Made by a program: the position numbers and the translations under genes
The notes under the pieces: model-generated
What the model was told of the DNA's origin: nothing
Databases searched by the model: none
The model's input: the letters and a program-made list of their open reading frames with translations, nothing else
Shown here: piece after piece, positions 1 to 64,000 of the stretch
How positions within the stretch are numbered: position 1 is the stretch's first letter
Layout of the letters: every line of letters starts with the position of its first letter
From: Singulisphaera sp. GP187
GTDB taxonomy: Bacteria > Planctomycetota > Planctomycetia > Gemmatales > Gemmataceae
Length of the DNA: 64,000 nt
Reading direction: 5' to 3'
NCBI GenBank assembly: GCA_945861245.1
Contig: CAMAUE010000006.1
Coordinates: forward strand, 1-64,000

Positions 1-110
1 GCGTGATCTCGTTCCGCATCGATCAGGCAACCGGCCTGCTGACGCCAACGGGGTCAAGTGTCGAAGTCGGCAGCCCGGTTTGCGTGCGGTTTATGTCGAT
101 TGCGAAATAG
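1..110 (+). CDS. C-terminal end of a lactonase-family beta-propeller protein (partial)
   Basis: The frame that opens at base 3 runs 35 codons to a TAG at 108-110. The visible tail contains FRIDQATGLLTPTG, then VEVGSPVCVRF near the stop. This pattern (F-x-I-D-x-x-T-G-x-L followed by V-x-x-P-V-C-V) is what I know from the last blade of the lactonase/YbhE family of seven-bladed propellers, which includes 6-phosphogluconolactonase-like proteins. The 5' part lies outside the window, so neither the start nor the full domain content can be judged. The family call rests on a short tail only. Confidence 0.6.
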   Translation, partial: VISFRIDQATGLLTPTGSSVEVGSPVCVRFMSIAK

Positions 111-116
111 AGCATT

Positions 117-200
117 TGTTTAGCCGCTCGCCTTTGGCGAGCGCGATCATAGTCCAGCGCGGGGCGATGTCCGCGCTCGCCGAAGGCGAGCGGCTAAACA
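117..200. repeat. Palindromic repeat, family A, copy 1
   Basis: The left arm TGTTTAGCCGCTCGCC and right arm GGCGAGCGGCTAAACA are inverted around a variable centre. Each arm also holds its own smaller palindrome (CGCTCGCC-TTT-GGCGAGCG). It follows directly on the stop of the upstream gene. Other copies lie at 18404-18496, 22142-22204, 23201-23234 (one arm), 37839-37871 and 62593-62655. Confidence 0.9.
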
Positions 201-460
201 TGGTTTCGCCATTCATTTTTCACTTCTCAGCCCTTGCCTCGAAAAAATATGCTATGGATTGCCTGAGGGTTCATGCCGCCCGTTTTGGTTTGGCATGAAC
301 CGGAAAGCAATCGCCGAGGCGAGGCGAATAACGACAGACCGTTTTACGGAGCAGAGAACGGTGGAGTGCGTTATAACGTGCACGTTCCCGCCGCCGGACG
401 ATCCTGTCCTTCGCCTCGGCTTGCTTTCCGATTCTTCGCACTACCTTCGAGGCATTAGCC
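201..460. other. Non-coding leader with two inverted repeats
   Basis: No convincing gene lies here. A 10-bp stem GGTTCATGCC (269-278) pairs with GGCATGAACC (292-301) around a 13-base loop. Directly after it, CGGAAAGCAA (301-310) followed by a GCCGAGGCGA-type stretch is mirrored at about 409-431. Both precede the small membrane-protein gene at 461. They may be a repeat element or a structured leader, and the sequence does not decide which. Confidence 0.6.
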
Positions 461-697
461 ATGAAAAACATATCCATGTGCCGATTTGTCGTAACAGCGC
501 TGGCCGTGACCTTGTGTATCGCGTTGCTGCTGGGCCTGGCCGAGCCTGCGAATGCGGCGAGCGACACGTTGGAAGCGTCGTCGCCGATTCTATTCGCTAA
601 CCCGTTCTCGCAACTCGTCGGCAACCGAGCGCGCATGATCCAATTGTCAGTAGTCGCCGTCACCATCGGTTGCGGGTTGCTCTGGTGGCGACGATAG
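461..697 (+). CDS. Small membrane protein of unknown function
   Basis: This 78-residue protein has a basic N-terminus followed by a hydrophobic stretch (about residues 8-28) ending in ANA-A, which fits a signal peptide. A second hydrophobic segment (about 58-75) is closed by WWRR, which fits a C-terminal membrane anchor with a short cytoplasmic tail. The mature part between them is only about 25 residues. I do not recognise the family. The gene stands 46 bases before the AAA ATPase gene on the same strand and may be co-transcribed with it. A structured leader lies upstream (269-431). Confidence 0.6.
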   Translation: MKNISMCRFVVTALAVTLCIALLLGLAEPANAASDTLEASSPILFANPFSQLVGNRARMIQLSVVAVTIGCGLLWWRR

Positions 698-743
698 GTT
701 TGGCACTGAATTACCCCCTCACACCCCTCCTAGGACCGCACGA

Positions 744-2096
744 ATGATCGCATCCCCGAAAAGCATGGCAAGTATGGAATGGGAAGGCTCAACCGTATCC
801 GAAGCGCCGGCCGCACCGGACAGTCTCAAACAGTCCGGCCTGAGCCTGAACTTTCTGAACGAATTGTTGCTTCGCACGCTTTACGTACACGGGACGATGC
901 TGGGCCTGGATATGGCTCGCTCGCTTTGCCTGCCGTTCAAGGTCATCGAGGAATCGCTGAAATTTCTTAAGGATGAAAAGTGCATCGAAGTCCAGGGCGG
1001 CGATCTCATTGGCCGTGTCAGCTATCGCTTCACGCTCACCGACCTTGGCCGACGGCGGGCACAGGAATCGATGAAGCAGTGCGGCTACGTTGGCCCCGCG
1101 CCTGTACCTTTGGACGATTACGTCGAACAGACCTACCGCCAAGCGGTCACGGGCATAAACTGCAGCCCGGAACCGTTGCGAGCGGCGTTTTCCCACCTCG
1201 TTCTCCGCGAAGAGATGTTTAACGCGATCGGCCCCGCCATCGTGTCCGGACGCAGCGTGTTCATTTACGGCCCGCCGGGTAACGGCAAGACATCAATCGC
1301 CCGCGCCATCGGCGAGTTCATGAACAACGCTGGCGGGGAGGTCTACGTTCCCTACGCATTCCTGGCGGAAAACAGCATCATCACCGTCTACGATAGCTCG
1401 TTGCATCAACGCGCCGACGAAGGAGAAGCCGACCGCATGGAGGACAACGAAGCCACCATCCGCCGGCTGATGAACTCTGGAACCGTTGACGCACGCTGGG
1501 TGAAAATCAAACGCCCCGTCGTCGTCACCGGCGGCGAACTCAACCTCGACATGCTCGATCTGCGTTACAACGCCGACGCAAATTTCTACCAAGCCCCGAT
1601 CCAGGTCAAAGCCAACGGCGGAGTCTTCCTGATCGACGACTTCGGGCGCCAACTGTGCAGCCCCAAGGAATTGCTCAATCGCTGGATTTTACCGCTTGAA
1701 GATCGCCATGACTTTCTAACCGTCGCCTCGGGCAAGAAATTTGAAGTGCCGTTTGAGCAGTTGATTATCTTCTCCACCAACCTCGACCCAAAGGACCTCG
1801 TCGACGACGCCTTCCTCCGCCGCATTCGGCACAAGGTCGGCATCGACGCGCCGCAGCGCGACATTTACGAAAAGATTTTCAACTCAATGGTGAAGCGACT
1901 CGGGATGAGCCCTTGCCCAGAAGCCGTGGATTATCTCTACGAGCGATACTACAGCAAGGGACGCAACGCCCGCGCCAGCGATTGTCGAGATTTGCTGGAG
2001 ATTGTGCAGGCGATATGCCGATTCCGTAGACAACCAGTCCAACTGTCTCGTGAATTAATCGCCGAAGCATCAGCTAGTTTCATTTGCGAGTTTTAG
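744..2096 (+). CDS. AAA-family ATPase with N-terminal winged-helix-like region
   Basis: The 450-residue protein has an N-terminal region (about 30-115) rich in helices, with a pattern such as LTDLGRRRAQES that resembles winged-helix folds. An AAA ATPase core follows. The Walker A motif GPPGNGKT is at residues 176-183 and the Walker B motif VFLIDDFG near 294-301. A sensor-like IIFSTN follows, then DDAFLRRIRHK with candidate arginine fingers. There is no signal peptide or membrane segment, so it should act in the cytoplasm. AAA proteins of this layout remodel partner proteins, but the partner is not evident here. A TPR lipoprotein gene follows after a palindromic repeat. The ATPase assignment is firm and the biological role is unknown. 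Confidence 0.9.
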   Translation: MIASPKSMASMEWEGSTVSEAPAAPDSLKQSGLSLNFLNELLLRTLYVHGTMLGLDMARSLCLPFKVIEESLKFLKDEKCIEVQGGDLIGRVSYRFTLTDLGRRRAQESMKQCGYVGPAPVPLDDYVEQTYRQAVTGINCSPEPLRAAFSHLVLREEMFNAIGPAIVSGRSVFIYGPPGNGKTSIARAIGEFMNNAGGEVYVPYAFLAENSIITVYDSSLHQRADEGEADRMEDNEATIRRLMNSGTVDARWVKIKRPVVVTGGELNLDMLDLRYNADANFYQAPIQVKANGGVFLIDDFGRQLCSPKELLNRWILPLEDRHDFLTVASGKKFEVPFEQLIIFSTNLDPKDLVDDAFLRRIRHKVGIDAPQRDIYEKIFNSMVKRLGMSPCPEAVDYLYERYYSKGRNARASDCRDLLEIVQAICRFRRQPVQLSRELIAEASASFICEF

Positions 2097-2105
2097 TTTC
2101 TTGAA

Positions 2106-2164
2106 TATAGCCCGCCATTGCTTAGCGGGAACACACAGAACCCGCCATAAATAGCGGGCTATAT
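2106..2164. repeat. Palindromic repeat, family H (TAGCCCGCC), copy 1
   Basis: The left arm ATAGCCCGCCATTGCTTAG and right arm ...ATAGCGGGCTAT are inverted, with nested GCGGG/CCCGC pairs. It fills the gap between the ATPase gene and the TPR lipoprotein gene. A related copy is at 41626-41653. No T-run follows, so I do not call it a terminator. Confidence 0.8.
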
Positions 2165-2197
2165 ATGCTCATTTCTCGAACGGATTCGAGGTCGGTC

Positions 2198-3013
2198 ATG
2201 CGAAATCGTTTTTGCGTAGGTTCTTTTTTCGTGGCATCTGCTCTATTTGGCGTCGGCTGCATCAACTTGCAGCCGAACAAAGTTATTACGAACAGCCCGG
2301 GCACGCCAAACTCCAACGTCGCGAAAATCGAGGAGACGCCGAAAGCGAAGCCCGCCGACGGCCCGAAGCGTAATGCCTTGCCTCAAACCGAAATCGCGGT
2401 CGGCCGGCTCAAGGAAGAGGAAGCCGAGTCCGACGCCGTCAAAAAGAACCCAGAGCTTCAGGCCCGTTATCGCGAAGAAGCACGCCGAGCTTATTTTCAG
2501 GCATTGAAGATCGACCCCAACAATCTCGACGCGATGCGGCAAATCGGTAAGCTCTATGCGAAGCTGGGTGATTGCGATCGCGCCCAAGATACGTTCAAGA
2601 AAGCGATGGTCAAGTATCCCAAAGACGCCGGACTATGGTACGACCTCGGGACCTGCCATCAGCGTCGCCGGGATTTCGCCGAGAGCGTTCGTTGTTTCTC
2701 CAAGGCGCTCGAACTCGATCCCGAAAACCGCGACTATATGAAGCACCTCGGTATCACCCTCGCCTGGACAGGCCGGATCAACGACGGCTTGAGCCTGCTC
2801 ACACGTGCCTACGGGTCGGCTTCGCTGGCGAACTATTACATCGCATGCATCTACGACCAACGCGAACAACCCGACCAGGCGAAGCTCTACCTGCGTGCGT
2901 CCCTGCGTGAGAATCCGAATCTCGACAAGGCTCAAATTTTGCTCGATCATCTCGAACGTGGCAATGCCCCGCCTATCCAGCGTGTGAGCTTGAACAGCCC
3001 GGTGTTCAACTAA
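2198..3013 (+). CDS. TPR-repeat lipoprotein
   Basis: I start the gene at the ATG at 2198, not at 2165, because the residues from there (MRNRF, a hydrophobic stretch, then FGVGC) form a lipoprotein signal peptide with the lipobox cysteine about 20 residues in. The 271-residue protein then has a Pro/Lys-rich linker, followed by at least four TPR-like helical hairpins between about residues 90 and 250. Examples are the patterns ALKIDPNNLDAMRQIGKLY and ALELDPENRDYMKHLG. TPRs mediate protein-protein contacts, so it is probably a periplasmic, membrane-anchored scaffold. It follows the AAA ATPase gene on the same strand. Confidence 0.85.
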   Translation: MRNRFCVGSFFVASALFGVGCINLQPNKVITNSPGTPNSNVAKIEETPKAKPADGPKRNALPQTEIAVGRLKEEEAESDAVKKNPELQARYREEARRAYFQALKIDPNNLDAMRQIGKLYAKLGDCDRAQDTFKKAMVKYPKDAGLWYDLGTCHQRRRDFAESVRCFSKALELDPENRDYMKHLGITLAWTGRINDGLSLLTRAYGSASLANYYIACIYDQREQPDQAKLYLRASLRENPNLDKAQILLDHLERGNAPPIQRVSLNSPVFN

Positions 3014-3049
3014 AATTGAATCGAACCGATAACCTCCGTATCGTAATTT

Positions 3050-3098
3050 CCGCTTGCGGCTTAATAACGCTCGGAGGACCCCGGGCGAGCGCTAAGTT
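3050..3098. repeat. Palindromic repeat, family B (degenerate), copy 1
   Basis: CCGCTTGCGGCTTA...CGCTCG on the left and CGAGCGCTAAG on the right match the family-B arms imperfectly. The element lies between convergent genes and touches the stop codon of the pseudouridine synthase gene (3097-3099). Confidence 0.65.
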
Positions 3099-4077
3099 AT
3101 TTGACGGCAGGCTTGCCACGCAACCGCTCGACGAAATCGCGCAGGTCGTCCGGCATCGGCATCTCCCAGTGCATGACCTCTTCGGTAATCGGATGGACGA
3201 AGCCCAATTCACACGCATGCAGTGCCAAACGCGGTGCCCCGCTGACATCGGCCATTGGTTTGCCTTCATGCGGGCGATTGTAGACGCGCTCGCCGCACAC
3301 GGGATGGCCAAGCTCCGAAAGATGGATGCGAATTTGATGCGTTCGGCCCGTCTCCAATCGGCAAGACATCAGCGTGTAGCCCGCCAATTCTTCTTCCACG
3401 GTGACGTGTGTGACGGCCTCCTTACCGGTGTTCTTGAACGTCGTGCTGCCACGTCGGCCATCACCGCGATCACGCACCAGCACACTGCGAATCGTTTGGC
3501 CCATTAGCTTTCCTTGCACGACCGCAAGATATCTGCGAATGACGGTGTGCCGGCGAAACTGCATGCCCAACCCGCGCTCCGCATCCACGGTGCGGGCGAA
3601 AACTACGAGGCCGCTCGTTTCCTTGTCGAGCCGTTGCACGATTCGGAAACGTGGGCGATGGTCGTGTTTCTTTTGCGGCAGCTGCATACCGATTTGGCGC
3701 AGGACGAGATCGTCGAGCGTGAGTACGAGCATGCGGCGCTCTTCCAGCCAATCGCGTTCGGCGGGGTGGCGCACGGTGCTGATGCCCGACGGTTTCTCGA
3801 CGACAATGACGTGCTCGTCGATGTAACGGATTGGAATCGAATCGATAAGAACGGGCGTCTTGACGGCGTTGGCGAGCAGTTCCACCGTATCGCCCGGTTT
3901 GAGTCGGCGCGCTTCGTCCAGCCAAACCTCGCCGTTGATCTTGACGCGCCGGCTCGCAATGAGCTTGCGCACCTGCGACCAGGTTTGGCCGGGCAACCAC
4001 ACACGCAGCCACGCTGAAAAGGTCTTGTCGCCGGCATCGGCAGGAACAGTAAAACTTTGATTGGCAGTTTTGCTCAT
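3097..4077 (-). CDS. RluA-family 23S rRNA/tRNA pseudouridine synthase
   Basis: The 326-residue protein starts with an S4-like RNA-binding region (about residues 18-72, with SQVRKLIASRRVKINGE). The RluA catalytic core follows. Motif II reads QRLDKETSGLVVFART, and its catalytic aspartate is D151. The first residue is Q where most relatives have H. The C-terminal motif GRTHQIRIHL is at 244-253. Enzymes of this family isomerise uridine to pseudouridine in structured RNA. The exact site (RluC-, RluD- or TruC-like) cannot be told from the sequence, so I give no gene symbol. The stop codon lies in a degenerate palindromic repeat. Confidence 0.92.
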   Translation of the reverse strand: MSKTANQSFTVPADAGDKTFSAWLRVWLPGQTWSQVRKLIASRRVKINGEVWLDEARRLKPGDTVELLANAVKTPVLIDSIPIRYIDEHVIVVEKPSGISTVRHPAERDWLEERRMLVLTLDDLVLRQIGMQLPQKKHDHRPRFRIVQRLDKETSGLVVFARTVDAERGLGMQFRRHTVIRRYLAVVQGKLMGQTIRSVLVRDRGDGRRGSTTFKNTGKEAVTHVTVEEELAGYTLMSCRLETGRTHQIRIHLSELGHPVCGERVYNRPHEGKPMADVSGAPRLALHACELGFVHPITEEVMHWEMPMPDDLRDFVERLRGKPAVK

Positions 4078-4143
4078 TGCGTCTATTGTCGCGAACCAAG
4101 TACCTCAGGGCAACGTATTATCCCTCGCGGATTTTATTTGTTT

Positions 4144-4221
4144 CAGAGCCACGCACGCAGTAAGTGGTTTGATTTCATTTTCGCGCTACGCTCCGACCAC
4201 CTACTTCGTGCGTGGTTCTGA
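4144..4221. repeat. Palindromic repeat, family D (CAGAGCCACGCACG), copy 1
   Basis: The left arm CAGAGCCACGCACG-AGTAAGTGGT and the right arm ACCACCTACTTCGTGCGTGG are inverted around about 26 bases. The right arm overlaps the last codons and the stop of the esterase gene. A second, larger copy lies at 35482-35708. Confidence 0.9.
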
Positions 4222-5574
4222 CACCGTACGCTCACGCAAAAACGCAATCACGCGGTCGAATGCCTCGGCGTTGCGCGGGTCGGCAAGGCCTTTACCGTCG
4301 AACCCGTGCGGGCCGTCTTTGATCGTAATTACTTCATTTGGAATGCCATGCTTCTTTAACTCCGCGGCCATGTCAACCGATTGACGGTACGGCACATCGG
4401 TGTCGGCGGTGCCGTGCAGAAACAACGTCGGCGGGTACGACTTCGTCACGTTGCGAGTCGGACAGAAACGGTCAAACGCACGCGGCTCCTTGTCGGGGTC
4501 ATGCCCGACGACTTCCTTCGGCCACAACCCGTTCTGACGACAGTAGAGATAAAACTTGCCGCGAGCGGGATCCTTACCAGCGGCGATCTCGACTTTGCCG
4601 ATGGCTTTGTAGGCGTCGTCCTTCGGAACGAGCGGACGAGTGCGGTAGAACACGTCAGGCTTGGCGTACCATTCGTTGGTGATGTCGCCATAGCCATAGA
4701 AAGCGACAAGCGCCTTGGGCCTCGGTTCGACGGCGAAACCGGACATGAGCGTAAGGTAACCGCCGGCGGAATGGCCGACGACGGCGAGGCGGTTCGGGTC
4801 GATATTGCAGAGCGTCGGGCCTTTGTCGCGCACCCAGGTGAACGCGTCTTTGAGATCGTCGATGATGCTGGCGAGCTTGGTTTCGGGTGCGAGGCGATAG
4901 TCGATGGCGACGACGACGAAGCCGGCATCGAGGTAGCGTTTGCGTTGCTCGGCACGCAGCGCGGCGCGATGCCCGGTGATGAGCGCGCCGCCGTGGATCC
5001 ACACGATGACCGGGCGGACCTCGTTGCCAGGTAAGCGGTAGACATCGGCATGGATCGGCAGCGAGCCGACTTTCTTGTAGGCGTAGGTCGCGGGCAAATC
5101 AGCGGCGCCTGCCTCGGCAATCGGAACAGCGACGGTGAGCGCCGCAGATTCGACATTGTCGAGTGCATTGCCTTGGCGTTGCGTCTCGGCAAGGCTGACA
5201 CGAAGGATGCGGTCGCCCGGCGCCACGTCATGGACCGCCGAGAAACTGCCAACAGGAGGCAACGCCAGGGCGACATTGCCGATGACCATGCGCTCGCCCG
5301 GTTGGATGGTCCGTTCGACCCGGCCGAGCGCGAACGCCGTGTCATTGGTCAAACTCGCCGGCTTGTCATCGACGTGCACGCGCAGCCAGGTGTAGGCATG
5401 AAACGAGGGAATCGACTTATCGCGAAGCGTGATCGGTTTCTTGGAAATATTCTCAAGTGCGACGGCCACGCCTATCTTGGCCGGCACCAAGCGAATGACG
5501 AGCGATCGGGGTTCCTGTGCTCTCGCTAACGAAGGAGCCACGAGAATCAGAGACACGAAAAAAACGAGACGCAT
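4201..5574 (-). CDS. Secreted alpha/beta-hydrolase, carboxylesterase/lipase type
   Basis: I choose the ATG at 5574, since it opens a clean signal peptide (MRLVFFVSLILVAPSLARAQ) and has a GGAGACTCC leader just upstream. A longer frame exists but its extra N-terminus is unlike a protein. In this numbering the protein is 457 residues. Residues 25-155 form a beta-rich region of unknown role. The hydrolase domain follows, with the oxyanion-hole motif HGGA (194-197), the nucleophile elbow GHSAGG (serine 269) and late Asp and His candidates in TADTDVP and GPHGFD. The layout matches BD-FAE/hormone-sensitive-lipase-like esterases. The substrate is not evident. The last residues, SEPRTK and the stop, are encoded by the arm of a family-D repeat. 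Confidence 0.88.
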   Translation of the reverse strand: MRLVFFVSLILVAPSLARAQEPRSLVIRLVPAKIGVAVALENISKKPITLRDKSIPSFHAYTWLRVHVDDKPASLTNDTAFALGRVERTIQPGERMVIGNVALALPPVGSFSAVHDVAPGDRILRVSLAETQRQGNALDNVESAALTVAVPIAEAGAADLPATYAYKKVGSLPIHADVYRLPGNEVRPVIVWIHGGALITGHRAALRAEQRKRYLDAGFVVVAIDYRLAPETKLASIIDDLKDAFTWVRDKGPTLCNIDPNRLAVVGHSAGGYLTLMSGFAVEPRPKALVAFYGYGDITNEWYAKPDVFYRTRPLVPKDDAYKAIGKVEIAAGKDPARGKFYLYCRQNGLWPKEVVGHDPDKEPRAFDRFCPTRNVTKSYPPTLFLHGTADTDVPYRQSVDMAAELKKHGIPNEVITIKDGPHGFDGKGLADPRNAEAFDRVIAFLRERTVSEPRTK

Positions 5575-5685
5575 TGGAGTCTCCAAATTTGTAGCGAGCC
5601 TAGCCGCGTGAGCGACAGGTTGAACCGCCCGCAAACCGGTCCCGCACGGCGCACGGCTCACCGATCTTCGCGCGAAATAAATGCC

Positions 5686-7611
5686 TCACTCCTCGCGCCG
5701 CCGACGTGGCTCTTCCAGATATAGCAGAACGACCGTCAGGTCCGCCGGCGAGATGCCGCTGATTCGGCTCGCCTGACCAAGACTCGCTGGGCGGATGGCG
5801 TGCAGTTTCTCCTTGGCTTCCTGGCGAAGTTGCGGGATCGAATGGTAGTCGAATGTGGCTGGGATCGGCTTGCCTTCCATGCGTTGAAAGCGTTCGACCT
5901 GTGTCGCCTGGCGATTGATGTAACCTGCGTACTTCGCCTCGAGCGTTACCTGTTCGATGACGTTGGGCGAGAACGTGGTCAACTCGGGCGACCACGCGGC
6001 GATCTGCTCCCACGTTGTTTGCGTGCGTTTCAGCCATTTATCGAGCGTATCGCCTTCGTGCTTGGACTCGGTCAATCGCGCGGTCAGTTCGGCGATGCTT
6101 TGCTCCTTGCGTTGATAGCGTTGCCAATCAGCATCACTGACGAGGCCGACGCGGCGACCGATCGGCGTCAGTCGGCGGTCGGCATTGTCGTGCCGAAGGA
6201 GCAGGCGATATTCCGCGCGTGACGTGAACATGCGGTACGGCTCGTCCACGCCCTTGGTAACGAGGTCGTCGATCAGCACGCCAATGTAAGCCTGGCTGCG
6301 GTCGAGGATCATCGGCGGCTCGCCTTTGAGCTTCAATGCCGCGTTGACGCCTGCGATCAATCCTTGAGCGCCAGCTTCCTCGTAACCCGTCGTGCCGTTG
6401 ATTTGACCGGCGAAATACAGGCCCGCGACCGACTTCGTCTCCAGCGTCGGCAGCAGCTGCGTCGGCGGAGCGTAATCGTACTCGACGGCATAACCCCAGC
6501 GCATCACCTCGGCGTTTTCCAGGCCCGGTATCTCCCGCAGCATCGCGTGTTGCACGTCGTTCGGCAAGCTCGTGCTGATGCCGTTGCAGTAATACTCCCA
6601 GGTATTACGGCCTTCGGGTTCGAGGAATATCTGGTGCCGATCCTTGTCGGCGAATCGCACGACTTTGTCTTCGATCGACGGACAGTAGCGCGGCCCTCGG
6701 CTCTGGATTTGGCCCGAGTACATCGGCGACCGCGCGAGGTTGGCGCGGATCACAGCATGAACTTTGTCGTTCGTGTAGGTGATATGACAAGGTAGTTGTG
6801 TTTGTGTGATGTACTCAGTGGCGAAACTGAACGGCCGCGGATTGGCGTCGCCCGGTTGCAACTCGCATTTCGCGAAGTCGATCGTGCGGCCATTCAGCCG
6901 ACAGGGCGTACCTGTCTTGAAGCGCGCCAGCGTGATGCCGCAGTAACCAAGGCTATCGCTGAGCGATTCCGCGGATTGATCGCCAGCGCGGCCGCCGCGC
7001 GTTTGGGCCTCGCCCATGTGCATCAGGGCCTTTAAGAAGGTTCCTGTCGTGAGAATGATTGATTGCGCACGATAAAGCGTATCACCGTTAGTGCGAACGC
7101 CGACAACGCGTTTCAAAGGCAAAGTACGAAGAGCGAAGAGCGAAGAGCGAAGGCCGGAATTGTCAATTTGTTCCTCTTCGCTCTTCGCTCTTCGCTCTTC
7201 GTACTTCGTATTTTCTTCGATCAAGATCGCGTCCACCATCTCCTGGCGCAGCGTCAGGTTCACCTGCCCTTCGATGATATGCTTCATCGCGAACTGATAC
7301 GCCTTCTTATCCGCCTGGGCGCGCGGCGAATGCATTGCGGGGCCTTTGGTGTGGTTGAGCATGCGGAACTGAATGCCGGTGGCGTCGGTGACTTTGCCCA
7401 TCTCGCCGCCGAGGGCATCGATTTCGCGAACGATCTGCCCCTTGGCGACGCCGCCAATCGCGGGGTTGCAACTCATGGCCCCAACCATGTCCGCGTTCAT
7501 GGTGAGCAGAATGGTGCGCAACCCCATCCGTGCCGGCGCGAGAGCGGCTTCGATGCCCGCATGCCCCGCGCCAACGACGATCACATCGTAATCGAAAATG
7601 AGATTGGCCAT
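5686..7611 (-). CDS. mnmG: tRNA uridine-5-carboxymethylaminomethyl modification enzyme MnmG (GidA)
   Basis: MnmG works with MnmE to build the cmnm5 modification at the wobble uridine of several tRNAs, using FAD. The FAD-binding GAGHAG motif is at residues 14-19. CNPAIGG (48-54), the KTGTPCR motif and the DYAPPTQL region are all present, and the protein ends as usual for the family (641 residues). It is slightly long because of an extra stretch at about residues 136-163 ([11 protein letters not shown] ... SSLFALRT). An 85-bp inverted repeat (7122-7206) encodes this stretch, and its two arms read through in frame. The rest looks intact, so the gene is probably functional. mnmE is not in this window. 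Confidence 0.95.
7122..7206. repeat. Inverted repeat, family E (CGAAGAG), inserted in frame in mnmG
   Basis: The left arm starts AAGTACGAAGAGCGAAGAG at 7122 and the right arm ends CTCTTCGTACTT at 7206. The arms are about 31 bases each and almost perfect complements, built from tandem CGAAGAG units. The central spacer is about 23 bases. No clear target duplication is visible. A related element lies in the intergenic region at 55022-55084. Confidence 0.92.
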
Positions 7612-7641
7612 TGAATAATCAGATTCCGCTTATGAGTTTGG

Positions 7642-8462
7642 CTATTGCAGCTTCAGTAGTTCGCGCAAACGAGCGATTTCAGCCGCCTGGTCTGCCGCGA
7701 CCTTGAGAGCGGCTGTTTTTTCGGTGTCCGCGCGTTGGCGTTCGTACTCGGCGATTGCGCGGTTCTGTTCCGCCTTGTGTCTTAGGCGTGCCAAATCCAG
7801 ATGCGACGTGAACGGCGTGCCATCGGGATGATAGATCGTCCACCCGTTCGCATCGATCTCGAAGCGGATGCCCAACGCGGGACTTACCCAGCCGTTCATG
7901 TTCGAGATCTTTTCGAGCCGATCGCCAGGGCGAATCCAGCCTTGCAGGTCATTCGTTTCGGGATCGAAGAGATAGTATTCATGACGCGACCGACAAAAGT
8001 CACTTTACGAGCCGGAAGCGTAAGCGACGGACTGGAGAAATCCGTCGCTTACGCTTCCGGCTCGTACTCTTGTCGGTCGCGTCATTCATCGACCCCGTGT
8101 TTCTCGAAAAAGATAAACTTCCGCTCCATCTCCGCCGCCGTGTTGTTTGGCGAAAGAATCTCGAATGTCACCTTCGGCGCGATGCTCGCTTCCTCCCATT
8201 GCTTGTAGGAGCCGCGATAGCCCTTGGGCCGGCCGAACACCGCCATGGTATCGGGTGCGGCGCACGTTTTTTTCTCGCCCTTCATCGGATACCAAAGCAG
8301 ATCGCCGGCGATGAACACGTCGGGATCATCAGCGAACTGCGTTTCGAGGTTCTCTTTGATGAGCACAATCCAATGACACTGCAGCGTGTTGTCGGACCTG
8401 GGATTCCCATTGCAGTCGGGATATTCGATTGCCGCATCGTCTTGTTGAAGTAGTGTGTTCAT
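7642..8462 (-). pseudogene. Uma2-family (DUF820) endonuclease-like gene interrupted by a palindromic element
   Basis: The first part (8462-8089) encodes a Uma2-type protein with KVTFEILSPNNT, the usual core motif, and runs to ...FFEKHGVDE. The reading frame then meets a stop inside a 103-bp palindrome. On the far side, the sequence resumes exactly where the family expects it (EYYLFDPETNDLQGWIRPGD) and continues to a coiled-coil-like tail (7642-7899). Removing the element plus one copy of the flanking 4 bp restores one open frame of about 237 codons. The gene is therefore a clean insertion-inactivated Uma2 gene. Uma2 proteins have a PD-(D/E)xK nuclease fold and are very numerous in planctomycetes. 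Their role is unsettled. Confidence 0.88.
7982..8084. mobile_element. 103-bp MITE-like palindromic element with TTCA target duplication
   Basis: The terminal inverted repeats are TGACGCGACCGACAA at the left end and, at the right end, TTGTCGGTCGCGTCA with one mismatched base. An inner pair GAGCCGGAAGCGTAAGCGAC / GTCGCTTACGCTTCCGGCTC makes nearly the whole element fold back. The bases TTCA occur directly outside both ends (7978-7981 and 8085-8088). A duplication like this is the signature of cut-and-paste insertion. There is no coding capacity, so it needs a transposase in trans. A related inner palindrome is at 32692-32750. Confidence 0.88.
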
Positions 8463-8485
8463 GGCACAGATTCCAAGGGTAGTGT

Positions 8486-9211
8486 CTATTTCACATCGAG
8501 CCGAAAATCGACGTCGCCGAGTTCATCCTCGATTCGGCGGAGGCGGAATTTTTTGCCGAACACGGGCGAGACCTGCCATTCGCCGACGCGTTTGGCGGGC
8601 ACGTAGTCGTCATCGCCGTGCACGAGAATCTGAAATTCGATCTCGCCGCCGCGAGCATCGATCAACCAATATTCGCGAATGCCTGCTTGGTGGTAGCGTT
8701 CGCGGAGTTTCACTTTGTTTTTAATAACGGAGCTTGGGCTGACGATCTCAAGCGCCCAATCGGGTGTGCCTTCGAATTCGACCGTGTCGTCGCCATGTGG
8801 GCTTGGAATCCGTTTGAGTTCGCCATTTTTCAAGGTATCCCAGGACGCGAAAAAGGCGTCGGGTTCATTGGATATCTGGGCCAGCTTGTGCACGATGCGT
8901 GTGCGATCGAAAAAAATTCGGCCCTTCTTTTTCTTACGCACAAACGATCCGAGAACGGTGTAAATCTCTACCTTGGGGGACGAATGGGAATCGATTCGTT
9001 CGGGGCTCATATTGATGAATATCTCCTTACCGAGATAAGCGATCTTGCCATTCTCGGGGAAATCAGGAGAAGCGGTCCATTTGCGAAACCGAGCCAGCGT
9101 CATCGCGCCGGCGGGCATGAAGAATGCCGTGGAATCGTCGTCGTCGAAATTATCGCAGGCTACGGCGGTCTCGGCGTCCTGGGCGGCGCGGTCTAGTAAG
9201 ATAGCGGTCAT
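8486..9211 (-). CDS. Uma2-family (DUF820) endonuclease-like protein
   Basis: This intact 241-residue protein has the Uma2 core: GTPDWALEIVSPSS, then a conserved lysine, then YHQAGIREYWLIDARGGEIEF. These correspond to the PD-(D/E)xK-like active site and the GIxEYWLID strand. There is no signal peptide. It is 23 bases upstream of the broken Uma2 gene on the same strand, so the two probably formed a tandem pair. The family is predicted to have a restriction-endonuclease-like fold, but no biological target is established. Of three Uma2 genes in this window, this is the only one that is intact. Confidence 0.88.
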   Translation of the reverse strand: MTAILLDRAAQDAETAVACDNFDDDDSTAFFMPAGAMTLARFRKWTASPDFPENGKIAYLGKEIFINMSPERIDSHSSPKVEIYTVLGSFVRKKKKGRIFFDRTRIVHKLAQISNEPDAFFASWDTLKNGELKRIPSPHGDDTVEFEGTPDWALEIVSPSSVIKNKVKLRERYHQAGIREYWLIDARGGEIEFQILVHGDDDYVPAKRVGEWQVSPVFGKKFRLRRIEDELGDVDFRLDVK

Positions 9212-9305
9212 GGAACTCCTCGCAATACGGCTTGTTTCATATCGTTTAGAATAGCAGATCGAATGGGCCGTTACTACGCAATGTTCAAATCGGAGTCGCT
9301 ACATC

Positions 9306-11216
9306 ATGCCACGCTTGCAAGCCGCCATCGCCGGGTTTCGCGCTATCGACGCCGATGCCGCGATTAAAGAGCAAGCCGCGAAGAATCTCGCACGCTGGCT
9401 GAGCGAACCCGAACTCGCCGCGTACCAACCGCAACTCGAATGGCTGATCGATCAGGGCAAATGGGCCGGCCTCCTGGATCGCTTTTATCAGATCATGCCG
9501 TTTGGCACGGGCGGTCGGCGCGGTCTCGTCGGGATCGGCCCGAACCGCATGAACCTGTGGACGCTCGGCGCGTCGGTCCAGGGGCATGCCGAATACCTCA
9601 AAGAGCGATTTCCCAATACGCCCAATCTCACTGTCGCGCTGGCGTATGACGTGAGACAATTCGAGGATCAGAAAAAGAACTACAATCCCGCGTTGCCGAA
9701 CCCGGTGTTGCATCTCTCGTCAAAGCGGTTCGCTCAGGTGGCCGCCTGTGTTTACGCAGCCAATGGCATCACGGCGTACATCCTGCCAGAGAACAGTCCG
9801 CGTTATTTGGCAACGCCGGAGTTGTCGTTTACAATTCGCCATTTCAAGGCCCATGGCGGCCTCAACGTCAGCGCCTCGCACAATCCACCCGACGACAACG
9901 GCGGCAAATTTTACGACGAACGCGGCGGGCAGCCGATCGCGCCGGACGACCAGATCATGGCCGACCTCGTCGAGCAAGTGACGACGATCAAGCAGGCCGA
10001 CTGGGCCGACGCGGTCCGCTCGGGCAAGATTCGCTTTCTCGACGACGTTCCGCACAAGGCCTACATCGAATTATGCCGTAAACAAAGCCTGATCGCGCCG
10101 CCGCGATTTGACGAGATTCAGATCGTGTTCACGCCCTTGCATGGCGTCGGTGGCATGACGACAATGGAGGTGCTGACGGCGCAAGGCTTCCGCGTCAGGC
10201 CGGTCGAAGAGCAAATGATGCCGGACGGGCAGTTTACCAACGTCACCGACTTGCCGAACCCGGAGTTTCCGAAATCGATGGATCGCGCGGAGGTGTTCGC
10301 GAAAAGCCTCAACGCCGATTTGATCCTTGCCACCGATCCCGATGCCGACCGTCTCGGCGGCATGGCGTCCGATGCCGACGGGAAGTTCCATTTCCTCAAC
10401 GGCAACCAGATTGCCGCTCTGCTCGCACACTTCAAGCTGTCGAAACTTGTCGAGAATGGCACGATGCCACGCCGCCCTATTGTCGCGAAAAGCCTGGTCA
10501 CATCGAGCATGGTGACGCGCGTTGCTCGCCACTTCAAGGCCCAAGTCGTTGACAACTTGCTCGTCGGCTTCAAATATATTGCCGAGTTGCTGTGGCAACT
10601 CGAAAAACGCGGCGTCTATGAAGAAATCATCGGCACGCCGGAGGACTACGTTTTCGGCTGTGAGGAAAGCCATGGCTACCTCGTCACGCCGCACATGCGC
10701 GATAAAGATTCCGGCGGCGCGGCGTTGTTGCTGGCGGAGATGGCGCTCGACAAAAAACGGGCGAATACCAACCTCATCGAGTACCTGCAATCCCTCGAAA
10801 AACAGTTCGGATACTTCAACAACGACGTTCGTAACATCGTGATGCCGGGCATCGAAGGCAAAACGCTGATGGCGCGGATGCTCAACAATCTGCGTTTGAA
10901 CCCGCCGACAAAGATCGGCGAATTGACGGTCACGAAGTTCGAGGACCTACAAGACGAAGCCTGTTGGCTAGGCCCACTCAAAGGCACGACCGACAAGGCA
11001 GCCCGCAACTTCTTGATCTTCACCCTCGGCGACAACGCCCGCATCAGCCTGCGTCCCAGCGGCACGGAACCCAAAGCCAAGGCCTACGTCGAAGCCTGCT
11101 GCACGCCCTGTTCCCCCGGCGAACCCGACGCAGCTTGGGCGAAACGCTGTGCCGACGTCAACACGCTTGCGAAAAAACTCGCCGAAGCTTTTGGGGAACT
11201 GTGTAAAGCGAAGTGA
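9306..11216 (+). CDS. Phosphoglucomutase/phosphomannomutase-family enzyme
   Basis: The 636-residue protein has every alpha-D-phosphohexomutase motif: FGTGGRRG near the N-terminus, SASHNPPDDNGG with the phosphoserine at S191, the metal-binding loop DPDADRLGG, the sugar-binding GCEESHGY, and the phosphate-binding RPSGTEPKAK. The length matches the larger PGM2-like or phosphopentomutase-like bacterial subgroup, not the 450-residue phosphomannomutases. It moves phosphate between C1 and C6 (or C5) of a sugar, linking glycolysis with glycogen or nucleotide-sugar metabolism. The exact substrate is not evident. It appears to be transcribed alone. Confidence 0.93.
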   Translation: MPRLQAAIAGFRAIDADAAIKEQAAKNLARWLSEPELAAYQPQLEWLIDQGKWAGLLDRFYQIMPFGTGGRRGLVGIGPNRMNLWTLGASVQGHAEYLKERFPNTPNLTVALAYDVRQFEDQKKNYNPALPNPVLHLSSKRFAQVAACVYAANGITAYILPENSPRYLATPELSFTIRHFKAHGGLNVSASHNPPDDNGGKFYDERGGQPIAPDDQIMADLVEQVTTIKQADWADAVRSGKIRFLDDVPHKAYIELCRKQSLIAPPRFDEIQIVFTPLHGVGGMTTMEVLTAQGFRVRPVEEQMMPDGQFTNVTDLPNPEFPKSMDRAEVFAKSLNADLILATDPDADRLGGMASDADGKFHFLNGNQIAALLAHFKLSKLVENGTMPRRPIVAKSLVTSSMVTRVARHFKAQVVDNLLVGFKYIAELLWQLEKRGVYEEIIGTPEDYVFGCEESHGYLVTPHMRDKDSGGAALLLAEMALDKKRANTNLIEYLQSLEKQFGYFNNDVRNIVMPGIEGKTLMARMLNNLRLNPPTKIGELTVTKFEDLQDEACWLGPLKGTTDKAARNFLIFTLGDNARISLRPSGTEPKAKAYVEACCTPCSPGEPDAAWAKRCADVNTLAKKLAEAFGELCKAK

Positions 11217-11314
11217 ACCCAAACTTCAATGCGTGTGAACCGAAAGCGGTTGCAACGAAGAGGACGCGAAGGATCATTCCGAATCGTGGCCATGGAAGGA
11301 ACGTACCTCAGCCG

Positions 11315-11674
11315 TCATCGGCCAGATAGTGGTTCGGCGGCGACTACCCCAAACTCCGCGATGATGCGTTGCTCCCTAGCGAAAAATTCTGCGAACGTAC
11401 CGTCGAATTCGACCCACGGATGCTCCGCATTGATCTCTTCTCGACCAATCCACGTTAGGTGGATCACGGTGAAGCGGCCCGACTCGCCGACGTGCCGGAA
11501 TAGCGTATCGTCGTCGCCAATCCGCTCAGCGAACGTTTCAACCGGAATCCCGAATAACAGGTGGCCCGGCGGCAATTCGCGATTCAGTTCGGCCAGCCGC
11601 CAGGAAGCTTCGTCCGGATCCAAATACTCCCAGCCAAGTGGGAGAGCGATTTGTCCGGCATTGCCATCTGTCAT
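11315..11674 (-). CDS. Hypothetical protein
   Basis: I start at the ATG at 11674, since a GAGG sits six bases upstream and the longer frame begins at a TTG with an unlikely N-terminus. The 119-residue product has ALPLGWEYLDPDEASW near the start and FTVIHLTWIGREEINAEHPW toward the end, followed by an acidic/aromatic helix (EFDGTFAEFFAREQ). The VIHLTW pattern resembles small planctomycete proteins that accompany recombination hot-spot or immunity-like genes, but I cannot name a family. No signal peptide or membrane segment is present. Confidence 0.55.
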   Translation of the reverse strand: MTDGNAGQIALPLGWEYLDPDEASWRLAELNRELPPGHLLFGIPVETFAERIGDDDTLFRHVGESGRFTVIHLTWIGREEINAEHPWVEFDGTFAEFFAREQRIIAEFGVVAAEPLSGR

Positions 11675-11877
11675 GTTCGCCTCGCAAAACCGCCGAACGA
11701 CATAGCTTACCTGCACAGCCCAGATGAGAGGAAGTAGACCTTGGAACGCCGAAACGCGTCTTGTGTCAGGTGCAGCAAATTGTTCGGCGGTTGTGCTCAA
11801 CTTTCATCGCCACGCAAACGAGCTGCGCCCTCTTATGTGATTGCTCCTCGGTGAGGTCGCCGTGGCCTCGCGAAAAT

Positions 11878-12435
11878 CTACGAGGCCGCCGGAAGAACGC
11901 CACAACAGAGACAATACCGACGCTTGGCATCGTACTCATGAGTCAGTACAAGTGTCCATGAGACTGACGCATCGAAAACGTAAATGTCTTCCGGCAGTGA
12001 ATTCAACCATTCCACAAGCAATTTCGACTTGAAGCAAGCAACCGAATAGGGTGGAAAGGGCCAAAGCGGCGGGCCAATGACTCGATCTCGCGAATGATCA
12101 TCGGCCATCACGAACAATTCAGTTTTATTTTCAAGCTCCAGACGAAACCTCTTGCTGGTAATCCGTGTCGGCGAACGCAGACAGTCCCAAATATACTCTT
12201 CATAATGAATGCCATCGGAAAACTGTTGTGGCGAAGCGATGTAGCGTTGATAGTGCTCACTGGCCCTGTCGACGAACGTGTCGAGGTAGAATTCTCGCCA
12301 GATGGCGGAATCCGCTGGCGACAGAATTTGTGGCTGCGCACTCGCCACCTGAAACCTCCACTGCCGAACTTGTTTTTTGCGCGCCGATGCGCACTCCAGC
12401 AACGTGCCGCGAACTCTAGTTCTTGCACGCACCAT
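11878..12435 (-). CDS. Hypothetical protein
   Basis: The frame opens upstream at 12513, but the first 26 residues look unlike a protein, so I favour the ATG at 12435 without a clear ribosome site. The product (about 185 residues) has FRLELENKTELFVMADDHSRD in the middle and LPEDIYVFDASVSWTLVLTHEYD near the end, a pattern of alternating strands typical of small globular proteins. I do not recognise the family. It follows the hypothetical gene at 11315 in the same direction with a 200-base gap. Confidence 0.5.
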   Translation of the reverse strand: MVRARTRVRGTLLECASARKKQVRQWRFQVASAQPQILSPADSAIWREFYLDTFVDRASEHYQRYIASPQQFSDGIHYEEYIWDCLRSPTRITSKRFRLELENKTELFVMADDHSRDRVIGPPLWPFPPYSVACFKSKLLVEWLNSLPEDIYVFDASVSWTLVLTHEYDAKRRYCLCCGVLPAAS

Positions 12436-12546
12436 AGCAAGGGCATTTAACCGAACCGGCACCGTTGCGTCAAGCTTTTTCGGGGTACTTGTGCGTAGCG
12501 TCGCTCCGCTCATCCTGGTGCACGGTGTGAATTCATTCGGTCATCC

Positions 12547-12657
12547 TAGTGGTGCGAAAAGGCAGAGTTGACAGGTCCGTGAGGCCAGGCTTTCCACAGC
12601 CTGGCCAGGCTGGAAAGCCTGGCCCCACCTGTCAAATCAAGCTGGTCGGACCACTAG
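12547..12657. repeat. Nested palindrome, family J
   Basis: The outer pair CTAGTGGT / ACCACTAG encloses GACAGGT / ACCTGTC. That pair encloses GGCCAGGCTTTCC / GGAAAGCCTGGCC around a central CTGGCCAGG. The 111-base element lies upstream of the PVC-type haem protein gene. It has the layered build of the other palindromic elements, but no second copy is present in the window. Confidence 0.8.
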
Positions 12658-12732
12658 CACAGGACGGAAAATGTCAGCAGAGGTTTTTCACACCATAATA
12701 CTCTCCCATTGGTCGATTTCATTCGTTGGTCA

Positions 12733-12741
12733 TGATACAAT
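12733..12741 (+). promoter_or_regulatory. Possible extended -10 promoter
   Basis: TGATACAAT fits an extended -10 box (TGnTAnAAT). It lies 38 bases before the start of the haem-binding protein gene. No good -35 hexamer is seen at the right distance, as is common when the extended -10 is present. Confidence 0.4.
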
Positions 12742-12779
12742 CTTCAAAAACCAACCTCCACTGAATACGGAGACTCTCC

Positions 12780-15700
12780 ATGAAACTTCGTCTCTCCATC
12801 CTCGTCGCCGTTTTTGCTTTGCCGTTCGCTATCCTGCAAACGTATACCACCGCTCAGAACCAACCGCTCAAAAAAGAAGTCATCCCCCATGCGCAGTTCA
12901 AACTGCCTGGCCCGGCCCTGTCGCCGCAGGAGGCGCTGAAGAAGATGGAAGTCCCACCGGGCTTTCGCGTCGAGCTTGTCGCAGCCGAGCCCGATATCGT
13001 CAACCCCTTCGCGATGACGTTCGACGAGCGTGGCCGAATCTGGATTACGGAATCGCTTGAATATCCGAAGAAATCCGCCGGCCCGGGCAAGGATCGCGTC
13101 AAGGTTTTAGAGAGCACCAAGGGCGACGGCAAATTCGACAAGGTTTCCACCGTTATCGACGGCCTCAACATTCCCTCCGGTATCGCGGTCGGCCACGGCG
13201 GCGTGTGGTTGTGCAACTCGCCGGATATTCTCTTCTACCCGTTCGAGGATTTCGCCACGCCCAAGCTCGGCAAACCGCAAGTCGTCGTCACCGGCTTTGG
13301 CCGATTCGATACGCACGAGCTGCCCAATTCGCTGACCTGGGGGCCAGACGGTTGGCTGTACGGCCTCAACGGCGTCTTCAACCGCAGCGTCGTCAAGCAA
13401 GACGGCAAGACCTTCGACTTTACCTGCGCCCTCTTTCGCATCCATCCCAAGACGAAGAAATTCGAACTCTTCTGCGAAGGCACGTCGAACCCCTGGGGCC
13501 TGGCCTTCAACGACAATGGCGACGCCTTCGTCAGCGCCTGCGTCATCGATCACTTTTGGCACCTCACCGAGACCGGCTACTATCATCGCCAGGGCGGCGC
13601 GTATCCGCCGTTCACGTGGAAGATCGGCAGCATCGTCAAACACAAACATCAAAAGGCAGCCTACTGCGGCCTGTGTTGGTTCGACTCCGATGCTTATCCG
13701 CCAGAGTATCGCGAAAAGATGTACATGGGGAACATCCATGGCGGGTGTATCAATGTGGATCAGTTGGAAAGAGATGGCGCGACGTATTTCGCAAAGCCGG
13801 CGTTGAGCGCTAAGCCGCAAGCGGCGGCCAAGGGCGTCGGCGAAGGCTCGAACTTCCTCGTCGCCAACGACGCCTGGTTCATGCCGGTCTCGCAAAAGGT
13901 CGGGCCCGACGGCTGCATCTACATCCTCGACTGGTACGACCGCTACCACTGCTACCAGGACGCCAACCGCGACCCCGCCGGCATCGACCGCTTGAAAGGC
14001 CGGCTGTATCGCGTCGTGTACAAGGATTACAAGCCGGCGGGGAAGGTGGATTTGAGCGAAAACTTGACAAGCAAAGACTTTGGTGAACGTTACAAGACCG
14101 TTTTTCAACTCATCAAGGCGCTCTCCGCTTCAAACATTTACTTGCGCGAGGCCTCGCAGCGCCTTCTGCAAGAGCATTGTCGGCGCGAATTTGAAAGTGC
14201 GAGTCCTTTTCGTCATGCGTTTGGTACCTCAGCTATTCTGCAAAAGTTCATTCTCGACGACTCGAATCAGCGAAAGGCTCGACTTCACGCGATTTGGGCG
14301 CTAATAGGAGCCGAAACGTTTGATGACGAATTCCTTAAAGCAATCCTCGACCACAAGGATACCACGTTTCGTGCATGGGGCGTCCGCGCCGGCGGCAATC
14401 GGGGCTATCACAGCCTTTACTTCACGGGTAAAAGAGACAACATTGGATGGATCAACGACCGGGAGGCGTTTCGAAAGATCCTTGCCCTCGCAAACGATCC
14501 GTCGCCTGAGGTGCAGGTGCAGGTTGCCATTGCATCGCGAACACTTAAAGATTACCTAGAAGTGAAACCGAGTTGGAAACCCGTCCCGATCGATCCGCTT
14601 CCGATCCTGCTCGACGTCCTCGCGCACTGCGGCGACGACAAGCTGATTCCGCACATCGTCTGGCAGAACCTGCATCCGCTCCTGGAAAAAGACGGCGAGC
14701 GCTTTCTGACGCTGGCCTCCAAGGTCGATCTCGCCAAGGCGCCGGGCGTCGCCAAGGTGCTGCCGCGCGCCATCGACCGCATCCTGGGCAATCCCAAGGG
14801 TGATCCCAGTGCCGTCGTCGGCTTCATCGACAAGCTCACCGCCGAGGGTAAGGTAGAGCCCGCAACGCTCTGTCTGACAGGTCTTTCGGTCAAGATTCAA
14901 AATGGCGAAATCGCCGGCAAACAGCTTGCAAGTCTACGCGATCAACTCATTCCGAAGTTAAACACGATGGCCAAGAACAAGAGCGCTGCTCTGGCTTTCG
15001 AGGCCATGCTGCTCTCCGCGACGCTGAAAGATGTCGAGGGATTAAAGGCTGCAGGGGAGTTTTTCATCGACAGTAGTAAACCCGAGTCTGCCCGTATCAG
15101 GGCGTTTGGCACCCTCGTTACCTCGCGCGAAGGCTATCATCCCCTGCTGCTGGCAGCGTCCTTCTTTGACAAAGCAGCCAAGAAAACGACCGTGACATTT
15201 CGGGGAGAAATTTTATCCGCGCTTGGGAAGCTCGATGATCCCCAGGTTGCCGACCTTGTGTTGCAGTCTTACGCGAATATGGAACCCGACCTTCAACCCA
15301 AGGCCATCGAACTGTTGACGCAACGCCCCACCTGGGCGAAGTCGCTCTTCAAAGAAATCGCCGACAAAAAGATCAACAAGGACGTGATCAACATCAACCA
15401 GGCCCGCCGTTTGCTTTCCACGAAGGACAAGGACCTCGCACAGCTCATCGAGAAACACTGGGGCATCCCGCGCGACAGCCGTAATCCCGAGCGCGAACGC
15501 ATCGTCGCACAGATGAAGGAGCTGTTCGCGAAGACGCCCGGCGATCCGAAGGCGGGGCAGCCGATCTTCAAGAAGCTTTGCGCCCAATGCCACAAGCTGC
15601 ACGGCGAAGGCGCCGAAGTCGGGCCGGACATCACCTCGAACGGCCGTAGCGACTTCGATCAGCTGCTGTCGAACATTTTCGACCCATCGCTCGTCATCGG

Positions 15701-15989
15701 CAGCGGTTATCAGGCGGTTACGGTGGTGACGAAAAAGGGCCTGACGATCTCCGGCCTCGTTGTGGAAGACAGCACGCAGCGAGTCGTGCTCAAAGTGCAA
15801 GGCGGCGAGTTGAAGACGTTTGCGCGAGCCGACGTCGAAGAGCAGTTCACGAGCAAACTCTCGATGATGCCGGAAGATTTAGAGAAGCAGCTCAGGCCGC
15901 AGGAGATCATCGATCTGCTGTCGTACCTGAGCCTGGACCGCCCGCCGGAGGATGAGAAGGCACGGAAGATCCCGGGGACGCCGCGGTGA
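12780..15989 (+). CDS. PVC-type haem-binding CxxCH protein with propeller and HEAT repeats
   Basis: This 1069-residue exported protein has a signal peptide (about 1-26) and a propeller-like dehydrogenase region (about 50-430, opening with PPGFRVELVAAEPDIVNPFAMTFDERGRIWI). A long helical HEAT-like region (about 440-900) follows, then a cytochrome-c-like C-terminus with CAQCH at 934-938 and the GPDITSNGRSDFDQLLSNIFDPS block. These match the two planctomycete-specific domains known as the membrane-bound dehydrogenase domain and the Planctomycete-type haem-binding domain. Such proteins are thought to oxidise sugars or sugar-derived compounds in the periplasm and pass electrons to the haem, but no substrate is established. 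A GGAGACTCTCC leader precedes the ATG. Parts of the HEAT region (about 14080-14560) look richer in A and T than their flanks. Confidence 0.93.
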   Translation: MKLRLSILVAVFALPFAILQTYTTAQNQPLKKEVIPHAQFKLPGPALSPQEALKKMEVPPGFRVELVAAEPDIVNPFAMTFDERGRIWITESLEYPKKSAGPGKDRVKVLESTKGDGKFDKVSTVIDGLNIPSGIAVGHGGVWLCNSPDILFYPFEDFATPKLGKPQVVVTGFGRFDTHELPNSLTWGPDGWLYGLNGVFNRSVVKQDGKTFDFTCALFRIHPKTKKFELFCEGTSNPWGLAFNDNGDAFVSACVIDHFWHLTETGYYHRQGGAYPPFTWKIGSIVKHKHQKAAYCGLCWFDSDAYPPEYREKMYMGNIHGGCINVDQLERDGATYFAKPALSAKPQAAAKGVGEGSNFLVANDAWFMPVSQKVGPDGCIYILDWYDRYHCYQDANRDPAGIDRLKGRLYRVVYKDYKPAGKVDLSENLTSKDFGERYKTVFQLIKALSASNIYLREASQRLLQEHCRREFESASPFRHAFGTSAILQKFILDDSNQRKARLHAIWALIGAETFDDEFLKAILDHKDTTFRAWGVRAGGNRGYHSLYFTGKRDNIGWINDREAFRKILALANDPSPEVQVQVAIASRTLKDYLEVKPSWKPVPIDPLPILLDVLAHCGDDKLIPHIVWQNLHPLLEKDGERFLTLASKVDLAKAPGVAKVLPRAIDRILGNPKGDPSAVVGFIDKLTAEGKVEPATLCLTGLSVKIQNGEIAGKQLASLRDQLIPKLNTMAKNKSAALAFEAMLLSATLKDVEGLKAAGEFFIDSSKPESARIRAFGTLVTSREGYHPLLLAASFFDKAAKKTTVTFRGEILSALGKLDDPQVADLVLQSYANMEPDLQPKAIELLTQRPTWAKSLFKEIADKKINKDVININQARRLLSTKDKDLAQLIEKHWGIPRDSRNPERERIVAQMKELFAKTPGDPKAGQPIFKKLCAQCHKLHGEGAEVGPDITSNGRSDFDQLLSNIFDPSLVIGSGYQAVTVVTKKGLTISGLVVEDSTQRVVLKVQGGELKTFARADVEEQFTSKLSMMPEDLEKQLRPQEIIDLLSYLSLDRPPEDEKARKIPGTPR

Positions 15990-16060
15990 TCGGCGAGCCT
16001 AGCCGCGCCAAATTCATGTTTTCCAATCAACCTGCCGCTTACGCGGCTAGGCTCGCCTAC
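15990..16060. repeat. Inverted repeat, family L (GCGAGCCTAGCCGCG), between convergent genes
   Basis: TCGGCGAGCCTAGCCGCG on the left pairs with CGCGGCTAGGCTCGCCTA on the right, around a 35-base spacer. It begins directly after the stop of the haem protein gene, and its right arm holds the stop codon of the opposing gene (16057-16059). The position suits a two-way terminator, although no T-run is present. A half copy, GCGAGCCTAGCCGCGTGAGC, lies near 5594-5613. Confidence 0.85.
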
Positions 16061-16533
16061 TTCACCGCCTCCTCGCGGAACACCATCGCGTCACCACAGC
16101 AGTCGCAGATGCCGGCTTCGTAGCGTTTGATGACGCACACGTCGCACCAGTAGTAGATGTCGTGCAGTTTTTCTTTGACCAGACTGTGAACGGTGATGAC
16201 TTGCAGGTACGGCGAGTTCGGCACGAGACGCGCGGTCAGCCGCATGGGGCGGTTGAGCAGCTTGGCGTCCTTGAAGAACATCCGCGAGCCTTCGTCCTTG
16301 ATAAGCGGATGCAGCCTGCCGTCGCTCGTGCGCAACACCAGTAAATAGGGCGCGGTGTCGGCGTCGATCTTCGTGCCTGACTTCGCCAGTGCGTCGGCGA
16401 GCGGCATGACGTTGCCATCGAAGATGCGATTGGCGTCGCTCGTCTTCGTCCCGCCCGCCCAGCCTCCTGCCAACGGTAACAACGCGACGGCGAAGGCGAG
16501 GAGCAGGGCGATGCGCCTTGTTCGATGGGTCAT
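16057..16533 (-). CDS. Small secreted protein with CxxC metal-binding motifs
   Basis: The 158-residue protein has a signal peptide (about 1-27, ending AGG). A beta-rich body contains DTAPYLLVLRTSDGRLHPLIKDEGSRMFF and LNRPMRLTARLV. The C-terminus has CDVC and CDCCGD, probably a small metal or redox centre. Proteins with this build occur widely in planctomycetes without a known role. I see no named domain. It is followed on the same strand by nothing, since the convergent haem protein gene ends 67 bases away. It lies 15 bases downstream of the kinase gene and is probably in one transcript with it. Confidence 0.75.
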   Translation of the reverse strand: MTHRTRRIALLLAFAVALLPLAGGWAGGTKTSDANRIFDGNVMPLADALAKSGTKIDADTAPYLLVLRTSDGRLHPLIKDEGSRMFFKDAKLLNRPMRLTARLVPNSPYLQVITVHSLVKEKLHDIYYWCDVCVIKRYEAGICDCCGDAMVFREEAVK

Positions 16534-16548
16534 ATTGGCCCCCGTCTT

Positions 16549-17430
16549 TCACCACTTCTTTGAGAGCAGCTCCACTGCCTCGCGGAAGTCGGCAGGGTTC
16601 TGATAGCGATTGCGTGGATCACGTTCGATGCCCTTCAAGAGGAACTTCACGACGTCATCGGTGAGGTCCGGGCGGTACTCACGCGGGTCATGCGGAGCTT
16701 GGTTCACGATCGCGCCGAGAACCTTCTCCGACGTGCCCTTTTCCCACGGCAGCGTTTCGGTGAAGATCTCATACGCGGTGACGCCCAGCGCGAACATATC
16801 GACCCGGTGGTCGGTGGGCGAGCGTTTGATCAGCTCCGGCGCGAGGTAGTTCGTCGTGCCGGTGCGATTGCCCGGCCTGCAGTAATCGGGCTTGTAGGGA
16901 ATCGTCAGGCCGAGGTCGATGATTTTGATGACGCCTTCCTTGGTGACCATGACGTTGCGCGGGCAGATGTCGCGGTGCATGAAGCCTGACTTGTGCATGA
17001 ATTCGATGCCTGTCGCGTATTGGCGTAAATAGTTGACACGCTTGCCGGTGAGATCCTTGGGATTGGTTTCGATGAAAAAGTTCAAGCCGACGCCATCGAC
17101 AAGTTCCATGACGATGAAGGGTTCTTTCTCCGTAGTCAGACCATGCTCGAAGGTTTGCACGATGTTCTCGTGCTTGAGCAGCATGGCGATTTCGCCTTCC
17201 GGCGGCTTTTTGAGACCTTTGAACCGGGCCTCAAACTTCTCAGTCTTCACCTTGTCGAGCACCTTCAAGCAGACCGTACGTCCGTTATCGCGATCGCGCG
17301 CGCGATAAACCTTCGACATGCTGCCCTGCCCCGTGCGGCCCAGCAACTCAAAGCGTTTGCTGATGTCAACAATCGGTAAATTGCTGGCTTCGGAGTTGAA
17401 CCATTCTTTGAGTTTATTGAGAAAGTTCAT
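16549..17430 (-). CDS. Ser/Thr protein kinase with atypical catalytic motifs
   Basis: I start at the ATG at 17430, giving 293 residues. The kinase fold is clear: glycine-rich loop GRTGQGSMSKVYRA (31-44), the ATP-binding lysine in CLKVL (K56), catalytic loop HRDICPRN (152-159), metal-binding DLG (172-174) where most kinases have DFG, APE in LAPELI, and the DxxxLG-type motif DMFALG. The catalytic loop has cysteine 156 where the usual lysine stands. D154 and N159 are retained, so activity is possible. There is no transmembrane segment or sensor domain. The signal is unknown. A secreted CxxC protein gene follows 15 bases downstream. Confidence 0.9.
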   Translation of the reverse strand: MNFLNKLKEWFNSEASNLPIVDISKRFELLGRTGQGSMSKVYRARDRDNGRTVCLKVLDKVKTEKFEARFKGLKKPPEGEIAMLLKHENIVQTFEHGLTTEKEPFIVMELVDGVGLNFFIETNPKDLTGKRVNYLRQYATGIEFMHKSGFMHRDICPRNVMVTKEGVIKIIDLGLTIPYKPDYCRPGNRTGTTNYLAPELIKRSPTDHRVDMFALGVTAYEIFTETLPWEKGTSEKVLGAIVNQAPHDPREYRPDLTDDVVKFLLKGIERDPRNRYQNPADFREAVELLSKKW

Positions 17431-17496
17431 GGATGACCGTCGATGCACGCAGGGGGCGTATACGATAGAAAAACCAACAACATCCCGATTATTGTA

Positions 17497-17553
17497 TTCC
17501 GCTTGCGGCTTAGCGCTCGGAAGGCGCTTCGCCAGCGCTAAGCCGCAAGCGGA
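17497..17553. repeat. Palindromic repeat, family B, copy 2
   Basis: TTCCGCTTGCGGCTTAGCGC and its inverse GCGCTAAGCCGCAAGCGGAA are separated by about 16 bases. It lies between the accD stop (17569) and the kinase start on the same strand. Confidence 0.9.
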
Positions 17554-17568
17554 AACCCAGGAATCCGC

Positions 17569-18387
17569 TCAATGTTCACAATAGTCGATAATGCGTGCAA
17601 GTTCCATGCGAAGTTCCTTGCGATGCACGATTCGGTCGACGAAACCGTGCTTGAGCAGAAACTCGCTGGTCTGGAATCCTTCGGGCAGTTCCAGGCGAAG
17701 GGTGTTCCAAATTGTGCGTTTGCCCGCGAAGCCGATCAGCGCGCCAGGCTCGGCAAAAGTGAAGTCGCCTTGCAGCGCGAAGCTCGCCGCGACGCCGCCC
17801 ATCGTGGGATTGGTGAGAATTGAGATGTAAAGCCCGCCGGCTTTATCATGGCGTGCGAGGGCGGACGAAATCTTCGCCATCTGCATGAGCGACAGGATGC
17901 CTTCCTGCATGCGTGCCCCGCCGCCGGACCCGCTGACGATGATGAGCGGGAGTTGCAACCGGGTGGCTTCCTCGGCCGCCCGCGTCAGCTTCTCGCCGAC
18001 GACTGAGCCCATGCTGCCGGCCATGAACGCGAAATCGGTGACTGCAAACACAACGGGACGCCCGCGGATGTAGCCGCGGCCGACGACGGCGGCGTCGAGC
18101 ATCTTCGTCTTGGCCTGCTCTGCTTTGAGGCGTTGCCCGTAGAGCACGCGGTCGTTGAATTGCAGCGGATCGCACGGCCTGATGTCGCTGAACCACTCCT
18201 CGAAACTCTCTTCGTCCAGGAGTTGCTTGATGCGCGATCGGGCCGGCATGTAAAAGTGATGGCTACATTCGGGGCAGACGCTGAAGCGAGCCTCGGCCTC
18301 CTTGCGGAAAACCGTGGCCTTGCACTGCGGACAGCGAATCCACAGGCCTTCGGGCACGCCCCGTTTGCTGGTTCCGGCTGTTGACAT
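17569..18387 (-). CDS. accD: Acetyl-CoA carboxylase carboxyltransferase subunit beta
   Basis: AccD forms, with AccA, the carboxyltransferase that moves the carboxyl group from biotin to acetyl-CoA in the first step of fatty acid synthesis. The 272-residue protein has the four-cysteine zinc ribbon (C19, C22, C38, C41) and the carboxyltransferase core with [25 protein letters not shown] and [10 protein letters not shown]. The oxyanion-forming glycine-rich loops are present. The stretch after GFAGKR (TIWNTLR) departs from the common PRVI-type sequence but is in a variable place. It lies downstream of pgk and gap on the same strand, with a family-A repeat in the gap. accA is not in the window. 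Confidence 0.95.
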
Positions 18388-18403
18388 TGAATGGGATCCT
18401 TCG

Positions 18404-18496
18404 TTTGTTTAGCCGCTCGCCTTTGGCGAGCGCGGGCGCAACCCAATTTCGTAAAACGTCACGTCCGCGCTCGCCAAAGGTGAGCGACTAAACAAA
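18404..18496. repeat. Palindromic repeat, family A, copy 2
   Basis: TTGTTTAGCCGCTCGCC and the imperfect inverse GGTGAGCGACTAAACAA enclose a 50-base centre. It occupies the gap between pgk and accD. Confidence 0.9.
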
Positions 18497-18498
18497 TC

Positions 18499-19749
18499 CT
18501 ACGCCTCCGACAGCGCCGCGATACCGGGAAGGGTCTTGCCTTCGAGCAATTCGAGCGACGCGCCGCCGCCGGTGGAGCAGTGGGTGACCTTGTCTTCGAC
18601 TTTCCACTTCGCCGCCGCCGTGGCCGTATCGCCGCCGCCGATGACCGTCACGGCGCCACGCGTTGTGGCGGCGACGACGGCGTCCATCACAGCGCGCGTG
18701 CCGACGGCGAACTTGTCCATCTCGAACACACCGACCGGCCCGTTCCAGATGATCGTCTGCGCTCGACCAATCACCTCCTGGAATTTTTTAATCGTTTCCG
18801 GCCCGCAATCAAGCCCCTGCCAGCCAGCCGGAACGCCTTGGGCCGCGGTTGCGACTTTTGTATTCGCATCTTTATCGAACTTGTCGGCTAATACAAAATC
18901 GATCGGCAGATGGATCGGCTTGTTCTTCGCTTTCGCTTTTGCCACGATCTGCGGCACGATCTCGGCCCCTTTCGGATCAAAGAGCGAATCGCCGATTTCC
19001 ATGCCGTTCAGAACTTTCAAAAAGGTGTACGCCATCCCCCCGCCGATGATGATCTCGTCGGCCTTGTCGAGCAGATTCTCGATGAGCTGAATTTTGTCGG
19101 CGACTTTGGCCCCGCCGAGAAGCGCGAGCAACGGCCGCTTGGGGTGGTCGAGCACCTTGGCGAAGGCGTCGAGTTCCTTCTGCATCAAGAACCCCGCCGC
19201 ACGAGTCGGCAACACGGCGCCGACCATCGAGCTATGCGGCCGATGCGCCGTGCCAAACGCGTCGTTGATGTAGATATCGCCAAGTTTCGAGAGCGACGCG
19301 CGAAAGGCGGCGACCTCGGCGTCGGAAGCTTTCTTGATCGTCTGCCCGGTCTTGGCGTCTTTGATCTTGCCTTCTTCTTCGACATGAAAGCGCAGATTTT
19401 CCAGGAGGATCACCTCGCCTGGTTTCAACGCGGCACATGTGGCTTCGACTTCGAGGCCGACGCAATCGGACAGGAATTTCACGGGCCGACCGAGCAGTTC
19501 CTGCAGCCTCTCCGCTATCGGTTTCAGGCTGTACTTCGCCTTGACCTCACCGTCGGGCCGACCGAGATGGCTCATCAGCACGATCCCCGCGCCGTGATCG
19601 AGCGCGTACTTAATCGTGGGAAGCGCAGCCACGATGCGCTGCGGATTCGTGATCGCGCCGGTTTGCTTGTCCTGCGGCACGTTGAAGTCCACGCGCATGA
19701 GCACACGTTTGCCTTTGAGGTCGAGTTTGTCGATGCTGAGTTTCGGCAT
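18499..19749 (-). CDS. pgk: Phosphoglycerate kinase
   Basis: This enzyme makes ATP and 3-phosphoglycerate from 1,3-bisphosphoglycerate. The 416-residue protein has the N-terminal signature [20 protein letters not shown] for substrate binding, [14 protein letters not shown], the nucleotide-binding loop near [15 protein letters not shown], and the closing [13 protein letters not shown] ... [14 protein letters not shown]. All expected motifs are there. An insert around [16 protein letters not shown] is typical of some lineages. It follows gap by 131 bases. A GAGACTCC leader stands directly before the ATG. Confidence 0.97.
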
Positions 19750-19793
19750 GGGAGTCTCGGATATGGTTGTATGATGAGGTCGAATTGAACTAT

Positions 19794-19876
19794 CAAGCCC
19801 AGGGGTGAGGTACTCCGAACCCCTGGGCTCGCTGACATCATCCTAGGGGTTCGGAGTACCTCACCCGCTGGGCTTG
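19794..19876. repeat. Palindromic repeat, family C (CCCAGGGGTGAGGTACTC), copy 1
   Basis: CAAGCCCAGGGGTGAGGTAC and its inverse GTACCTCACCC-GCTGGGCTTG enclose a second pair, CGAACCCCTGGG / CCTAGGGGTTCG. It lies between gap and pgk. Other copies are at 20966-21047, 23089-23173, 41667-41710 and 56572-56605. Confidence 0.92.
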
Positions 19877-19880
19877 GGAT

Positions 19881-21047
<1,167 letters not shown>

Positions 21048-21132
21048 CATTTCTATCCATTCATATCAAATAACTTATTACGTGCGTCTCTTCAAGTCGA
21101 GAGACATATCAATCTTCATCGAGAGTGTACCC

Positions 21133-22134
21133 ATGTCAAATATCGTTCGCGTTGCCGTCACTGGGGCGGCAGGGCAAGTCGCATATACTCTGCTGCCTCG
21201 TTTGGCATCAGGCGAAGTATTCGGACCCGATACGCAAGTGATCTTGCAACTGCTCGAAATCCCGCCGTCGATCAATCCCAAGCCGATGCAGATGCTCGAA
21301 GGCGTCGCGATGGAGTTGGAAGATTGTGGCTTCTCGACGCTGAAAGACATTATCGTCACCGATGACGAAAGCAAAGCCTTCGATGGCTGCAACTGGGCGC
21401 TGCTCGTTGGCGCTGCTCCGCGCGGACCGGGCATGGAACGCAAAGATCTGCTGCTCAAGAACGCCCAGATCTTTCAGAAGCAAGGCAAGGCCCTCGCCGC
21501 CAAGGCCGCCTCGGATGTGCGCATCCTGATCGTCGGCAATCCGTGCAACACGAACTGCCTGATCGCCTACAACAACGGCAAAAGCATTCCCGCCGAGCGT
21601 TGGACCGCGATGACCCGGCTCGACCACAACCGTGCCGTCGGCGCCCTCGCCAAGAAGGCCGGCGTGGACAACGGCGACATCACCTGCATGACGATCTGGG
21701 GCAACCACTCCAATACGCAGTACCCCGATTTCACCAACGCCAAGATCAAAGGCAAGCCGGCCACCGACGTCATCACCGATCGCGCCTGGCTCGAATCGGT
21801 TTATGTCAAAGCGTGCCAGGAGCGTGGCAAAGCCGTCATCGAAAAACGCGGCCTGTCGAGCGCTTTCTCCGCCGCCAATGGCGCGCTCGATCACGTCAAA
21901 AGCCTGCTCAAACCCACCGCCGCCAACAACTGGGTTAGCATGGCCACCGTCTCCAAAGGCGAATACGGCGTCCCTGCCGGGTTGGTCTTTGGCTACCCAT
22001 GCACAACGGATGGCAAAGGCAACTACGCCGTCGTCAATGGTCTCAAACTGGACGCGTTCGGTCAGGAGAAGTTCAATCTGACTCTCAAAGAGCTTGTAGA
22101 GGAACGCGATGCGGTCAAGGATTTGTTGGGGTAG
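21133..22134 (+). CDS. mdh: Malate dehydrogenase
   Basis: The enzyme interconverts malate and oxaloacetate with NAD(H). I choose the ATG at 21133, which opens directly into the nucleotide-binding fold [14 protein letters not shown]. The longer frame from 21082 adds 17 unlikely residues. The 333-residue protein has the substrate arginine loop [23 protein letters not shown], the MTRLDHNRA motif and the catalytic histidine in [11 protein letters not shown]. These are the marks of the cytosolic-type malate dehydrogenase group. It is divergent from gap. Confidence 0.96.
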
Positions 22135-22141
22135 TATTTCC

Positions 22142-22204
22142 CGTTTAGCCGCTCGCCTTTGGCGAGCGCGGACATTGCGCTCGCCAAAGGCGAGCGGCTA
22201 AACG
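22142..22204. repeat. Palindromic repeat, family A, copy 3
   Basis: CGTTTAGCCGCTCGCC and GGCGAGCGGCTAAACG are perfect inverses around a short centre. It starts eight bases after the mdh stop. Confidence 0.92.
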
Positions 22205-22252
22205 ATTCGCGATGAATTCGATGAAGCCAGCTAATTTCCTTTCCTAACCTAC

Positions 22253-22282
22253 TTGCATCTGGACGAATACTCCTGATAAAAT
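22253..22282 (+). promoter_or_regulatory. Probable sigma-70-type promoter of the HNH gene
   Basis: TTGCAT (22253-22258) and TAAAAT (22277-22282) are 18 bases apart, and TGA before the -10 box makes it an extended -10. The transcript would have a leader of about 100 bases. Confidence 0.45.
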
Positions 22283-22298
22283 GACAATGACTCGAACC

Positions 22299-22316
22299 CG
22301 CGCCACTCCTGGCGCG
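22299..22316 (+). promoter_or_regulatory. Hairpin in the leader of the HNH gene
   Basis: CGCGCCA and TGGCGCG form a perfect 7-bp stem with a CTCC loop, followed by TCCCTTTTG. It lies between the likely promoter and the HNH start. It could act as a weak terminator or attenuator. Only the structure is seen. Confidence 0.4.
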
Positions 22317-22390
22317 TCCCTTTTGCAGGCAAGCCGTGTCGCCGAGGTTTCGGCTATGCGTGATTCGTTCTCATCGTCCAAGGGGGTCTT

Positions 22391-23026
22391 ATGTCAAACC
22401 GCCACGCTTCTGCGCTGGACGCCAGCGTACTTGTTTTGAACAAGTTGTTCATGGCCGTCCATGTCATCTCCGTCCGCCGCGCGTTTGTTCTTCTGTGCAA
22501 AGAATTAGCCGAAGTCGTCAGTCTTGAGGACGGCCAATTCGCGACCTACGACTTCGACACCTGGCGTGAAGTCAGCGAGTTCCGTGCGAAGCTCTATCGC
22601 GAAGAGGACGACGACTGGGTGCGCACCTCGAATTCCGAGATTCAGGTGCCGCGCGTCCTTCGGTTGACGAGCTATGAGAAAGTGCCACGGCACACGGTGA
22701 AGTTCAACCGGCGAAATATCTTCGCACGGGACAATAACCAGTGCCAATACTGTGGCAAGCGGTTTTCGACCAGCGACTTGAGCCTCGATCACATCCTGCC
22801 GCGCAGCCAAGGCGGCGGCAGCTCGTGGGAAAACCTCGTTTGCGCTTGCATCGACTGCAACGTGCGCAAGGGTGGCCGTACGCCCAAGCAGGCGCATATG
22901 GGCTTGATCCGCAAGCCCGAGAAGCCGAAGCGCAGCCCGATGCTGAGCTTGAAACTGAGCAGTAAGAAGTACCAGTCGTGGAAAACCTTCCTCGACAACG
23001 CTTACTGGTCGGTGGAACTCAAGTAA
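22391..23026 (+). CDS. HNH endonuclease-family protein
   Basis: The 211-residue protein has an N-terminal region (about 1-95) with LVLNKLFMAVHVISVRRAFVLL, then the HNH domain. There the zinc pair CQYCGK, the LDHILPRSQGG active-site strand, ENLVCACIDCNVRKG and the second cysteine pair are all present. Catalytic H, N and H candidates are in place. A basic C-terminus follows. Proteins of this exact layout, one copy per genome, occur in planctomycetes and other phyla as housekeeping-like genes outside restriction loci. The target is unknown. A strong terminator follows. Confidence 0.9.
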   Translation: MSNRHASALDASVLVLNKLFMAVHVISVRRAFVLLCKELAEVVSLEDGQFATYDFDTWREVSEFRAKLYREEDDDWVRTSNSEIQVPRVLRLTSYEKVPRHTVKFNRRNIFARDNNQCQYCGKRFSTSDLSLDHILPRSQGGGSSWENLVCACIDCNVRKGGRTPKQAHMGLIRKPEKPKRSPMLSLKLSSKKYQSWKTFLDNAYWSVELK

Positions 23027-23048
23027 TAGGCAACCGAATCGCAACCGA

Positions 23049-23081
23049 GCCGCGGGGGACATCCTCCGCGGCATTTTTTTT
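23049..23081 (+). terminator. Rho-independent terminator of the HNH gene
   Basis: GCCGCGGGGGA and TCCTCCGCGGC pair into a GC-rich stem around a short CA loop, followed directly by A and eight or nine T. It lies 23 bases after the HNH stop. Confidence 0.9.
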
Positions 23082-23088
23082 ATGACAT

Positions 23089-23173
23089 GCAAGCCCAAGG
23101 GTGAGGTACTCCGAACCCTTGGGACGATTCGGGATCATCCCAGCGGTTCGGAGTACCTCACCACTGGGCTTGC
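23089..23173. repeat. Palindromic repeat, family C, copy 3
   Basis: GCAAGCCCAAGGGTGAGGTA and TACCTCACCACTGGGCTTGC are inverted, with the inner CGAACCCTTGGG pair. It follows the HNH terminator. Confidence 0.92.
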
Positions 23174-23200
23174 GTCAAACGGAGATAGCGCGATAAGCGC

Positions 23201-23234
23201 AATGTCCGCGCTCGCCAAAGGCGAGCGGCTAAAC
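23201..23234. repeat. Single arm of family A, copy 4
   Basis: Only the right arm GCGCTCGCCAAAGGCGAGCG followed by GCTAAAC is present. It stands 28 bases after a family-C element, so this gap holds two repeat families in series. Confidence 0.85.
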
Positions 23235-23286
23235 TATGACAGTATCTACATAACACACCCCACGCGCTCAGTCGGAGTCCTCCCCC

Positions 23287-26200
23287 ATGATCCGCATTGT
23301 GGCAATTCTCATCCTCGCCTCGTTCGTCTGCGTTTCCCGCGCGAACGCTCAGGAAACCGCAAAACCGATCCGGCTCATTGCCGAAGCGGAGGACTTCACC
23401 GTCGACAAAGGCGAATGGAAGGTCGTGCCGTATAAGGAGAACTATTACGCGTCGACATTCGCGATCACGTTCCTGTCGCGCATGGCATGCCTGGGCGCGC
23501 CTGAGCAAACCAAGGGCGACGCCATCGCGACGCAGAAGATCGACGTTCCGAGCGCCGGCGAATTCCACGTGCTGGCGCGTTACGAACAGCCGATCGATTT
23601 CTCCGTCGAGTTCACGCTGGAGATCGAACAAGCAGGTAAAATATCTTATAAGAAATTATTCGGCAAGCTCGAAGACCTGAAGATCTGGGCGCTCAACGGC
23701 AACAAGCGAGTGGCGATGGAGCGCTACTGGTGGGGCGGGACCGACAACATCGTGTGGCAGCAAGGCGAACCGGTCAAGCTCGCCAAAGGCCCCGCGATAC
23801 TGCGTCTCATCGCCGGCCCGCAGCTGGAAGGCCCCAAATCACGCGTCGCCGCCGCCCGGCGAAATATCGACGTGATCTGCTTGACCAACGATCTCGACGG
23901 CATGACGGCCCAGAAGAAGACGCGCTATCTCGAATACGACGGCTGGCTGGTGCAGGACGGCGACCTCTTCGTGCGCGTCACCAATCCGAAGGATGCGGTT
24001 GCGCCGTGCATCCCCGTGATCGAGCCCTTGAACGGCGGGCAGCATTCGCCGTACTACATCCACATCCGCGATTGGCCCACAATTCGCGTCGTCAAGAGCG
24101 GCATGCTCGTCGATGCGACGACGTATCACCTCACCGGCCCGCGTTCGCTGGCGGTGGCGCCGTCGGCCCTCGCCAAGCCGATCGACGCGAACAAATTCGT
24201 CGTGCCCAATCCAAAGAATCCGAAGGCCAAGCCGACGCTGACGATCCCGGACGAGGAGTATCTTCAACCCGGCGACACCTCCGCGTGGGTTCCCGTCGGG
24301 CAGGCCCTCGACTCGCTCAACGACAGCACCTGGCATGCGAAGGCCGTGTACAAGGGCAAAGCGAGTTCGGTGTACTTGCAGCTCGAGTTCGGCATCCCCG
24401 ACGGCAAAGGCGCCGTCAAGAGCGTCCGTACCGTTACCGTCAAAGACGAGACCTTCGAGATGCCCGGCAACGTCCGCGCGAACCCCGTCATCCGCACGCA
24501 GGTCGAGGCCGTCAAATGGCTGCGCGTAGAAGTCGAAAAGTTCCCGAAGGTCGGCAGCGTGCCGAAGCGTCTACCAATCTACGGCATCGGCGCCTTCTCC
24601 GGCGCGATGTCGAACCCCGGACCGCTCGGCGAGGAAGCGACCAAACTAACGCTCGCGCTCGGCAGCAACACGCTGACCGGCGAATCGGCCTGGGCCAAAC
24701 AACTCGGCGTGCCCGAACGCAAGACCCGGCTCGTCGCCCATTGGCCTGTCGGATCGGAGAAGACGCACTGGGCCAACGCTTTGAAGGCTGGGAATGCCAA
24801 GACGATCAAGGTCATCAGCTTCGGCGACGAGATCCACATCTCGCCGTTGACGCCGCCCAAAGGCAAAGAGGACGAGTTCAATGCCAAGTTCGTCGCCTGG
24901 TTAAAATCGCGCAACGTGCCCGGCGCGGACGCTGCCAAGTTCACGCGCAAGGACGACGACCGCTGGTACTACTACTCGTCGCTCTACTCGACGAACGCGG
25001 GTATCGAGCAGTACGCCGCCGCCACGAAATGGCTCGAGGAGAACGCCGGCAAGGACATCCTCACCGGCGCCAACTATTCGCCACACGCCAACTTCATGGT
25101 CACGGAGATGCAGTGGGTGCGCCCGTTCAAGATGCGTGGCATGAACATGCCATGGAGCGAGGATTACGTTTGGCAGATTCCCGAATTCAGCGTACAAGTC
25201 TCCGGCTACCTGACCTCCGGCTTCCGCTGCGGGGCGAAGTACCACAGCATGCCGATCATGATGTACGTCATGCCGCACAGCCCGGGCAACACGCCGCGGA
25301 GCTTTCGGCTATCGTACTACACCTGCATCGCCCACGGCGCGACGCTCATCAACTACTTCTGCGCATCGCCGCTCGCGGTGGGCGGAACGGAGAACTACGT
25401 CGCCACGCACGATCTCGGCATGTGGCAGGCGGTGCACAAGGCGACACACGAAGCCGGCGTGTTTGAGGATTACGTCGTCGATGGCAAGGTCCGCCCCGCC
25501 AAGGTCGGCCTGCTGCTTTCCAGCGTCGATGAGATCATGACCGGCGATTCCAATTCCAAAGGCGGCATCCACAATCACGAACGCAAAGCGATCTATTACG
25601 CCCTCCGCCATGCCCAAATCCCCGTCGATTTCGTCACCGAGGACGATGTCATCGAAAACCTGTGTAAGGACCACAAGGTCATCTACGTCACGCAGCAATA
25701 TCTCCATTCCAACGCGGTGAAGGCCTTGAAGAAATGGGTCGATGCCGGCGGCACGCTCGTCGCGCTCTGCGGCGGCGGATTTACCGACGAGTTCGGCCAA
25801 GCCAACCCCGACGTCAACGCCCTCTTCGGCGTCAAGTCGCAATCGCTGTACAAGGACCCGAAGCTGACGATGGTGCTCGCCAAACAAGACCTGCCGATGT
25901 ACAAACCGCTCGATACCGTCGAGCACTTCACGAACAAAATCCCCGTGCTCGTGTGGAAGCAATCGCTCACCGCAGGCGATGGCAAAGTCGTCGGCACGTA
26001 TGCCAACGGTTCGTCGGCCGTCGTCGAGAAGGCCCACGGCAAAGGCAAAGCGGTGCTCTTCGGCTTTTTCCCAGGCATGGCGTATGAACGCAGCGGCTTG
26101 CCGATCCTCCCCGCCGATCGCGGCGGCACCGACGCCGGCTTCAACCACTTTCTGCCGACGGCGATGGACAAAGGCCTGCGAGCCTCAATCACCGATGCCA

Positions 26201-26469
26201 TGCTGCCCAAGGGCTACGTCCGTTCGGTCGAATGCAGCGAACCGCTCGTCGAGACGACTTGCATCGACTCGAAGGGCAAACTCGCCGTGCCGCTCATCAA
26301 CTACACCGGCAAGTCGATCGATTCGCTGACCGTCCGCATCTACGGATTGACGGATGCCAAGCGCATCCGCAGTGTCGAGCGTGGCAACTTGAAAGCGGTC
26401 GTGCAAGATGGCGCAACTGTGGTGACGCTGCGATTGGATGTTGCGGATATGCTGCTGATTGATCGGTAG
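23287..26469 (+). CDS. Large secreted protein resembling a family-42-like glycoside hydrolase
   Basis: The 1060-residue protein has a signal peptide (about 1-21, ending ANA). A beta-rich N-terminus (to about 190) looks like a carbohydrate-binding module. A beta-rich middle follows. A possible barrel region (about 500-730) contains ISFGDEIHISP and WYYYSSLYSTNAGIEQ. A Rossmann-like region (about 735-850) with VGLLLSSVDEIM and ALKKWVDAGGTLVALCGGG resembles the trimerisation (glutamine-amidotransferase-like) domain of GH42 beta-galactosidases. A beta domain closes the protein. This order suggests a polysaccharide or glycan hydrolase acting outside the cytoplasm. The acid/base pair is not proven: the Asp-Glu in FGDEIH is a candidate. 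I cannot assign a family with certainty. Confidence 0.7.
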   Translation: MIRIVAILILASFVCVSRANAQETAKPIRLIAEAEDFTVDKGEWKVVPYKENYYASTFAITFLSRMACLGAPEQTKGDAIATQKIDVPSAGEFHVLARYEQPIDFSVEFTLEIEQAGKISYKKLFGKLEDLKIWALNGNKRVAMERYWWGGTDNIVWQQGEPVKLAKGPAILRLIAGPQLEGPKSRVAAARRNIDVICLTNDLDGMTAQKKTRYLEYDGWLVQDGDLFVRVTNPKDAVAPCIPVIEPLNGGQHSPYYIHIRDWPTIRVVKSGMLVDATTYHLTGPRSLAVAPSALAKPIDANKFVVPNPKNPKAKPTLTIPDEEYLQPGDTSAWVPVGQALDSLNDSTWHAKAVYKGKASSVYLQLEFGIPDGKGAVKSVRTVTVKDETFEMPGNVRANPVIRTQVEAVKWLRVEVEKFPKVGSVPKRLPIYGIGAFSGAMSNPGPLGEEATKLTLALGSNTLTGESAWAKQLGVPERKTRLVAHWPVGSEKTHWANALKAGNAKTIKVISFGDEIHISPLTPPKGKEDEFNAKFVAWLKSRNVPGADAAKFTRKDDDRWYYYSSLYSTNAGIEQYAAATKWLEENAGKDILTGANYSPHANFMVTEMQWVRPFKMRGMNMPWSEDYVWQIPEFSVQVSGYLTSGFRCGAKYHSMPIMMYVMPHSPGNTPRSFRLSYYTCIAHGATLINYFCASPLAVGGTENYVATHDLGMWQAVHKATHEAGVFEDYVVDGKVRPAKVGLLLSSVDEIMTGDSNSKGGIHNHERKAIYYALRHAQIPVDFVTEDDVIENLCKDHKVIYVTQQYLHSNAVKALKKWVDAGGTLVALCGGGFTDEFGQANPDVNALFGVKSQSLYKDPKLTMVLAKQDLPMYKPLDTVEHFTNKIPVLVWKQSLTAGDGKVVGTYANGSSAVVEKAHGKGKAVLFGFFPGMAYERSGLPILPADRGGTDAGFNHFLPTAMDKGLRASITDAMLPKGYVRSVECSEPLVETTCIDSKGKLAVPLINYTGKSIDSLTVRIYGLTDAKRIRSVERGNLKAVVQDGATVVTLRLDVADMLLIDR

Positions 26470-26479
26470 CGTGCACGCA

Positions 26480-26541
26480 TTTTCCGCTTGCGGCTTAGCG
26501 CTCACGGCAGCCCGCGCGAGCGCTAAGCCGCAAGCGGAAAA
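26480..26541. repeat. Palindromic repeat, family B, copy 3
   Basis: TTTTCCGCTTGCGGCTTAGC and GCTAAGCCGCAAGCGGAAAA are perfect inverses. It lies between the convergent ends of the large secreted protein gene and the ABC permease gene. Confidence 0.93.
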
Positions 26542-26548
26542 CCCGAAT

Positions 26549-28378
26549 TCATTCCCCAACCGCGCTCGACCTGCCGACGGCGACATCGAATTCGCTCATC
26601 AGCGGAATCGCCATGGCGAGGATCGTGAAGCTGAACGCGCCGGCGGTGACGATAAACGGGATCAGCGGGTCGGCCGATTCGATCGAACCGGGCTTGCCGA
26701 TCAACACGTTGGTGATGCTGTAGAACGCCAAGACCGGCAACATCGCACTGGCGAGATTGAGCGCCGACGACGGGCGCTCCGCACTGAGCACCCACCACAA
26801 CCCGCCGATACCCGCCACAATGAAGCCGGCGAAGCTAAGCCATTGGTACTCGAATCGGCCCGTGATGCGGATGAGGTAGATGCAGACCATCGTGCCGATC
26901 GTCAGGAAAAAGACCGTACCCAGGGCGTTGATCGCGGCCTGGCGACTGTTGTCGGCACGCAGCGCGACGTGAATGCCAAGCATAATCGTGAACGCCATCA
27001 CGACGAGCATGCCGATACCAAGGGCAAGAGCGCCTTCGATGTTTTTCTGTACGAGCAGACTATCCTGACCGCGTGGCGGCGTGCCCAGCTGACCGCGCAT
27101 GGCGTAGATCACAACCAGGATCAACGGCGGGACGATGAATTCCTTGGTGTTGTAAACGATGCCGAAAACCTTGCCCAGGATAAATTCCTTGGGTGACAGA
27201 TCGGTGATGAGCAACAAGTCGAGCGAATTGAGATCGCGTTCCGATGTGATCGATGTCACCGATTGAGCGCTGATCAGCAGCAAGCTGAGGATCGTCACCG
27301 GAACGATGCCCCAGGCGGCGGCGAACTCCGCGCGCTCCATCAAAAACAGTGAATAATAGCCGATCAACCCAACGACCACGAAATAGGCAAGCTTTACCAC
27401 CAGCGGACGATTCCCGTAAGCACGCGTGGCAATCTCGCGCCACAAGATCGGATTCGCCCAGACCGGCCTGGCCTGGCCTGGCGCGGCATGGATACGATCG
27501 GGGTCCGCGTCCGTGCCCGCCGCCTTTGCTGCGCCGACCAACTCGCGCTGCATGATCGGTTCGCCGCTCGGATTCCAAACGCGCAGCTTGTACATCCCGA
27601 TCAGATTGAGCAACGCCGAGATGCCAAGCATCGCCAGCGCGAACTGGCGTGGCGTCGTCAGGCCCGCCGCATCTTCGGGCCGATTGATCGCTTCCGCCAA
27701 GGCGAGGAACGGCTCCAGCGCTCGCCTGGCCTGGGCGATCGCGTCGGCGTCGAGGCCTGACTCGCCCAACCCGATCATGTTGACGAAATAGGGCGTGACA
27801 GCCAACGCATTGACCAGGCACAGGTACAAGACGAGAAACAGCACCGTCATCGCCAGGGCCTGAAACGTCTTTTCTCGCCAAAGCGCGATCAATCCGCCGA
27901 GGGAACCGGCCGCGAACGATGTCGTTGTCAACACGAGCATCACATCGACGATCTGCCAGGGATCGATACCGCCCAGCAGCGCCAACAGCGCGAAGACCGG
28001 AACCGAACCGAGCAGAAGCAGAATGATCTGGAACAGGCTCCCGCACAATTTGCCCACGACAATCTCGTCGTTGCGCAATTCCGTCAACAGAAGCAACAGA
28101 AAGGTGCGGCGATCCTTTTCCAGCGAGATGGTGCTCGCTGCGGACAGGGCAGAGAAGAACATCAGAAGCGTGAGCTGGACATAGGCGAGGATTTGAAACG
28201 AGAGCAGGCCGAATCGCGCGAGATCGCCCAGCGTGGGGACATGTTCCCAGCCGACGGTCGTCTGCCAAGTTGTGAAGAGAAGCACCCACAGCGTGCCCAG
28301 GTAGAAAGCGCGCGTGAGATAGTGCCGAGACCGTCGCGGCAGAATCAGCCATTCGCGAATAAAGATCGGTCCCAGCAT
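26549..28378 (-). CDS. ABC-2-type transporter permease, two-halved
   Basis: The 609-residue integral membrane protein has two similar halves. Each begins with a cytoplasmic element (IFIREWLILPRRSRHYLTRAFYL near the N-terminus, and ANPILWREIATRAYGNRP near residue 310), followed by about six hydrophobic segments. Both halves carry the ABC-2-like stretch in which an ISLEKDRRTFLLLLLTELRNDEIVVGK-type helix precedes the membrane (compare ITSERDLNSLDLLLITDLSPKEFILGK). No ATP-binding subunit is adjacent. The only ABC ATPase in the window is 27 kb away (55129-56073). The substrate is unknown. Confidence 0.85.
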   Translation of the reverse strand: MLGPIFIREWLILPRRSRHYLTRAFYLGTLWVLLFTTWQTTVGWEHVPTLGDLARFGLLSFQILAYVQLTLLMFFSALSAASTISLEKDRRTFLLLLLTELRNDEIVVGKLCGSLFQIILLLLGSVPVFALLALLGGIDPWQIVDVMLVLTTTSFAAGSLGGLIALWREKTFQALAMTVLFLVLYLCLVNALAVTPYFVNMIGLGESGLDADAIAQARRALEPFLALAEAINRPEDAAGLTTPRQFALAMLGISALLNLIGMYKLRVWNPSGEPIMQRELVGAAKAAGTDADPDRIHAAPGQARPVWANPILWREIATRAYGNRPLVVKLAYFVVVGLIGYYSLFLMERAEFAAAWGIVPVTILSLLLISAQSVTSITSERDLNSLDLLLITDLSPKEFILGKVFGIVYNTKEFIVPPLILVVIYAMRGQLGTPPRGQDSLLVQKNIEGALALGIGMLVVMAFTIMLGIHVALRADNSRQAAINALGTVFFLTIGTMVCIYLIRITGRFEYQWLSFAGFIVAGIGGLWWVLSAERPSSALNLASAMLPVLAFYSITNVLIGKPGSIESADPLIPFIVTAGAFSFTILAMAIPLMSEFDVAVGRSSAVGE

Positions 28379-28493
28379 GATGCGTTCGCTGCCCTCATCG
28401 GATCAGTCCGTGGGTTTACTACGCGGCGAGGTGTCGAATAGTTTGCAATCGTATTGTTTTAGAACGGGAGGGGAGATGGACAATGGTTCGCGC

Positions 28494-28501
28494 TGTATAA
28501 T
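28494..28501 (+). promoter_or_regulatory. Possible -10 promoter box
   Basis: TGTATAAT contains a perfect TATAAT, 49 bases before the start of the DUF1549/DUF1553 gene. No matching -35 hexamer stands at the usual distance. Confidence 0.4.
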
Positions 28502-28550
28502 AACCACCATCCTACCCCCGCCGTCCGCACGCAAATTGGGAGACTCTTTG

Positions 28551-30173
28551 ATGTTTCGTTCCCACCTTCGCATTGCACTCGCGTTCCTGGCTTCAATCAG
28601 TACCGCGCCGCTCTTCGCTCAAACGTCGTTGCACACGCGGATCGACGCGCATATTCAAAAGTCGCTGAAAGCGGCACCCGCGGTTCGTTCGAGCGATGAA
28701 GAATTCCTGCGCCGCTTGTATCTCAGCCTCACCGGCGTCATCCCATCAGCACCGGAGGCACGGGCGTTTTTCGCCGACAATGCACCCGACAAACGCACGA
28801 AACTCGTTGACAAATTGCTGGCGAGCGATGGTTACACGCGGCATATGACCGACCAGTTCGATGCCCTGCTTATGGATCGCCGCGCGGACAAGCACGTCAA
28901 ACGGCCCGAGTGGCGCGCGTTTCTGCAAGCGTCTTTCGCCGCCAATAAGCCGTACGATCAGTTCGTCCGCGAAATGCTGTCCGCCGACGGCAGCGATCCG
29001 AAGACGCGCTCGGCGGCAAAATTTTACCTCGACCGCGATGGCGAACCGCACCTGCTGACCAAGGACATCACGCGACTGTTTCTCGGCATGAACCTGCACT
29101 GTGCTCAATGCCACGACCATCCGCTCGTCGATGCTTACAAGCAAGACCACTACTACGGCGTCATGGCGTTTTTCAATCGCAGCTATGTCTTCACGGATCC
29201 GAAAAGCAAGCTGGCGGTTTTCGCCGAGAAGGCGGAAGGTGATGTCTCCTACGAATCGGTGTTCGTTGCCAAGGTGAAGAAAAGCACCGGTCCACGATTG
29301 CCGGACGGTAAGCCAATCGTCGAGCCGAAGTTTGAGAAAGGCCAGGAATACACCACGGCCGTTGCAAAAGGCGAGCGTGCAGTGCCGAAATTCAGCCGGC
29401 GAGCTCAGTTTGCCGACTTGATCGCGAGCAAGGACAACACCCGTTTCGCGCGGGCAGCAGTGAATCGAATGTGGTACTTCATGATGGGCCGAGGCATCGT
29501 CGATCCGGTGGAGTATGATCATCCGGCGAACGCGCCGTCGCATCCCGAATTGTTGCAGATGTTGACGGAGGAATTCGTCGCCAGCAATCACAACGTCAAG
29601 ACATTGCTGCGGGCGATCGTACTGAGCGAGACGTATCAGCGATCGAGCGAACCACCGAAGGGCGTCGAGATCGATCCGAAGGCCTATAACGTCGCAAGCC
29701 TGAAATCGCTGTCGCCGGAACAGTTCGCCTGGAGCATGATGGAAGCCGCCGGATTGCTGGCGACGGAGCGCAAGGCACAAGGCGCGAAGCCGAACGAGGC
29801 TGGCATCTACGCCAAACTTGCCGCCCCCGTCGCGAATATCGTAAATCTGTTCGGTACGCAACCGGGCGACCCGGCCTACGGACAGGATTTCGAGGCGACG
29901 CTCGACCAGACGCTCTTCCTGCTCAACGGCGCCGTGTTGCGCGATTGGCTTGCTGTTCGGCCCGGAAACCTGCTCGATCGGCTGAACGCTGAGAAAGACG
30001 CCAATCGCATTGCGGATGAGCTTTACCTCAGCGTGTTGACACGCACGCCGAGCGCCGAGGAACGCAAGGAAGTTGCCGATTATCTTTTACGCCGGGGCGA
30101 AAACCGCGCCATGGCATTGCAAGATTACGCCTGGGCGCTTTTGACATCAGCGGAGTTTCGTTTCAATCATTAG
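28551..30173 (+). CDS. DUF1549 and DUF1553 domain protein (planctomycete CxxCH type)
   Basis: I choose the ATG at 28551, which opens a signal peptide (MFRSHLRIALAFLASISTAPLFAQ) behind a GGGAGACTC leader. A much longer upstream frame is not protein-like. The 540-residue protein has the DUF1549 region (about 27-215) with FLRRLYLSLTGVIPSAPEARAF and the haem-like motif CAQCHDHPL near 185. The DUF1553 region (about 280-530) has FARAAVNRMWYFMMGRG, SHPELLQMLTEEF and VLTRTPSAEER. Proteins of this kind are planctomycete-specific and are normally paired with DUF1501 proteins. Here the nearest DUF1501 gene is 8 kb downstream. The reaction is unknown. A role in periplasmic carbohydrate or sulfatide metabolism has been guessed but not shown. 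Confidence 0.9.
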   Translation: MFRSHLRIALAFLASISTAPLFAQTSLHTRIDAHIQKSLKAAPAVRSSDEEFLRRLYLSLTGVIPSAPEARAFFADNAPDKRTKLVDKLLASDGYTRHMTDQFDALLMDRRADKHVKRPEWRAFLQASFAANKPYDQFVREMLSADGSDPKTRSAAKFYLDRDGEPHLLTKDITRLFLGMNLHCAQCHDHPLVDAYKQDHYYGVMAFFNRSYVFTDPKSKLAVFAEKAEGDVSYESVFVAKVKKSTGPRLPDGKPIVEPKFEKGQEYTTAVAKGERAVPKFSRRAQFADLIASKDNTRFARAAVNRMWYFMMGRGIVDPVEYDHPANAPSHPELLQMLTEEFVASNHNVKTLLRAIVLSETYQRSSEPPKGVEIDPKAYNVASLKSLSPEQFAWSMMEAAGLLATERKAQGAKPNEAGIYAKLAAPVANIVNLFGTQPGDPAYGQDFEATLDQTLFLLNGAVLRDWLAVRPGNLLDRLNAEKDANRIADELYLSVLTRTPSAEERKEVADYLLRRGENRAMALQDYAWALLTSAEFRFNH

Positions 30174-30183
30174 CATGTCGAGA

Positions 30184-30243
30184 TTTCGCTTGCGGTTGAG
30201 CGTTCGCATGGCGCAGTGCGAGCGCTAAGTCGCAAGCGGAATC
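30184..30243. repeat. Palindromic repeat, family B, copy 4
   Basis: TTCGCTTGCGGTTGAGCG and the imperfect inverse CGCTAAGTCGCAAGCGGA lie between the convergent ends of the DUF1549 gene and the TPR gene. Confidence 0.88.
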
Positions 30244-30251
30244 CCGTTCGC

Positions 30252-32597
30252 CTAGACAACCTCCTCCTCCTCATTCTCGTCGTCGAATTCATCTTCATCA
30301 TCGTCGATGCCGCTGCCGAAATGGTCGAACATTTTGGAGAAGATGTCCATGAATGGCGGATTACGGGCGTCGATTTGTTGGATGAACTCCTCTTTCTCTT
30401 TGAGTTGATCGAGAAACTGTTCCTGCAATTCGCCGCGTGGTATTTGCTCGATGAGGCGGCGTGCGTCATCGATATGCTCCTGAGCGAGATGCGTTTTTAT
30501 TTCGCGTGTCTTCTCGACGAGGTAGTAATCGACGTAGGACAAACGGAAGAGCGGGTTTTTGAGGAAATGCTTTCGCGCGTAACCGAGACAGCTAAGCCAG
30601 GGTTTGCGAGCTTCGATCGTTGCGAGGCCGGCGACGAGTCGTTCCATCTGCGACTCGTTGAACGCCTGGTACGGGATTTTTTCGAGGAACTTAAGGATTG
30701 TGTTTTCCTGCGTTCTTTGGCCGTGAAACGTGCCGGCGTGCGTCGTGCGTTGCTGGGCGGCACTTTCGATGAGCACGAGAATTTCTGCGGGCGTAGGCGT
30801 TTGCTCCAACGCGGCTTTAAGATCGCTGGCGAAGCGTTTCTTCTGCTTTTGCGTCAGCTTGGCGCGGACACTTTCGCCGACGAGCGCATAGCGAACCGCC
30901 AGACGCTGATCGGTATCCGCTAGTGCTTGCGTCACCAATTCGTCGGCACGTGTGTCGCACGTCGCCTTGACTTCGAGTATCGCCCACTGCGCCAGGAGTT
31001 GCGTTTTCGCCCCTTCCCAAATTTGCAGTGCCCGTGCGTACTGCCCACGAGCCTCGGCGAACTTTAGCTTCTCGGCGAGGTACAGACCCCATTGTTGGCG
31101 AATGCTCGCCAGCATGCGGCGGAGGCCAAGTTCTAGCGGATTGGCTTGCATCGCCTTTTCGCAATATTCCTCGGCCTTCTTGAATTCCTTGCGATCCATG
31201 CACAACTCGCTGAGCGCTTCGAGCGTTTGGGCATGATCGGGAAATCGTTTGAGCAACTCCTGGCCGATCTTTTTCGCCTTCGGCAACTTATTGGCGTCGC
31301 GATAAAGCTCAAAGAGCAAGAGATAATTCGCCAGGCGGTCGGGCGCGAATTCGATCGCTTTTTCGAGGCATTTCTCGGCCGATGGTTTCATGTGGCTTGA
31401 TGCCTGCATCAGAGGCGCGAGCGGGTGCATTGATTTGCCTCGCGACGATCGTTTCGGGCTGGCGTTGAATGCCATACGCGACCAAACCATCGCCTGCATG
31501 GCCTGGCGTTGGTTTGCCGGCCACGAATTCGGAGCGCGTTCAACGCTTCGGAGGTAGTCCTGCCAGGCGTCGTTGGCCTCGTCAAAGATGCCGCGAAACT
31601 CCAGTGCGAGCGCTGTCATTCGGTCGAGGTTTGGATCCTGAACGGGCGGGCCGAAAACGCGGCGGTAGCGGTCGATGTCATCGGGCTGGCCGTACTCAAT
31701 GACGGCCCAGTAGAAGTAGTTGGCGAGCCGCGGAAATAGCTGCGGATGATCGCGCCGCAGCAGGCTGGCAACCACCTCAACCTTGCGAAACGCCGGCGCA
31801 AGGTTTTGCGTGTGCAGCATCGGCCCCAGCTCGCGCAGCGTAGCCACGAACGGCAGGCGTTGCTGATTGAGGATCTGCGCCTGCAGGGCCTTTTGAACGC
31901 TCGCTGGTTGAGCCTGGAGAAATTCAGGATCGATGCCAGCACGCAATCCCCGGGCGAGTTGGGACGGCACCCGGCAAGGATCGAGGCGACGCCAATTGTC
32001 CAGAGCCTTGGCGTCATCGTTGGCGACATAGGCGATCAGCCCACGCAGCAAAACCTTCCATTCCAGGAAAGGCGATTGCAGCCCGATCGCCTGTAGCGCG
32101 GCGCGTGCTTCTTCATCGCGTCCCGCCTCGTAATGCGCGAACGCGCCCAGCGTGGCGTCGATGCCGGCGTGAAGCTCGACAGGCAGATTCTTCTTGCCGC
32201 TCTTGCCCTGGGCTACCACCGCATCGATACATCTGTTAAACATTTTTGCACGCAATACTGGGTCGCTGATCGTCGGCAGCACCGCCAGGGCCTGAGGGAC
32301 GGCGCCGCATTCGGTCAACCCTTGCAGCACCTTAACCATCAACTCCGGCGAACAGTCTATCGTCAACAGGTTTGAATAGACCGTGATCGCGTCGACGGTG
32401 CTGCCGACTTCATGAAGTTGCCGGGCGCGTTCCAGCGTCACCTGCCTGAGCAATTCGCGATTCGCTTCAGTTTGGTCGTTTTTGTAGAGCTGGCGCGTCA
32501 GGTCCAATGCTTGCTGGGTGCGACCTTCGTCGCGTGCCTTGGCGATGCGGTCGCGGATGTTCAGTGACGGTTCCGGCTTGTTGTGCGTCTTGGACAT
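30252..32597 (-). CDS. Large cytoplasmic TPR-like repeat protein with acidic tail
   Basis: This 781-residue protein has no signal peptide or membrane segment. It is helical throughout, with TPR-like pairs from about residue 25 to 130 and again from about 400 to 560, such as ALDLTRQLYKNDQTEANRELL and AEEYCEKAMQANPLELGLRRML. A coiled-coil-like region and a strongly acidic C-terminus follow (the last 20 residues are mostly D and E). TPR domains bind partner proteins, and the acidic tail may mediate charged contacts. I do not recognise an enzymatic domain. It is transcribed alone, towards the DUF1549 gene. Confidence 0.8.
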   Translation of the reverse strand: MSKTHNKPEPSLNIRDRIAKARDEGRTQQALDLTRQLYKNDQTEANRELLRQVTLERARQLHEVGSTVDAITVYSNLLTIDCSPELMVKVLQGLTECGAVPQALAVLPTISDPVLRAKMFNRCIDAVVAQGKSGKKNLPVELHAGIDATLGAFAHYEAGRDEEARAALQAIGLQSPFLEWKVLLRGLIAYVANDDAKALDNWRRLDPCRVPSQLARGLRAGIDPEFLQAQPASVQKALQAQILNQQRLPFVATLRELGPMLHTQNLAPAFRKVEVVASLLRRDHPQLFPRLANYFYWAVIEYGQPDDIDRYRRVFGPPVQDPNLDRMTALALEFRGIFDEANDAWQDYLRSVERAPNSWPANQRQAMQAMVWSRMAFNASPKRSSRGKSMHPLAPLMQASSHMKPSAEKCLEKAIEFAPDRLANYLLLFELYRDANKLPKAKKIGQELLKRFPDHAQTLEALSELCMDRKEFKKAEEYCEKAMQANPLELGLRRMLASIRQQWGLYLAEKLKFAEARGQYARALQIWEGAKTQLLAQWAILEVKATCDTRADELVTQALADTDQRLAVRYALVGESVRAKLTQKQKKRFASDLKAALEQTPTPAEILVLIESAAQQRTTHAGTFHGQRTQENTILKFLEKIPYQAFNESQMERLVAGLATIEARKPWLSCLGYARKHFLKNPLFRLSYVDYYLVEKTREIKTHLAQEHIDDARRLIEQIPRGELQEQFLDQLKEKEEFIQQIDARNPPFMDIFSKMFDHFGSGIDDDEDEFDDENEEEEVV

Positions 32598-32691
32598 GCG
32601 TCGATCCTTCGATGGTTGGCGATTTTCTATGAATTATGTGAATCACGGGAAAAGTCCAGATTCTCAATCTGCGTAGCATTCGCAGTTATTT

Positions 32692-32750
32692 CAGAGCCGA
32701 TAGCGTAAGCGATAGACGAAAGCCACCGACGCTTTCATCTGCGGCTCTGG
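32692..32750. repeat. Degenerate palindrome, family F (related to the Uma2-disrupting element)
   Basis: CAGAGCCGATAGCGTAAGCGA and TCATCTGCGGCTCTG are inverted but diverged. The AGCGTAAGCGA core matches the inner arm of the 7982-8084 element. It stands between the divergent TPR gene and the first propeller lipoprotein gene. Confidence 0.65.
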
Positions 32751-32819
32751 CTTGGGCGATTCAATCTGCTCCTTACGGAGCTTGGCTCGTCAATCCGGAT
32801 TTTATTCTCGGCCGATTAG

Positions 32820-32827
32820 TGTACAAT
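32820..32827 (+). promoter_or_regulatory. Possible -10 promoter box
   Basis: TGTACAAT, 37 bases before the start of the first propeller lipoprotein gene, resembles a -10 box. No -35 is evident. Confidence 0.35.
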
Positions 32828-32864
32828 ATCTCCCATGGTGCATCAACACCTTGAGGACTCCGCC

Positions 32865-34199
32865 ATGTCGAAATCATCGCTCGCCTGCCTGGTGGGATCG
32901 CTGCTATTCGTCGCGGGCTGCTTCCCCGTCGAACTGGATGTGAACGGCAATAGCGAGCTTCTCGTTGCTCGCCAGGAAGGGTTCTTCGTCTACGATCCCG
33001 CCTCGCACAAGGCATCCATGTTGCTCGCTGCCAAGGGGGAGCGGCCTGTGTTCGCACGCTTCGCACCCGATGGCCGACAGGCGCTGCTGGTCACCAACAC
33101 GCGCTCGATCGATGAGTATCGCTTCGCTGTCATGAATCTACCCGGGAGCACGCCACGGACCATCTACACCGGGCGAAACACGGCCCTGGCGTTGTTCTCG
33201 CCTGACGGAAAGTATCTGGCGGTTTCGCGCGTCGCCGAGAAGGAACGCAAGAATGCCGCCAATATCAACGAAATTCTGCTCATCGATCTCGCCAATGACA
33301 TCACGACTACGTTGCTTGAAGAGACGCTGTTCTCGTTCCGCTGGTTCAACGACTCCAAACGATTAGCGCTTTTCAAAATCGAAGACACCAACGAAGGCGC
33401 TATGACTGGATACGTCGTCGAATTCGACATCGCCACAAAGAAAGAGAAACGCCTCGCCACTGCATCTGTGACCGGCCAAACGATGTGCATCGAGTTAAGG
33501 CCCGACCAGCAGACAATCGTCTTCTCCGCAGCCAATGCAGGAAAGCCAGGAGCGAATCTCGACGGCCTTGAAAAGCACGCCGGACTCGGCACGCCGCTTT
33601 GGCTGTGGAACGCAAAAGACGGCAGCGTAACCAAAATAGACGATCACGCGGAGTACGCACGCTTTTCGCCCAAGGGTGACAGATTACTACTCGCGCGAAT
33701 GGATCGGACCGGACAAGGCGAACTGCGCATCGCCAACGCCGATGGCCGTGGCGCAAAGAAATTGATTGATGGCGTAACCCTGTCAATCAATCGCGATGTA
33801 ATGCTGCCCGGTTGGCTCAACGACGATACGGTGTATTACTTCACGACACGCCACACCTACGGCGCCGGCGAAAAAGCCTTGGCCCTGATCACGATCCGCA
33901 CCGATGGGAAAAACCAGAAAAGCATCCAGGCCGCGCTGGATCACGCGGTACGCCAGATCGTAAAAAACTTGCCGGAACCGGACCCGAACAGCGACATCGG
34001 CGTGCTGAACGATCCGGCTCCTGTCCCCGAAAAGAAAGCGGTCGAGCGCGCCCAATCCAATCGCGGATGGACAGCCACCGTGTTCAGCACCGACGGTCTG
34101 GTCGTGTTCGCTGCCACGACGTTGATCGTTGTCGTGCTGGCCGTTTTTTTAATTCGCCGAGTGCGTCGTCCAACGAAAAAGCCGGAAACGCCGGCGTGA
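32865..34199 (+). CDS. Membrane-anchored propeller lipoprotein (paralogue 1)
   Basis: I choose the ATG at 32865, giving 444 residues, since it opens a lipoprotein signal peptide ending VAGC (cysteine about 19) and has GAGGA nine bases upstream. The body is a beta-propeller of the TolB/WD40-like type, with repeated blade starts such as FARFAPDGRQALLVT and ARFSPKGDRLLLAR. A C-terminal transmembrane helix (VVFAATTLIVVVLAVFLI) and a basic tail are present, so the protein appears anchored at both ends. The 34312 gene is a paralogue. Both share CFP(V/I)-(E/D)-LD after the lipobox and EGFF-Y-D. The role is unknown. Confidence 0.85.
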   Translation: MSKSSLACLVGSLLFVAGCFPVELDVNGNSELLVARQEGFFVYDPASHKASMLLAAKGERPVFARFAPDGRQALLVTNTRSIDEYRFAVMNLPGSTPRTIYTGRNTALALFSPDGKYLAVSRVAEKERKNAANINEILLIDLANDITTTLLEETLFSFRWFNDSKRLALFKIEDTNEGAMTGYVVEFDIATKKEKRLATASVTGQTMCIELRPDQQTIVFSAANAGKPGANLDGLEKHAGLGTPLWLWNAKDGSVTKIDDHAEYARFSPKGDRLLLARMDRTGQGELRIANADGRGAKKLIDGVTLSINRDVMLPGWLNDDTVYYFTTRHTYGAGEKALALITIRTDGKNQKSIQAALDHAVRQIVKNLPEPDPNSDIGVLNDPAPVPEKKAVERAQSNRGWTATVFSTDGLVVFAATTLIVVVLAVFLIRRVRRPTKKPETPA

Positions 34200-34220
34200 C
34201 GCCTGACCGCTAGCCAGTAT

Positions 34221-34277
34221 TCCCGCTTGCGGCTTAGCGCTCGCGTGGGATATTCCGAGCGCTAAGCCGCAAGCGAA
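34221..34277. repeat. Palindromic repeat, family B, copy 5
   Basis: TCCCGCTTGCGGCTTAGCGC and its inverse GAGCGCTAAGCCGCAAGCG lie between the two propeller lipoprotein genes. Confidence 0.92.
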
Positions 34278-34311
34278 AAACAGGCAACCACCCTTCACGG
34301 AACAAGGACCA

Positions 34312-35436
34312 ATGATGACACGCATACCACGAATCGTCCTGGCGTTCCTTGTCGCGATACCCGGCTGTTTCCCGATCGACCTCGATACCAACAACAAAGG
34401 CGACTTGCTGATCCCGCGCGAGGAAGGATTCTTCCTTTACGATTGGCGCAGCGGCAAAACGACGCGTTTGCCATGGCACGGCAACGGACTGCCCGTTTAC
34501 GCTCGCCTCGCGCCCAACGCAACGGATGTCGTGCTGGCGTCGACGACCCAAAAAGACCTCGCGAAAGAGTTCCGCCTGGAACTCATGCCGATCCAGGGTG
34601 GGGTGCCACGCTCACTCTACAAGACCGACAAAAAAAACGGGCACAGTGCCGTCCTTTCACCCGATGGCAAAAAACTGGCCGTCGTCCAGTTTGACAGCGT
34701 TTTGCAAAACTACATGCCGGAGATTCAGATCGTCGATCTCGCGAGCGCTAAGAGTTCATTGCTCGCGGATAAGGCCGGCCCGTTCGTGCATTGGCTTTCC
34801 GATTCCAAGAGATTGCTGACCATCAAGATCGATGAGGAGGTAGATGGAACGCACGAATACCTCGGCCGGATCGGCCTCATCGACGCATCGGACGGCTCAT
34901 TTTCACCGCTGGCGATTCTATTGGGCGACCGTGCCGATTTTTTTGCAATCTCGCCGGATCTCAAGCGTGTCCTTTTCAGCGCTTATTCCGCGGGCAAAGA
35001 TGGCCTGAAGCTGGACCCCAAGGATGCGAAAAGCCGAGCACTCTTCGAGCTTAACCTCGACACGAAAGCGGTGCGTAAATTGCCGGGACTGGATCGCGAA
35101 ATCGAGTTCGCACGTTACGCGCCGGATGGCAAAAGGGTTCTGCTCGTCGCCACGCGCCAGGACCGGTTCCTGCTCCAACGATGCGACCTGATCGTCACGG
35201 ATGCCGACTTGCAAAACCCGACGGTCGTGGCCAGGAATGCCAATCTACGACACATCGGCTCGACCCGAAGTATGCCCGGCTGGCTTGACGATAAGGCAAT
35301 CTATTATTTCGCGAAGGTCAACGTGTACGGCACCGCCGGCCACGCCATTCATCTGCGCATCGTCAACGCCGACGGCAGCAACAATCGCGACGTGCAACCG
35401 GATATCGACTTGGCCGTCGAGGCGCATGCTCGTTAG
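34312..35436 (+). CDS. Propeller lipoprotein (paralogue 2)
   Basis: The 374-residue protein has a signal peptide ending AIPGC (lipobox cysteine about 19) and the same start of the mature protein as its upstream neighbour (CFPIDLDTNN, EEGFFLYDWRSGK). The blades carry SPDGKKLAVVQF and ARYAPDGKRVLLVA. Unlike paralogue 1, it has no C-terminal transmembrane helix and is about 70 residues shorter. AAGGA stands before the start. The two genes lie 112 bases apart on one strand and look like a tandem duplication with later loss or gain of the anchor. Confidence 0.85.
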   Translation: MMTRIPRIVLAFLVAIPGCFPIDLDTNNKGDLLIPREEGFFLYDWRSGKTTRLPWHGNGLPVYARLAPNATDVVLASTTQKDLAKEFRLELMPIQGGVPRSLYKTDKKNGHSAVLSPDGKKLAVVQFDSVLQNYMPEIQIVDLASAKSSLLADKAGPFVHWLSDSKRLLTIKIDEEVDGTHEYLGRIGLIDASDGSFSPLAILLGDRADFFAISPDLKRVLFSAYSAGKDGLKLDPKDAKSRALFELNLDTKAVRKLPGLDREIEFARYAPDGKRVLLVATRQDRFLLQRCDLIVTDADLQNPTVVARNANLRHIGSTRSMPGWLDDKAIYYFAKVNVYGTAGHAIHLRIVNADGSNNRDVQPDIDLAVEAHAR

Positions 35437-35856
35437 TCCGACGCGCAAATTTTGAAGTTGCGATTAGTTTTTTGCAATTGTGTCAGAGCCACGCACGAAG
35501 TAAGTGGTCTTATACTCGGCACGGTAGAAATTGTCGCTTTTCCGAACCCATAAAAACATTTCCGAGCCGCGACAGTCAGGGAGCGGCCGACATAAACCGC
35601 ACGGCATCCTGACGGTCGCGGCTCGGAAAAACGACAAACCCAACCGTCGAAAGTATGACACATCGCGAATTGAAATTCAAACCACTTATTGCGTGCGTGG
35701 CTCTGACGAGATTGTAAGGCTAACGACAACTTTTGCGACTCCGACCTTGGCAGGTTCGAGGAGGGAGGATATGATGGAGCAGACGTTCACTATCTCCGAT
35801 TGACATGCCTGCGCACCGGGCGCATGCGCGGCGATGGCGCGTCCTGAGGCGTTGCG
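35437..35856. other. Non-coding gap filled by nested palindromes
   Basis: About 420 bases without a convincing gene. Nested inverted repeats occupy 35482-35708. The remaining 150 bases to the kinase gene show no motif that I can support. A 90-codon open frame (35531-35803) is made of the repeat itself and is not a gene. Confidence 0.7.
35482..35708. repeat. Nested palindrome: family D outside, CCGAGCCGCGAC element inside
   Basis: The outer arms GTCAGAGCCACGCACGAAGT (35482-35508) and GCGTGCGTGGCTCTGAC (to 35708) belong to family D. Inside them GTCGCTTTTCCGA pairs with TCGGAAAAACGAC. Inside that, TTTCCGAGCCGCGACAGTCA (35559 onward) pairs with TGACGGTCGCGGCTCGGAAA (to 35629). Three layers of inverted arms in one element suggest one palindrome inserted into another. 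Confidence 0.88.
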
Positions 35857-37830
35857 ATGCCACGATTGCTATTTTGCCCGCGTGGCCATCGTTGGCATGA
35901 CACCGCCGAAGACACGCCGATGCCCTCGGACGACTCGCTGTCGTGTCCGATCTGCGGCATGTCGGGCAGCAGCGCCGAAGATCCGCCGACGAGCGGAACG
36001 AATGCTGCCCCGACTGTGGTGCAGAGCACGCCTGCCCTTGCGGGAACGCACTCGGTTTTCAACCAAGCGCCGCCAGTTTTGCCGGAATTCGATATTCTCG
36101 AAGAGATCGGTCGCGGCGGCATGGGCATCGTCTACCGCGCCCGCCGGCGCGACGACGGGCAGATCGTCGCCGTCAAAGTCATCCGCAAAGATCGCTTGCA
36201 ACACGAAGAAGCCGTGCGACGTTTTCGCCGAGAGGCGCAGGCGGCGGCGCGGCTGAGCCATCCTAACATCGTCAGCGTGTTCGATTCCGATCACAGCGGC
36301 GATACGCACTTTCTCGTCATGGAATTCGTGCCAGGCGTCACGCTGGAGAAGCTCGTCGACACGAACGGCCCCCTCCCCATCCCGCAGGCCTGCGAGTTCA
36401 TTCGTCAGGCCGCGCTGGGGTTGCAGCACGCCCACGAACAGGCGTTGGTGCATCGCGACATCAAGCCATCCAACTTCATGGTCACCACAGGCCCCACCGG
36501 CGAGCGCGTCATTAAACTGCTCGACATGGGTGTCGCACGCATGCTCACGCTCGGCGGCGCGACGCCCGGCGAATCGCTCAGCACGCTGACGCAAGGCGGT
36601 TCCGTGATCGGCACAGCCGACTACATCGCACCGGAGCAGCTGGAGAACCCGCACGGCGCCGACATTCGTGCCGACCTCTACAGTCTCGGCTGCACGTTCT
36701 ACTTTGTGCTGACGGGCCGCGTTCCGTTTCCCGGCGGCAGTCTGATTTCAAAGCTGGACAAGCAACGCTGGCAGAACCCGACCGCGATCGAGAGCCTGCG
36801 AGGCGATGTTCCGCCAGCGGTGATCCGCGTCGTCGCTAAACTGATGGAGAAGAAGCCCGCGAACCGCTTCGACACGCCCGGCCGACTCGTCGAGGTTCTG
36901 ACAGCTCTTGCCAAACATGAATACGACGATCCGCCGATTCCGCGCCTGGAAATTCGCGAAATCCGCCGATGCACGGGACACGCCAACGCCGTCTGGTGCG
37001 TGCGATTTTCGCCCGATGGCACGCGCATCGCCTCGGCAGGTAAAGACGGCCTCGTGCTGCTCTGGGACGCCCAGACCGGCCAGCAGGTCCACAAACTGCC
37101 GAAGCATCCCGGCGAGGTCCGTGCCGTGGCGTTCGCGAACACTGTCGATCTGTTCGCCACGGCAAGTGGGTTCACGATTCGCCTCTTCGACCTCCGCACC
37201 GGCACCGAGACGCGGAAACTCAGCGGGCATACTGGTTCGATCAAATGCCTCGTGTTTTCGCCGGATGGTAAGCGGCTGGCCTCTGGCGCCGACGACAAAT
37301 CAATTCGTCTGTGGGACACGCAGACCGGACGCGAGGTGCAACGCTTCACTCGCCACGCCGCTGGGCTCACTGCGCTCGCCTACATCGGGCAGACGAACCA
37401 TGTCGTTTCCGCAAGTCGAGATCAAACGGTTCGCCTCTGGGATCTACGCAGTGGACTCGAAGCCGAGGCATTCGACGCCCAGGCAGGCAACGTGCTCGAT
37501 GTCGCCGTCAGCCCGGATGGCACGCGCCTCGCCTCCGCGCATTTCGACACGATCTTGCGCATTTGGGATGTCGCATCGAGACGCGAAATCGGCCGCTGTG
37601 TTGGCCACAAGCAGATGGTCTCGGCGCTCGCCTTCACGCCCGACGGCGGCCGGCTCGTTTCGGCGGGCCAGGATCAGACGGTGCGGCTTTGGGATCTGGG
37701 CGATTTCAGCGAACTGACATCATCACCACGGCACGCTGCTGGCCTGCACGCCTTGGCTGTGGCACCCGATGGCAGGAGCGCCGCCGTTGCCGCGGACGAC
37801 AAACATGTGCTGGTCTGGGCGCTGCCGTGA
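35857..37830 (+). CDS. Ser/Thr protein kinase fused to WD40 propeller
   Basis: The 657-residue protein starts with two short metal-binding-like pairs (CPRGH and CPICG), then the kinase (about 79-350). GRGGMG is at 85-90, VAVKVIRK holds the lysine, the catalytic loop HRDIKPSN is at 199-206 and GTADYIAPEQ ends the activation segment. The metal-binding motif reads DMG instead of DFG. Seven WD40 blades follow (about 368-657), with LWDAQTG- and LWDLRSG-type ends. No transmembrane segment is seen, so it is a cytoplasmic kinase with a propeller as recruitment or sensing module. Fusions of this kind are common in planctomycetes. Its substrate is unknown. Confidence 0.92.
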   Translation: MPRLLFCPRGHRWHDTAEDTPMPSDDSLSCPICGMSGSSAEDPPTSGTNAAPTVVQSTPALAGTHSVFNQAPPVLPEFDILEEIGRGGMGIVYRARRRDDGQIVAVKVIRKDRLQHEEAVRRFRREAQAAARLSHPNIVSVFDSDHSGDTHFLVMEFVPGVTLEKLVDTNGPLPIPQACEFIRQAALGLQHAHEQALVHRDIKPSNFMVTTGPTGERVIKLLDMGVARMLTLGGATPGESLSTLTQGGSVIGTADYIAPEQLENPHGADIRADLYSLGCTFYFVLTGRVPFPGGSLISKLDKQRWQNPTAIESLRGDVPPAVIRVVAKLMEKKPANRFDTPGRLVEVLTALAKHEYDDPPIPRLEIREIRRCTGHANAVWCVRFSPDGTRIASAGKDGLVLLWDAQTGQQVHKLPKHPGEVRAVAFANTVDLFATASGFTIRLFDLRTGTETRKLSGHTGSIKCLVFSPDGKRLASGADDKSIRLWDTQTGREVQRFTRHAAGLTALAYIGQTNHVVSASRDQTVRLWDLRSGLEAEAFDAQAGNVLDVAVSPDGTRLASAHFDTILRIWDVASRREIGRCVGHKQMVSALAFTPDGGRLVSAGQDQTVRLWDLGDFSELTSSPRHAAGLHALAVAPDGRSAAVAADDKHVLVWALP

Positions 37831-37838
37831 TGCCTCCC

Positions 37839-37871
37839 GTTTAGCCGCTCGCCTCTGGCGAAAGGCTAAAC
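37839..37871. repeat. Shortened palindromic repeat, family A, copy 5
   Basis: CGTTTAGCCGCTCGCCTCTGG is followed directly by CGAAAGGCTAAACA. The middle of the element appears to be deleted compared with the other family-A copies. Confidence 0.75.
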
Positions 37872-37902
37872 AAGAAATTCAATGGCGTTCGCCGCTGTTC
37901 TT

Positions 37903-37911
37903 TGGTAGAAT
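37903..37911 (+). promoter_or_regulatory. Possible extended -10 promoter
   Basis: TGGTAGAAT fits TGnTAnAAT and lies 35 bases before the DUF1501 start at 37947. No clear -35 is seen. Confidence 0.4.
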
Positions 37912-37946
37912 CACGCCGTACCCCCCGCCACCTTTTGAGGTGTCTC

Positions 37947-39308
37947 ATGCGCCAATCACTCCTTTCTCGCCGAAACCTTCTCCAGCTCGGCGGCGTCGGC
38001 ATGCTCGGTTTGAGCCTGCCCAACCTTCTGCACGCCACGGCCAACACGCGCGAACCCGGTCGGCGGCGCGGCGAGAAATCGTGCATCTTCATCGTGCAAT
38101 ACGGCGGGGCCAGCCATCACGACAGCTGGGATATCAAACCCGATGCACCCGATGACATTCGCGGACCGTATCGCCCGATCGCGACCAGCGTGCCCGGCAC
38201 GCAAATCGGCGAACTGATGCCCAAGCTCGCCAGCCTCGCACATCGCTATACGCTCATTCGCTCGATGACCCATTCGAACGGTGGGCACGACGGCGGCATG
38301 CACATCTGCATGACCGGACATGCCGCGCCGACCGTTGACACGCCCTACTTCGGCTCGGTCGTCGCCAAAGTCAGGCCATCGACTGCGAACATGCCGTCTT
38401 ATGTTTGGCTGCAAAACCTCGCCGGCGATGTGCAACCGCGCTACCTCACCGGCGGCTTCCTCGGCGCATCCTATAGCCCACTCCGCGTCGGCACCGACAT
38501 GGACAACCCCGCCGAGCCTGGCTTCCGCGTTCGCGCTTTTGACACGCCGATCGACATCTCGCCTGAGCGCATGAGGCAGCGCTTGCAACTCATGCAGCGA
38601 GCCGAACCGTCGCTGGCGCCCACGAGTCCGTCAGCCAATTCGATGCAGATGTTCCAGGAACGCGCTGTCGATCTCGTCACCGGTCCGCAGGCACGGCGAG
38701 CGTTCGATCTCGAAATGGAATCGACGCGCATGCGCGATCGTTACGGTCGTCATGCCATTGGCCAAAATCTGCTGATGGCCCGACGGCTCATCGAATCGGG
38801 CGTGCGTCTCGTCAGCGTCACCGCCTGGGCGGGCCTGCCGCCGGGCGAACGCTTTCGCAATGTGCAGACATGGGACATGCACGGCAACGGTGCGGGCCTA
38901 GGCAGCATCTTCGGCACTGGCGCGTTCGGCCTCGGCTGGGCGTTGCCGAACGTCGATCAATCGGTGTCCGCGCTGCTCGAAGATCTGGAAGTTCGCGGCA
39001 TGCTGGAGGACACGCTGGTCGTCATGGTCGGCGAGTTTGGCCGCACTCCGCGCATTACCAACGGCGGGCGCGATCATTGGCCTGCGGTTTACTCTGCGAT
39101 GTTGGCCGGCGGTGGCATCCGTGGCGGTTACGTGCATGGTTCCTCGGATCGGCAGGGCGGCTATGTGCGTGACGCCGGCGTTCGGCCCGAAGCGTTCGGC
39201 GCGACGCTGTTCCACGCGCTCGGCATCCCGCCGGAGACACGCCTCAGCCCCGATGGCTTCACTCGCCCCGCGAGCACCGGCCAACCGGTGATGAGTCTGT
39301 TTGCGTGA
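37947..39308 (+). CDS. DUF1501 family protein (sulfatase-like fold) with Tat signal
   Basis: I start at 37947 (MRQSLLSRRNLLQLGGVGMLGL), which gives a twin-arginine signal with hydrophobic core. A longer frame from 37902 exists. The 453-residue protein has the DUF1501 marks: CIFIVQYGGASHHDSWDIKPDAP, LIRSMTHSNGGHDGG, VVMVGEFGRTPRI and the closing GGRDHWPAVYSAMLAGGGIRGGYVHG. The family belongs to the alkaline-phosphatase/sulfatase-like superfamily by fold. Its substrate is unknown. DUF1501 proteins are usually next to DUF1549/1553 genes. Here the pair is separated by four other genes. Confidence 0.92.
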   Translation: MRQSLLSRRNLLQLGGVGMLGLSLPNLLHATANTREPGRRRGEKSCIFIVQYGGASHHDSWDIKPDAPDDIRGPYRPIATSVPGTQIGELMPKLASLAHRYTLIRSMTHSNGGHDGGMHICMTGHAAPTVDTPYFGSVVAKVRPSTANMPSYVWLQNLAGDVQPRYLTGGFLGASYSPLRVGTDMDNPAEPGFRVRAFDTPIDISPERMRQRLQLMQRAEPSLAPTSPSANSMQMFQERAVDLVTGPQARRAFDLEMESTRMRDRYGRHAIGQNLLMARRLIESGVRLVSVTAWAGLPPGERFRNVQTWDMHGNGAGLGSIFGTGAFGLGWALPNVDQSVSALLEDLEVRGMLEDTLVVMVGEFGRTPRITNGGRDHWPAVYSAMLAGGGIRGGYVHGSSDRQGGYVRDAGVRPEAFGATLFHALGIPPETRLSPDGFTRPASTGQPVMSLFA

Positions 39309-39373
39309 GGTTTATCGGCCGGGTCAATTATTGAGAGTCGTCAGGAAATCGGCAATCGCAAGCCCGTGAGTTC

Positions 39374-40378
39374 CTACGCCGCAGGGTTTTTGCGTGCGAG
39401 TTTGAGCAGGAATCGCTCGAATTGCATGCGTGGCGCCAACACGCTGTTGCCTCGCAAATCCATGTTCAGTTGCAACAACCAATCAAAGAGCTTGTCCAAC
39501 CGGCGTCGGCCGAGGTGACGCAGCTGTTCTTCCGCGGATTTGACGGCGAATGGCGGGACGCCCGCTTGCGCCAACGCCGCACCAAGTGAGGAACCCAGCG
39601 ACGCCAGCCGGCCTGCCTGCGCCAGCCGCCGAAGCTGCATACTGAACGCACCGATGACCCGCATCGGCTCCTCGCCTTGATCGAACAGCCGATCGAGAAT
39701 CGCCAACGCACCTTTGACATTGCCGGCGGCGATGGCGTCGAAGATTTTGAAGATATCCGCCGCCCGGTTGTTGCCCACCAGGCGATCGACATCGGGCAAC
39801 TCGATCTTCGGATTCTTGCCAACGTAAATCGACAGCTTCAGCAACTCCTGATCGAGCAACCCCATCTCCGGGCCGACGTGATCCACGAGCAGATTCGCCG
39901 CCGGCGTCGGCAGCTGCTTTTGATATTCCGAGACGGCCCAGTCGGCACACCATTGCGCCATCTTGTACGTAGGCGGCGCTTTGCAGACGATCGTCGCCGA
40001 GGCGTCGATCAATTTCGCCAATCGTGTACTGGCCGCCCAGGTTTTTACGTCGAGAATTAGCAGGCTAGTGTCTGGCAATTTCGTTAGCCGCGATTCCAGC
40101 TCCGAGCGGTACTTCGTAATGAATGGGTCAGCGTTCTCGATCAGCACCACGCGTTTCGGGTCGAAGAACGGCACGGTATCGAGATCGTCGAACACTTCCG
40201 CGAACGTCGCCTTGTCGCCCGCTCGGACGGACACCGATTGTTCCTCGGCATCATCGCCGAGAGCACGCTTACGGAGGACGCGGATTACTTTGCGTTTGAG
40301 GAACGGTTCGTCCCCATGGACGATATACAGCGAGCCGAGCTTGGATTTGGTGTTGGCGAGAAAAGGGAGGGCTTCCAT
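39374..40378 (-). CDS. holA: DNA polymerase III delta subunit
   Basis: HolA is the clamp-loader wrench that opens the beta clamp. The 334-residue protein has the expected N-terminal stretch SLYIVHGDEPFLKRKVIRVLR, a degenerate P-loop region without Walker A, KRVVLIENADPFITKY and the C-terminal helical collar region with AILDRLFDQGEEPMRVIGAFSMQLRRL. The sequence is diverged, as usual for holA outside model organisms. The order DEPFL...LL-LD-K...GEEP-R is diagnostic. A GAGACTCC leader with a family-B palindrome stands upstream. Confidence 0.9.
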   Translation of the reverse strand: MEALPFLANTKSKLGSLYIVHGDEPFLKRKVIRVLRKRALGDDAEEQSVSVRAGDKATFAEVFDDLDTVPFFDPKRVVLIENADPFITKYRSELESRLTKLPDTSLLILDVKTWAASTRLAKLIDASATIVCKAPPTYKMAQWCADWAVSEYQKQLPTPAANLLVDHVGPEMGLLDQELLKLSIYVGKNPKIELPDVDRLVGNNRAADIFKIFDAIAAGNVKGALAILDRLFDQGEEPMRVIGAFSMQLRRLAQAGRLASLGSSLGAALAQAGVPPFAVKSAEEQLRHLGRRRLDKLFDWLLQLNMDLRGNSVLAPRMQFERFLLKLARKNPAA

Positions 40379-40396
40379 GGGGAGTCTCGTTCGGTA

Positions 40397-40452
40397 TTTC
40401 GCTTGCGGCTTAGCGCTCAGATAGTGCTATCTGAGCGCTAAGCCGCAAGCGG
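40397..40452. repeat. Palindromic repeat, family B, copy 6 (perfect)
   Basis: GCTTGCGGCTTAGCGCTCAG and its inverse CTGAGCGCTAAGCCGCAAGC join through ATAGTGCTAT, making one continuous palindrome. It lies between the holA start and the end of the prenyltransferase-like gene. Confidence 0.95.
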
Positions 40453-40468
40453 AGATCAAATTTGTCTA

Positions 40469-41611
40469 TCATTTCGGCTTGCAGTAGCTCAGCGTCATCA
40501 GGGCGTAGCCGGTGACGAGGTTTTCGTCAGCTTCCATCCAGTTGGCGGCGGAGTTGGCGAAGCTGCCATCGGGGCGTTGGCGTTTGGCGATCGCCTGCGT
40601 GATGTCCTTGCGCCAGTCGTGTTTGACGCCTTTGCTATCGATGACGTGGTCGATGCCAAGTGCGTCGAGGCTTTTGGCCATGGTGTTGTAATAGTAGAAT
40701 AGGCCCCACTGGGAACGCACATCCGGCATGCCGGGGTTTTTTTCGACGGTGTAGTTCGCCTGAATCCATTCGACCGCTTTCTTGACTCGCGGATCGTCTT
40801 TGCTGACGCCGCAATAGATCATGCTCTTGATGCCGGCGTAGGTCATGCTGCCATAGCCGGGCAGGGCGCCGTTGTCGAGCGGGGCATCGACGACCTTGGT
40901 GGCCCCGCCGGTCGCGCCGGTGTAGATGAAGCTGCCGTCGTCGATGAGCTTGGCCCAGGGGCGGTCGTTTGTTTCGCCTTTGATATTTTGGCATCGGCTG
41001 ACGAACAACAGCGCTTTTTTGTAGGCGGGATCATCGGGCGAGACACCGGCGGCTTTGAGGGCGTCGAGGAACATCTGCGTGTTGGACAGATCGGGGCGCG
41101 ATTTGCTGTCGTAGCCTGCGCCGCCGAAGAAGTCACTCGATTGGTCCTTGCCGTCGTCTTCGTCCCACTGAAGTTTTTTGAGAAACGCGACGGCATCGCC
41201 GATGATTGCTTTGTACTTGTCGTCCTGCTTCGCTTCAACCAGTGCCATGACGTTGATGCTGGTGACATAGTTGAGCAGCTGGACTCTGGGATCCTTGCCG
41301 GCGATGTGCTTTTTTTCGGTATTGACGAGGCTCTCGATATAGGAAAGCGCTTTCTTGCCTGTCGGATCGAGCGGCGTGGCCTGGCCGGTTTTCAGAAGTC
41401 CGGTGAGGACGATGCCGGTGACGCCTGGCGTCTTGTCGGTGCTCCATCCGCCGTGCTTGTCTTGCGTGCCACGAACGAACTTGGAGGCTTTTTGGACGAC
41501 ATCGTCCCACGCCGCCTGAGTTGGGCCGACTTTGGCTTGGCCGGCGGTTACGACGTGAACCGTTGCCGCGAGCGCGATGCATGCGGTCATTGAAGCGAGT
41601 ATGGTTTTCAT
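40469..41611 (-). CDS. Secreted protein with prenyltransferase/squalene-cyclase-like repeats
   Basis: The ATG at 41611 opens a signal peptide (to about AGQA, residue 25). The upstream extension to 41659 lies in a repeat and is not used. The 380-residue protein has QW-like alpha/alpha toroid repeats: KFVRGTQDKHGGWSTDKTPGVTGIVLTGLL, then NTQMFLDALKAAG, GYGSMTYAGIKSMIYCGVSKDDPRVKKAVEWIQANYTV and RQRPDGSFANSAANWMEADENLVTGYALMTLSY. The DCTAE- or DxDD-type catalytic aspartate motif of cyclases is not evident, so enzymatic activity is uncertain. Proteins of this type are common in planctomycetes without known function. Confidence 0.85.
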   Translation of the reverse strand: MKTILASMTACIALAATVHVVTAGQAKVGPTQAAWDDVVQKASKFVRGTQDKHGGWSTDKTPGVTGIVLTGLLKTGQATPLDPTGKKALSYIESLVNTEKKHIAGKDPRVQLLNYVTSINVMALVEAKQDDKYKAIIGDAVAFLKKLQWDEDDGKDQSSDFFGGAGYDSKSRPDLSNTQMFLDALKAAGVSPDDPAYKKALLFVSRCQNIKGETNDRPWAKLIDDGSFIYTGATGGATKVVDAPLDNGALPGYGSMTYAGIKSMIYCGVSKDDPRVKKAVEWIQANYTVEKNPGMPDVRSQWGLFYYYNTMAKSLDALGIDHVIDSKGVKHDWRKDITQAIAKRQRPDGSFANSAANWMEADENLVTGYALMTLSYCKPK

Positions 41612-41625
41612 AGTCGGCGTCCTCG

Positions 41626-41653
41626 TATATATAGCCCGCCATTTATGGTGGGT
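41626..41653. repeat. Palindromic repeat, family H, copy 2
   Basis: TATATAGCCCGCCATTTATG followed by GTGGGTC resembles the 2106-2164 element. It lies upstream of the prenyltransferase-like gene start. Confidence 0.7.
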
Positions 41654-41666
41654 CTTCAATTAAAAT

Positions 41667-41710
41667 GCAAGCCCAAGGGTGAGGTACTCCGAACCCTTGG
41701 GATCATCCAA
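41667..41710. repeat. Single arm of family C, copy 4
   Basis: GCAAGCCCAAGGGTGAGGTA and CTCCGAACCCTTGGGATC match the left half of family C. The right half is missing. Confidence 0.88.
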
Positions 41711-41730
41711 TCGCGATCGAAAATCAATCT

Positions 41731-41848
41731 TAACCACGGATAGCACCGATGAACACGGATAAATTCAATGCAAGTGTTGACGTGCAGTGATCTAAACTCA
41801 GACTTTATTCTTGTATTTATCCGTGTTCATCGGTGCTATCCGTGGTTA
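41731..41848. repeat. Inverted repeat, family G (CCACGGATAGCACCGATG)
   Basis: TAACCACGGATAGCACCGAT plus GAACACGGATAAA (41731-41763) is inverted at 41815-41848, around about 50 bases. Arms of 33 bases are nearly perfect. It fills the gap between the HEAT gene stop and the prenyltransferase-like gene start. Confidence 0.93.
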
Positions 41849-41897
41849 AACTTTTCTTCGATTGAACGGTATTGGGCCAAATCCACTACTTTCCTTC

Positions 41898-43652
41898 TTA
41901 TACTCCGCCGCGGATCGCTTTCACGGCCCGGCGCACCTCTTCGTTATACGGCAGATTACCTTCGGTCGGCATCGGGTCGTCCAGCATTTCCAGCAAACGC
42001 GGCAGCGCTGCCCTGGCGTCAGGGCCGATCTTGGCCAGGGCGCGAATCGCCTCGATTCGCGCCGAGGAGCGTTCACCCTCCGGCAGAACCCAGATAGTGC
42101 CGAAGGTGTCGAGGTGCATTGCCTGGTCCACGAATTTCGGGTCCAGCACGCGCATCAGAAGCGGAACCGCCTTTTTCGCCTCTTTGCCAAGACTGCCGGC
42201 AGCACGCGCGGCGGCGGCAAAGGCGCGGTACTCACGATTGGCAAGCGTATCGAGAATGAATGGCAGCGCTTTCTGAGGCATGCCAATGTCCGCCAGCGTC
42301 AGCTTCATGAGGACACGAAGTGCGTTGGCTTTGTCCCTTCGGTTCCGTTCCCGATTCCGTTCGCCATCGATTTCTTTCGGCGGATTTTTGTCGAAACGCT
42401 TTCTTTCAATCAGCAAGTCGATGATCACGTCGCCACAACTCGCCGCCCCGGGGCCGATCGAACGGCAGGCGTCAAGGAGAACACGCAACCGCTCTGGGTC
42501 GGTCGCGGAATCCGTGCGTTTGAGCGCCTTGGCGAGCGCTGGCACTGCCGACTTGCCAGACGGGCCGGATCGTTTCAGTGTAATGGCAGCGATATCTCGG
42601 CCGTAGGGATCGAGATCGCCAAGACGGTCGGCGAGCACGGCAACGATACGCTCATTCTTGGCGTCCAATTTCGCCAGGGCCTCGACGGCTTCCCGATTGA
42701 CGGCGATGATCGCGTCCTGCCTCCCCGCATCGTTCGGACCGAACGGCTTGCCCAGCGCGTCGAACATCGCCTTCGCCGCTTGCGAATCGCTGGTGCCCGC
42801 CTGGCCCAAGGTGCGCACCATCACGCAGCGGAGGTAAGTCGGCAGGTCTTCGCCAAGCGATTGCAAGAGCAGCGGGACCGTGAAGTCGGCTTTCGGCCCC
42901 GCGGCTTGAATCGCCGTCAACGTCGGGTAGGCGCCATCCGCATCGTTCCAGTCAATGCGGGTCATTTTCTTGAGCATTGCCAGCGACGGCTCCGGCATCG
43001 CCTTGACTTTGCCAAGCGAGTGAAAGGCTTTCAGTTGCACGCTTACGTCCGTGTCCTTGAGATGTTTTTGGATAGCCGGCACCGCTTCTTTCGCGGCTGG
43101 ACCCATCGCCCCCAAGGCATCGAGCAGGTTCCATATGCCCTGTTCCCCGATGCCGCCCAACTTCAGATAGGCGGTGTAGGCCGCGACCATCTCCGGTGTC
43201 GCGTGGCCAATCTGGTGAAGGGTGGCAACGGCCGAGTCGCGAATGTAATACACCTCCGAATTCTTGAAGATGGCGAAGAGCTTTTCTGCCGCCGGCCTGG
43301 CCTTGGGACCGAAGTAACCCAATCGGTTTACGGCGTAGTACCTGAGCGTGTTGCGATCTTTGTGATCCAACAGCTTTGTCAAGATCGCAACCATCTCTTC
43401 GGCAGGCATCTTCCAATCAAGTAACTTGACGTAGGCGGCAATCTGCCTTTTCTCATCGACGCCATCCGCGAGATTGGCATAGATGTCTTTAAGCTCCGCC
43501 GCCAAGCGCTTTTCTTCCGCTTGCCTGACGATCTCGGCAAACTTCCGGCGCACCGCCTCCTCGGGATCAGCGCCGTGCGTCCGGACGGCGAAGCCGAGGA
43601 AGGCCGCGATCGCAAGGATGCCAACCGTTGCAAGCAAGATATTTGGTTTCAT
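41898..43652 (-). CDS. Secreted or membrane-anchored HEAT-repeat protein
   Basis: I favour the ATG at 43652, which opens a hydrophobic segment (MKPNILLATVGILAIAAFLGF) fitting a signal anchor or signal peptide. The 584-residue protein is made of HEAT-like helix pairs from about residue 60 to the end, with recurring patterns such as AVNRLGYFGPKARPAAEKL, LLDALGAMGPAAKEAVPAI and ALAKIGPDARAALPRLLEML. The proline-containing turn A-IGP-A..A-P-L is characteristic. HEAT repeats form solenoids that bind other proteins. The partner is not evident. It appears to be a single-gene unit. Confidence 0.85.
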   Translation of the reverse strand: MKPNILLATVGILAIAAFLGFAVRTHGADPEEAVRRKFAEIVRQAEEKRLAAELKDIYANLADGVDEKRQIAAYVKLLDWKMPAEEMVAILTKLLDHKDRNTLRYYAVNRLGYFGPKARPAAEKLFAIFKNSEVYYIRDSAVATLHQIGHATPEMVAAYTAYLKLGGIGEQGIWNLLDALGAMGPAAKEAVPAIQKHLKDTDVSVQLKAFHSLGKVKAMPEPSLAMLKKMTRIDWNDADGAYPTLTAIQAAGPKADFTVPLLLQSLGEDLPTYLRCVMVRTLGQAGTSDSQAAKAMFDALGKPFGPNDAGRQDAIIAVNREAVEALAKLDAKNERIVAVLADRLGDLDPYGRDIAAITLKRSGPSGKSAVPALAKALKRTDSATDPERLRVLLDACRSIGPGAASCGDVIIDLLIERKRFDKNPPKEIDGERNRERNRRDKANALRVLMKLTLADIGMPQKALPFILDTLANREYRAFAAAARAAGSLGKEAKKAVPLLMRVLDPKFVDQAMHLDTFGTIWVLPEGERSSARIEAIRALAKIGPDARAALPRLLEMLDDPMPTEGNLPYNEEVRRAVKAIRGGV

Positions 43653-43958
43653 GGCAGCCCACATTATTGTGGAAGTCATCGGGGAATCGCCAGGCCGTGT
43701 GTCGTACACTCCGCAAAATGAGTGCCGTCGCCTCTTTTTATTCTAGCGGAAGTTAACGCGAGATGTATAGTTCAATCATGCAACGAGTTGCAGCGAATCG
43801 CCGAATCCGATCGCGGCCTGTTCGATGACGAAGATCAAACCAGATGTGATGAGAAAATGCGCAGCAAAAAAAAGCCGCTTGCGGCTTGGCGCTCGAATGG
43901 GAGGTTCTGAGCGCTAAGCCGCAAGCGGGAATTCGGGAAGTTACTATTCGCTGTTTAC
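43653..43958. other. Non-coding gap with palindrome and terminator
   Basis: I see no gene in this stretch of about 300 bases between groES and the HEAT gene. It holds a family-B palindrome and a T-run that together resemble a terminator behind groES. The rest has no supported feature. Confidence 0.65.
43862..43929 (-). terminator. Terminator of groES formed by palindromic repeat, family B, copy 7
   Basis: On the minus strand, CCCGCTTGCGGCTTAGCGCT and AGCGCCAAGCCGCAAGCGG pair, and the stem is followed by eight T. The inner AGCCGC-AA-GCGGCT hairpin next to the T-run would be enough alone. It begins 30 bases after the groES stop. Confidence 0.8.
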
Positions 43959-44246
43959 TTACTCGATGATCGCCAGGATATCGTCTTCGGACATAATGAG
44001 GTAGTCTTCACTTTCGACCTGAACTTCGTTACCGGCATAGTTGGAGAAGAGAACCCGATCGCCTTCTTTCACCAGAAAAGCGGCGCGTTTGCCGGTCTCA
44101 AGCAGACGGCCATCGCCAAGGCTGAGGACTTTGCCCTGACGCGGCTTTTCTTTGGCGGTATCAGGCAGCAGGATGCCGCCGGCGGTTTTCTCCTCGGCTT
44201 CAACGCGCTTGACCAGAATCTTGTCGTTTAGGGGAATGACCTTCAT
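43959..44246 (-). CDS. groES: Co-chaperonin GroES
   Basis: GroES caps the GroEL folding chamber. The 95-residue protein has the usual layout: LNDKILVKRVEAEEKTAGGILLPDTAKEKPRQGKVLSLGDG with the mobile loop (TAGGILLPD), and FSNYAGNEVQVESEDYLIMSEDDILAIIE at the end. No groEL gene is adjacent, which is the case for some groES copies in planctomycetes. A response-regulator gene lies 85 bases upstream on the same strand. A terminator follows. Confidence 0.96.
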   Translation of the reverse strand: MKVIPLNDKILVKRVEAEEKTAGGILLPDTAKEKPRQGKVLSLGDGRLLETGKRAAFLVKEGDRVLFSNYAGNEVQVESEDYLIMSEDDILAIIE

Positions 44247-44331
44247 ATCTGCCGACCTTTCAAATCAAATGGTGCTACTTGTGAATGGTGCTATTGTATT
44301 AGGAGATTCGTTTAGTGTTTCGGTTTAAGGT

Positions 44332-44751
44332 TCACCCAGCGTCTTTATCTTCGCTTTCGATCATCTGTTGGTAGGCTTTCAGAGCTCGCAGGATCGTGAA
44401 AAGCAGCATGCTCTTGCTGACTGGCTTCGGGATGACGCTGTACGCCCGCACCTGAAACGCTTGCTGGATCACTTCTTGCGTCGCATTGGCTGTCACGAGG
44501 ATGCAAGGCAATAGCGCGTTGATTTGGTGAACCAAATGCACCGCTTCGAGTCCCGTAAGCCTTGGCATCTGCACGTCAAACAGGGCGAGGTGGATCACTT
44601 CGCATTGTACGATTTCCAGTGCTTCCTCGCCGGAGGACGCCAACACCGTGCGATAGCCTTCCGGTTCGACGATTTCGCGCAGCGTTTCGCGGCATTCGTC
44701 GTCGTCGTCGGCGATCAAAATCGATAATGGCGTGTTCATGGCTGCGGTCAT
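44332..44751 (-). CDS. Single-domain response regulator
   Basis: I start at the ATG at 44751, since GGAG stands seven bases before it. Alternative ATGs lie close by. The 139-residue protein is a bare receiver domain: the acidic pocket ILIADDDDE, the phospho-acceptor D59 in ALFDVQMP, the conserved threonine in ILVTANA, and the lysine in SVIPKPVSK. There is no output domain, so it may act through a partner, as CheY-like proteins do. No histidine kinase is nearby. It may share a transcript with groES. Confidence 0.9.
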   Translation of the reverse strand: MTAAMNTPLSILIADDDDECRETLREIVEPEGYRTVLASSGEEALEIVQCEVIHLALFDVQMPRLTGLEAVHLVHQINALLPCILVTANATQEVIQQAFQVRAYSVIPKPVSKSMLLFTILRALKAYQQMIESEDKDAG

Positions 44752-45310
44752 CGCCACTCTCCTTCCGCGGATCCGTCCGTGTTAGAAGCATCCCGCGCTA
44801 GCACATTGGGCTAGCATTAGGAATTTTGATACGTGGTATACTCAAGGTCCATCCGCGTGCCACGGTTTCTTGGATTCCCTACGCAAGGCGTGCCATGGGA
44901 CGGTGATGAACATAATTCTCGTTGCAAAATTCATACCGTGCAAGAAATTGGCAGGGTAGATACCGTAACGTATTGGTATATATGAACCATACGCCGACAA
45001 AAAACGCAAGCCCATCTCTGGTGATAACGCGCCTCCCTGCCAAAAAATGATGTATCCTGTCAGTCTGGCGGGGCTGGTAGAACCTATCCGAGTCCTCATA
45101 GTTTGCATGAATAGAGTAGATAGTGCCAATTACCCTGGTGGGCGAGCGGCATTGCACGGGACATTATTCGCGTATCTGTTTTGTCGATTTTCCCCAAAGT
45201 GTGACGAAAGGCGCCGAAGATTGTCGAAAAGTGAGGAATTTTCGTCATTTTCGACTTATGCAATAGCAGAAGGACACCAGGCCAATTACGCAACCGACAG
45301 AAAAATAAAA

Positions 45311-45350
45311 TCCTCGTTCCCACGCAGGAGCTTCGGAACGAGGGCGTTTT
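45311..45350 (+). terminator. Possible terminator hairpin
   Basis: CCTCGTTCC and GGAACGAGG pair around a 15-base loop, followed by GCGTTTTGGCTTTT. The T-runs are weak and no gene lies directly upstream. Confidence 0.35.
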
Positions 45351-45521
45351 GGCTTTTGTTGGTTGCGTCGAGTAATGAGTAAAACAGAAAAATAAAAAAG
45401 AATGGCTCGTTTGGGGCGAAAGGGAAGTTTGGTTTTTCGCGATACATTGATGAGAGTTTTGACTTTTTCCTAACGCCTTCATGACGGAGAGCTAAAGTGC
45501 CGATGTAATAATCGGATTTGC

Positions 45522-45530
45522 TGCTATAGT
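45522..45530 (+). promoter_or_regulatory. Possible extended -10 promoter
   Basis: TGCTATAGT fits an extended -10 box and lies 45 bases before the PAP2 gene. Confidence 0.4.
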
Positions 45531-45575
45531 CCGCGCGATTCGCCAGATTAGCCGCGGAAAACTCAAAGGATATCC

Positions 45576-46667
45576 ATGCGTCGCACTTCGGTGTCAAATT
45601 TGCTGTTGGCGTTAGCGCTGAGTGTCTGCGGGCCGACGGTCGTCTTTGCGCAACTCGAACCGAAGTTGGACCCGATCGTCATTGACCCGCCGAGGGTCGT
45701 GCCGGTTCCCGCAGTAATAGATCCGAGTATTCCGAATCCCGTCTTTCGTATGCCTCCCGCCGACCCGACGATTCCCGCCCCGAAATTTGAATTCCCGGTC
45801 AGCCCCAACACAGGCCTGCCGCGTCCGGAAGTAGCGCCGGAGCACAATGGCCACGCGATGGCCTTGCTGGCGTTTAACAGCAGCAATTACACCGATCCGC
45901 GCTATATTGCCAATTCGTACCATCCCGACGACATGGGCGTCTGGGAAATTCTGCGCGACAGCGGCAAAGAGCAAACGTCGAGGCTGCTGCAGGACTTCAA
46001 GACTTTTTACTTGTCCGAAAACATGTTCTACGTTGCCGGCGCGGTCGCCCTCGCCGCCCCGATCGCCAACTCGCAGATGGATCAACGATTCCGCGACTGG
46101 TACCAAAAGCAAGGCCGGACGAAACAAGCCGATGATGCCGCTCTCTTCGTCAAAAACTTCGGCGAATTCAAGTACGCGATTCCCGGTTATTTGGCCATGT
46201 CGCTCAGCGGACGCCTGTTTTCCGATCATCCGTTCATGACGCCGATCGGTGAATTCGGCGATCGCGGCTTGCGGGCGTTGGCCGTCGGCGCGCCGATGGT
46301 CGGTGTTCTGCAATACGGTCTCGGTGCGTCCAGGCCGGGATCGCAAGATTCGCGCTGGCATCCATTCAGCGGCGCCAGCAACTCGGCATCGGGTCACACC
46401 TTTGTCGGCGCTGTGCCGTTTTTGACCGCCGCCAGCATGGTGGAATCGAAGACGCTGAAGGTGCTGCTCATCGCCGGCTCGATGGCGACCGGGTGGTCGC
46501 GCATACATACCGACGATCACTATCTGGCCCAGACTATTTTGGGTTGGTCGATGGCTTACCTAGCCGTCGAAGCCATCAGTCGCACCGAAGATCAACGTGG
46601 CAAGATGCGCATCGTGCCTCTTATCACGCCCAACGGAGGCGGCATGGGCGTTGAGTTCTGCTATTGA
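45576..46667 (+). CDS. PAP2-family phosphatase, secreted
   Basis: The 363-residue protein has a signal peptide (about 1-25, ending VFAQ), a proline-rich linker (about 27-85), then a PAP2 domain. The three active-site motifs read ASRPGSQ, NSASGHTFVGA (with the catalytic histidine) and SRIHTDDHYLAQTILG. The first motif keeps the arginine-proline pair but lacks the usual leading lysine. The family removes phosphate from lipids such as phosphatidate or undecaprenyl pyrophosphate. The long N-terminal proline stretch is unusual. The substrate is not evident. Confidence 0.88.
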   Translation: MRRTSVSNLLLALALSVCGPTVVFAQLEPKLDPIVIDPPRVVPVPAVIDPSIPNPVFRMPPADPTIPAPKFEFPVSPNTGLPRPEVAPEHNGHAMALLAFNSSNYTDPRYIANSYHPDDMGVWEILRDSGKEQTSRLLQDFKTFYLSENMFYVAGAVALAAPIANSQMDQRFRDWYQKQGRTKQADDAALFVKNFGEFKYAIPGYLAMSLSGRLFSDHPFMTPIGEFGDRGLRALAVGAPMVGVLQYGLGASRPGSQDSRWHPFSGASNSASGHTFVGAVPFLTAASMVESKTLKVLLIAGSMATGWSRIHTDDHYLAQTILGWSMAYLAVEAISRTEDQRGKMRIVPLITPNGGGMGVEFCY

Positions 46668-46671
46668 GCCA

Positions 46672-46726
46672 CCGCTTGCGGCTTAGCGCTCGCATGGAAT
46701 TCTCTGAGCGCTAAGCCGCAGGGGGA
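46672..46726. repeat. Palindromic repeat, family B, copy 8
   Basis: CCGCTTGCGGCTTAGCGCTC and GAGCGCTAAGCCGCAGGGGG are inverted around a short centre. It separates the convergent ends of the PAP2 gene and birA. Confidence 0.9.
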
Positions 46727-46741
46727 ATACGAAAGCGAGTC

Positions 46742-47524
46742 CTACGTCGCCGTGATATGTAACACCGTTTCCGGCAAGATGCGCCGCACTTCTCCCGGTG
46801 CTGTTTCCAGATCGATGCCGGTGAACGTCATATCCAGCACTCTGCCAAACAGATCGCCGTGGACGCTTTCGACGTGGACCTGTTTGCCGAGCAGACCAAG
46901 CCGCCATTTCCATTGCGTTTTCAGCGTGTGCGCGTCGCCTTGAAGGAGCGCGTCATATTGCGTGTCGAGTTCGGTCAGCAGCGTCTTCGCGACGGTTTCA
47001 TAGTCGAGCGGCGGCGCACCCATCATGGCGAGCGAGCAAGCGTCAGGCAGTCCGGCCTGGGCGAACATGTCGGCGGATTGCGACACGTTCAGACCGATGC
47101 CGACGACGGTGGCGAGCGATGAATCGACGGTGCGTTGCTCGATGAGGATGCCGCAGACTTTTTTGCCAAGAATGAGTACGTCGTTCGGCCATTTGATCTT
47201 CGCTTGAAGGTTGGCGAGCTTGAGAATCGTTTCGCACACGGAGACCGCGGCCCAGCCGGTGACGAGAGCAGGCCGACGCAATTCCGCCGGCGGATAGAGC
47301 AATACCGAAAGCAGCACGCTGCTTTCCGGCGGCGCCTGCCAGCTTCGCCCATGCTGTCCGCGCCCGGCACTTTGCGTTCGTGCGAGCAAGGCGACGCCGG
47401 CGTTGGCGCGATCGCCCGCCAGCTCCAGCGTGAGCGTGTTGGTGCTCGGCAGTGCGTCGTACACGCGCACCGTGCGACCGAGGTGAAGCGTCGTCAGGGA
47501 CCAGAGCGTTTGCATAGGCGGCAT
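46742..47524 (-). CDS. birA: Biotin--[acetyl-CoA carboxylase] ligase
   Basis: The enzyme activates biotin with ATP and attaches it to the biotin carboxyl carrier protein of acetyl-CoA carboxylase. The 260-residue protein has the catalytic core: STNTLTLELA, the adenylate-binding GRGQHGRSW, KIKWPNDVLILGKKVCGILIE and VVGIGLNVSQ. There is no N-terminal DNA-binding helix-turn-helix, so it is a ligase without the repressor function. The start ATG overlaps the nadC stop (TGATG), which indicates translational coupling. The window also encodes AccD. Confidence 0.93.
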   Translation of the reverse strand: MPPMQTLWSLTTLHLGRTVRVYDALPSTNTLTLELAGDRANAGVALLARTQSAGRGQHGRSWQAPPESSVLLSVLLYPPAELRRPALVTGWAAVSVCETILKLANLQAKIKWPNDVLILGKKVCGILIEQRTVDSSLATVVGIGLNVSQSADMFAQAGLPDACSLAMMGAPPLDYETVAKTLLTELDTQYDALLQGDAHTLKTQWKWRLGLLGKQVHVESVHGDLFGRVLDMTFTGIDLETAPGEVRRILPETVLHITAT

Positions 47525-48432
47525 CAATTCTCATCAAAATCCAACGCAATATCCAACGCCGGCGCCGAATGCGTCAGCGCACCGATACTGATGCGCTCGA
47601 CGCCGGTCTCGGCGATTGCACGAACCGTTTGCAGGTTGACGCCGCCGGACGCTTCGAGTGGAATGCTCGGCGTTCGCTGGTTGCGTCGGCGCACTGCTTC
47701 GCCCAGGTCGGCGAGGTTCATGTTGTCGACCAGGATGATGTCCGGCTTTCCATCCAGGGCGTTGTCGAACTGGTCCAGCGTGTCCACTTCGATTTCGATG
47801 GGCAGGTTCGCGTCGAGCTTACAGAGCCGCGGTTGCTGGCGGGCGTGGCGAAGCAAAAGCGGAATGCTGTTGCGAAATCGGCTCAGGGCGAAGGCGAGGT
47901 GGTTGTCCTTGATGAGGACGCCGTCGTAAAGCCCGAGGCGATGGTTTTGCCCGCCGCCCTGGCGCACCGCGTACTTTTCAAGCAGCCGCCAGCCGGGCGT
48001 CGTTTTGCGCGTATCGAGAATCTTGGCCTGTGTGCCAGCGACAGCATCGACGAACCGGCGCGTCAGCGTGGCGATGCCGCTCAGGTGCTGCACGAAGTTG
48101 AGGGCGGTGCGCTCGCCGGACAGCAAGAGATTCATCGGCCCGCGAATGGTAGCAAGCGTCAGGCCAGCGCTGGCGAGTGTGCCGTCGTTGACATGAAAGT
48201 CGATGCGGAACTCCGGCGATAGTTTCGCGAAGACAAGAGCGATCGCCGGAAGCCCCGCAATGACGCCAGCTGATCGTGCGACGAAGCGAGCCGAGCCATC
48301 ATCACCGGCGGGGATGAAGAACAAGCTCGTGAGATCGCCGCGCCACGCCGCTTCGCCGCCGAGGTCCTCAGCGAGTGCGAGATCGATCAACGTGCAACAC
48401 GCCGCCGATTCAGCGGGGGTGAAGGTGGACAT
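47524..48432 (-). CDS. nadC: Nicotinate-nucleotide pyrophosphorylase (quinolinate phosphoribosyltransferase)
   Basis: NadC makes nicotinate mononucleotide from quinolinate and PRPP in NAD synthesis. The 302-residue protein has the family order: an N-terminal ALAEDLGGEAAWRGDLTS, NFVQHLSGIATLTRRFVDAV, ILDTRKTTPGWRLLEKYAVRQGGGQNHR with the substrate-binding arginines, LIKDNHL, and ASGGVNLQTVRAIAETGVERISIG. All catalytic residues that I can recognise are present. birA follows with overlapping start. Neighbouring nadA and nadB are not in the window. Confidence 0.96.
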   Translation of the reverse strand: MSTFTPAESAACCTLIDLALAEDLGGEAAWRGDLTSLFFIPAGDDGSARFVARSAGVIAGLPAIALVFAKLSPEFRIDFHVNDGTLASAGLTLATIRGPMNLLLSGERTALNFVQHLSGIATLTRRFVDAVAGTQAKILDTRKTTPGWRLLEKYAVRQGGGQNHRLGLYDGVLIKDNHLAFALSRFRNSIPLLLRHARQQPRLCKLDANLPIEIEVDTLDQFDNALDGKPDIILVDNMNLADLGEAVRRRNQRTPSIPLEASGGVNLQTVRAIAETGVERISIGALTHSAPALDIALDFDEN

Positions 48433-48499
48433 GGGGTGGGGTCTTTCATGTGTGGATTGGATTCGTTTAGCGTTCGCGGGATCCCTTGCCAGAGCGGAA

Positions 48500-48835
48500 T
48501 CACTCGCTCGCTAATATCGGAGGGATTGGGCCAAGCGTTTCATTCCCACATTCGCCGCAAGGTTTCGAGACGCTCGTTGAACTGAGCTTTTGTAACGCCT
48601 TCCGCGCTTCACGATCCGCCTCCCACGCCGCCAATTCTTCGTCGGTCATTTCGATCGCCTCGAGTTTGTCCATCGCCGCTAATGTTCGAGCAATTTCTTC
48701 CGGCGACACCTCATCGGACTCGCCGTTTGAGGATTCAGTGATCGGAAATATTTCGACCGATGTCCCTTCCGCCCAGTCTTCGGGAACGTCCATTTCCACG
48801 CGCCGATTCTTCACAACTCCGTGTAACGTTGTCAT
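48500..48835 (-). pseudogene. Frameshifted antitoxin-like gene
   Basis: The first part (MTTLHGVVKNRRVEMDVPED, then VSPEEIARTLAAMDKLEAIEMTDEELAAWEADREARKALQK) matches a small planctomycete family that begins with an AbrB-like or SpoVT-like beta strand set and ends in an acidic helix. It usually precedes a PIN-type toxin gene. Relatives as I recall them end in F-N-E-R-x-E-x-L-R-R-M-W-E. Exactly this tail (FNERLETLRRMWE and a stop at 48540) is present here, but in the next frame. One base is therefore gained or lost near 48575-48590. The open frame instead runs into unrelated residues and stops at 48500. No toxin gene follows. Confidence 0.65.
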
Positions 48836-48898
48836 TGCATTTTCTCCTTCCGTATCAATCGCCTGATTCGTTTATCCTATCACGCCTTCCGATCCCCT

Positions 48899-50011
48899 TC
48901 AAGGATTCCCCCTCCACCGCAGCGTTGCCTCGATCGCCTGCGGGAAGTACACGTCCGGTCGGCGGATGTGGTCGGCCAGCGAGCCGATGTTTCGGCAATA
49001 GGTGATGATGAGTTGCCCATCGCGCGTCGTTAATTCGGGATGGTTCTTGGCACCGTATTGAAATATCTTCTTATCCATCTCCGGGCATTGATAGATCTTC
49101 AGCGACTTGCTCCACGGGCCTTCGGGCGTCATCGCATGGCGGACCGTGATGTTGCCGCCGAGACCAAATTGCGTGTAGACCGCGACATAGCCGGGAATGC
49201 CGCGAACGGTGGAGACGGTGAACTCCGCTGGCGCATCGCGGAACAGCGTGATGAGGTTTTTCGGCACGGGCGACCAGGCTTTCGCGCCGCCGATGTCGCT
49301 GTGGTATTCCCAGTCTTCGCGCTTCATTCTCGGCAATAGCTTCTTCTGAATCCGCGCGACGCACAACGGCGTGTGGAACGGCTTGCACTGCTTCTCCGGA
49401 AATAGGCCGAAGGCGTACAGGAACCCATCGTCCATCATGCACGCGACGCCCAACCGCGGCTGGTCGGCATCGTCGGCAAAGCGGTAGCGTTCGATCTTCC
49501 ACGTGGTCGGTTCGTCGAGCGGGTTGGCGATCTGCAACAGCTCGTTCTGGAACCAATCGAACTGAAAGCCCGGCTCGCCCTTCTCACGCCGGCGGATGAC
49601 CTTGCAAAAGAGATAGAGCTTGCCATCGACGAGGGCGCCATCGCCTGGCCAATACCACGTGCCCTTATCGAGCGGCTTGAGGATCGCGTCTGGCCCCGCT
49701 TCGGCTTTCGCCCAGAAAAAGCGGAACGGGTCGTCGGCGTTCTTCAGCGATTGCCAGGCGAAGGTGTTGTTGATCATGCGCGGCTTGACGCGCTTGCCAT
49801 CCTGGATACTGCCGATCCAGGTGTCAGCGAACAGCCACAGCGTGCGATCCGCGGAGAGGCGAAGCGTCTGCGCTCCGTCGCCGCCGGTCCAGCCTTCGGT
49901 GTGCTGGAATTTTTTGGTGAGCGCTGGCAACGGCTTGCTCTCAATCAGCTCGAGCGGGCATGCGGGTTGCGCGAGCGTGAGCGAAACAAAGATCGTGAGA
50001 AAGGTGTGCAT
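48899..50011 (-). CDS. Secreted DUF4185-like beta-propeller protein
   Basis: The 370-residue protein has a short signal peptide (about 1-15). The start of the mature domain GGDGAQTLRLSADRTLWLFADTWIG resembles the DUF4185/DUF5005 class of five-bladed propellers related to glycoside hydrolases. Further blade-like patterns are WYWPGDGALVDGKLYLFC, VACMMDDGFLYAFG, WSPVPKNLITLF and HAMTPEGPW. Acidic residues lie in loops, but no proven catalytic pair is seen. It may bind or cut polysaccharides. The role is unknown. A small gene lies upstream on the same strand (50025-50240). Confidence 0.75.
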   Translation of the reverse strand: MHTFLTIFVSLTLAQPACPLELIESKPLPALTKKFQHTEGWTGGDGAQTLRLSADRTLWLFADTWIGSIQDGKRVKPRMINNTFAWQSLKNADDPFRFFWAKAEAGPDAILKPLDKGTWYWPGDGALVDGKLYLFCKVIRRREKGEPGFQFDWFQNELLQIANPLDEPTTWKIERYRFADDADQPRLGVACMMDDGFLYAFGLFPEKQCKPFHTPLCVARIQKKLLPRMKREDWEYHSDIGGAKAWSPVPKNLITLFRDAPAEFTVSTVRGIPGYVAVYTQFGLGGNITVRHAMTPEGPWSKSLKIYQCPEMDKKIFQYGAKNHPELTTRDGQLIITYCRNIGSLADHIRRPDVYFPQAIEATLRWRGNP

Positions 50012-50024
50012 GCGACCTCAGTGG

Positions 50025-50240
50025 TTATGTGCGTTGCGATGGAGTTGCGGGGTGCCGTGCTTCCTCGCTGTGTTCAAAGTGCGCGAGTTCTTCATGCAGG
50101 CGGACGATCATCTTGCGAAAGCCTACCTTCGTGAATCTTTTGGAGCCGAGAGGATGTGCCTTCATCGTTTGCGCAAGCTGCACCTCAAGCGATTGAAGTT
50201 CTTCGCGTGCCTTCTGATATTCGATGATGCTCGCGATCAT
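50025..50240 (-). CDS. Small coiled-coil-like hypothetical protein
   Basis: The 71-residue product (MIASIIEYQKAREELQSLEVQLAQ ... KRFTKVGFRKMIVRLHEELAHFEHSEE) is mostly helical with a heptad-like N-terminus. The start resembles antitoxin-like small proteins that begin M-I-x-x-x-x-E-Y-x-x-A, but no toxin partner is adjacent. It is on the same strand as, and 13 bases before, the DUF4185-like gene. Confidence 0.55.
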   Translation of the reverse strand: MIASIIEYQKAREELQSLEVQLAQTMKAHPLGSKRFTKVGFRKMIVRLHEELAHFEHSEEARHPATPSQRT

Positions 50241-50294
50241 GATTCTGCCTCCATTTTTCTTCGCGCCTTTGCGCCTTTGCGTGAGCCACCATTT

Positions 50295-51608
50295 TCATCC
50301 CGGCAGTTTCGGCACCAGCGGCCAGGTCGAGAGCCGTTTCTCGCACCACGCTGCCGTGCGGAACAGATCGTCCTCGTGGTTGCGGGCGCCGACGAGCTGG
50401 ATCGCGAGTGGCAAGCCGTCCACGTTGTAGCCCGTCTGGATCGAAATCGTTGGCAAACCCACATAGCTCCACGGCGAGTTGAATGCAGGATCGCCTGTCG
50501 TGTCAGCCAGCGGCGCCGGGCCTGTTGTCGCGGGGCAGAGCAGAATTTGGCCGTCGCGCATGGCGGCATCCATCGCGTAGATCAGCTGCAATTGATGCTC
50601 TTTCGTTCGCGCATACTCCGGCGCGGGGCAGGCCAGGCCTTCATTCAACAGCGACGCAATCCTCGGTGCATAGTCGTCCGGTCGGCGTTTGAATCGCGTC
50701 TCGTGAAACTGTGCCGCCTCCACCGCCATGATGATGCGATGCCGGGCGATGATGTCGCTGAAGCCGGAGGGCAGGGCGACTTCCTCCACGGCGGCGCCGT
50801 CGTTCTCGAAGCGATGTGCGATTTCGTCCATCATCACGCGAACATTTTCGTCGGCACGCTCCTCAAACAATTGTCGCAAACGCCCAAAGCGTGGCCGACT
50901 GACGGCGACGTTGGCGTGCTCGGCATAGTTCGGCAGCATGTCCATATCGCCCATGCCGCGCAGCAGCAACGCAAGGTCGGTGACGTTGTGCGCCATCGGG
51001 CCGGGATGGTCCATCGAATGGGCGAGCGTGAGGATACCGTCGAGATCGAGCAGGCCAAAGGTCGGCTTGATGGTCGCCACGCCGCAGTAGGATGCGGGCC
51101 TAGTCAGCGACCCGCCGGTTTGCGAGCCGATCGCGCCCAGGCACATGCCGGTGGACACCGCCGCGGCCGACCCGCTCGACGACCCGCCGGGTGTGTGGGC
51201 GAGATTCCACGGATTGCGCGTCACCGGCGGATCGAAGCTGGCGAACTGCGTCGTCACGGTCTTGCCGAGGAAGATCGCGCCGGCGGTCCGCAGCGAGGCG
51301 ATGATCGGTGCGTCGTGGCGTGCGACGCTGTTCGCCCAGAGCGTCGAGCCGCACGCCGTTGGCCAATCGAAGACATCGAAGATATCCTTGATGCCGAGCG
51401 GAATGCCATGTAACGGCCCGCGTGACTTGCCCGCCTCCAGCTCCGCCGTTAACCGCCGAGCCTCGGCCAGCGCACCTTCGCGATCGACGAACACCCACGC
51501 CTTGACGTGCGGTTCCCAGCGATCGATCGCGGCAAAACATTGCTCGACAAGATCGACCGGCGTGACGCGTTTGCCTTTGATTGCCTCGGCGGCTTCTTGA
51601 ATCGTCAT
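50295..51608 (-). CDS. Amidase-signature family enzyme
   Basis: I start at the ATG at 51608, since the extra N-terminus of the longer frame comes from a repeat. In this numbering (437 residues) the catalytic triad is visible: lysine 74 in GIPLGIKDIFDV, the cis-serine in GGSSSGS (141-147) and the nucleophile serine 167 in GSQTGGS. The AS family hydrolyses or transfers amides. Without gatB or gatC next to it, a GatA role in tRNA amidation is unlikely. The stretch around TRPASYCGV is usual for amidases. It is divergent from argC, and the two start codons flank a large inverted repeat. Confidence 0.9.
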   Translation of the reverse strand: MTIQEAAEAIKGKRVTPVDLVEQCFAAIDRWEPHVKAWVFVDREGALAEARRLTAELEAGKSRGPLHGIPLGIKDIFDVFDWPTACGSTLWANSVARHDAPIIASLRTAGAIFLGKTVTTQFASFDPPVTRNPWNLAHTPGGSSSGSAAAVSTGMCLGAIGSQTGGSLTRPASYCGVATIKPTFGLLDLDGILTLAHSMDHPGPMAHNVTDLALLLRGMGDMDMLPNYAEHANVAVSRPRFGRLRQLFEERADENVRVMMDEIAHRFENDGAAVEEVALPSGFSDIIARHRIIMAVEAAQFHETRFKRRPDDYAPRIASLLNEGLACPAPEYARTKEHQLQLIYAMDAAMRDGQILLCPATTGPAPLADTTGDPAFNSPWSYVGLPTISIQTGYNVDGLPLAIQLVGARNHEDDLFRTAAWCEKRLSTWPLVPKLPG

Positions 51609-51736
51609 TGGTCCGTAGTCCGTGGTCCGTGGTGGAAGAACGTTGGCGAACCATTCACGTTCGCCAACTCTCACTGTACATTTACCTAGGTCTCCCGACC
51701 ACTGACTAAGGACCACGGACTACGGACTACGGACCA
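51609..51736. repeat. Inverted repeat, family I (GGTCCGTAGTCCGTGGTC), divergent promoter region of the amidase gene and argC
   Basis: GGTCCGTAGTCCGTGGTCCG at 51610 onward is mirrored by GGACCACGGACTACGGACTA and CGGACCAATG at 51711-51737. An inner GTTGGCGAA / TTCGCCAAC hairpin lies at 51642-51668. The arms reach both start codons, so any promoters of both genes must lie inside the element. Confidence 0.93.
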
Positions 51737-52747
51737 ATGAAGATTGCGATATTAGGCGGCACAGGCTACACCGCCTGCGAACTGATCAAGATTTTGCTTC
51801 GGCATCCGCATGCGGAGATCGTTGCTGTCACCTCGCGCGATGAGAAGATGCCCGCCGTCGCGGAATCGCATCCGAGCTTAGCCGGGCGGATCAAGCTGCG
51901 CATGGAGCCGTTCGATCCGGACAAGCTCGTAGCGAAGGGCGTGCAGTGCGTGTTCGGCTGCTTGCCACACGGCGCGAGCATGGCTGCCGTGCAGGCGCTT
52001 CTCCAGCGCGGAATGCGCGTCATCGACCTCAGTGCTGACTATCGGCTGCGCGATCCGAACGTCTACGCCCAATGGTACGGCGAAAGCCATCACGACCTGC
52101 CGAACCTCGCCAAGGCGGTCTACGGCTTGCCCGAGATTTATGGCGACGACATCAAGGCCGCCACGCTCATCGCTAATCCCGGTTGCTATCCGCAGACCGG
52201 CATTCTTGGTCTCGCTCCGCTAGTCGCGGGTAAGTACATCAAGCTCAGTGACATCATCATCGACTCGAAGTCGGGCGTCTCCGGTGCAGGCCGTACGCCG
52301 AAGTTGACGACACACTTCCCCGAATGCAACGAAAGCGTGACGGCGTACAGCGTCGGCCAGCACCGCCACACGCCGGAGATCGAGCAAGCCCTGAGCGACA
52401 TTGCCGGCGAACCGGTCGAGGTCATCTTCACGCCGCAATTGATGCCGATGGATCGCGGCATCTTCTCAACGATCTACGCCTCGCCGCACCGTCCGTTTAC
52501 CGACGCGCAACTCCTCGACCTATACCGAGCGTACTACGCGAATGCTCCGTTCGTGCGCATTACCAATCAAATCCCCGCGACCAAGGACACGGCGCACACC
52601 AATTTCATCGACATCACGCTGCGCGTCGTGCGTGGCCGAATCCTTGTGCTGGTAGCCGAGGATAACCTGATTCGCGGCGCGAGCGGCGTGGCCGTGCAAA
52701 ACTTCAACCGCATGTTTGGATATGAGGAAACGACGGGGTTGTGGTAG
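51737..52747 (+). CDS. argC: N-acetyl-gamma-glutamyl-phosphate reductase
   Basis: ArgC reduces N-acetylglutamyl phosphate to the semialdehyde in arginine synthesis, using NADPH. The 336-residue protein has the nucleotide-binding GGTGYTACELI (8-18), VFGCLPHGASM, VIDLSADYRL and the catalytic cysteine C150 in NPGCYPQT. SGVSGAGR and the histidine of GQHRHTPEIEQAL complete the site. All motifs expected for the type 1 enzyme are intact. Other arg genes are absent from the window. Confidence 0.97.
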   Translation: MKIAILGGTGYTACELIKILLRHPHAEIVAVTSRDEKMPAVAESHPSLAGRIKLRMEPFDPDKLVAKGVQCVFGCLPHGASMAAVQALLQRGMRVIDLSADYRLRDPNVYAQWYGESHHDLPNLAKAVYGLPEIYGDDIKAATLIANPGCYPQTGILGLAPLVAGKYIKLSDIIIDSKSGVSGAGRTPKLTTHFPECNESVTAYSVGQHRHTPEIEQALSDIAGEPVEVIFTPQLMPMDRGIFSTIYASPHRPFTDAQLLDLYRAYYANAPFVRITNQIPATKDTAHTNFIDITLRVVRGRILVLVAEDNLIRGASGVAVQNFNRMFGYEETTGLW

Positions 52748-52750
52748 GAA

Positions 52751-52890
52751 AGCTATCAGCTATCAGCCGTCAGCCATGCCGAACTTGGCCAACGAGTTGG
52801 AAGGTCGGTACTGTCAGCCTAGGTCAAATGCTTGGATGACGAATGTGCTCGCTTCTTCGACCTGACAGGTCGGTTCTGTCAGCCCAAGAC
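52751..52890. repeat. Short repeat cluster after argC
   Basis: AGCTATCAGCTATCAGCCGT and CAGCC at 52752-52776 consist of tandem CTATCAG units. Two direct copies of GGTCGGT-CTGTCAGCC follow (about 52802-52820 and 52868-52886). No gene is seen in these 225 bases. Confidence 0.6.
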
Positions 52891-52902
52891 GACGACCTGG
52901 AT

Positions 52903-52960
52903 TAGCATCCCTCGCGATAGTATCGGCCCCGAAAGGGCCGTTCGCCATCGCGCAATAACG
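52903..52960 (+). repeat. Hairpin upstream of the IS200-like transposase gene
   Basis: CGGCCC and GGGCCG form a hairpin with a CGAAA loop, flanked by CCTCGCGATAG and CGCCATCGCG-type stretches that can pair in part. Hairpins at the ends are how IS200/IS605 transposases recognise their elements, so this may be the left end. Confidence 0.5.
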
Positions 52961-52973
52961 ATCGGAGTATGCC

Positions 52974-53342
52974 ATGCCGCGATCGTTGGCGAAGCTCTAC
53001 GTACACGCAATCTTCTCCACCAAAAACCGCGAACCGATCCTGTTCAACGCCTGGCGCGACGATCTCTTTCGCGTCATGGGCGGAACCGCAAATAACCTCG
53101 GTTGCCAATCGTTGATCGTCGGCGGCATGCCCGATCACGTGCACCTCTTGTTTCAGCTGGGCCGCACGATTACGATCGCCGACGCCATCGGAAAGATCAA
53201 ATCGATGTCGTCGTTGTGGATCAACCGAACGCACAAATTTGTCGATCCGTTCCAACGGCAATCGGACTACGCGGTATTCTCTGTGAGCCAATCGAATATC
53301 GAAGCCGTGCGGGCGTATTCAGAATTAAGCCAAGCATCATGA
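52974..53342 (+). pseudogene. IS200-like (HUH, Y1) transposase, frameshifted and truncated
   Basis: The protein begins like IS200-type transposases (SLAKLYVHAIFSTKNREPIL) and carries the metal-binding HUH motif in MPDHVHLLF. Its tail, FSVSQSNIEAVRAY, enters the helix that holds the catalytic tyrosine. It then shifts frame: the next frame would read IQN-stop-AKHHEN, where relatives have Y-I-x-N-Q-x-x-H-H. So both a frame change and a stop interrupt the last 25-30 residues. The protein is probably inactive. Such single-strand transposases include the REP-associated enzymes (RAYTs) that move small palindromes. Confidence 0.8.
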
Positions 53343-53415
53343 AAACTTGATCGGCCTGCCGAGCTTTCACATGGTGCTTGGCAACCACGAGGGAAAGTTC
53401 GTGCGCTACCTGGAA

Positions 53416-54915
53416 TCACCCCAGCATCTCGCGCACCACGGTGCCGTCTTGCACGAGCGGAATCGGTCGGCCGGTGCGGTCCGCCAAAAGCGTATGCGGA
53501 TCAATGCCCAGCAGGTGATACGCCGTCGCTAGCACGTCCTTCGGCGACACCGGACGATCGGTAACGGTTGCACCATGCCGATCAGTGCGGCCCACGACTC
53601 GGCCTCGCGCGATACCGCCGCCGGCGAACAGGGTCGTGTATGCTTGCGACCAGTGATCGCGACCACCGCCACGCGCGTTGTTCAATCGCGGCGTGCGGCC
53701 ATGCTCGCTCAGCACCATCACCAATGTGTCATCGAGCATGCCGCGTTGATCGAGATCGTTGAGGAGGCCCGCCAGCGCGAGGTCGAAGCCCGGCATCAGT
53801 TCGTTTCGCATGCGCGAGTAATGATCCCAGTGCGTGTCCCAACCCGAACCCGCCAGGCCGTACTCGTCCCAGAAGACGCTGACGAACTTGCTGCCAGCTT
53901 CGACCAGGCGTCGAGCGGACAAACACGCTTGACCGAAGATCGTCATGCCGTAGGAATCGCGTAGCGATAGCGGCTCACGGGCAATGTCGAGTGCGCGATG
54001 AATACGGTCGGACCCGATCAGCGAGTAGGCCATCTCGCGGTAGCGATCAAGATTCTGCGGGGCGGCATCGTTCTGCCAGCGGGCTTGGTCGAACTGCTGC
54101 AATAGCGACCGCCGTTGATCGAGACGATCAAGCGTCAGCCCCGGGCCGAGATTCGTGGACGACGCCAGTGAGAATTTGCTGTCATTCGATACGCCGACGT
54201 AGGGTTCGACGTCCTCAAACCGCTGATCTTGTAGCGTCTTGACGGCAACCTTCGTCGCCCGCCCCTGGAACTCGGTCCATAGCGGGTTGTATGCATTGCC
54301 CAAAAACGCCCCATACGGCCCCGCACGCGGCACCTCGCCGACGCGCTGGCTCGAGAACTGAAACGGCAACGCGATGTTGTCCGGTATCCGGCCGCCGGAA
54401 CCGGACCGCCCGACGATGTTATTTCGCCACAGATAATCAGCGGCCGAGCCGATGTACGGATGATGCCGACCGTCGCGTGGGCTGAGCTCCATCGACACTT
54501 CGATGTTTGAGATGCCTGTAGTCGCATAAGCGACGCCATGAATCGGATGCGGATGGGTCATCGAACGCACGACCGTCATACGGTCCATGACGCGCGATGT
54601 CGCAGGCAACAGCTCGCAGACATCACAGCCCGGCAGCGTCGAGCGGATCGAGCCGAGTTCGCCGCGGATTTCGATCGGTGCATCGGGCTTCTGGTCCGCA
54701 AGTTCGAGTTGGCTGGGAGAGCCATAGAGGAAGAGCAGGATGCACGCCTTGGCCTGGCCAAACGAGCGATCGCGCGTCTGCGCCGCCTGGGCTTCTTGCA
54801 AACGCACGTAGTCGCTTAGCCCAAGCCCGAGCATCGACAGCCCGCCAGCCGTGAGCATCTCGCGGCGTGTGACGCCATCGCACAGCTTCCTCGGGGAGCC
54901 TAATATGTTTAGCAT
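53416..54915 (-). CDS. DUF1501 family protein with Tat-like signal
   Basis: The 499-residue protein begins MLNILGSPRKLCDGVTRREMLTAGGLSMLGLGL, a twin-arginine signal with TRREML. DUF1501 motifs follow: CILLFLYGSPSQLELADQKPDAP, VVRSMTHPHPIHGVAYA, FVSVFWDEYGLAGSGWDTHWDH, VMVLSEHGRTPRL and GGGRDHWSQAYTTLFAGGGIARGRVVG. It is a second member of the family in this window but in a distinct subgroup from the 37947 gene (it has the long middle insert around 180-260). The fold is that of sulfatases and alkaline phosphatases. The substrate is unknown. No DUF1549 gene is adjacent. Confidence 0.92.
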   Translation of the reverse strand: MLNILGSPRKLCDGVTRREMLTAGGLSMLGLGLSDYVRLQEAQAAQTRDRSFGQAKACILLFLYGSPSQLELADQKPDAPIEIRGELGSIRSTLPGCDVCELLPATSRVMDRMTVVRSMTHPHPIHGVAYATTGISNIEVSMELSPRDGRHHPYIGSAADYLWRNNIVGRSGSGGRIPDNIALPFQFSSQRVGEVPRAGPYGAFLGNAYNPLWTEFQGRATKVAVKTLQDQRFEDVEPYVGVSNDSKFSLASSTNLGPGLTLDRLDQRRSLLQQFDQARWQNDAAPQNLDRYREMAYSLIGSDRIHRALDIAREPLSLRDSYGMTIFGQACLSARRLVEAGSKFVSVFWDEYGLAGSGWDTHWDHYSRMRNELMPGFDLALAGLLNDLDQRGMLDDTLVMVLSEHGRTPRLNNARGGGRDHWSQAYTTLFAGGGIARGRVVGRTDRHGATVTDRPVSPKDVLATAYHLLGIDPHTLLADRTGRPIPLVQDGTVVREMLG

Positions 54916-55021
54916 GGGAATGATCCAATGGCGGCGGGTGAAGATGTTACTATGTTACGCGATGCAACGGGGGGACAGCAAGCGAAAAATGGAGCGGTCA
55001 ACTAAATCGAAAATCAAAGTA

Positions 55022-55084
55022 TGAAGAGCGAAGAGCGAAGTACGAAGGAATCGCATTGCTTCGTAATTCGCTCTTCGTACTTTG
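55022..55084. repeat. Inverted repeat, family E (CGAAGAG), intergenic copy
   Basis: CAAAGTATGAAGAGCGAA and TTCGCTCTTCGTACTTTG are inverted with one mismatch, around a centre that repeats GAAGTACGAAG. It is the same family as the element inside mnmG (7122-7206), but the central spacer differs. Confidence 0.88.
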
Positions 55085-55128
55085 TATGCTGTTTTCCTTC
55101 TTGCCAAGCCTCATTGGCTGCGTAGTGA

Positions 55129-56073
55129 TTACCCATCATCGCGCAAATGCCGGCCGGTCAGCGTTACAAACACGTCCTCCAGGCTTGCATGGCGCGTCGT
55201 CAGGTTCAAGAGCGGACAGCCGCGCGATTCGAGGTACGCCAGCAACGCGGGTAATGTCTGATGGGCAGCGGTCACGCTGAGCGAGAACGCGTCGGCCTCA
55301 CGGCGGGCATGGACGACAGCGGGCAGCGTGCGCAATGTCTCCGCATCGAGCGTGTCGGCGCGTTCGATCTGAAACTCGATGAAGTGCTCGCCGCCGATCT
55401 TCGCGATCAACTCCGCCGGCCTGCCGAGGGCAATCATCTTGCCATGATCGACAACGCCGACGCGGTCGCACAGCTTCTCGGCTTCGTCCATGTAATGGGT
55501 GGTGATGAGCACGGTTCGGCCCTGTTTACGCAGATCACGAAGGATTTCCCAAAGCTGCCGCCGCGATTGCGGATCGAGGCCGGTCGTCGGTTCGTCGAGG
55601 AAAAGCAGTTCGGGATCGCCGACAAGGGCGGTGGCGATGGCGAGCCGTTGCTTCTGCCCGCCCGAAAGCTTGCCAACCCAGGCATGGCGTTTCTCATCCA
55701 GGCCGACCATGTTCAAGACGTGTTCGGGATCGAGTCCGCGATCGTAGAAGCTGCGAAAGAGCCGCAGCGTTTCAATGACGCTGAGTTTCTCGGCAAGCTT
55801 GGTCTCCTGCAGCGAGACGCCGATACGCTGGCGCAACGCACGGTCGTCGCCCGTACCCCAGGTTTGGCCGAGAACGGTGACATCGCCGGAGGTGGCGTCG
55901 AGCAACCCTTCGAGAATCTCAATGGTCGTGGTCTTGCCGGCGCCGTTGGGCCCGAGCAACCCAAAGCACTCGCCGGCGAGCACTTCGAGGTCCAACCCGT
56001 TGACGGCGTCCACGGGCAGCGGCTTGGCGCGGTAGGTTTTACGCAGGTTGCGACAGACAATGGCAGATGGCAT
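55129..56073 (-). CDS. ABC transporter ATP-binding protein
   Basis: The 314-residue protein has the complete nucleotide-binding domain: Walker A GPNGAGKTT (41-49), signature LSGGQKQR (from 136), Walker B LLFLDEPTTGLD (156-168) and the switch histidine in TTHYMDEAE. The subsequent 80-90 residues match the C-terminal extension of drug-exporter-type (CcmA/DrrA-like) ATPases. The permease is not adjacent. The only ABC-2 permease in the window lies 27 kb away. The substrate is unknown. Confidence 0.94.
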   Translation of the reverse strand: MPSAIVCRNLRKTYRAKPLPVDAVNGLDLEVLAGECFGLLGPNGAGKTTTIEILEGLLDATSGDVTVLGQTWGTGDDRALRQRIGVSLQETKLAEKLSVIETLRLFRSFYDRGLDPEHVLNMVGLDEKRHAWVGKLSGGQKQRLAIATALVGDPELLFLDEPTTGLDPQSRRQLWEILRDLRKQGRTVLITTHYMDEAEKLCDRVGVVDHGKMIALGRPAELIAKIGGEHFIEFQIERADTLDAETLRTLPAVVHARREADAFSLSVTAAHQTLPALLAYLESRGCPLLNLTTRHASLEDVFVTLTGRHLRDDG

Positions 56074-56121
56074 AGATGTTTCCAGTGGCTAGTGATGCGA
56101 ACCACAATGGCGTAACATGGA

Positions 56122-56556
56122 TCAATACAACTCGTACACATGCTCGCCGCCATGTACGGGGTTGCCGATCAATTTGTGGCTGCGCAGGTCAACCACGAAA
56201 TCGAGATGTTCGAGTGGTATTTGACCGATCAGAACGGGGACGGTATCGGGGACTTCTATCACATTCATTGTACAGGTGCGACCCTGGATCGTGAGCCGCA
56301 CCGCTTCGTACATGGATGCCTCCGCGAGGCCGATACTGCTCGTCACCCGCTTGGCGCCGGTTTTAGCCAGGCCAAGTTGCTGAATGATCCGCGTCGGAAT
56401 CGACAGCAGCGTGGCTCCCGTGTCAACGAGAGCATCCGTGATGGACACGCGGCGAACCTCATCGGCTTTGATCAGCGATCGCTTAACAGCCCAGAGATCC
56501 TCTATGTTCTCAATCGTCGCTTCCGTTAGCACTCTACCCATGTCGTTGGTCTCCAT
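56122..56556 (-). CDS. Retropepsin-like aspartic protease-fold protein
   Basis: I start at 56556, since GGAGG stands eight bases upstream. A longer frame would read through a palindromic repeat. The 144-residue protein has the retroviral-protease-like core: ALVDTGATLLSIPTRII with the catalytic-type DTG at 45-47, then QGRTCTMNVIEVPDTVPVLIGQIPLEHLDFVVDL, which has the second beta-hairpin (flap) and the hydrophobic-hydrophobic-G motif. Such single-lobe proteins must dimerise to be active. Bacterial relatives are poorly studied. It lies downstream of the mutase gene on the same strand. Confidence 0.8.
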   Translation of the reverse strand: METNDMGRVLTEATIENIEDLWAVKRSLIKADEVRRVSITDALVDTGATLLSIPTRIIQQLGLAKTGAKRVTSSIGLAEASMYEAVRLTIQGRTCTMNVIEVPDTVPVLIGQIPLEHLDFVVDLRSHKLIGNPVHGGEHVYELY

Positions 56557-56571
56557 TGCAAATCCCTCCAT

Positions 56572-56605
56572 CCCAAGGGTTGGGAGTACCTCACCCTTGG
56601 GCTTG
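56572..56605. repeat. Short palindromic repeat, family C, copy 5
   Basis: TCCCAAGGGTTGGGAGTACC and ACCTCACCCTTGGGCTTG carry the family-C arm. The other arm is missing or overlaps. It lies between the mutase stop and the retropepsin start. Confidence 0.85.
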
Positions 56606-56612
56606 TGTTTCG

Positions 56613-58271
<1,659 letters not shown>

Positions 58272-58376
58272 GTGCGGAAGTCCTCATGAGTGGGCGAGGA
58301 CTATTCTACCCGCGCCGGCGAGCTTTCGGCAGCTTTATTTCTTGACTGGGTATTCGGGCACGGGTATATTTACGCC

Positions 58377-58601
58377 ATGAACTCTGAAGCACTAAAAAAA
58401 CTGTTGGCGGTTCGGCCATTTGAACCACTCGAAGTTGAGCTTTCGAGTGGCCAGGTGTATTCGATCAAACATCCTGAAAACGTCATGGTGCTTAAAACCA
58501 CCCTCGTTCTGACTGAGCCGGAAAATGACATCGTGCTGTTTATTTCGCTGATACACGTCGTCGCGATTCGCAAGCGGATGCGTACGCAGGCGGCGGTGTG
58601 A
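58377..58601 (+). CDS. Small hypothetical protein
   Basis: I start at 58377 (MNSEALKKLLAVRPFEPLEVELSSGQVYSIKHPENVMVL), giving 74 residues. An upstream extension of 29 residues is not supported. The product is a compact alpha-beta protein with two beta strands after the first helix. The same kind of protein (a short helix, then RPFEP-x-x-x-x-L-S-x-G-x-x-Y) occurs in many planctomycete genomes, without known function. It is convergent with the HEAT gene, whose stop is 11 bases away. Confidence 0.7.
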   Translation: MNSEALKKLLAVRPFEPLEVELSSGQVYSIKHPENVMVLKTTLVLTEPENDIVLFISLIHVVAIRKRMRTQAAV

Positions 58602-58611
58602 GAGCGCATTT

Positions 58612-59505
58612 TCACTTGTTGTCTCGGCGTAGATGCGGACCGTGCTCCGGTACGATCGCCCGGAGCGCTGCCGCGACAGCTTCTCGCACCTTCTTATCGC
58701 TGTCGTTCAAGCGTCGCTCCAGAGCGGGAATGGCTTCCTTCCCATCCGGACCGATGCCTGCCAACGCATTGACCGCAGCGCGGCGCACGTCGGCATGCGT
58801 ATCGTTCAGCCCCTCGAGAAGAATCGGCAGGCCTTTCTTGCCGAAATGGCGCATCGCTTGCATCACGGGAGAGCGAACGCGCTCGTCCGGGTCCGTGGCA
58901 TACGCGACAAAGGTTGGATAAAGCTCGGGCGCCTCTGCGGACATGCCACTCAAAAGTTGCATGGCATCGACACGATACACATATTGACGGTCTGCCAATT
59001 GTCGTAGCAGCACGGGGAACACCTGTTTATCCTTGTCAAGCAGCCAGAGCGCCCGTGCTGCATTGGTTCGATTCTCCTCATCGTCGTTGTGCAGTCGCCT
59101 GCGCATCAGGGGCAACGCCGAGGCATGGCGCAATTTGTCCGTGTTGCAGATCGCATGGAAGGCCGCCGCACGAACGGCAGGATCCGTGTCCTCCGCCAGT
59201 TCCAACAGCAGCGGCACCATTTCCGCGTCATCGAAGAGTTCTGTCCACCCCATGCCTTGGTGCTTGATACCCAACCAGTGCCGCACCTTGGCGGATAGTG
59301 TTTGGTCGATCACCTCGTCGTGGAACTGGATGTGGACGAAATGCCGCACCGCGTCCTCCCACACGCACCACGGTTTGCCGCGGATGGTCGGCCCGAAGAG
59401 CGATTGCCGCGGGTAGGGGTGCAGCATCGCCAGACCGAAGAGTAGCGCGAGGATGTTGACGAGGATGAGCAGGGGGCGCGGCAGGAAGCGGGAAAACGAA
59501 ATCAT
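58612..59505 (-). CDS. Membrane-anchored HEAT-repeat protein (paralogue 1)
   Basis: I start at 59505, four bases after the stop of the upstream gene, giving 297 residues with one N-terminal transmembrane helix (MISFSRFLPRPLLILVNILALLFGLAML). The conserved block RQSLFGPTIRGKPWCVWE follows, then HEAT-like repeats from about residue 95 to 290 with helix pairs ending in A-IGPDGKEAIPALE. The tail is outside the membrane. The same block and repeats occur in the upstream paralogue, so both probably bind a shared partner. I do not recognise the block as a named domain. Confidence 0.82.
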   Translation of the reverse strand: MISFSRFLPRPLLILVNILALLFGLAMLHPYPRQSLFGPTIRGKPWCVWEDAVRHFVHIQFHDEVIDQTLSAKVRHWLGIKHQGMGWTELFDDAEMVPLLLELAEDTDPAVRAAAFHAICNTDKLRHASALPLMRRRLHNDDEENRTNAARALWLLDKDKQVFPVLLRQLADRQYVYRVDAMQLLSGMSAEAPELYPTFVAYATDPDERVRSPVMQAMRHFGKKGLPILLEGLNDTHADVRRAAVNALAGIGPDGKEAIPALERRLNDSDKKVREAVAAALRAIVPEHGPHLRRDNK

Positions 59506-59509
59506 GGTA

Positions 59510-60388
59510 TCAGTCCACCCAGGTCGCCGGTTTCGCGAATCGTTTCGGGTCCATGAAGTACAACGCATGACTGGCACTGCGGCGAACCACGGCATCGGGA
59601 TCATCCTTTAAGGCCAACAGCTCTGGATATAGCTCCGCGCCGTCTTGCCGCAACTCCGATGCAGCGTAGATTGCGCTCAGTTTCACGGAACGCTCTGCAT
59701 CATGCAACGCCTTGCGAAGGATCGGAATACTACGCTTGCCGAAATGCCGCATCGACTGTAGGGCTAGGTCGCGAACAATTATATCGGCAGCCGTACACAA
59801 CGGTGCGAGGTGCTCGAACAGGCTTGGTTCGCTGGCGGCCATCTCTTGCAGCAGCCAAACCGCTTCGGTTTGGACATGGAATTCGGCATGATCTTTGAGT
59901 GGCAGAATCACGGCGATCGTCGCGCGATCCTTGGATAGGCACCAAAGCGCGCTGGCTGCCGCGAGTCGGCACTTCGCATCGCTGTCATCCAGATGCCGCT
60001 GAAAAATCGGCATGATCGCCGCTGCTTCCTCCTTCGTCCGGATTTCCAGGCGGCGCAACGAAAATTGCCGAACCTTTGCATCGCTATCGTCGGCCAACTG
60101 CATATAAACCGGCAGGACAGCCCGTGCGTCGAGATTCAGCCCGGCGGATCGACGACGACGCATTCCGACCGACTCCAGCATGCGCGTCAACCACGTTCGT
60201 TGATTGGTTCCGTCGGCGAGCGCGCAATTTTTTTGCTCCCACACGCACCACGGTATCCCGTCAATCTGCGGGCCGAAAATGGATTGTCGCACAAACGGGT
60301 CGAGCAATGTCAGAAGCGCAAGGAGCACAACAGTGCAAAGACCGGCGTATACAAATTTGCGCGACAGAAAACGGCGGAAGTTAAGCAT
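59510..60388 (-). CDS. Membrane-anchored HEAT-repeat protein (paralogue 2)
   Basis: The ATG at 60388 opens an N-terminal helix (LNFRRFLSRKFVYAGLCTVVLLALLTLL). The 292-residue protein then has RQSIFGPQIDGIPWCVWE, the same conserved block as its downstream neighbour, followed by HEAT-like repeats (about 85-280) such as VIVRDLALQSMRHFGKRSIPILRKAL. The two genes are four bases apart and translated in series, which fits a two-protein complex. Neither protein resembles an enzyme. The C-terminal few residues are encoded by the junction with paralogue 1. Confidence 0.82.
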   Translation of the reverse strand: MLNFRRFLSRKFVYAGLCTVVLLALLTLLDPFVRQSIFGPQIDGIPWCVWEQKNCALADGTNQRTWLTRMLESVGMRRRRSAGLNLDARAVLPVYMQLADDSDAKVRQFSLRRLEIRTKEEAAAIMPIFQRHLDDSDAKCRLAAASALWCLSKDRATIAVILPLKDHAEFHVQTEAVWLLQEMAASEPSLFEHLAPLCTAADIIVRDLALQSMRHFGKRSIPILRKALHDAERSVKLSAIYAASELRQDGAELYPELLALKDDPDAVVRRSASHALYFMDPKRFAKPATWVD

Positions 60389-60404
60389 GGAGCGGCTCCG
60401 AGAT

Positions 60405-61027
60405 TCATTCAACTGGATCGAACTCCACGCGGTCGTACACGTCTGCCAATTTCAGCGTGCAGGCAATCGATGCGATTGTCACGCTGGCGTCCAGGCCTTG
60501 GTGCAGGCGGTAGGTCCAGTCGTTGTCGGGTTTGCGTTGGAGATGCTCGATCTGCGGACGGTCCTGCGAGATAAGCACGTAGTCGGTCAGCGTCGGATTG
60601 CAGGTTTGCAGGCGGGTGAATTTTTCGCCGCGATCGAAGGCTTCGGTGGACGGCGACAGGACTTCAAAGATGGCTTTGGGTTTAGGATGATGTCTCGGTA
60701 AGCGTCGTGATGCTCAAGTTCGCCGCAAATGACGACGATGTCAGGGTAGAAGAACAGGCCCTTTGAACCATGCCCGGTCAGCGGCGCAAGGGCGCTGCGT
60801 ATCTTAGAATCCTTGGTGCTCGCTCGGCAGGAAGTGCCCTTCAACTGCGGTACCAGTCCACCCAAGAGATTGACAGAGATGTCCCCATGAGCATCGCTTT
60901 CGCCCGCCATCACGAGAATATCGCCATCAAGAAAAGTGTGGCGTTCCAATGCCGGACGCTCCATGGCGAGGTATTGATCCACGGTCTTTAATGTACGAGG
61001 CGTCAGTGCTGGAGCTGGAATGGCCAT
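60405..61027 (-). pseudogene. Uma2-family (DUF820) gene with a one-base deletion
   Basis: The start (MAIPAPALTPRTLKTVDQYLAMERPALERHTFLDGDILVMAGES) and the core [15 protein letters not shown] are typical of Uma2 proteins. After DIILNPK the frame shifts. The following frame reads [19 protein letters not shown], which is the conserved strand carrying the active-site glutamate, and continues [18 protein letters not shown] to a TGA at 60405-60407. One C missing from the CCC at about 60678-60680 explains the change. The damage hits the active-site region, so the gene is probably dead. Confidence 0.85.
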
Positions 61028-61114
61028 TGCGTAAACTCATCATTTGGTTGCATTGCATTACATCGTTAGGATACTGGCCTCATTTTATCACGCCTCAGAT
61101 TTGGATGCCAGCGC

Positions 61115-61148
61115 AAAAAAAACGAGCGTAGCCGGAGCCGCGCTCGTT
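61115..61148 (-). terminator. Rho-independent terminator of the PDZ/PPC protein gene
   Basis: On the minus strand AACGAGCG pairs with CGCTCGTT around a 12-base loop, and the stem is followed by six to eight T. It lies 25 bases after the stop at 61174. Confidence 0.88.
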
Positions 61149-61173
61149 ACGTGATGATCGGGATGTTCGCCGC

Positions 61174-62565
61174 TTACTTCTTCTCCACCACCTGCCGTCG
61201 CACGCTCAGCGAGTAGTTCCCGATCGCGCCTGGCTGGAAGGACGTGATGACAATGCGATATGTACCGTCGGTCGCCGGGCGGAATTCGAGGCGAGCGTTG
61301 AGTTCCCCGCCGCTGTCGTCGTCCTCGGCAAGCTGCTTGCCAGCGGCATCTTCGACAATAATGAAGGTGTCGAACTGAATGCTCTTGAGTTCGATGATGT
61401 AGGTCGCATTGGCAGTCAGTTTGACCTCCTCGATGCGCATGTAGCGTTTCGGGGCCATCATCGGGCGTTGCTTGTCGAACTTGTCCTTGTTGGTGAGCGT
61501 GCCATCCTTTTTGAGAATGACATCCTCGCGAACGCTGCCGAGTTCGACCTTCTTGGCGAACTTGCCCGACTTGAGATCGCGGAGCAGTGCTGTGACGTGC
61601 TCGGAGGGGATGGCATACGATTCGGTGCGGCCAGCGCGTGAGATGTTGATGCCCAGCGCCTTGCCATCGAGATCGACGAGCGGTCCGCCGCAGTCTTTCG
61701 GGCGGATGACGGTGTCGTGCTGGAGGATCGCCGGGAAGCCGCCGCGACGGATGCTCAATTCGCTGCCCATACGTTCCTGCGGATTGCCGAACAGGTCCTT
61801 GGGAGCGGGGTCGAGGGTCACCTCGGCCTCGACGTCCATATCGTCGCGGCGAATCTTCAACAGGACTTTGTCCTTAGCCTTGAAGCGCTGGATGGTGCCG
61901 ATGAGATCTTCGTGGCTGACGATTTTTTTGCCCCCGGCCTCGTAGACAATGTCATTGACCTTGACGCCGGCGCGCTCGGCGGGGCTTTTGGGTCGCACCT
62001 GCGTAATCTTGGCACCGCCCATTCCTGTTTCGAGACCGACGCCGAGGTAGCCGGAGTTCGGCCCCGGGCTGGTCTTGGGCGGTTGATCACCGGGCTGGAA
62101 TCGCCGCGTGCCCACGCCGACGATGCCGATGGCGATGGGCTCATCGGCGACGCCGACCGACGCGACCCATCGACCAGCGTTGGTCTCCTTGCTGTCGCGC
62201 CACGTGATCGCTTTGAGGTCCTTGGCTTCAATCTTAATCAGCACGAGATCGTACTCGTCATTCCTGTCAGTTATCTTGGCTTCGACGACATCGCCGTTGT
62301 TCAGGCGAACGGTGACGCTGCCAGGCAGCACGCTTGCCTTGGACAGAATCCAGCCGTTCGACTCGACGACGATGCCGAATGCGGCGTCTTTTTCGTCATT
62401 GAGAACGCGAACGGTGGCTTGCCGAGCCGTTTTGATGACGTCGCGAAACGCTTGCAAGGTTTTCGGGTGATTGCGAAGCGATTCGTTGTTGAATGGTTGC
62501 CCGAGCGCTGGCGCGGCGAATGCCACGATCAGGGCGAGTACAAAGATGCGACGTAGGTATGTCAT
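61174..62565 (-). CDS. Trypsin-fold/PDZ/PPC secreted protein, probably catalytically dead
   Basis: The 463-residue protein has a signal peptide (about 1-22, ending ALG). An S1-protease-like fold with VRVLNDEKDAAFGIVVESNGWILSKASVL is present, but the catalytic histidine is not visible, and the place of the serine in GDSGGP reads KDCGGP, which has cysteine instead. A PDZ domain (about 170-260; PKSPAERAGVKVNDIVYEAGG) lies between the protease strands. A PPC domain closes the protein (about 375-455; FRPATDGTYRIVITSF). It therefore looks like a binding protein of protease descent. A GGAGACCCC leader precedes the ATG, and a terminator follows. Confidence 0.85.
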   Translation of the reverse strand: MTYLRRIFVLALIVAFAAPALGQPFNNESLRNHPKTLQAFRDVIKTARQATVRVLNDEKDAAFGIVVESNGWILSKASVLPGSVTVRLNNGDVVEAKITDRNDEYDLVLIKIEAKDLKAITWRDSKETNAGRWVASVGVADEPIAIGIVGVGTRRFQPGDQPPKTSPGPNSGYLGVGLETGMGGAKITQVRPKSPAERAGVKVNDIVYEAGGKKIVSHEDLIGTIQRFKAKDKVLLKIRRDDMDVEAEVTLDPAPKDLFGNPQERMGSELSIRRGGFPAILQHDTVIRPKDCGGPLVDLDGKALGINISRAGRTESYAIPSEHVTALLRDLKSGKFAKKVELGSVREDVILKKDGTLTNKDKFDKQRPMMAPKRYMRIEEVKLTANATYIIELKSIQFDTFIIVEDAAGKQLAEDDDSGGELNARLEFRPATDGTYRIVITSFQPGAIGNYSLSVRRQVVEKK

Positions 62566-62592
62566 GGTGGGGGTCTCCAGGTAGATCGCTAT

Positions 62593-62655
62593 TGTTTAGC
62601 CGCGACGCGCTAGCGGATCGCGGCGCCGCACACTCGCCAAAGGCGAGCGGCTAAA
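62593..62655. repeat. Diverged palindromic repeat, family A, copy 6
   Basis: TGTTTAGCCGCGACGCGCTA and CACTCGCCAAAGGCGAGCGG followed by CTAAA are the arms. The centre differs from other copies. It lies between the two trypsin-fold genes. Confidence 0.8.
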
Positions 62656-62663
62656 TGAACGAC

Positions 62664-64000
62664 TTATGTTTTCTTTTCGAGCTTTTTGGCATCTTTCTTG
62701 GGGTTGGCCGCTTTGCTTTCAGCCTCGCGGATCGTCAGGCGATAGGTGCCGATTTGGCCTGGATCGCAAGTGGTGACGACGATGCGGTAGATGCCATCGG
62801 CGTCAGCGGCGAAGACGATGCGCGAGTTGAGGTTGCCCGCGCCGTCGTCGTCCTCGGCGATTTTGCCTTTTTCATCATGTTCCAGGCGCATATAGGCATC
62901 AAATTCTTCGCTGGAAAGGTCAAGCGTGTAGGTTTTGCCTTTCTCCATTTTGAATTCGTGGACATGCCGCCAGCATTTTTCGCGTTCGATGTCGAACGGG
63001 TCGGTCTTCTTGATTGTGCCGTCGATGGTTTTGGCGATCTTGCCGCCGGCGCTTTTGACTTTCTCAATGCTCGGATCGTCCTTGCTGAAGAGGCCCAGCG
63101 ATTGGCCGTCCTTGTCCGTCAAGGCGACCAAGGCGAGCAAGTCTTTCGGCAGATCGATGCTGAGCTTGCGCGATTTTTCTTTGGCCAAGGCAAAGCGGAC
63201 GACGCCTTCCATGTTGCTCTTGAGCGTTTGCGAGCCTTTCTCCCAGTGGATGACGATTTCCTTATTTGGTTGAGGCAAGCCTTTGACATCGACGATCAAC
63301 GCATTGATGTGAGGCGTGATTTTCACCTGCGAGAGTTTCTCCAGAAGCGCGGTCACGGCGGGGACCGGGATGCGCACCGCCTTGAGCACGTCGGCCTTGC
63401 CGGAGACCAGTGCATCAACGAAGTCGGCGTCGAAGACCTTGAGCGTGAACGCGCCGGTCTGGTTTGCCTCAAAGGAGGTGGCGATGATCTTATAGTCGCC
63501 GTCCTGCATCGCCTTGTAAACGATGCGGGCGTTCGGGAAACCGCCGCCGTCGTCGTCCATCGCCAGCTTCTTGCCGGTGGGGTTTTCGAGACGCAAGAAG
63601 GTATCGAGTTTTTTGCCTGACTTGTCGCTGCTGATGAGGTCGATGGTATAAGTATGCCCGGCCTTCATTTTGAAGGTATATTGCTTGGCGTAGGAACTCG
63701 CCTGCATGGTATCCATGGGATCCTGGATCGTGAGCGTGTCCTTCTTTTCGAGGACGAGTTTCCCACCGGCGGACTTTACGGTTTCGGTCTGACCGATGCC
63801 CGAGCCCCAGCTTTCGCCCGCGGCCAATTTGTCCCAGGTTTCGCGGAAGGTGTTGACGGGCACATGCACGTTCTCGGTGATCGCCGCGCCGCCGATTCGG
63901 CTATGGATGCCGACGACCCGGCCTTGCATGTCGAAGAGCGGTCCGCCGGAATCGCCGCCGACGAGCACGCAATCGGTGCGGATCAGGAACGCATTGGCGA
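62664..64000 (-). CDS. Trypsin-like protease with two PPC domains (partial, 5' end outside)
   Basis: The frame is open to the window end. The visible part begins ANAFLIRTDCVLVGGDSGGPLFD, with the complete GDSGGP motif of S1 serine proteases, so this member keeps the nucleophile. GRVVGIHSRIG follows. Two PPC domains come next: one about residues 85-190 of the visible part (DTFLRLENPTGKKLAMDDDGGG ... GDYKIIATSF) and one near the end (DAYMRLEHDEKGKIAEDDDGAG ... GIYRIVVTT), with about 110 residues of beta-rich linker between. The N-terminal protease part is cut off. It lies upstream of the 61174 gene on the same strand, with a palindromic repeat in the gap. Confidence 0.85.
   Translation of the reverse strand, partial: ANAFLIRTDCVLVGGDSGGPLFDMQGRVVGIHSRIGGAAITENVHVPVNTFRETWDKLAAGESWGSGIGQTETVKSAGGKLVLEKKDTLTIQDPMDTMQASSYAKQYTFKMKAGHTYTIDLISSDKSGKKLDTFLRLENPTGKKLAMDDDGGGFPNARIVYKAMQDGDYKIIATSFEANQTGAFTLKVFDADFVDALVSGKADVLKAVRIPVPAVTALLEKLSQVKITPHINALIVDVKGLPQPNKEIVIHWEKGSQTLKSNMEGVVRFALAKEKSRKLSIDLPKDLLALVALTDKDGQSLGLFSKDDPSIEKVKSAGGKIAKTIDGTIKKTDPFDIEREKCWRHVHEFKMEKGKTYTLDLSSEEFDAYMRLEHDEKGKIAEDDDGAGNLNSRIVFAADADGIYRIVVTTCDPGQIGTYRLTIREAESKAANPKKDAKKLEKKT

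Follow-up and report, generated by a model that had tools for sequence, protein, structure and literature searches.

A recently mobile palindromic MITE in a planctomycete Uma2 gene and its probable IS1182-like mobiliser

A Uma2 gene in the window, the whole 64,000-nucleotide stretch of DNA analysed here, is split by a short palindrome, which raises the question of whether the palindrome arrived by transposition and, if so, which kind of enzyme moved it. An earlier note, made from the letters alone, had proposed a 103-bp insertion with TTCA on both sides (7978-8088), and this was confirmed exactly: the element is a near-perfect palindrome at 7982-8084, flanked by TTCA copies inside the gene. 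The other structural points of that note also held. The 15-bp terminal inverted repeats (TIRs; TGACGCGACCGACAA) are exact, and nearly full internal pairing is borne out both by the two inverted 22-mer arms, GAGCCGGAAGCGTAAGCGACGG (Table 1; 0 in 100 shuffles), and by the single-strand DNA fold of −55.2 kcal/mol (z = −15.3). The element has no gene of its own, being overlapped by chance ORFs only, and an Rfam scan of the window gave nothing at gathering cut-offs. Elsewhere in the window, a degenerate relative at 45286-45370 (TTACGCAACCGACAG...GTTGGTTGCGTCG) has a different interior and no exact target site duplication (TSD).

Table 1. Positions in the window of the element, its parts and the two pieces of the Uma2 gene.
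Feature	Position	Strand	Basis or remark
Downstream part of interrupted Uma2	7642..7981	-	severed by insertion; separate match to joined protein
Target site duplication copy 1, TTCA	7978..7981		single copy in G063 empty site
Left terminal inverted repeat TGACGCGACCGACAA	7982..7996	+	same as IS1182-like IS ends
Core hairpin arm GAGCCGGAAGCGTAAGCGACGG, class-wide repeat	8009..8030	+	310 own-genome matches, reversed-pattern control 0
Hairpin loop ACTGGAGAAAT	8031..8041		sequence and fold
Core hairpin arm, inverted copy of GAGCCGGAAGCGTAAGCGACGG	8042..8063	-	repeat search
Right terminal inverted repeat TGACGCGACCGACAA	8070..8084	-	exact 15-bp match
Upstream part of interrupted Uma2, 126 aa	8082..8462	-	stop TGA (8082-8084) is the element end
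Target site duplication copy 2, TTCA	8085..8088		sequence

The broken gene and its intact sister allele

The upstream half of the gene terminates ...KHGVDE, and the stop is immediate because the element end reads TGA. When the element and one TTCA were deleted in silico, the frame ...HGVDE-YYLFDPE was restored as predicted from the first reading; the joined protein scored 48.8 bits against the Pfam Uma2 model (PF05685) versus 31.9 for the upstream half alone, and the two gene halves matched it separately, at residues 1-127 and 125-237. The earlier note had pointed to an intact allele without the element as the telling comparison, and one is present in a sister species of the same genus (genome G063, C67:13258-13914, 96% amino acid identity). 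There the flanks (∼93% nucleotide identity) enclose a single TTCA/TGAA, that is, an empty site. The insertion of a MITE in an uncultured planctomycete can thus be viewed cleanly before and after the event, the sister genome serving as the empty-site control. A second Uma2 gene, intact and coding for 241 aa, lies directly upstream of the broken one (8486-9211, minus strand).

Copies, target duplications and empty sites

The search for further copies was made in the host genome (G000, a 6.04-Mb draft in 289 contigs), which proved to hold at least 40 (40 scored among 231 candidate places). Alignment of the best 30 loci gave sharply defined ends and 4-bp duplications of varied sequence (TTCA, AGAA, AACA, AACT, ACAG, TGAT, TCTC, CAAT and others). 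For TSD statistics we used 68 elements with distinct flanks, taken from G000 and G063 and, in a few cases, from other relatives. In 34 of these the exact direct repeat extended over at most 4 bp and in 3 over 5 bp, and an exact TSD was absent in 31; in mismatched pairs of left and right flanks, used as a control, a 4-bp repeat occurred at 0.9%, and other lengths showed no peak. At least three of the four flank positions were identical in 45 of the 68 elements (control 7.7%).

Eighteen further element sites were traced into G063, where 10 were occupied, 4 empty, 3 filled by a different hairpin and 1 unresolved. Three of the four empty sites carry exactly one copy of the TSD (AGAA, TTCA, TCTC), which with the window site brings the orthologous empty sites with one TSD copy to four. 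From the 4-bp TSDs and the empty sites it follows that the MITE was moved by a staggered-cutting, DDE-type transposase; the preference in the first reading for such an enzyme over the IS200 mechanism is upheld by these data and by a DDE insertion sequence (IS) with matching TIRs, described below.

With up to one mismatch allowed, the TIR had 86 matches in G000 and 111 in G063; the 93 other genomes of the family that were searched had 0 to 3 apiece. The TIR family is thus almost restricted to these sister species, consistent with its recent amplification there. We conclude that the window element is a real and recently mobile MITE. Being short, non-coding and multicopy, with TIRs, a TSD and a full-length IS that shares its ends, it belongs to an already known kind of element.

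An IS1182-like insertion sequence as the likely mobiliser

Because the MITE ends match IS ends, we consider it very probable that the 103-bp MITE was mobilised in trans by an IS1182-like DDE transposase. IS1182-like copies of 1.9 kb that share the MITE ends (TGACGCNNCCGACAAAA) are present in relatives of the host, and two are flanked by 4-bp duplications. The full copy in G062, of the same genus, is about 1.9 kb long, encodes a 582-aa DDE transposase and has TIRs AGACGTCCCCGACAAAAGG and TGACGCTCCCGACAAAAGT with TCAA duplicated on both sides; the second copy with a duplication lies in G294, between two copies of GGAA. The G062 transposase matched PF13751 and PF01609 above gathering cut-offs, and its best NCBIfam model was NF033551 (IS1182), at 149.9 bits versus a cut-off of 270. 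Since this cut-off was missed, we call the transposase IS1182-like and not a member of the family. A search of the class found the transposase at 19 places in 13 genomes. TIR-like sites (up to 3 mismatches) occurred at 2.35 per kb at transposase ends versus 0.066 elsewhere; the former count takes in the remnant locus of the host, at which one of the sites is part of a MITE.

Full-length IS copies with MITE ends were found in G062, G088 and other relatives; the host has only a 5′ remnant, which was reached from a TIR without a partner at G000:C227 and comprises the 5′ portion of a transposase gene. The TIR of this remnant is identical to the MITE TIRs over 19 bp, and the remnant shares 58% amino acid identity with the G062 transposase over the matched part. 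A Pfam scan of the 110-aa remnant alone gave no match, which was resolved through the full-length G062 copy. At the remnant locus (L101, 1635-1653 and 1551-2006) the frame of the remnant, ...GWTNDDATD, continues directly into a MITE end, since GATGACGCGACCGAC matches the TIR; the junction is possibly a recombination joint. The sole copy found in a transposase scan of the named genomes matches that of G062, and a transposase fragment at a contig end in G063 has a more diverged TIR. An intact copy of the IS1182-like transposase was not found in the MITE-rich G000 and G063 drafts, and for that reason we infer the role of the enzyme in this particular copy. The lack of an intact copy in either draft counts against an IS1182-like mobiliser, as do the truncated state of the host match, the diverged TIR of the G063 fragment, the sub-cut-off score, the 31 of 68 elements without an exact TSD, and a similarity limited to the ends, the interiors of MITE and IS being unrelated.

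In the course of events that we propose, an IS1182-like transposase would bind the TIRs of about 17-19 bp in trans, make staggered cuts 4 bp apart in the target and join the element, and gap repair would then leave the 4-bp duplication, here at TTCA within Uma2. The inner hairpin would be a passenger from a pool of hairpin repeats spread across the class and not part of the transposition machinery.

Another DDE IS that shares the TGAC...CCGACAAAA ends could instead have been the mobiliser, with the IS1182-like match only an ancestral relative. Both the missing intact copy in the two drafts and the dissimilar MITE interiors would suit such an IS, but we think it unlikely, given that the host remnant carries the very TIR of the MITEs and that the TIR consensus accompanies the transposase in several genera and families. 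A much less probable account is the replacement of a pre-existing hairpin without duplication, as in IS1272 of the IS1182 family, which targets stem-loops and leaves no TSD (PMC4923244, PMC5678879). It might explain why, at three traced TIR-element sites, the hairpin of the sister species is another one; however, two of these three have TSDs (L003 AACA, L027 CCCT), the window element did not land in a hairpin and has a TSD, and inverted flanks are not in excess among the TSD-less elements (mean 3.84 of 10 versus 3.32 in the control).

The very strong hairpin could also suggest a palindromic element of the REP/IS200-IS605 (RAYT) type, moved as a single strand by an HUH tyrosine transposase without target duplication, and REP dimers inside larger palindromes are known from other bacteria, namely Anabaena variabilis and Halothiobacillus neapolitanus (PMC3733652). 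Yet the 4-bp TSDs are clear and the empty sites have one copy, the TIRs match a DDE-type IS, and the half-core has no REP-like stem of its own (−2.6 kcal/mol, z = −0.2), so that we regard this origin as highly improbable. Membership in the IS200/IS605 or REP/RAYT groups was rejected on the 4-bp TSDs. Mobilisation by the IS1182-like enzyme remains the reading that we prefer.

A modular hairpin core and its relation to known systems

The half-hairpin has a distribution far wider than that of the TIR: it was found in 71 of 298 genomes of the class and 42 of 155 genera, mostly without these TIRs. Many of the core copies in G000 likewise lack an intact TIR pair, a few having degenerate ends. When 26 such G000 hairpins were traced into G063, 23 were at the same place, 1 was altered and 2 sites had another hairpin. 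The copies without a TIR pair are therefore mostly old and inherited, and for the same reason no mobile boundary of the core could be defined. A different dispersed repeat, within GGGTCGCGTCGTGCCCGTCGCTGGCGCTCAGGCTCCGACCGG, has many copies in G063 (L229-L232 and others).

Conversely, one TIR set encloses at least five interiors besides the main core (at least six in all). Core A is present in 38 elements, and core B, which is related to it and has GAGGCTGAAGCG arms, in 19; further cores come from L107 and G061, L135 encloses a GTTCCCAAACTCC hairpin, and the interiors in G026 and G088 fold less strongly. Core A is also carried by a second TIR family, TAGTGCTYTGTCA, which has another core once (palindromic members at L198 557-687, L209 1790-1920 and L247 2754-2863, that at L247 with a different core). 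At L023/L238 the two species have TIR elements between matching flanks, and the cores of these elements differ. The element is a chimera of TIRs almost restricted to two sister species and a class-wide hairpin core. Because one TIR set has many interiors, core A recurs in a second TIR family and L023/L238 differ, cores have likely been exchanged, although convergent insertion at L023/L238 is conceivable. Different hairpins were also seen at the orthologous sites L060/L227, L189/L203, L013/L243, L027/L246 and L003/L252.

More tentatively, these elements could form a hairpin-shuffling system, in which IS1182-derived ends serve as a chassis and cores are swapped time and again with a planctomycete-wide pool, either through recombination among elements or through the capture of hairpins already in place. 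The palindromic element of the first reading stands; the class-wide status of its core and the transposase family lay beyond that reading. Separable mobile ends and hairpin core would provide one route for the spread of high-copy palindromic repeats; how CGTC repeats spread was left open in earlier work, which reported no dedicated transposase for them (PMC3733652). A full-text literature search for the core sequence gave no report relevant by title, and no published TSD length for the IS1182 family was found in the literature searched.

Bacterial MITEs such as Chunjie, Nezha, NEMIS/Correia and MITEAba12 are likewise short, non-coding, multicopy and TIR/TSD-bearing, with related full-length ISs and occasional gene disruption. 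What sets the present element apart from those MITEs is its interior, a long and nearly perfect hairpin that it has in common with a class-wide repeat, and the occurrence of several unrelated interiors within one TIR set. The partner transposase resembles the IS1182 family in its DDE domains (PF13751, PF01609) and best NCBIfam model, and differs in its score (150 versus 270 bits); IS1272 replaces stem-loops without duplication, whereas the elements here have direct 4-bp duplications. The GTAG/CGTC REP repeats (Di Nocera et al. 2013) are also high-copy short palindromes, are also present in planctomycetes and are sometimes nested within larger palindromes. Membership among them was rejected because the 22-mer folds no better than shuffles; CGTC occurs in its reverse complement with no adjoining stem. 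In contrast to those repeats, the half-core here lacks a stem-loop and GTAG tag of its own, and the palindrome arises solely between two inverted 22-mers.
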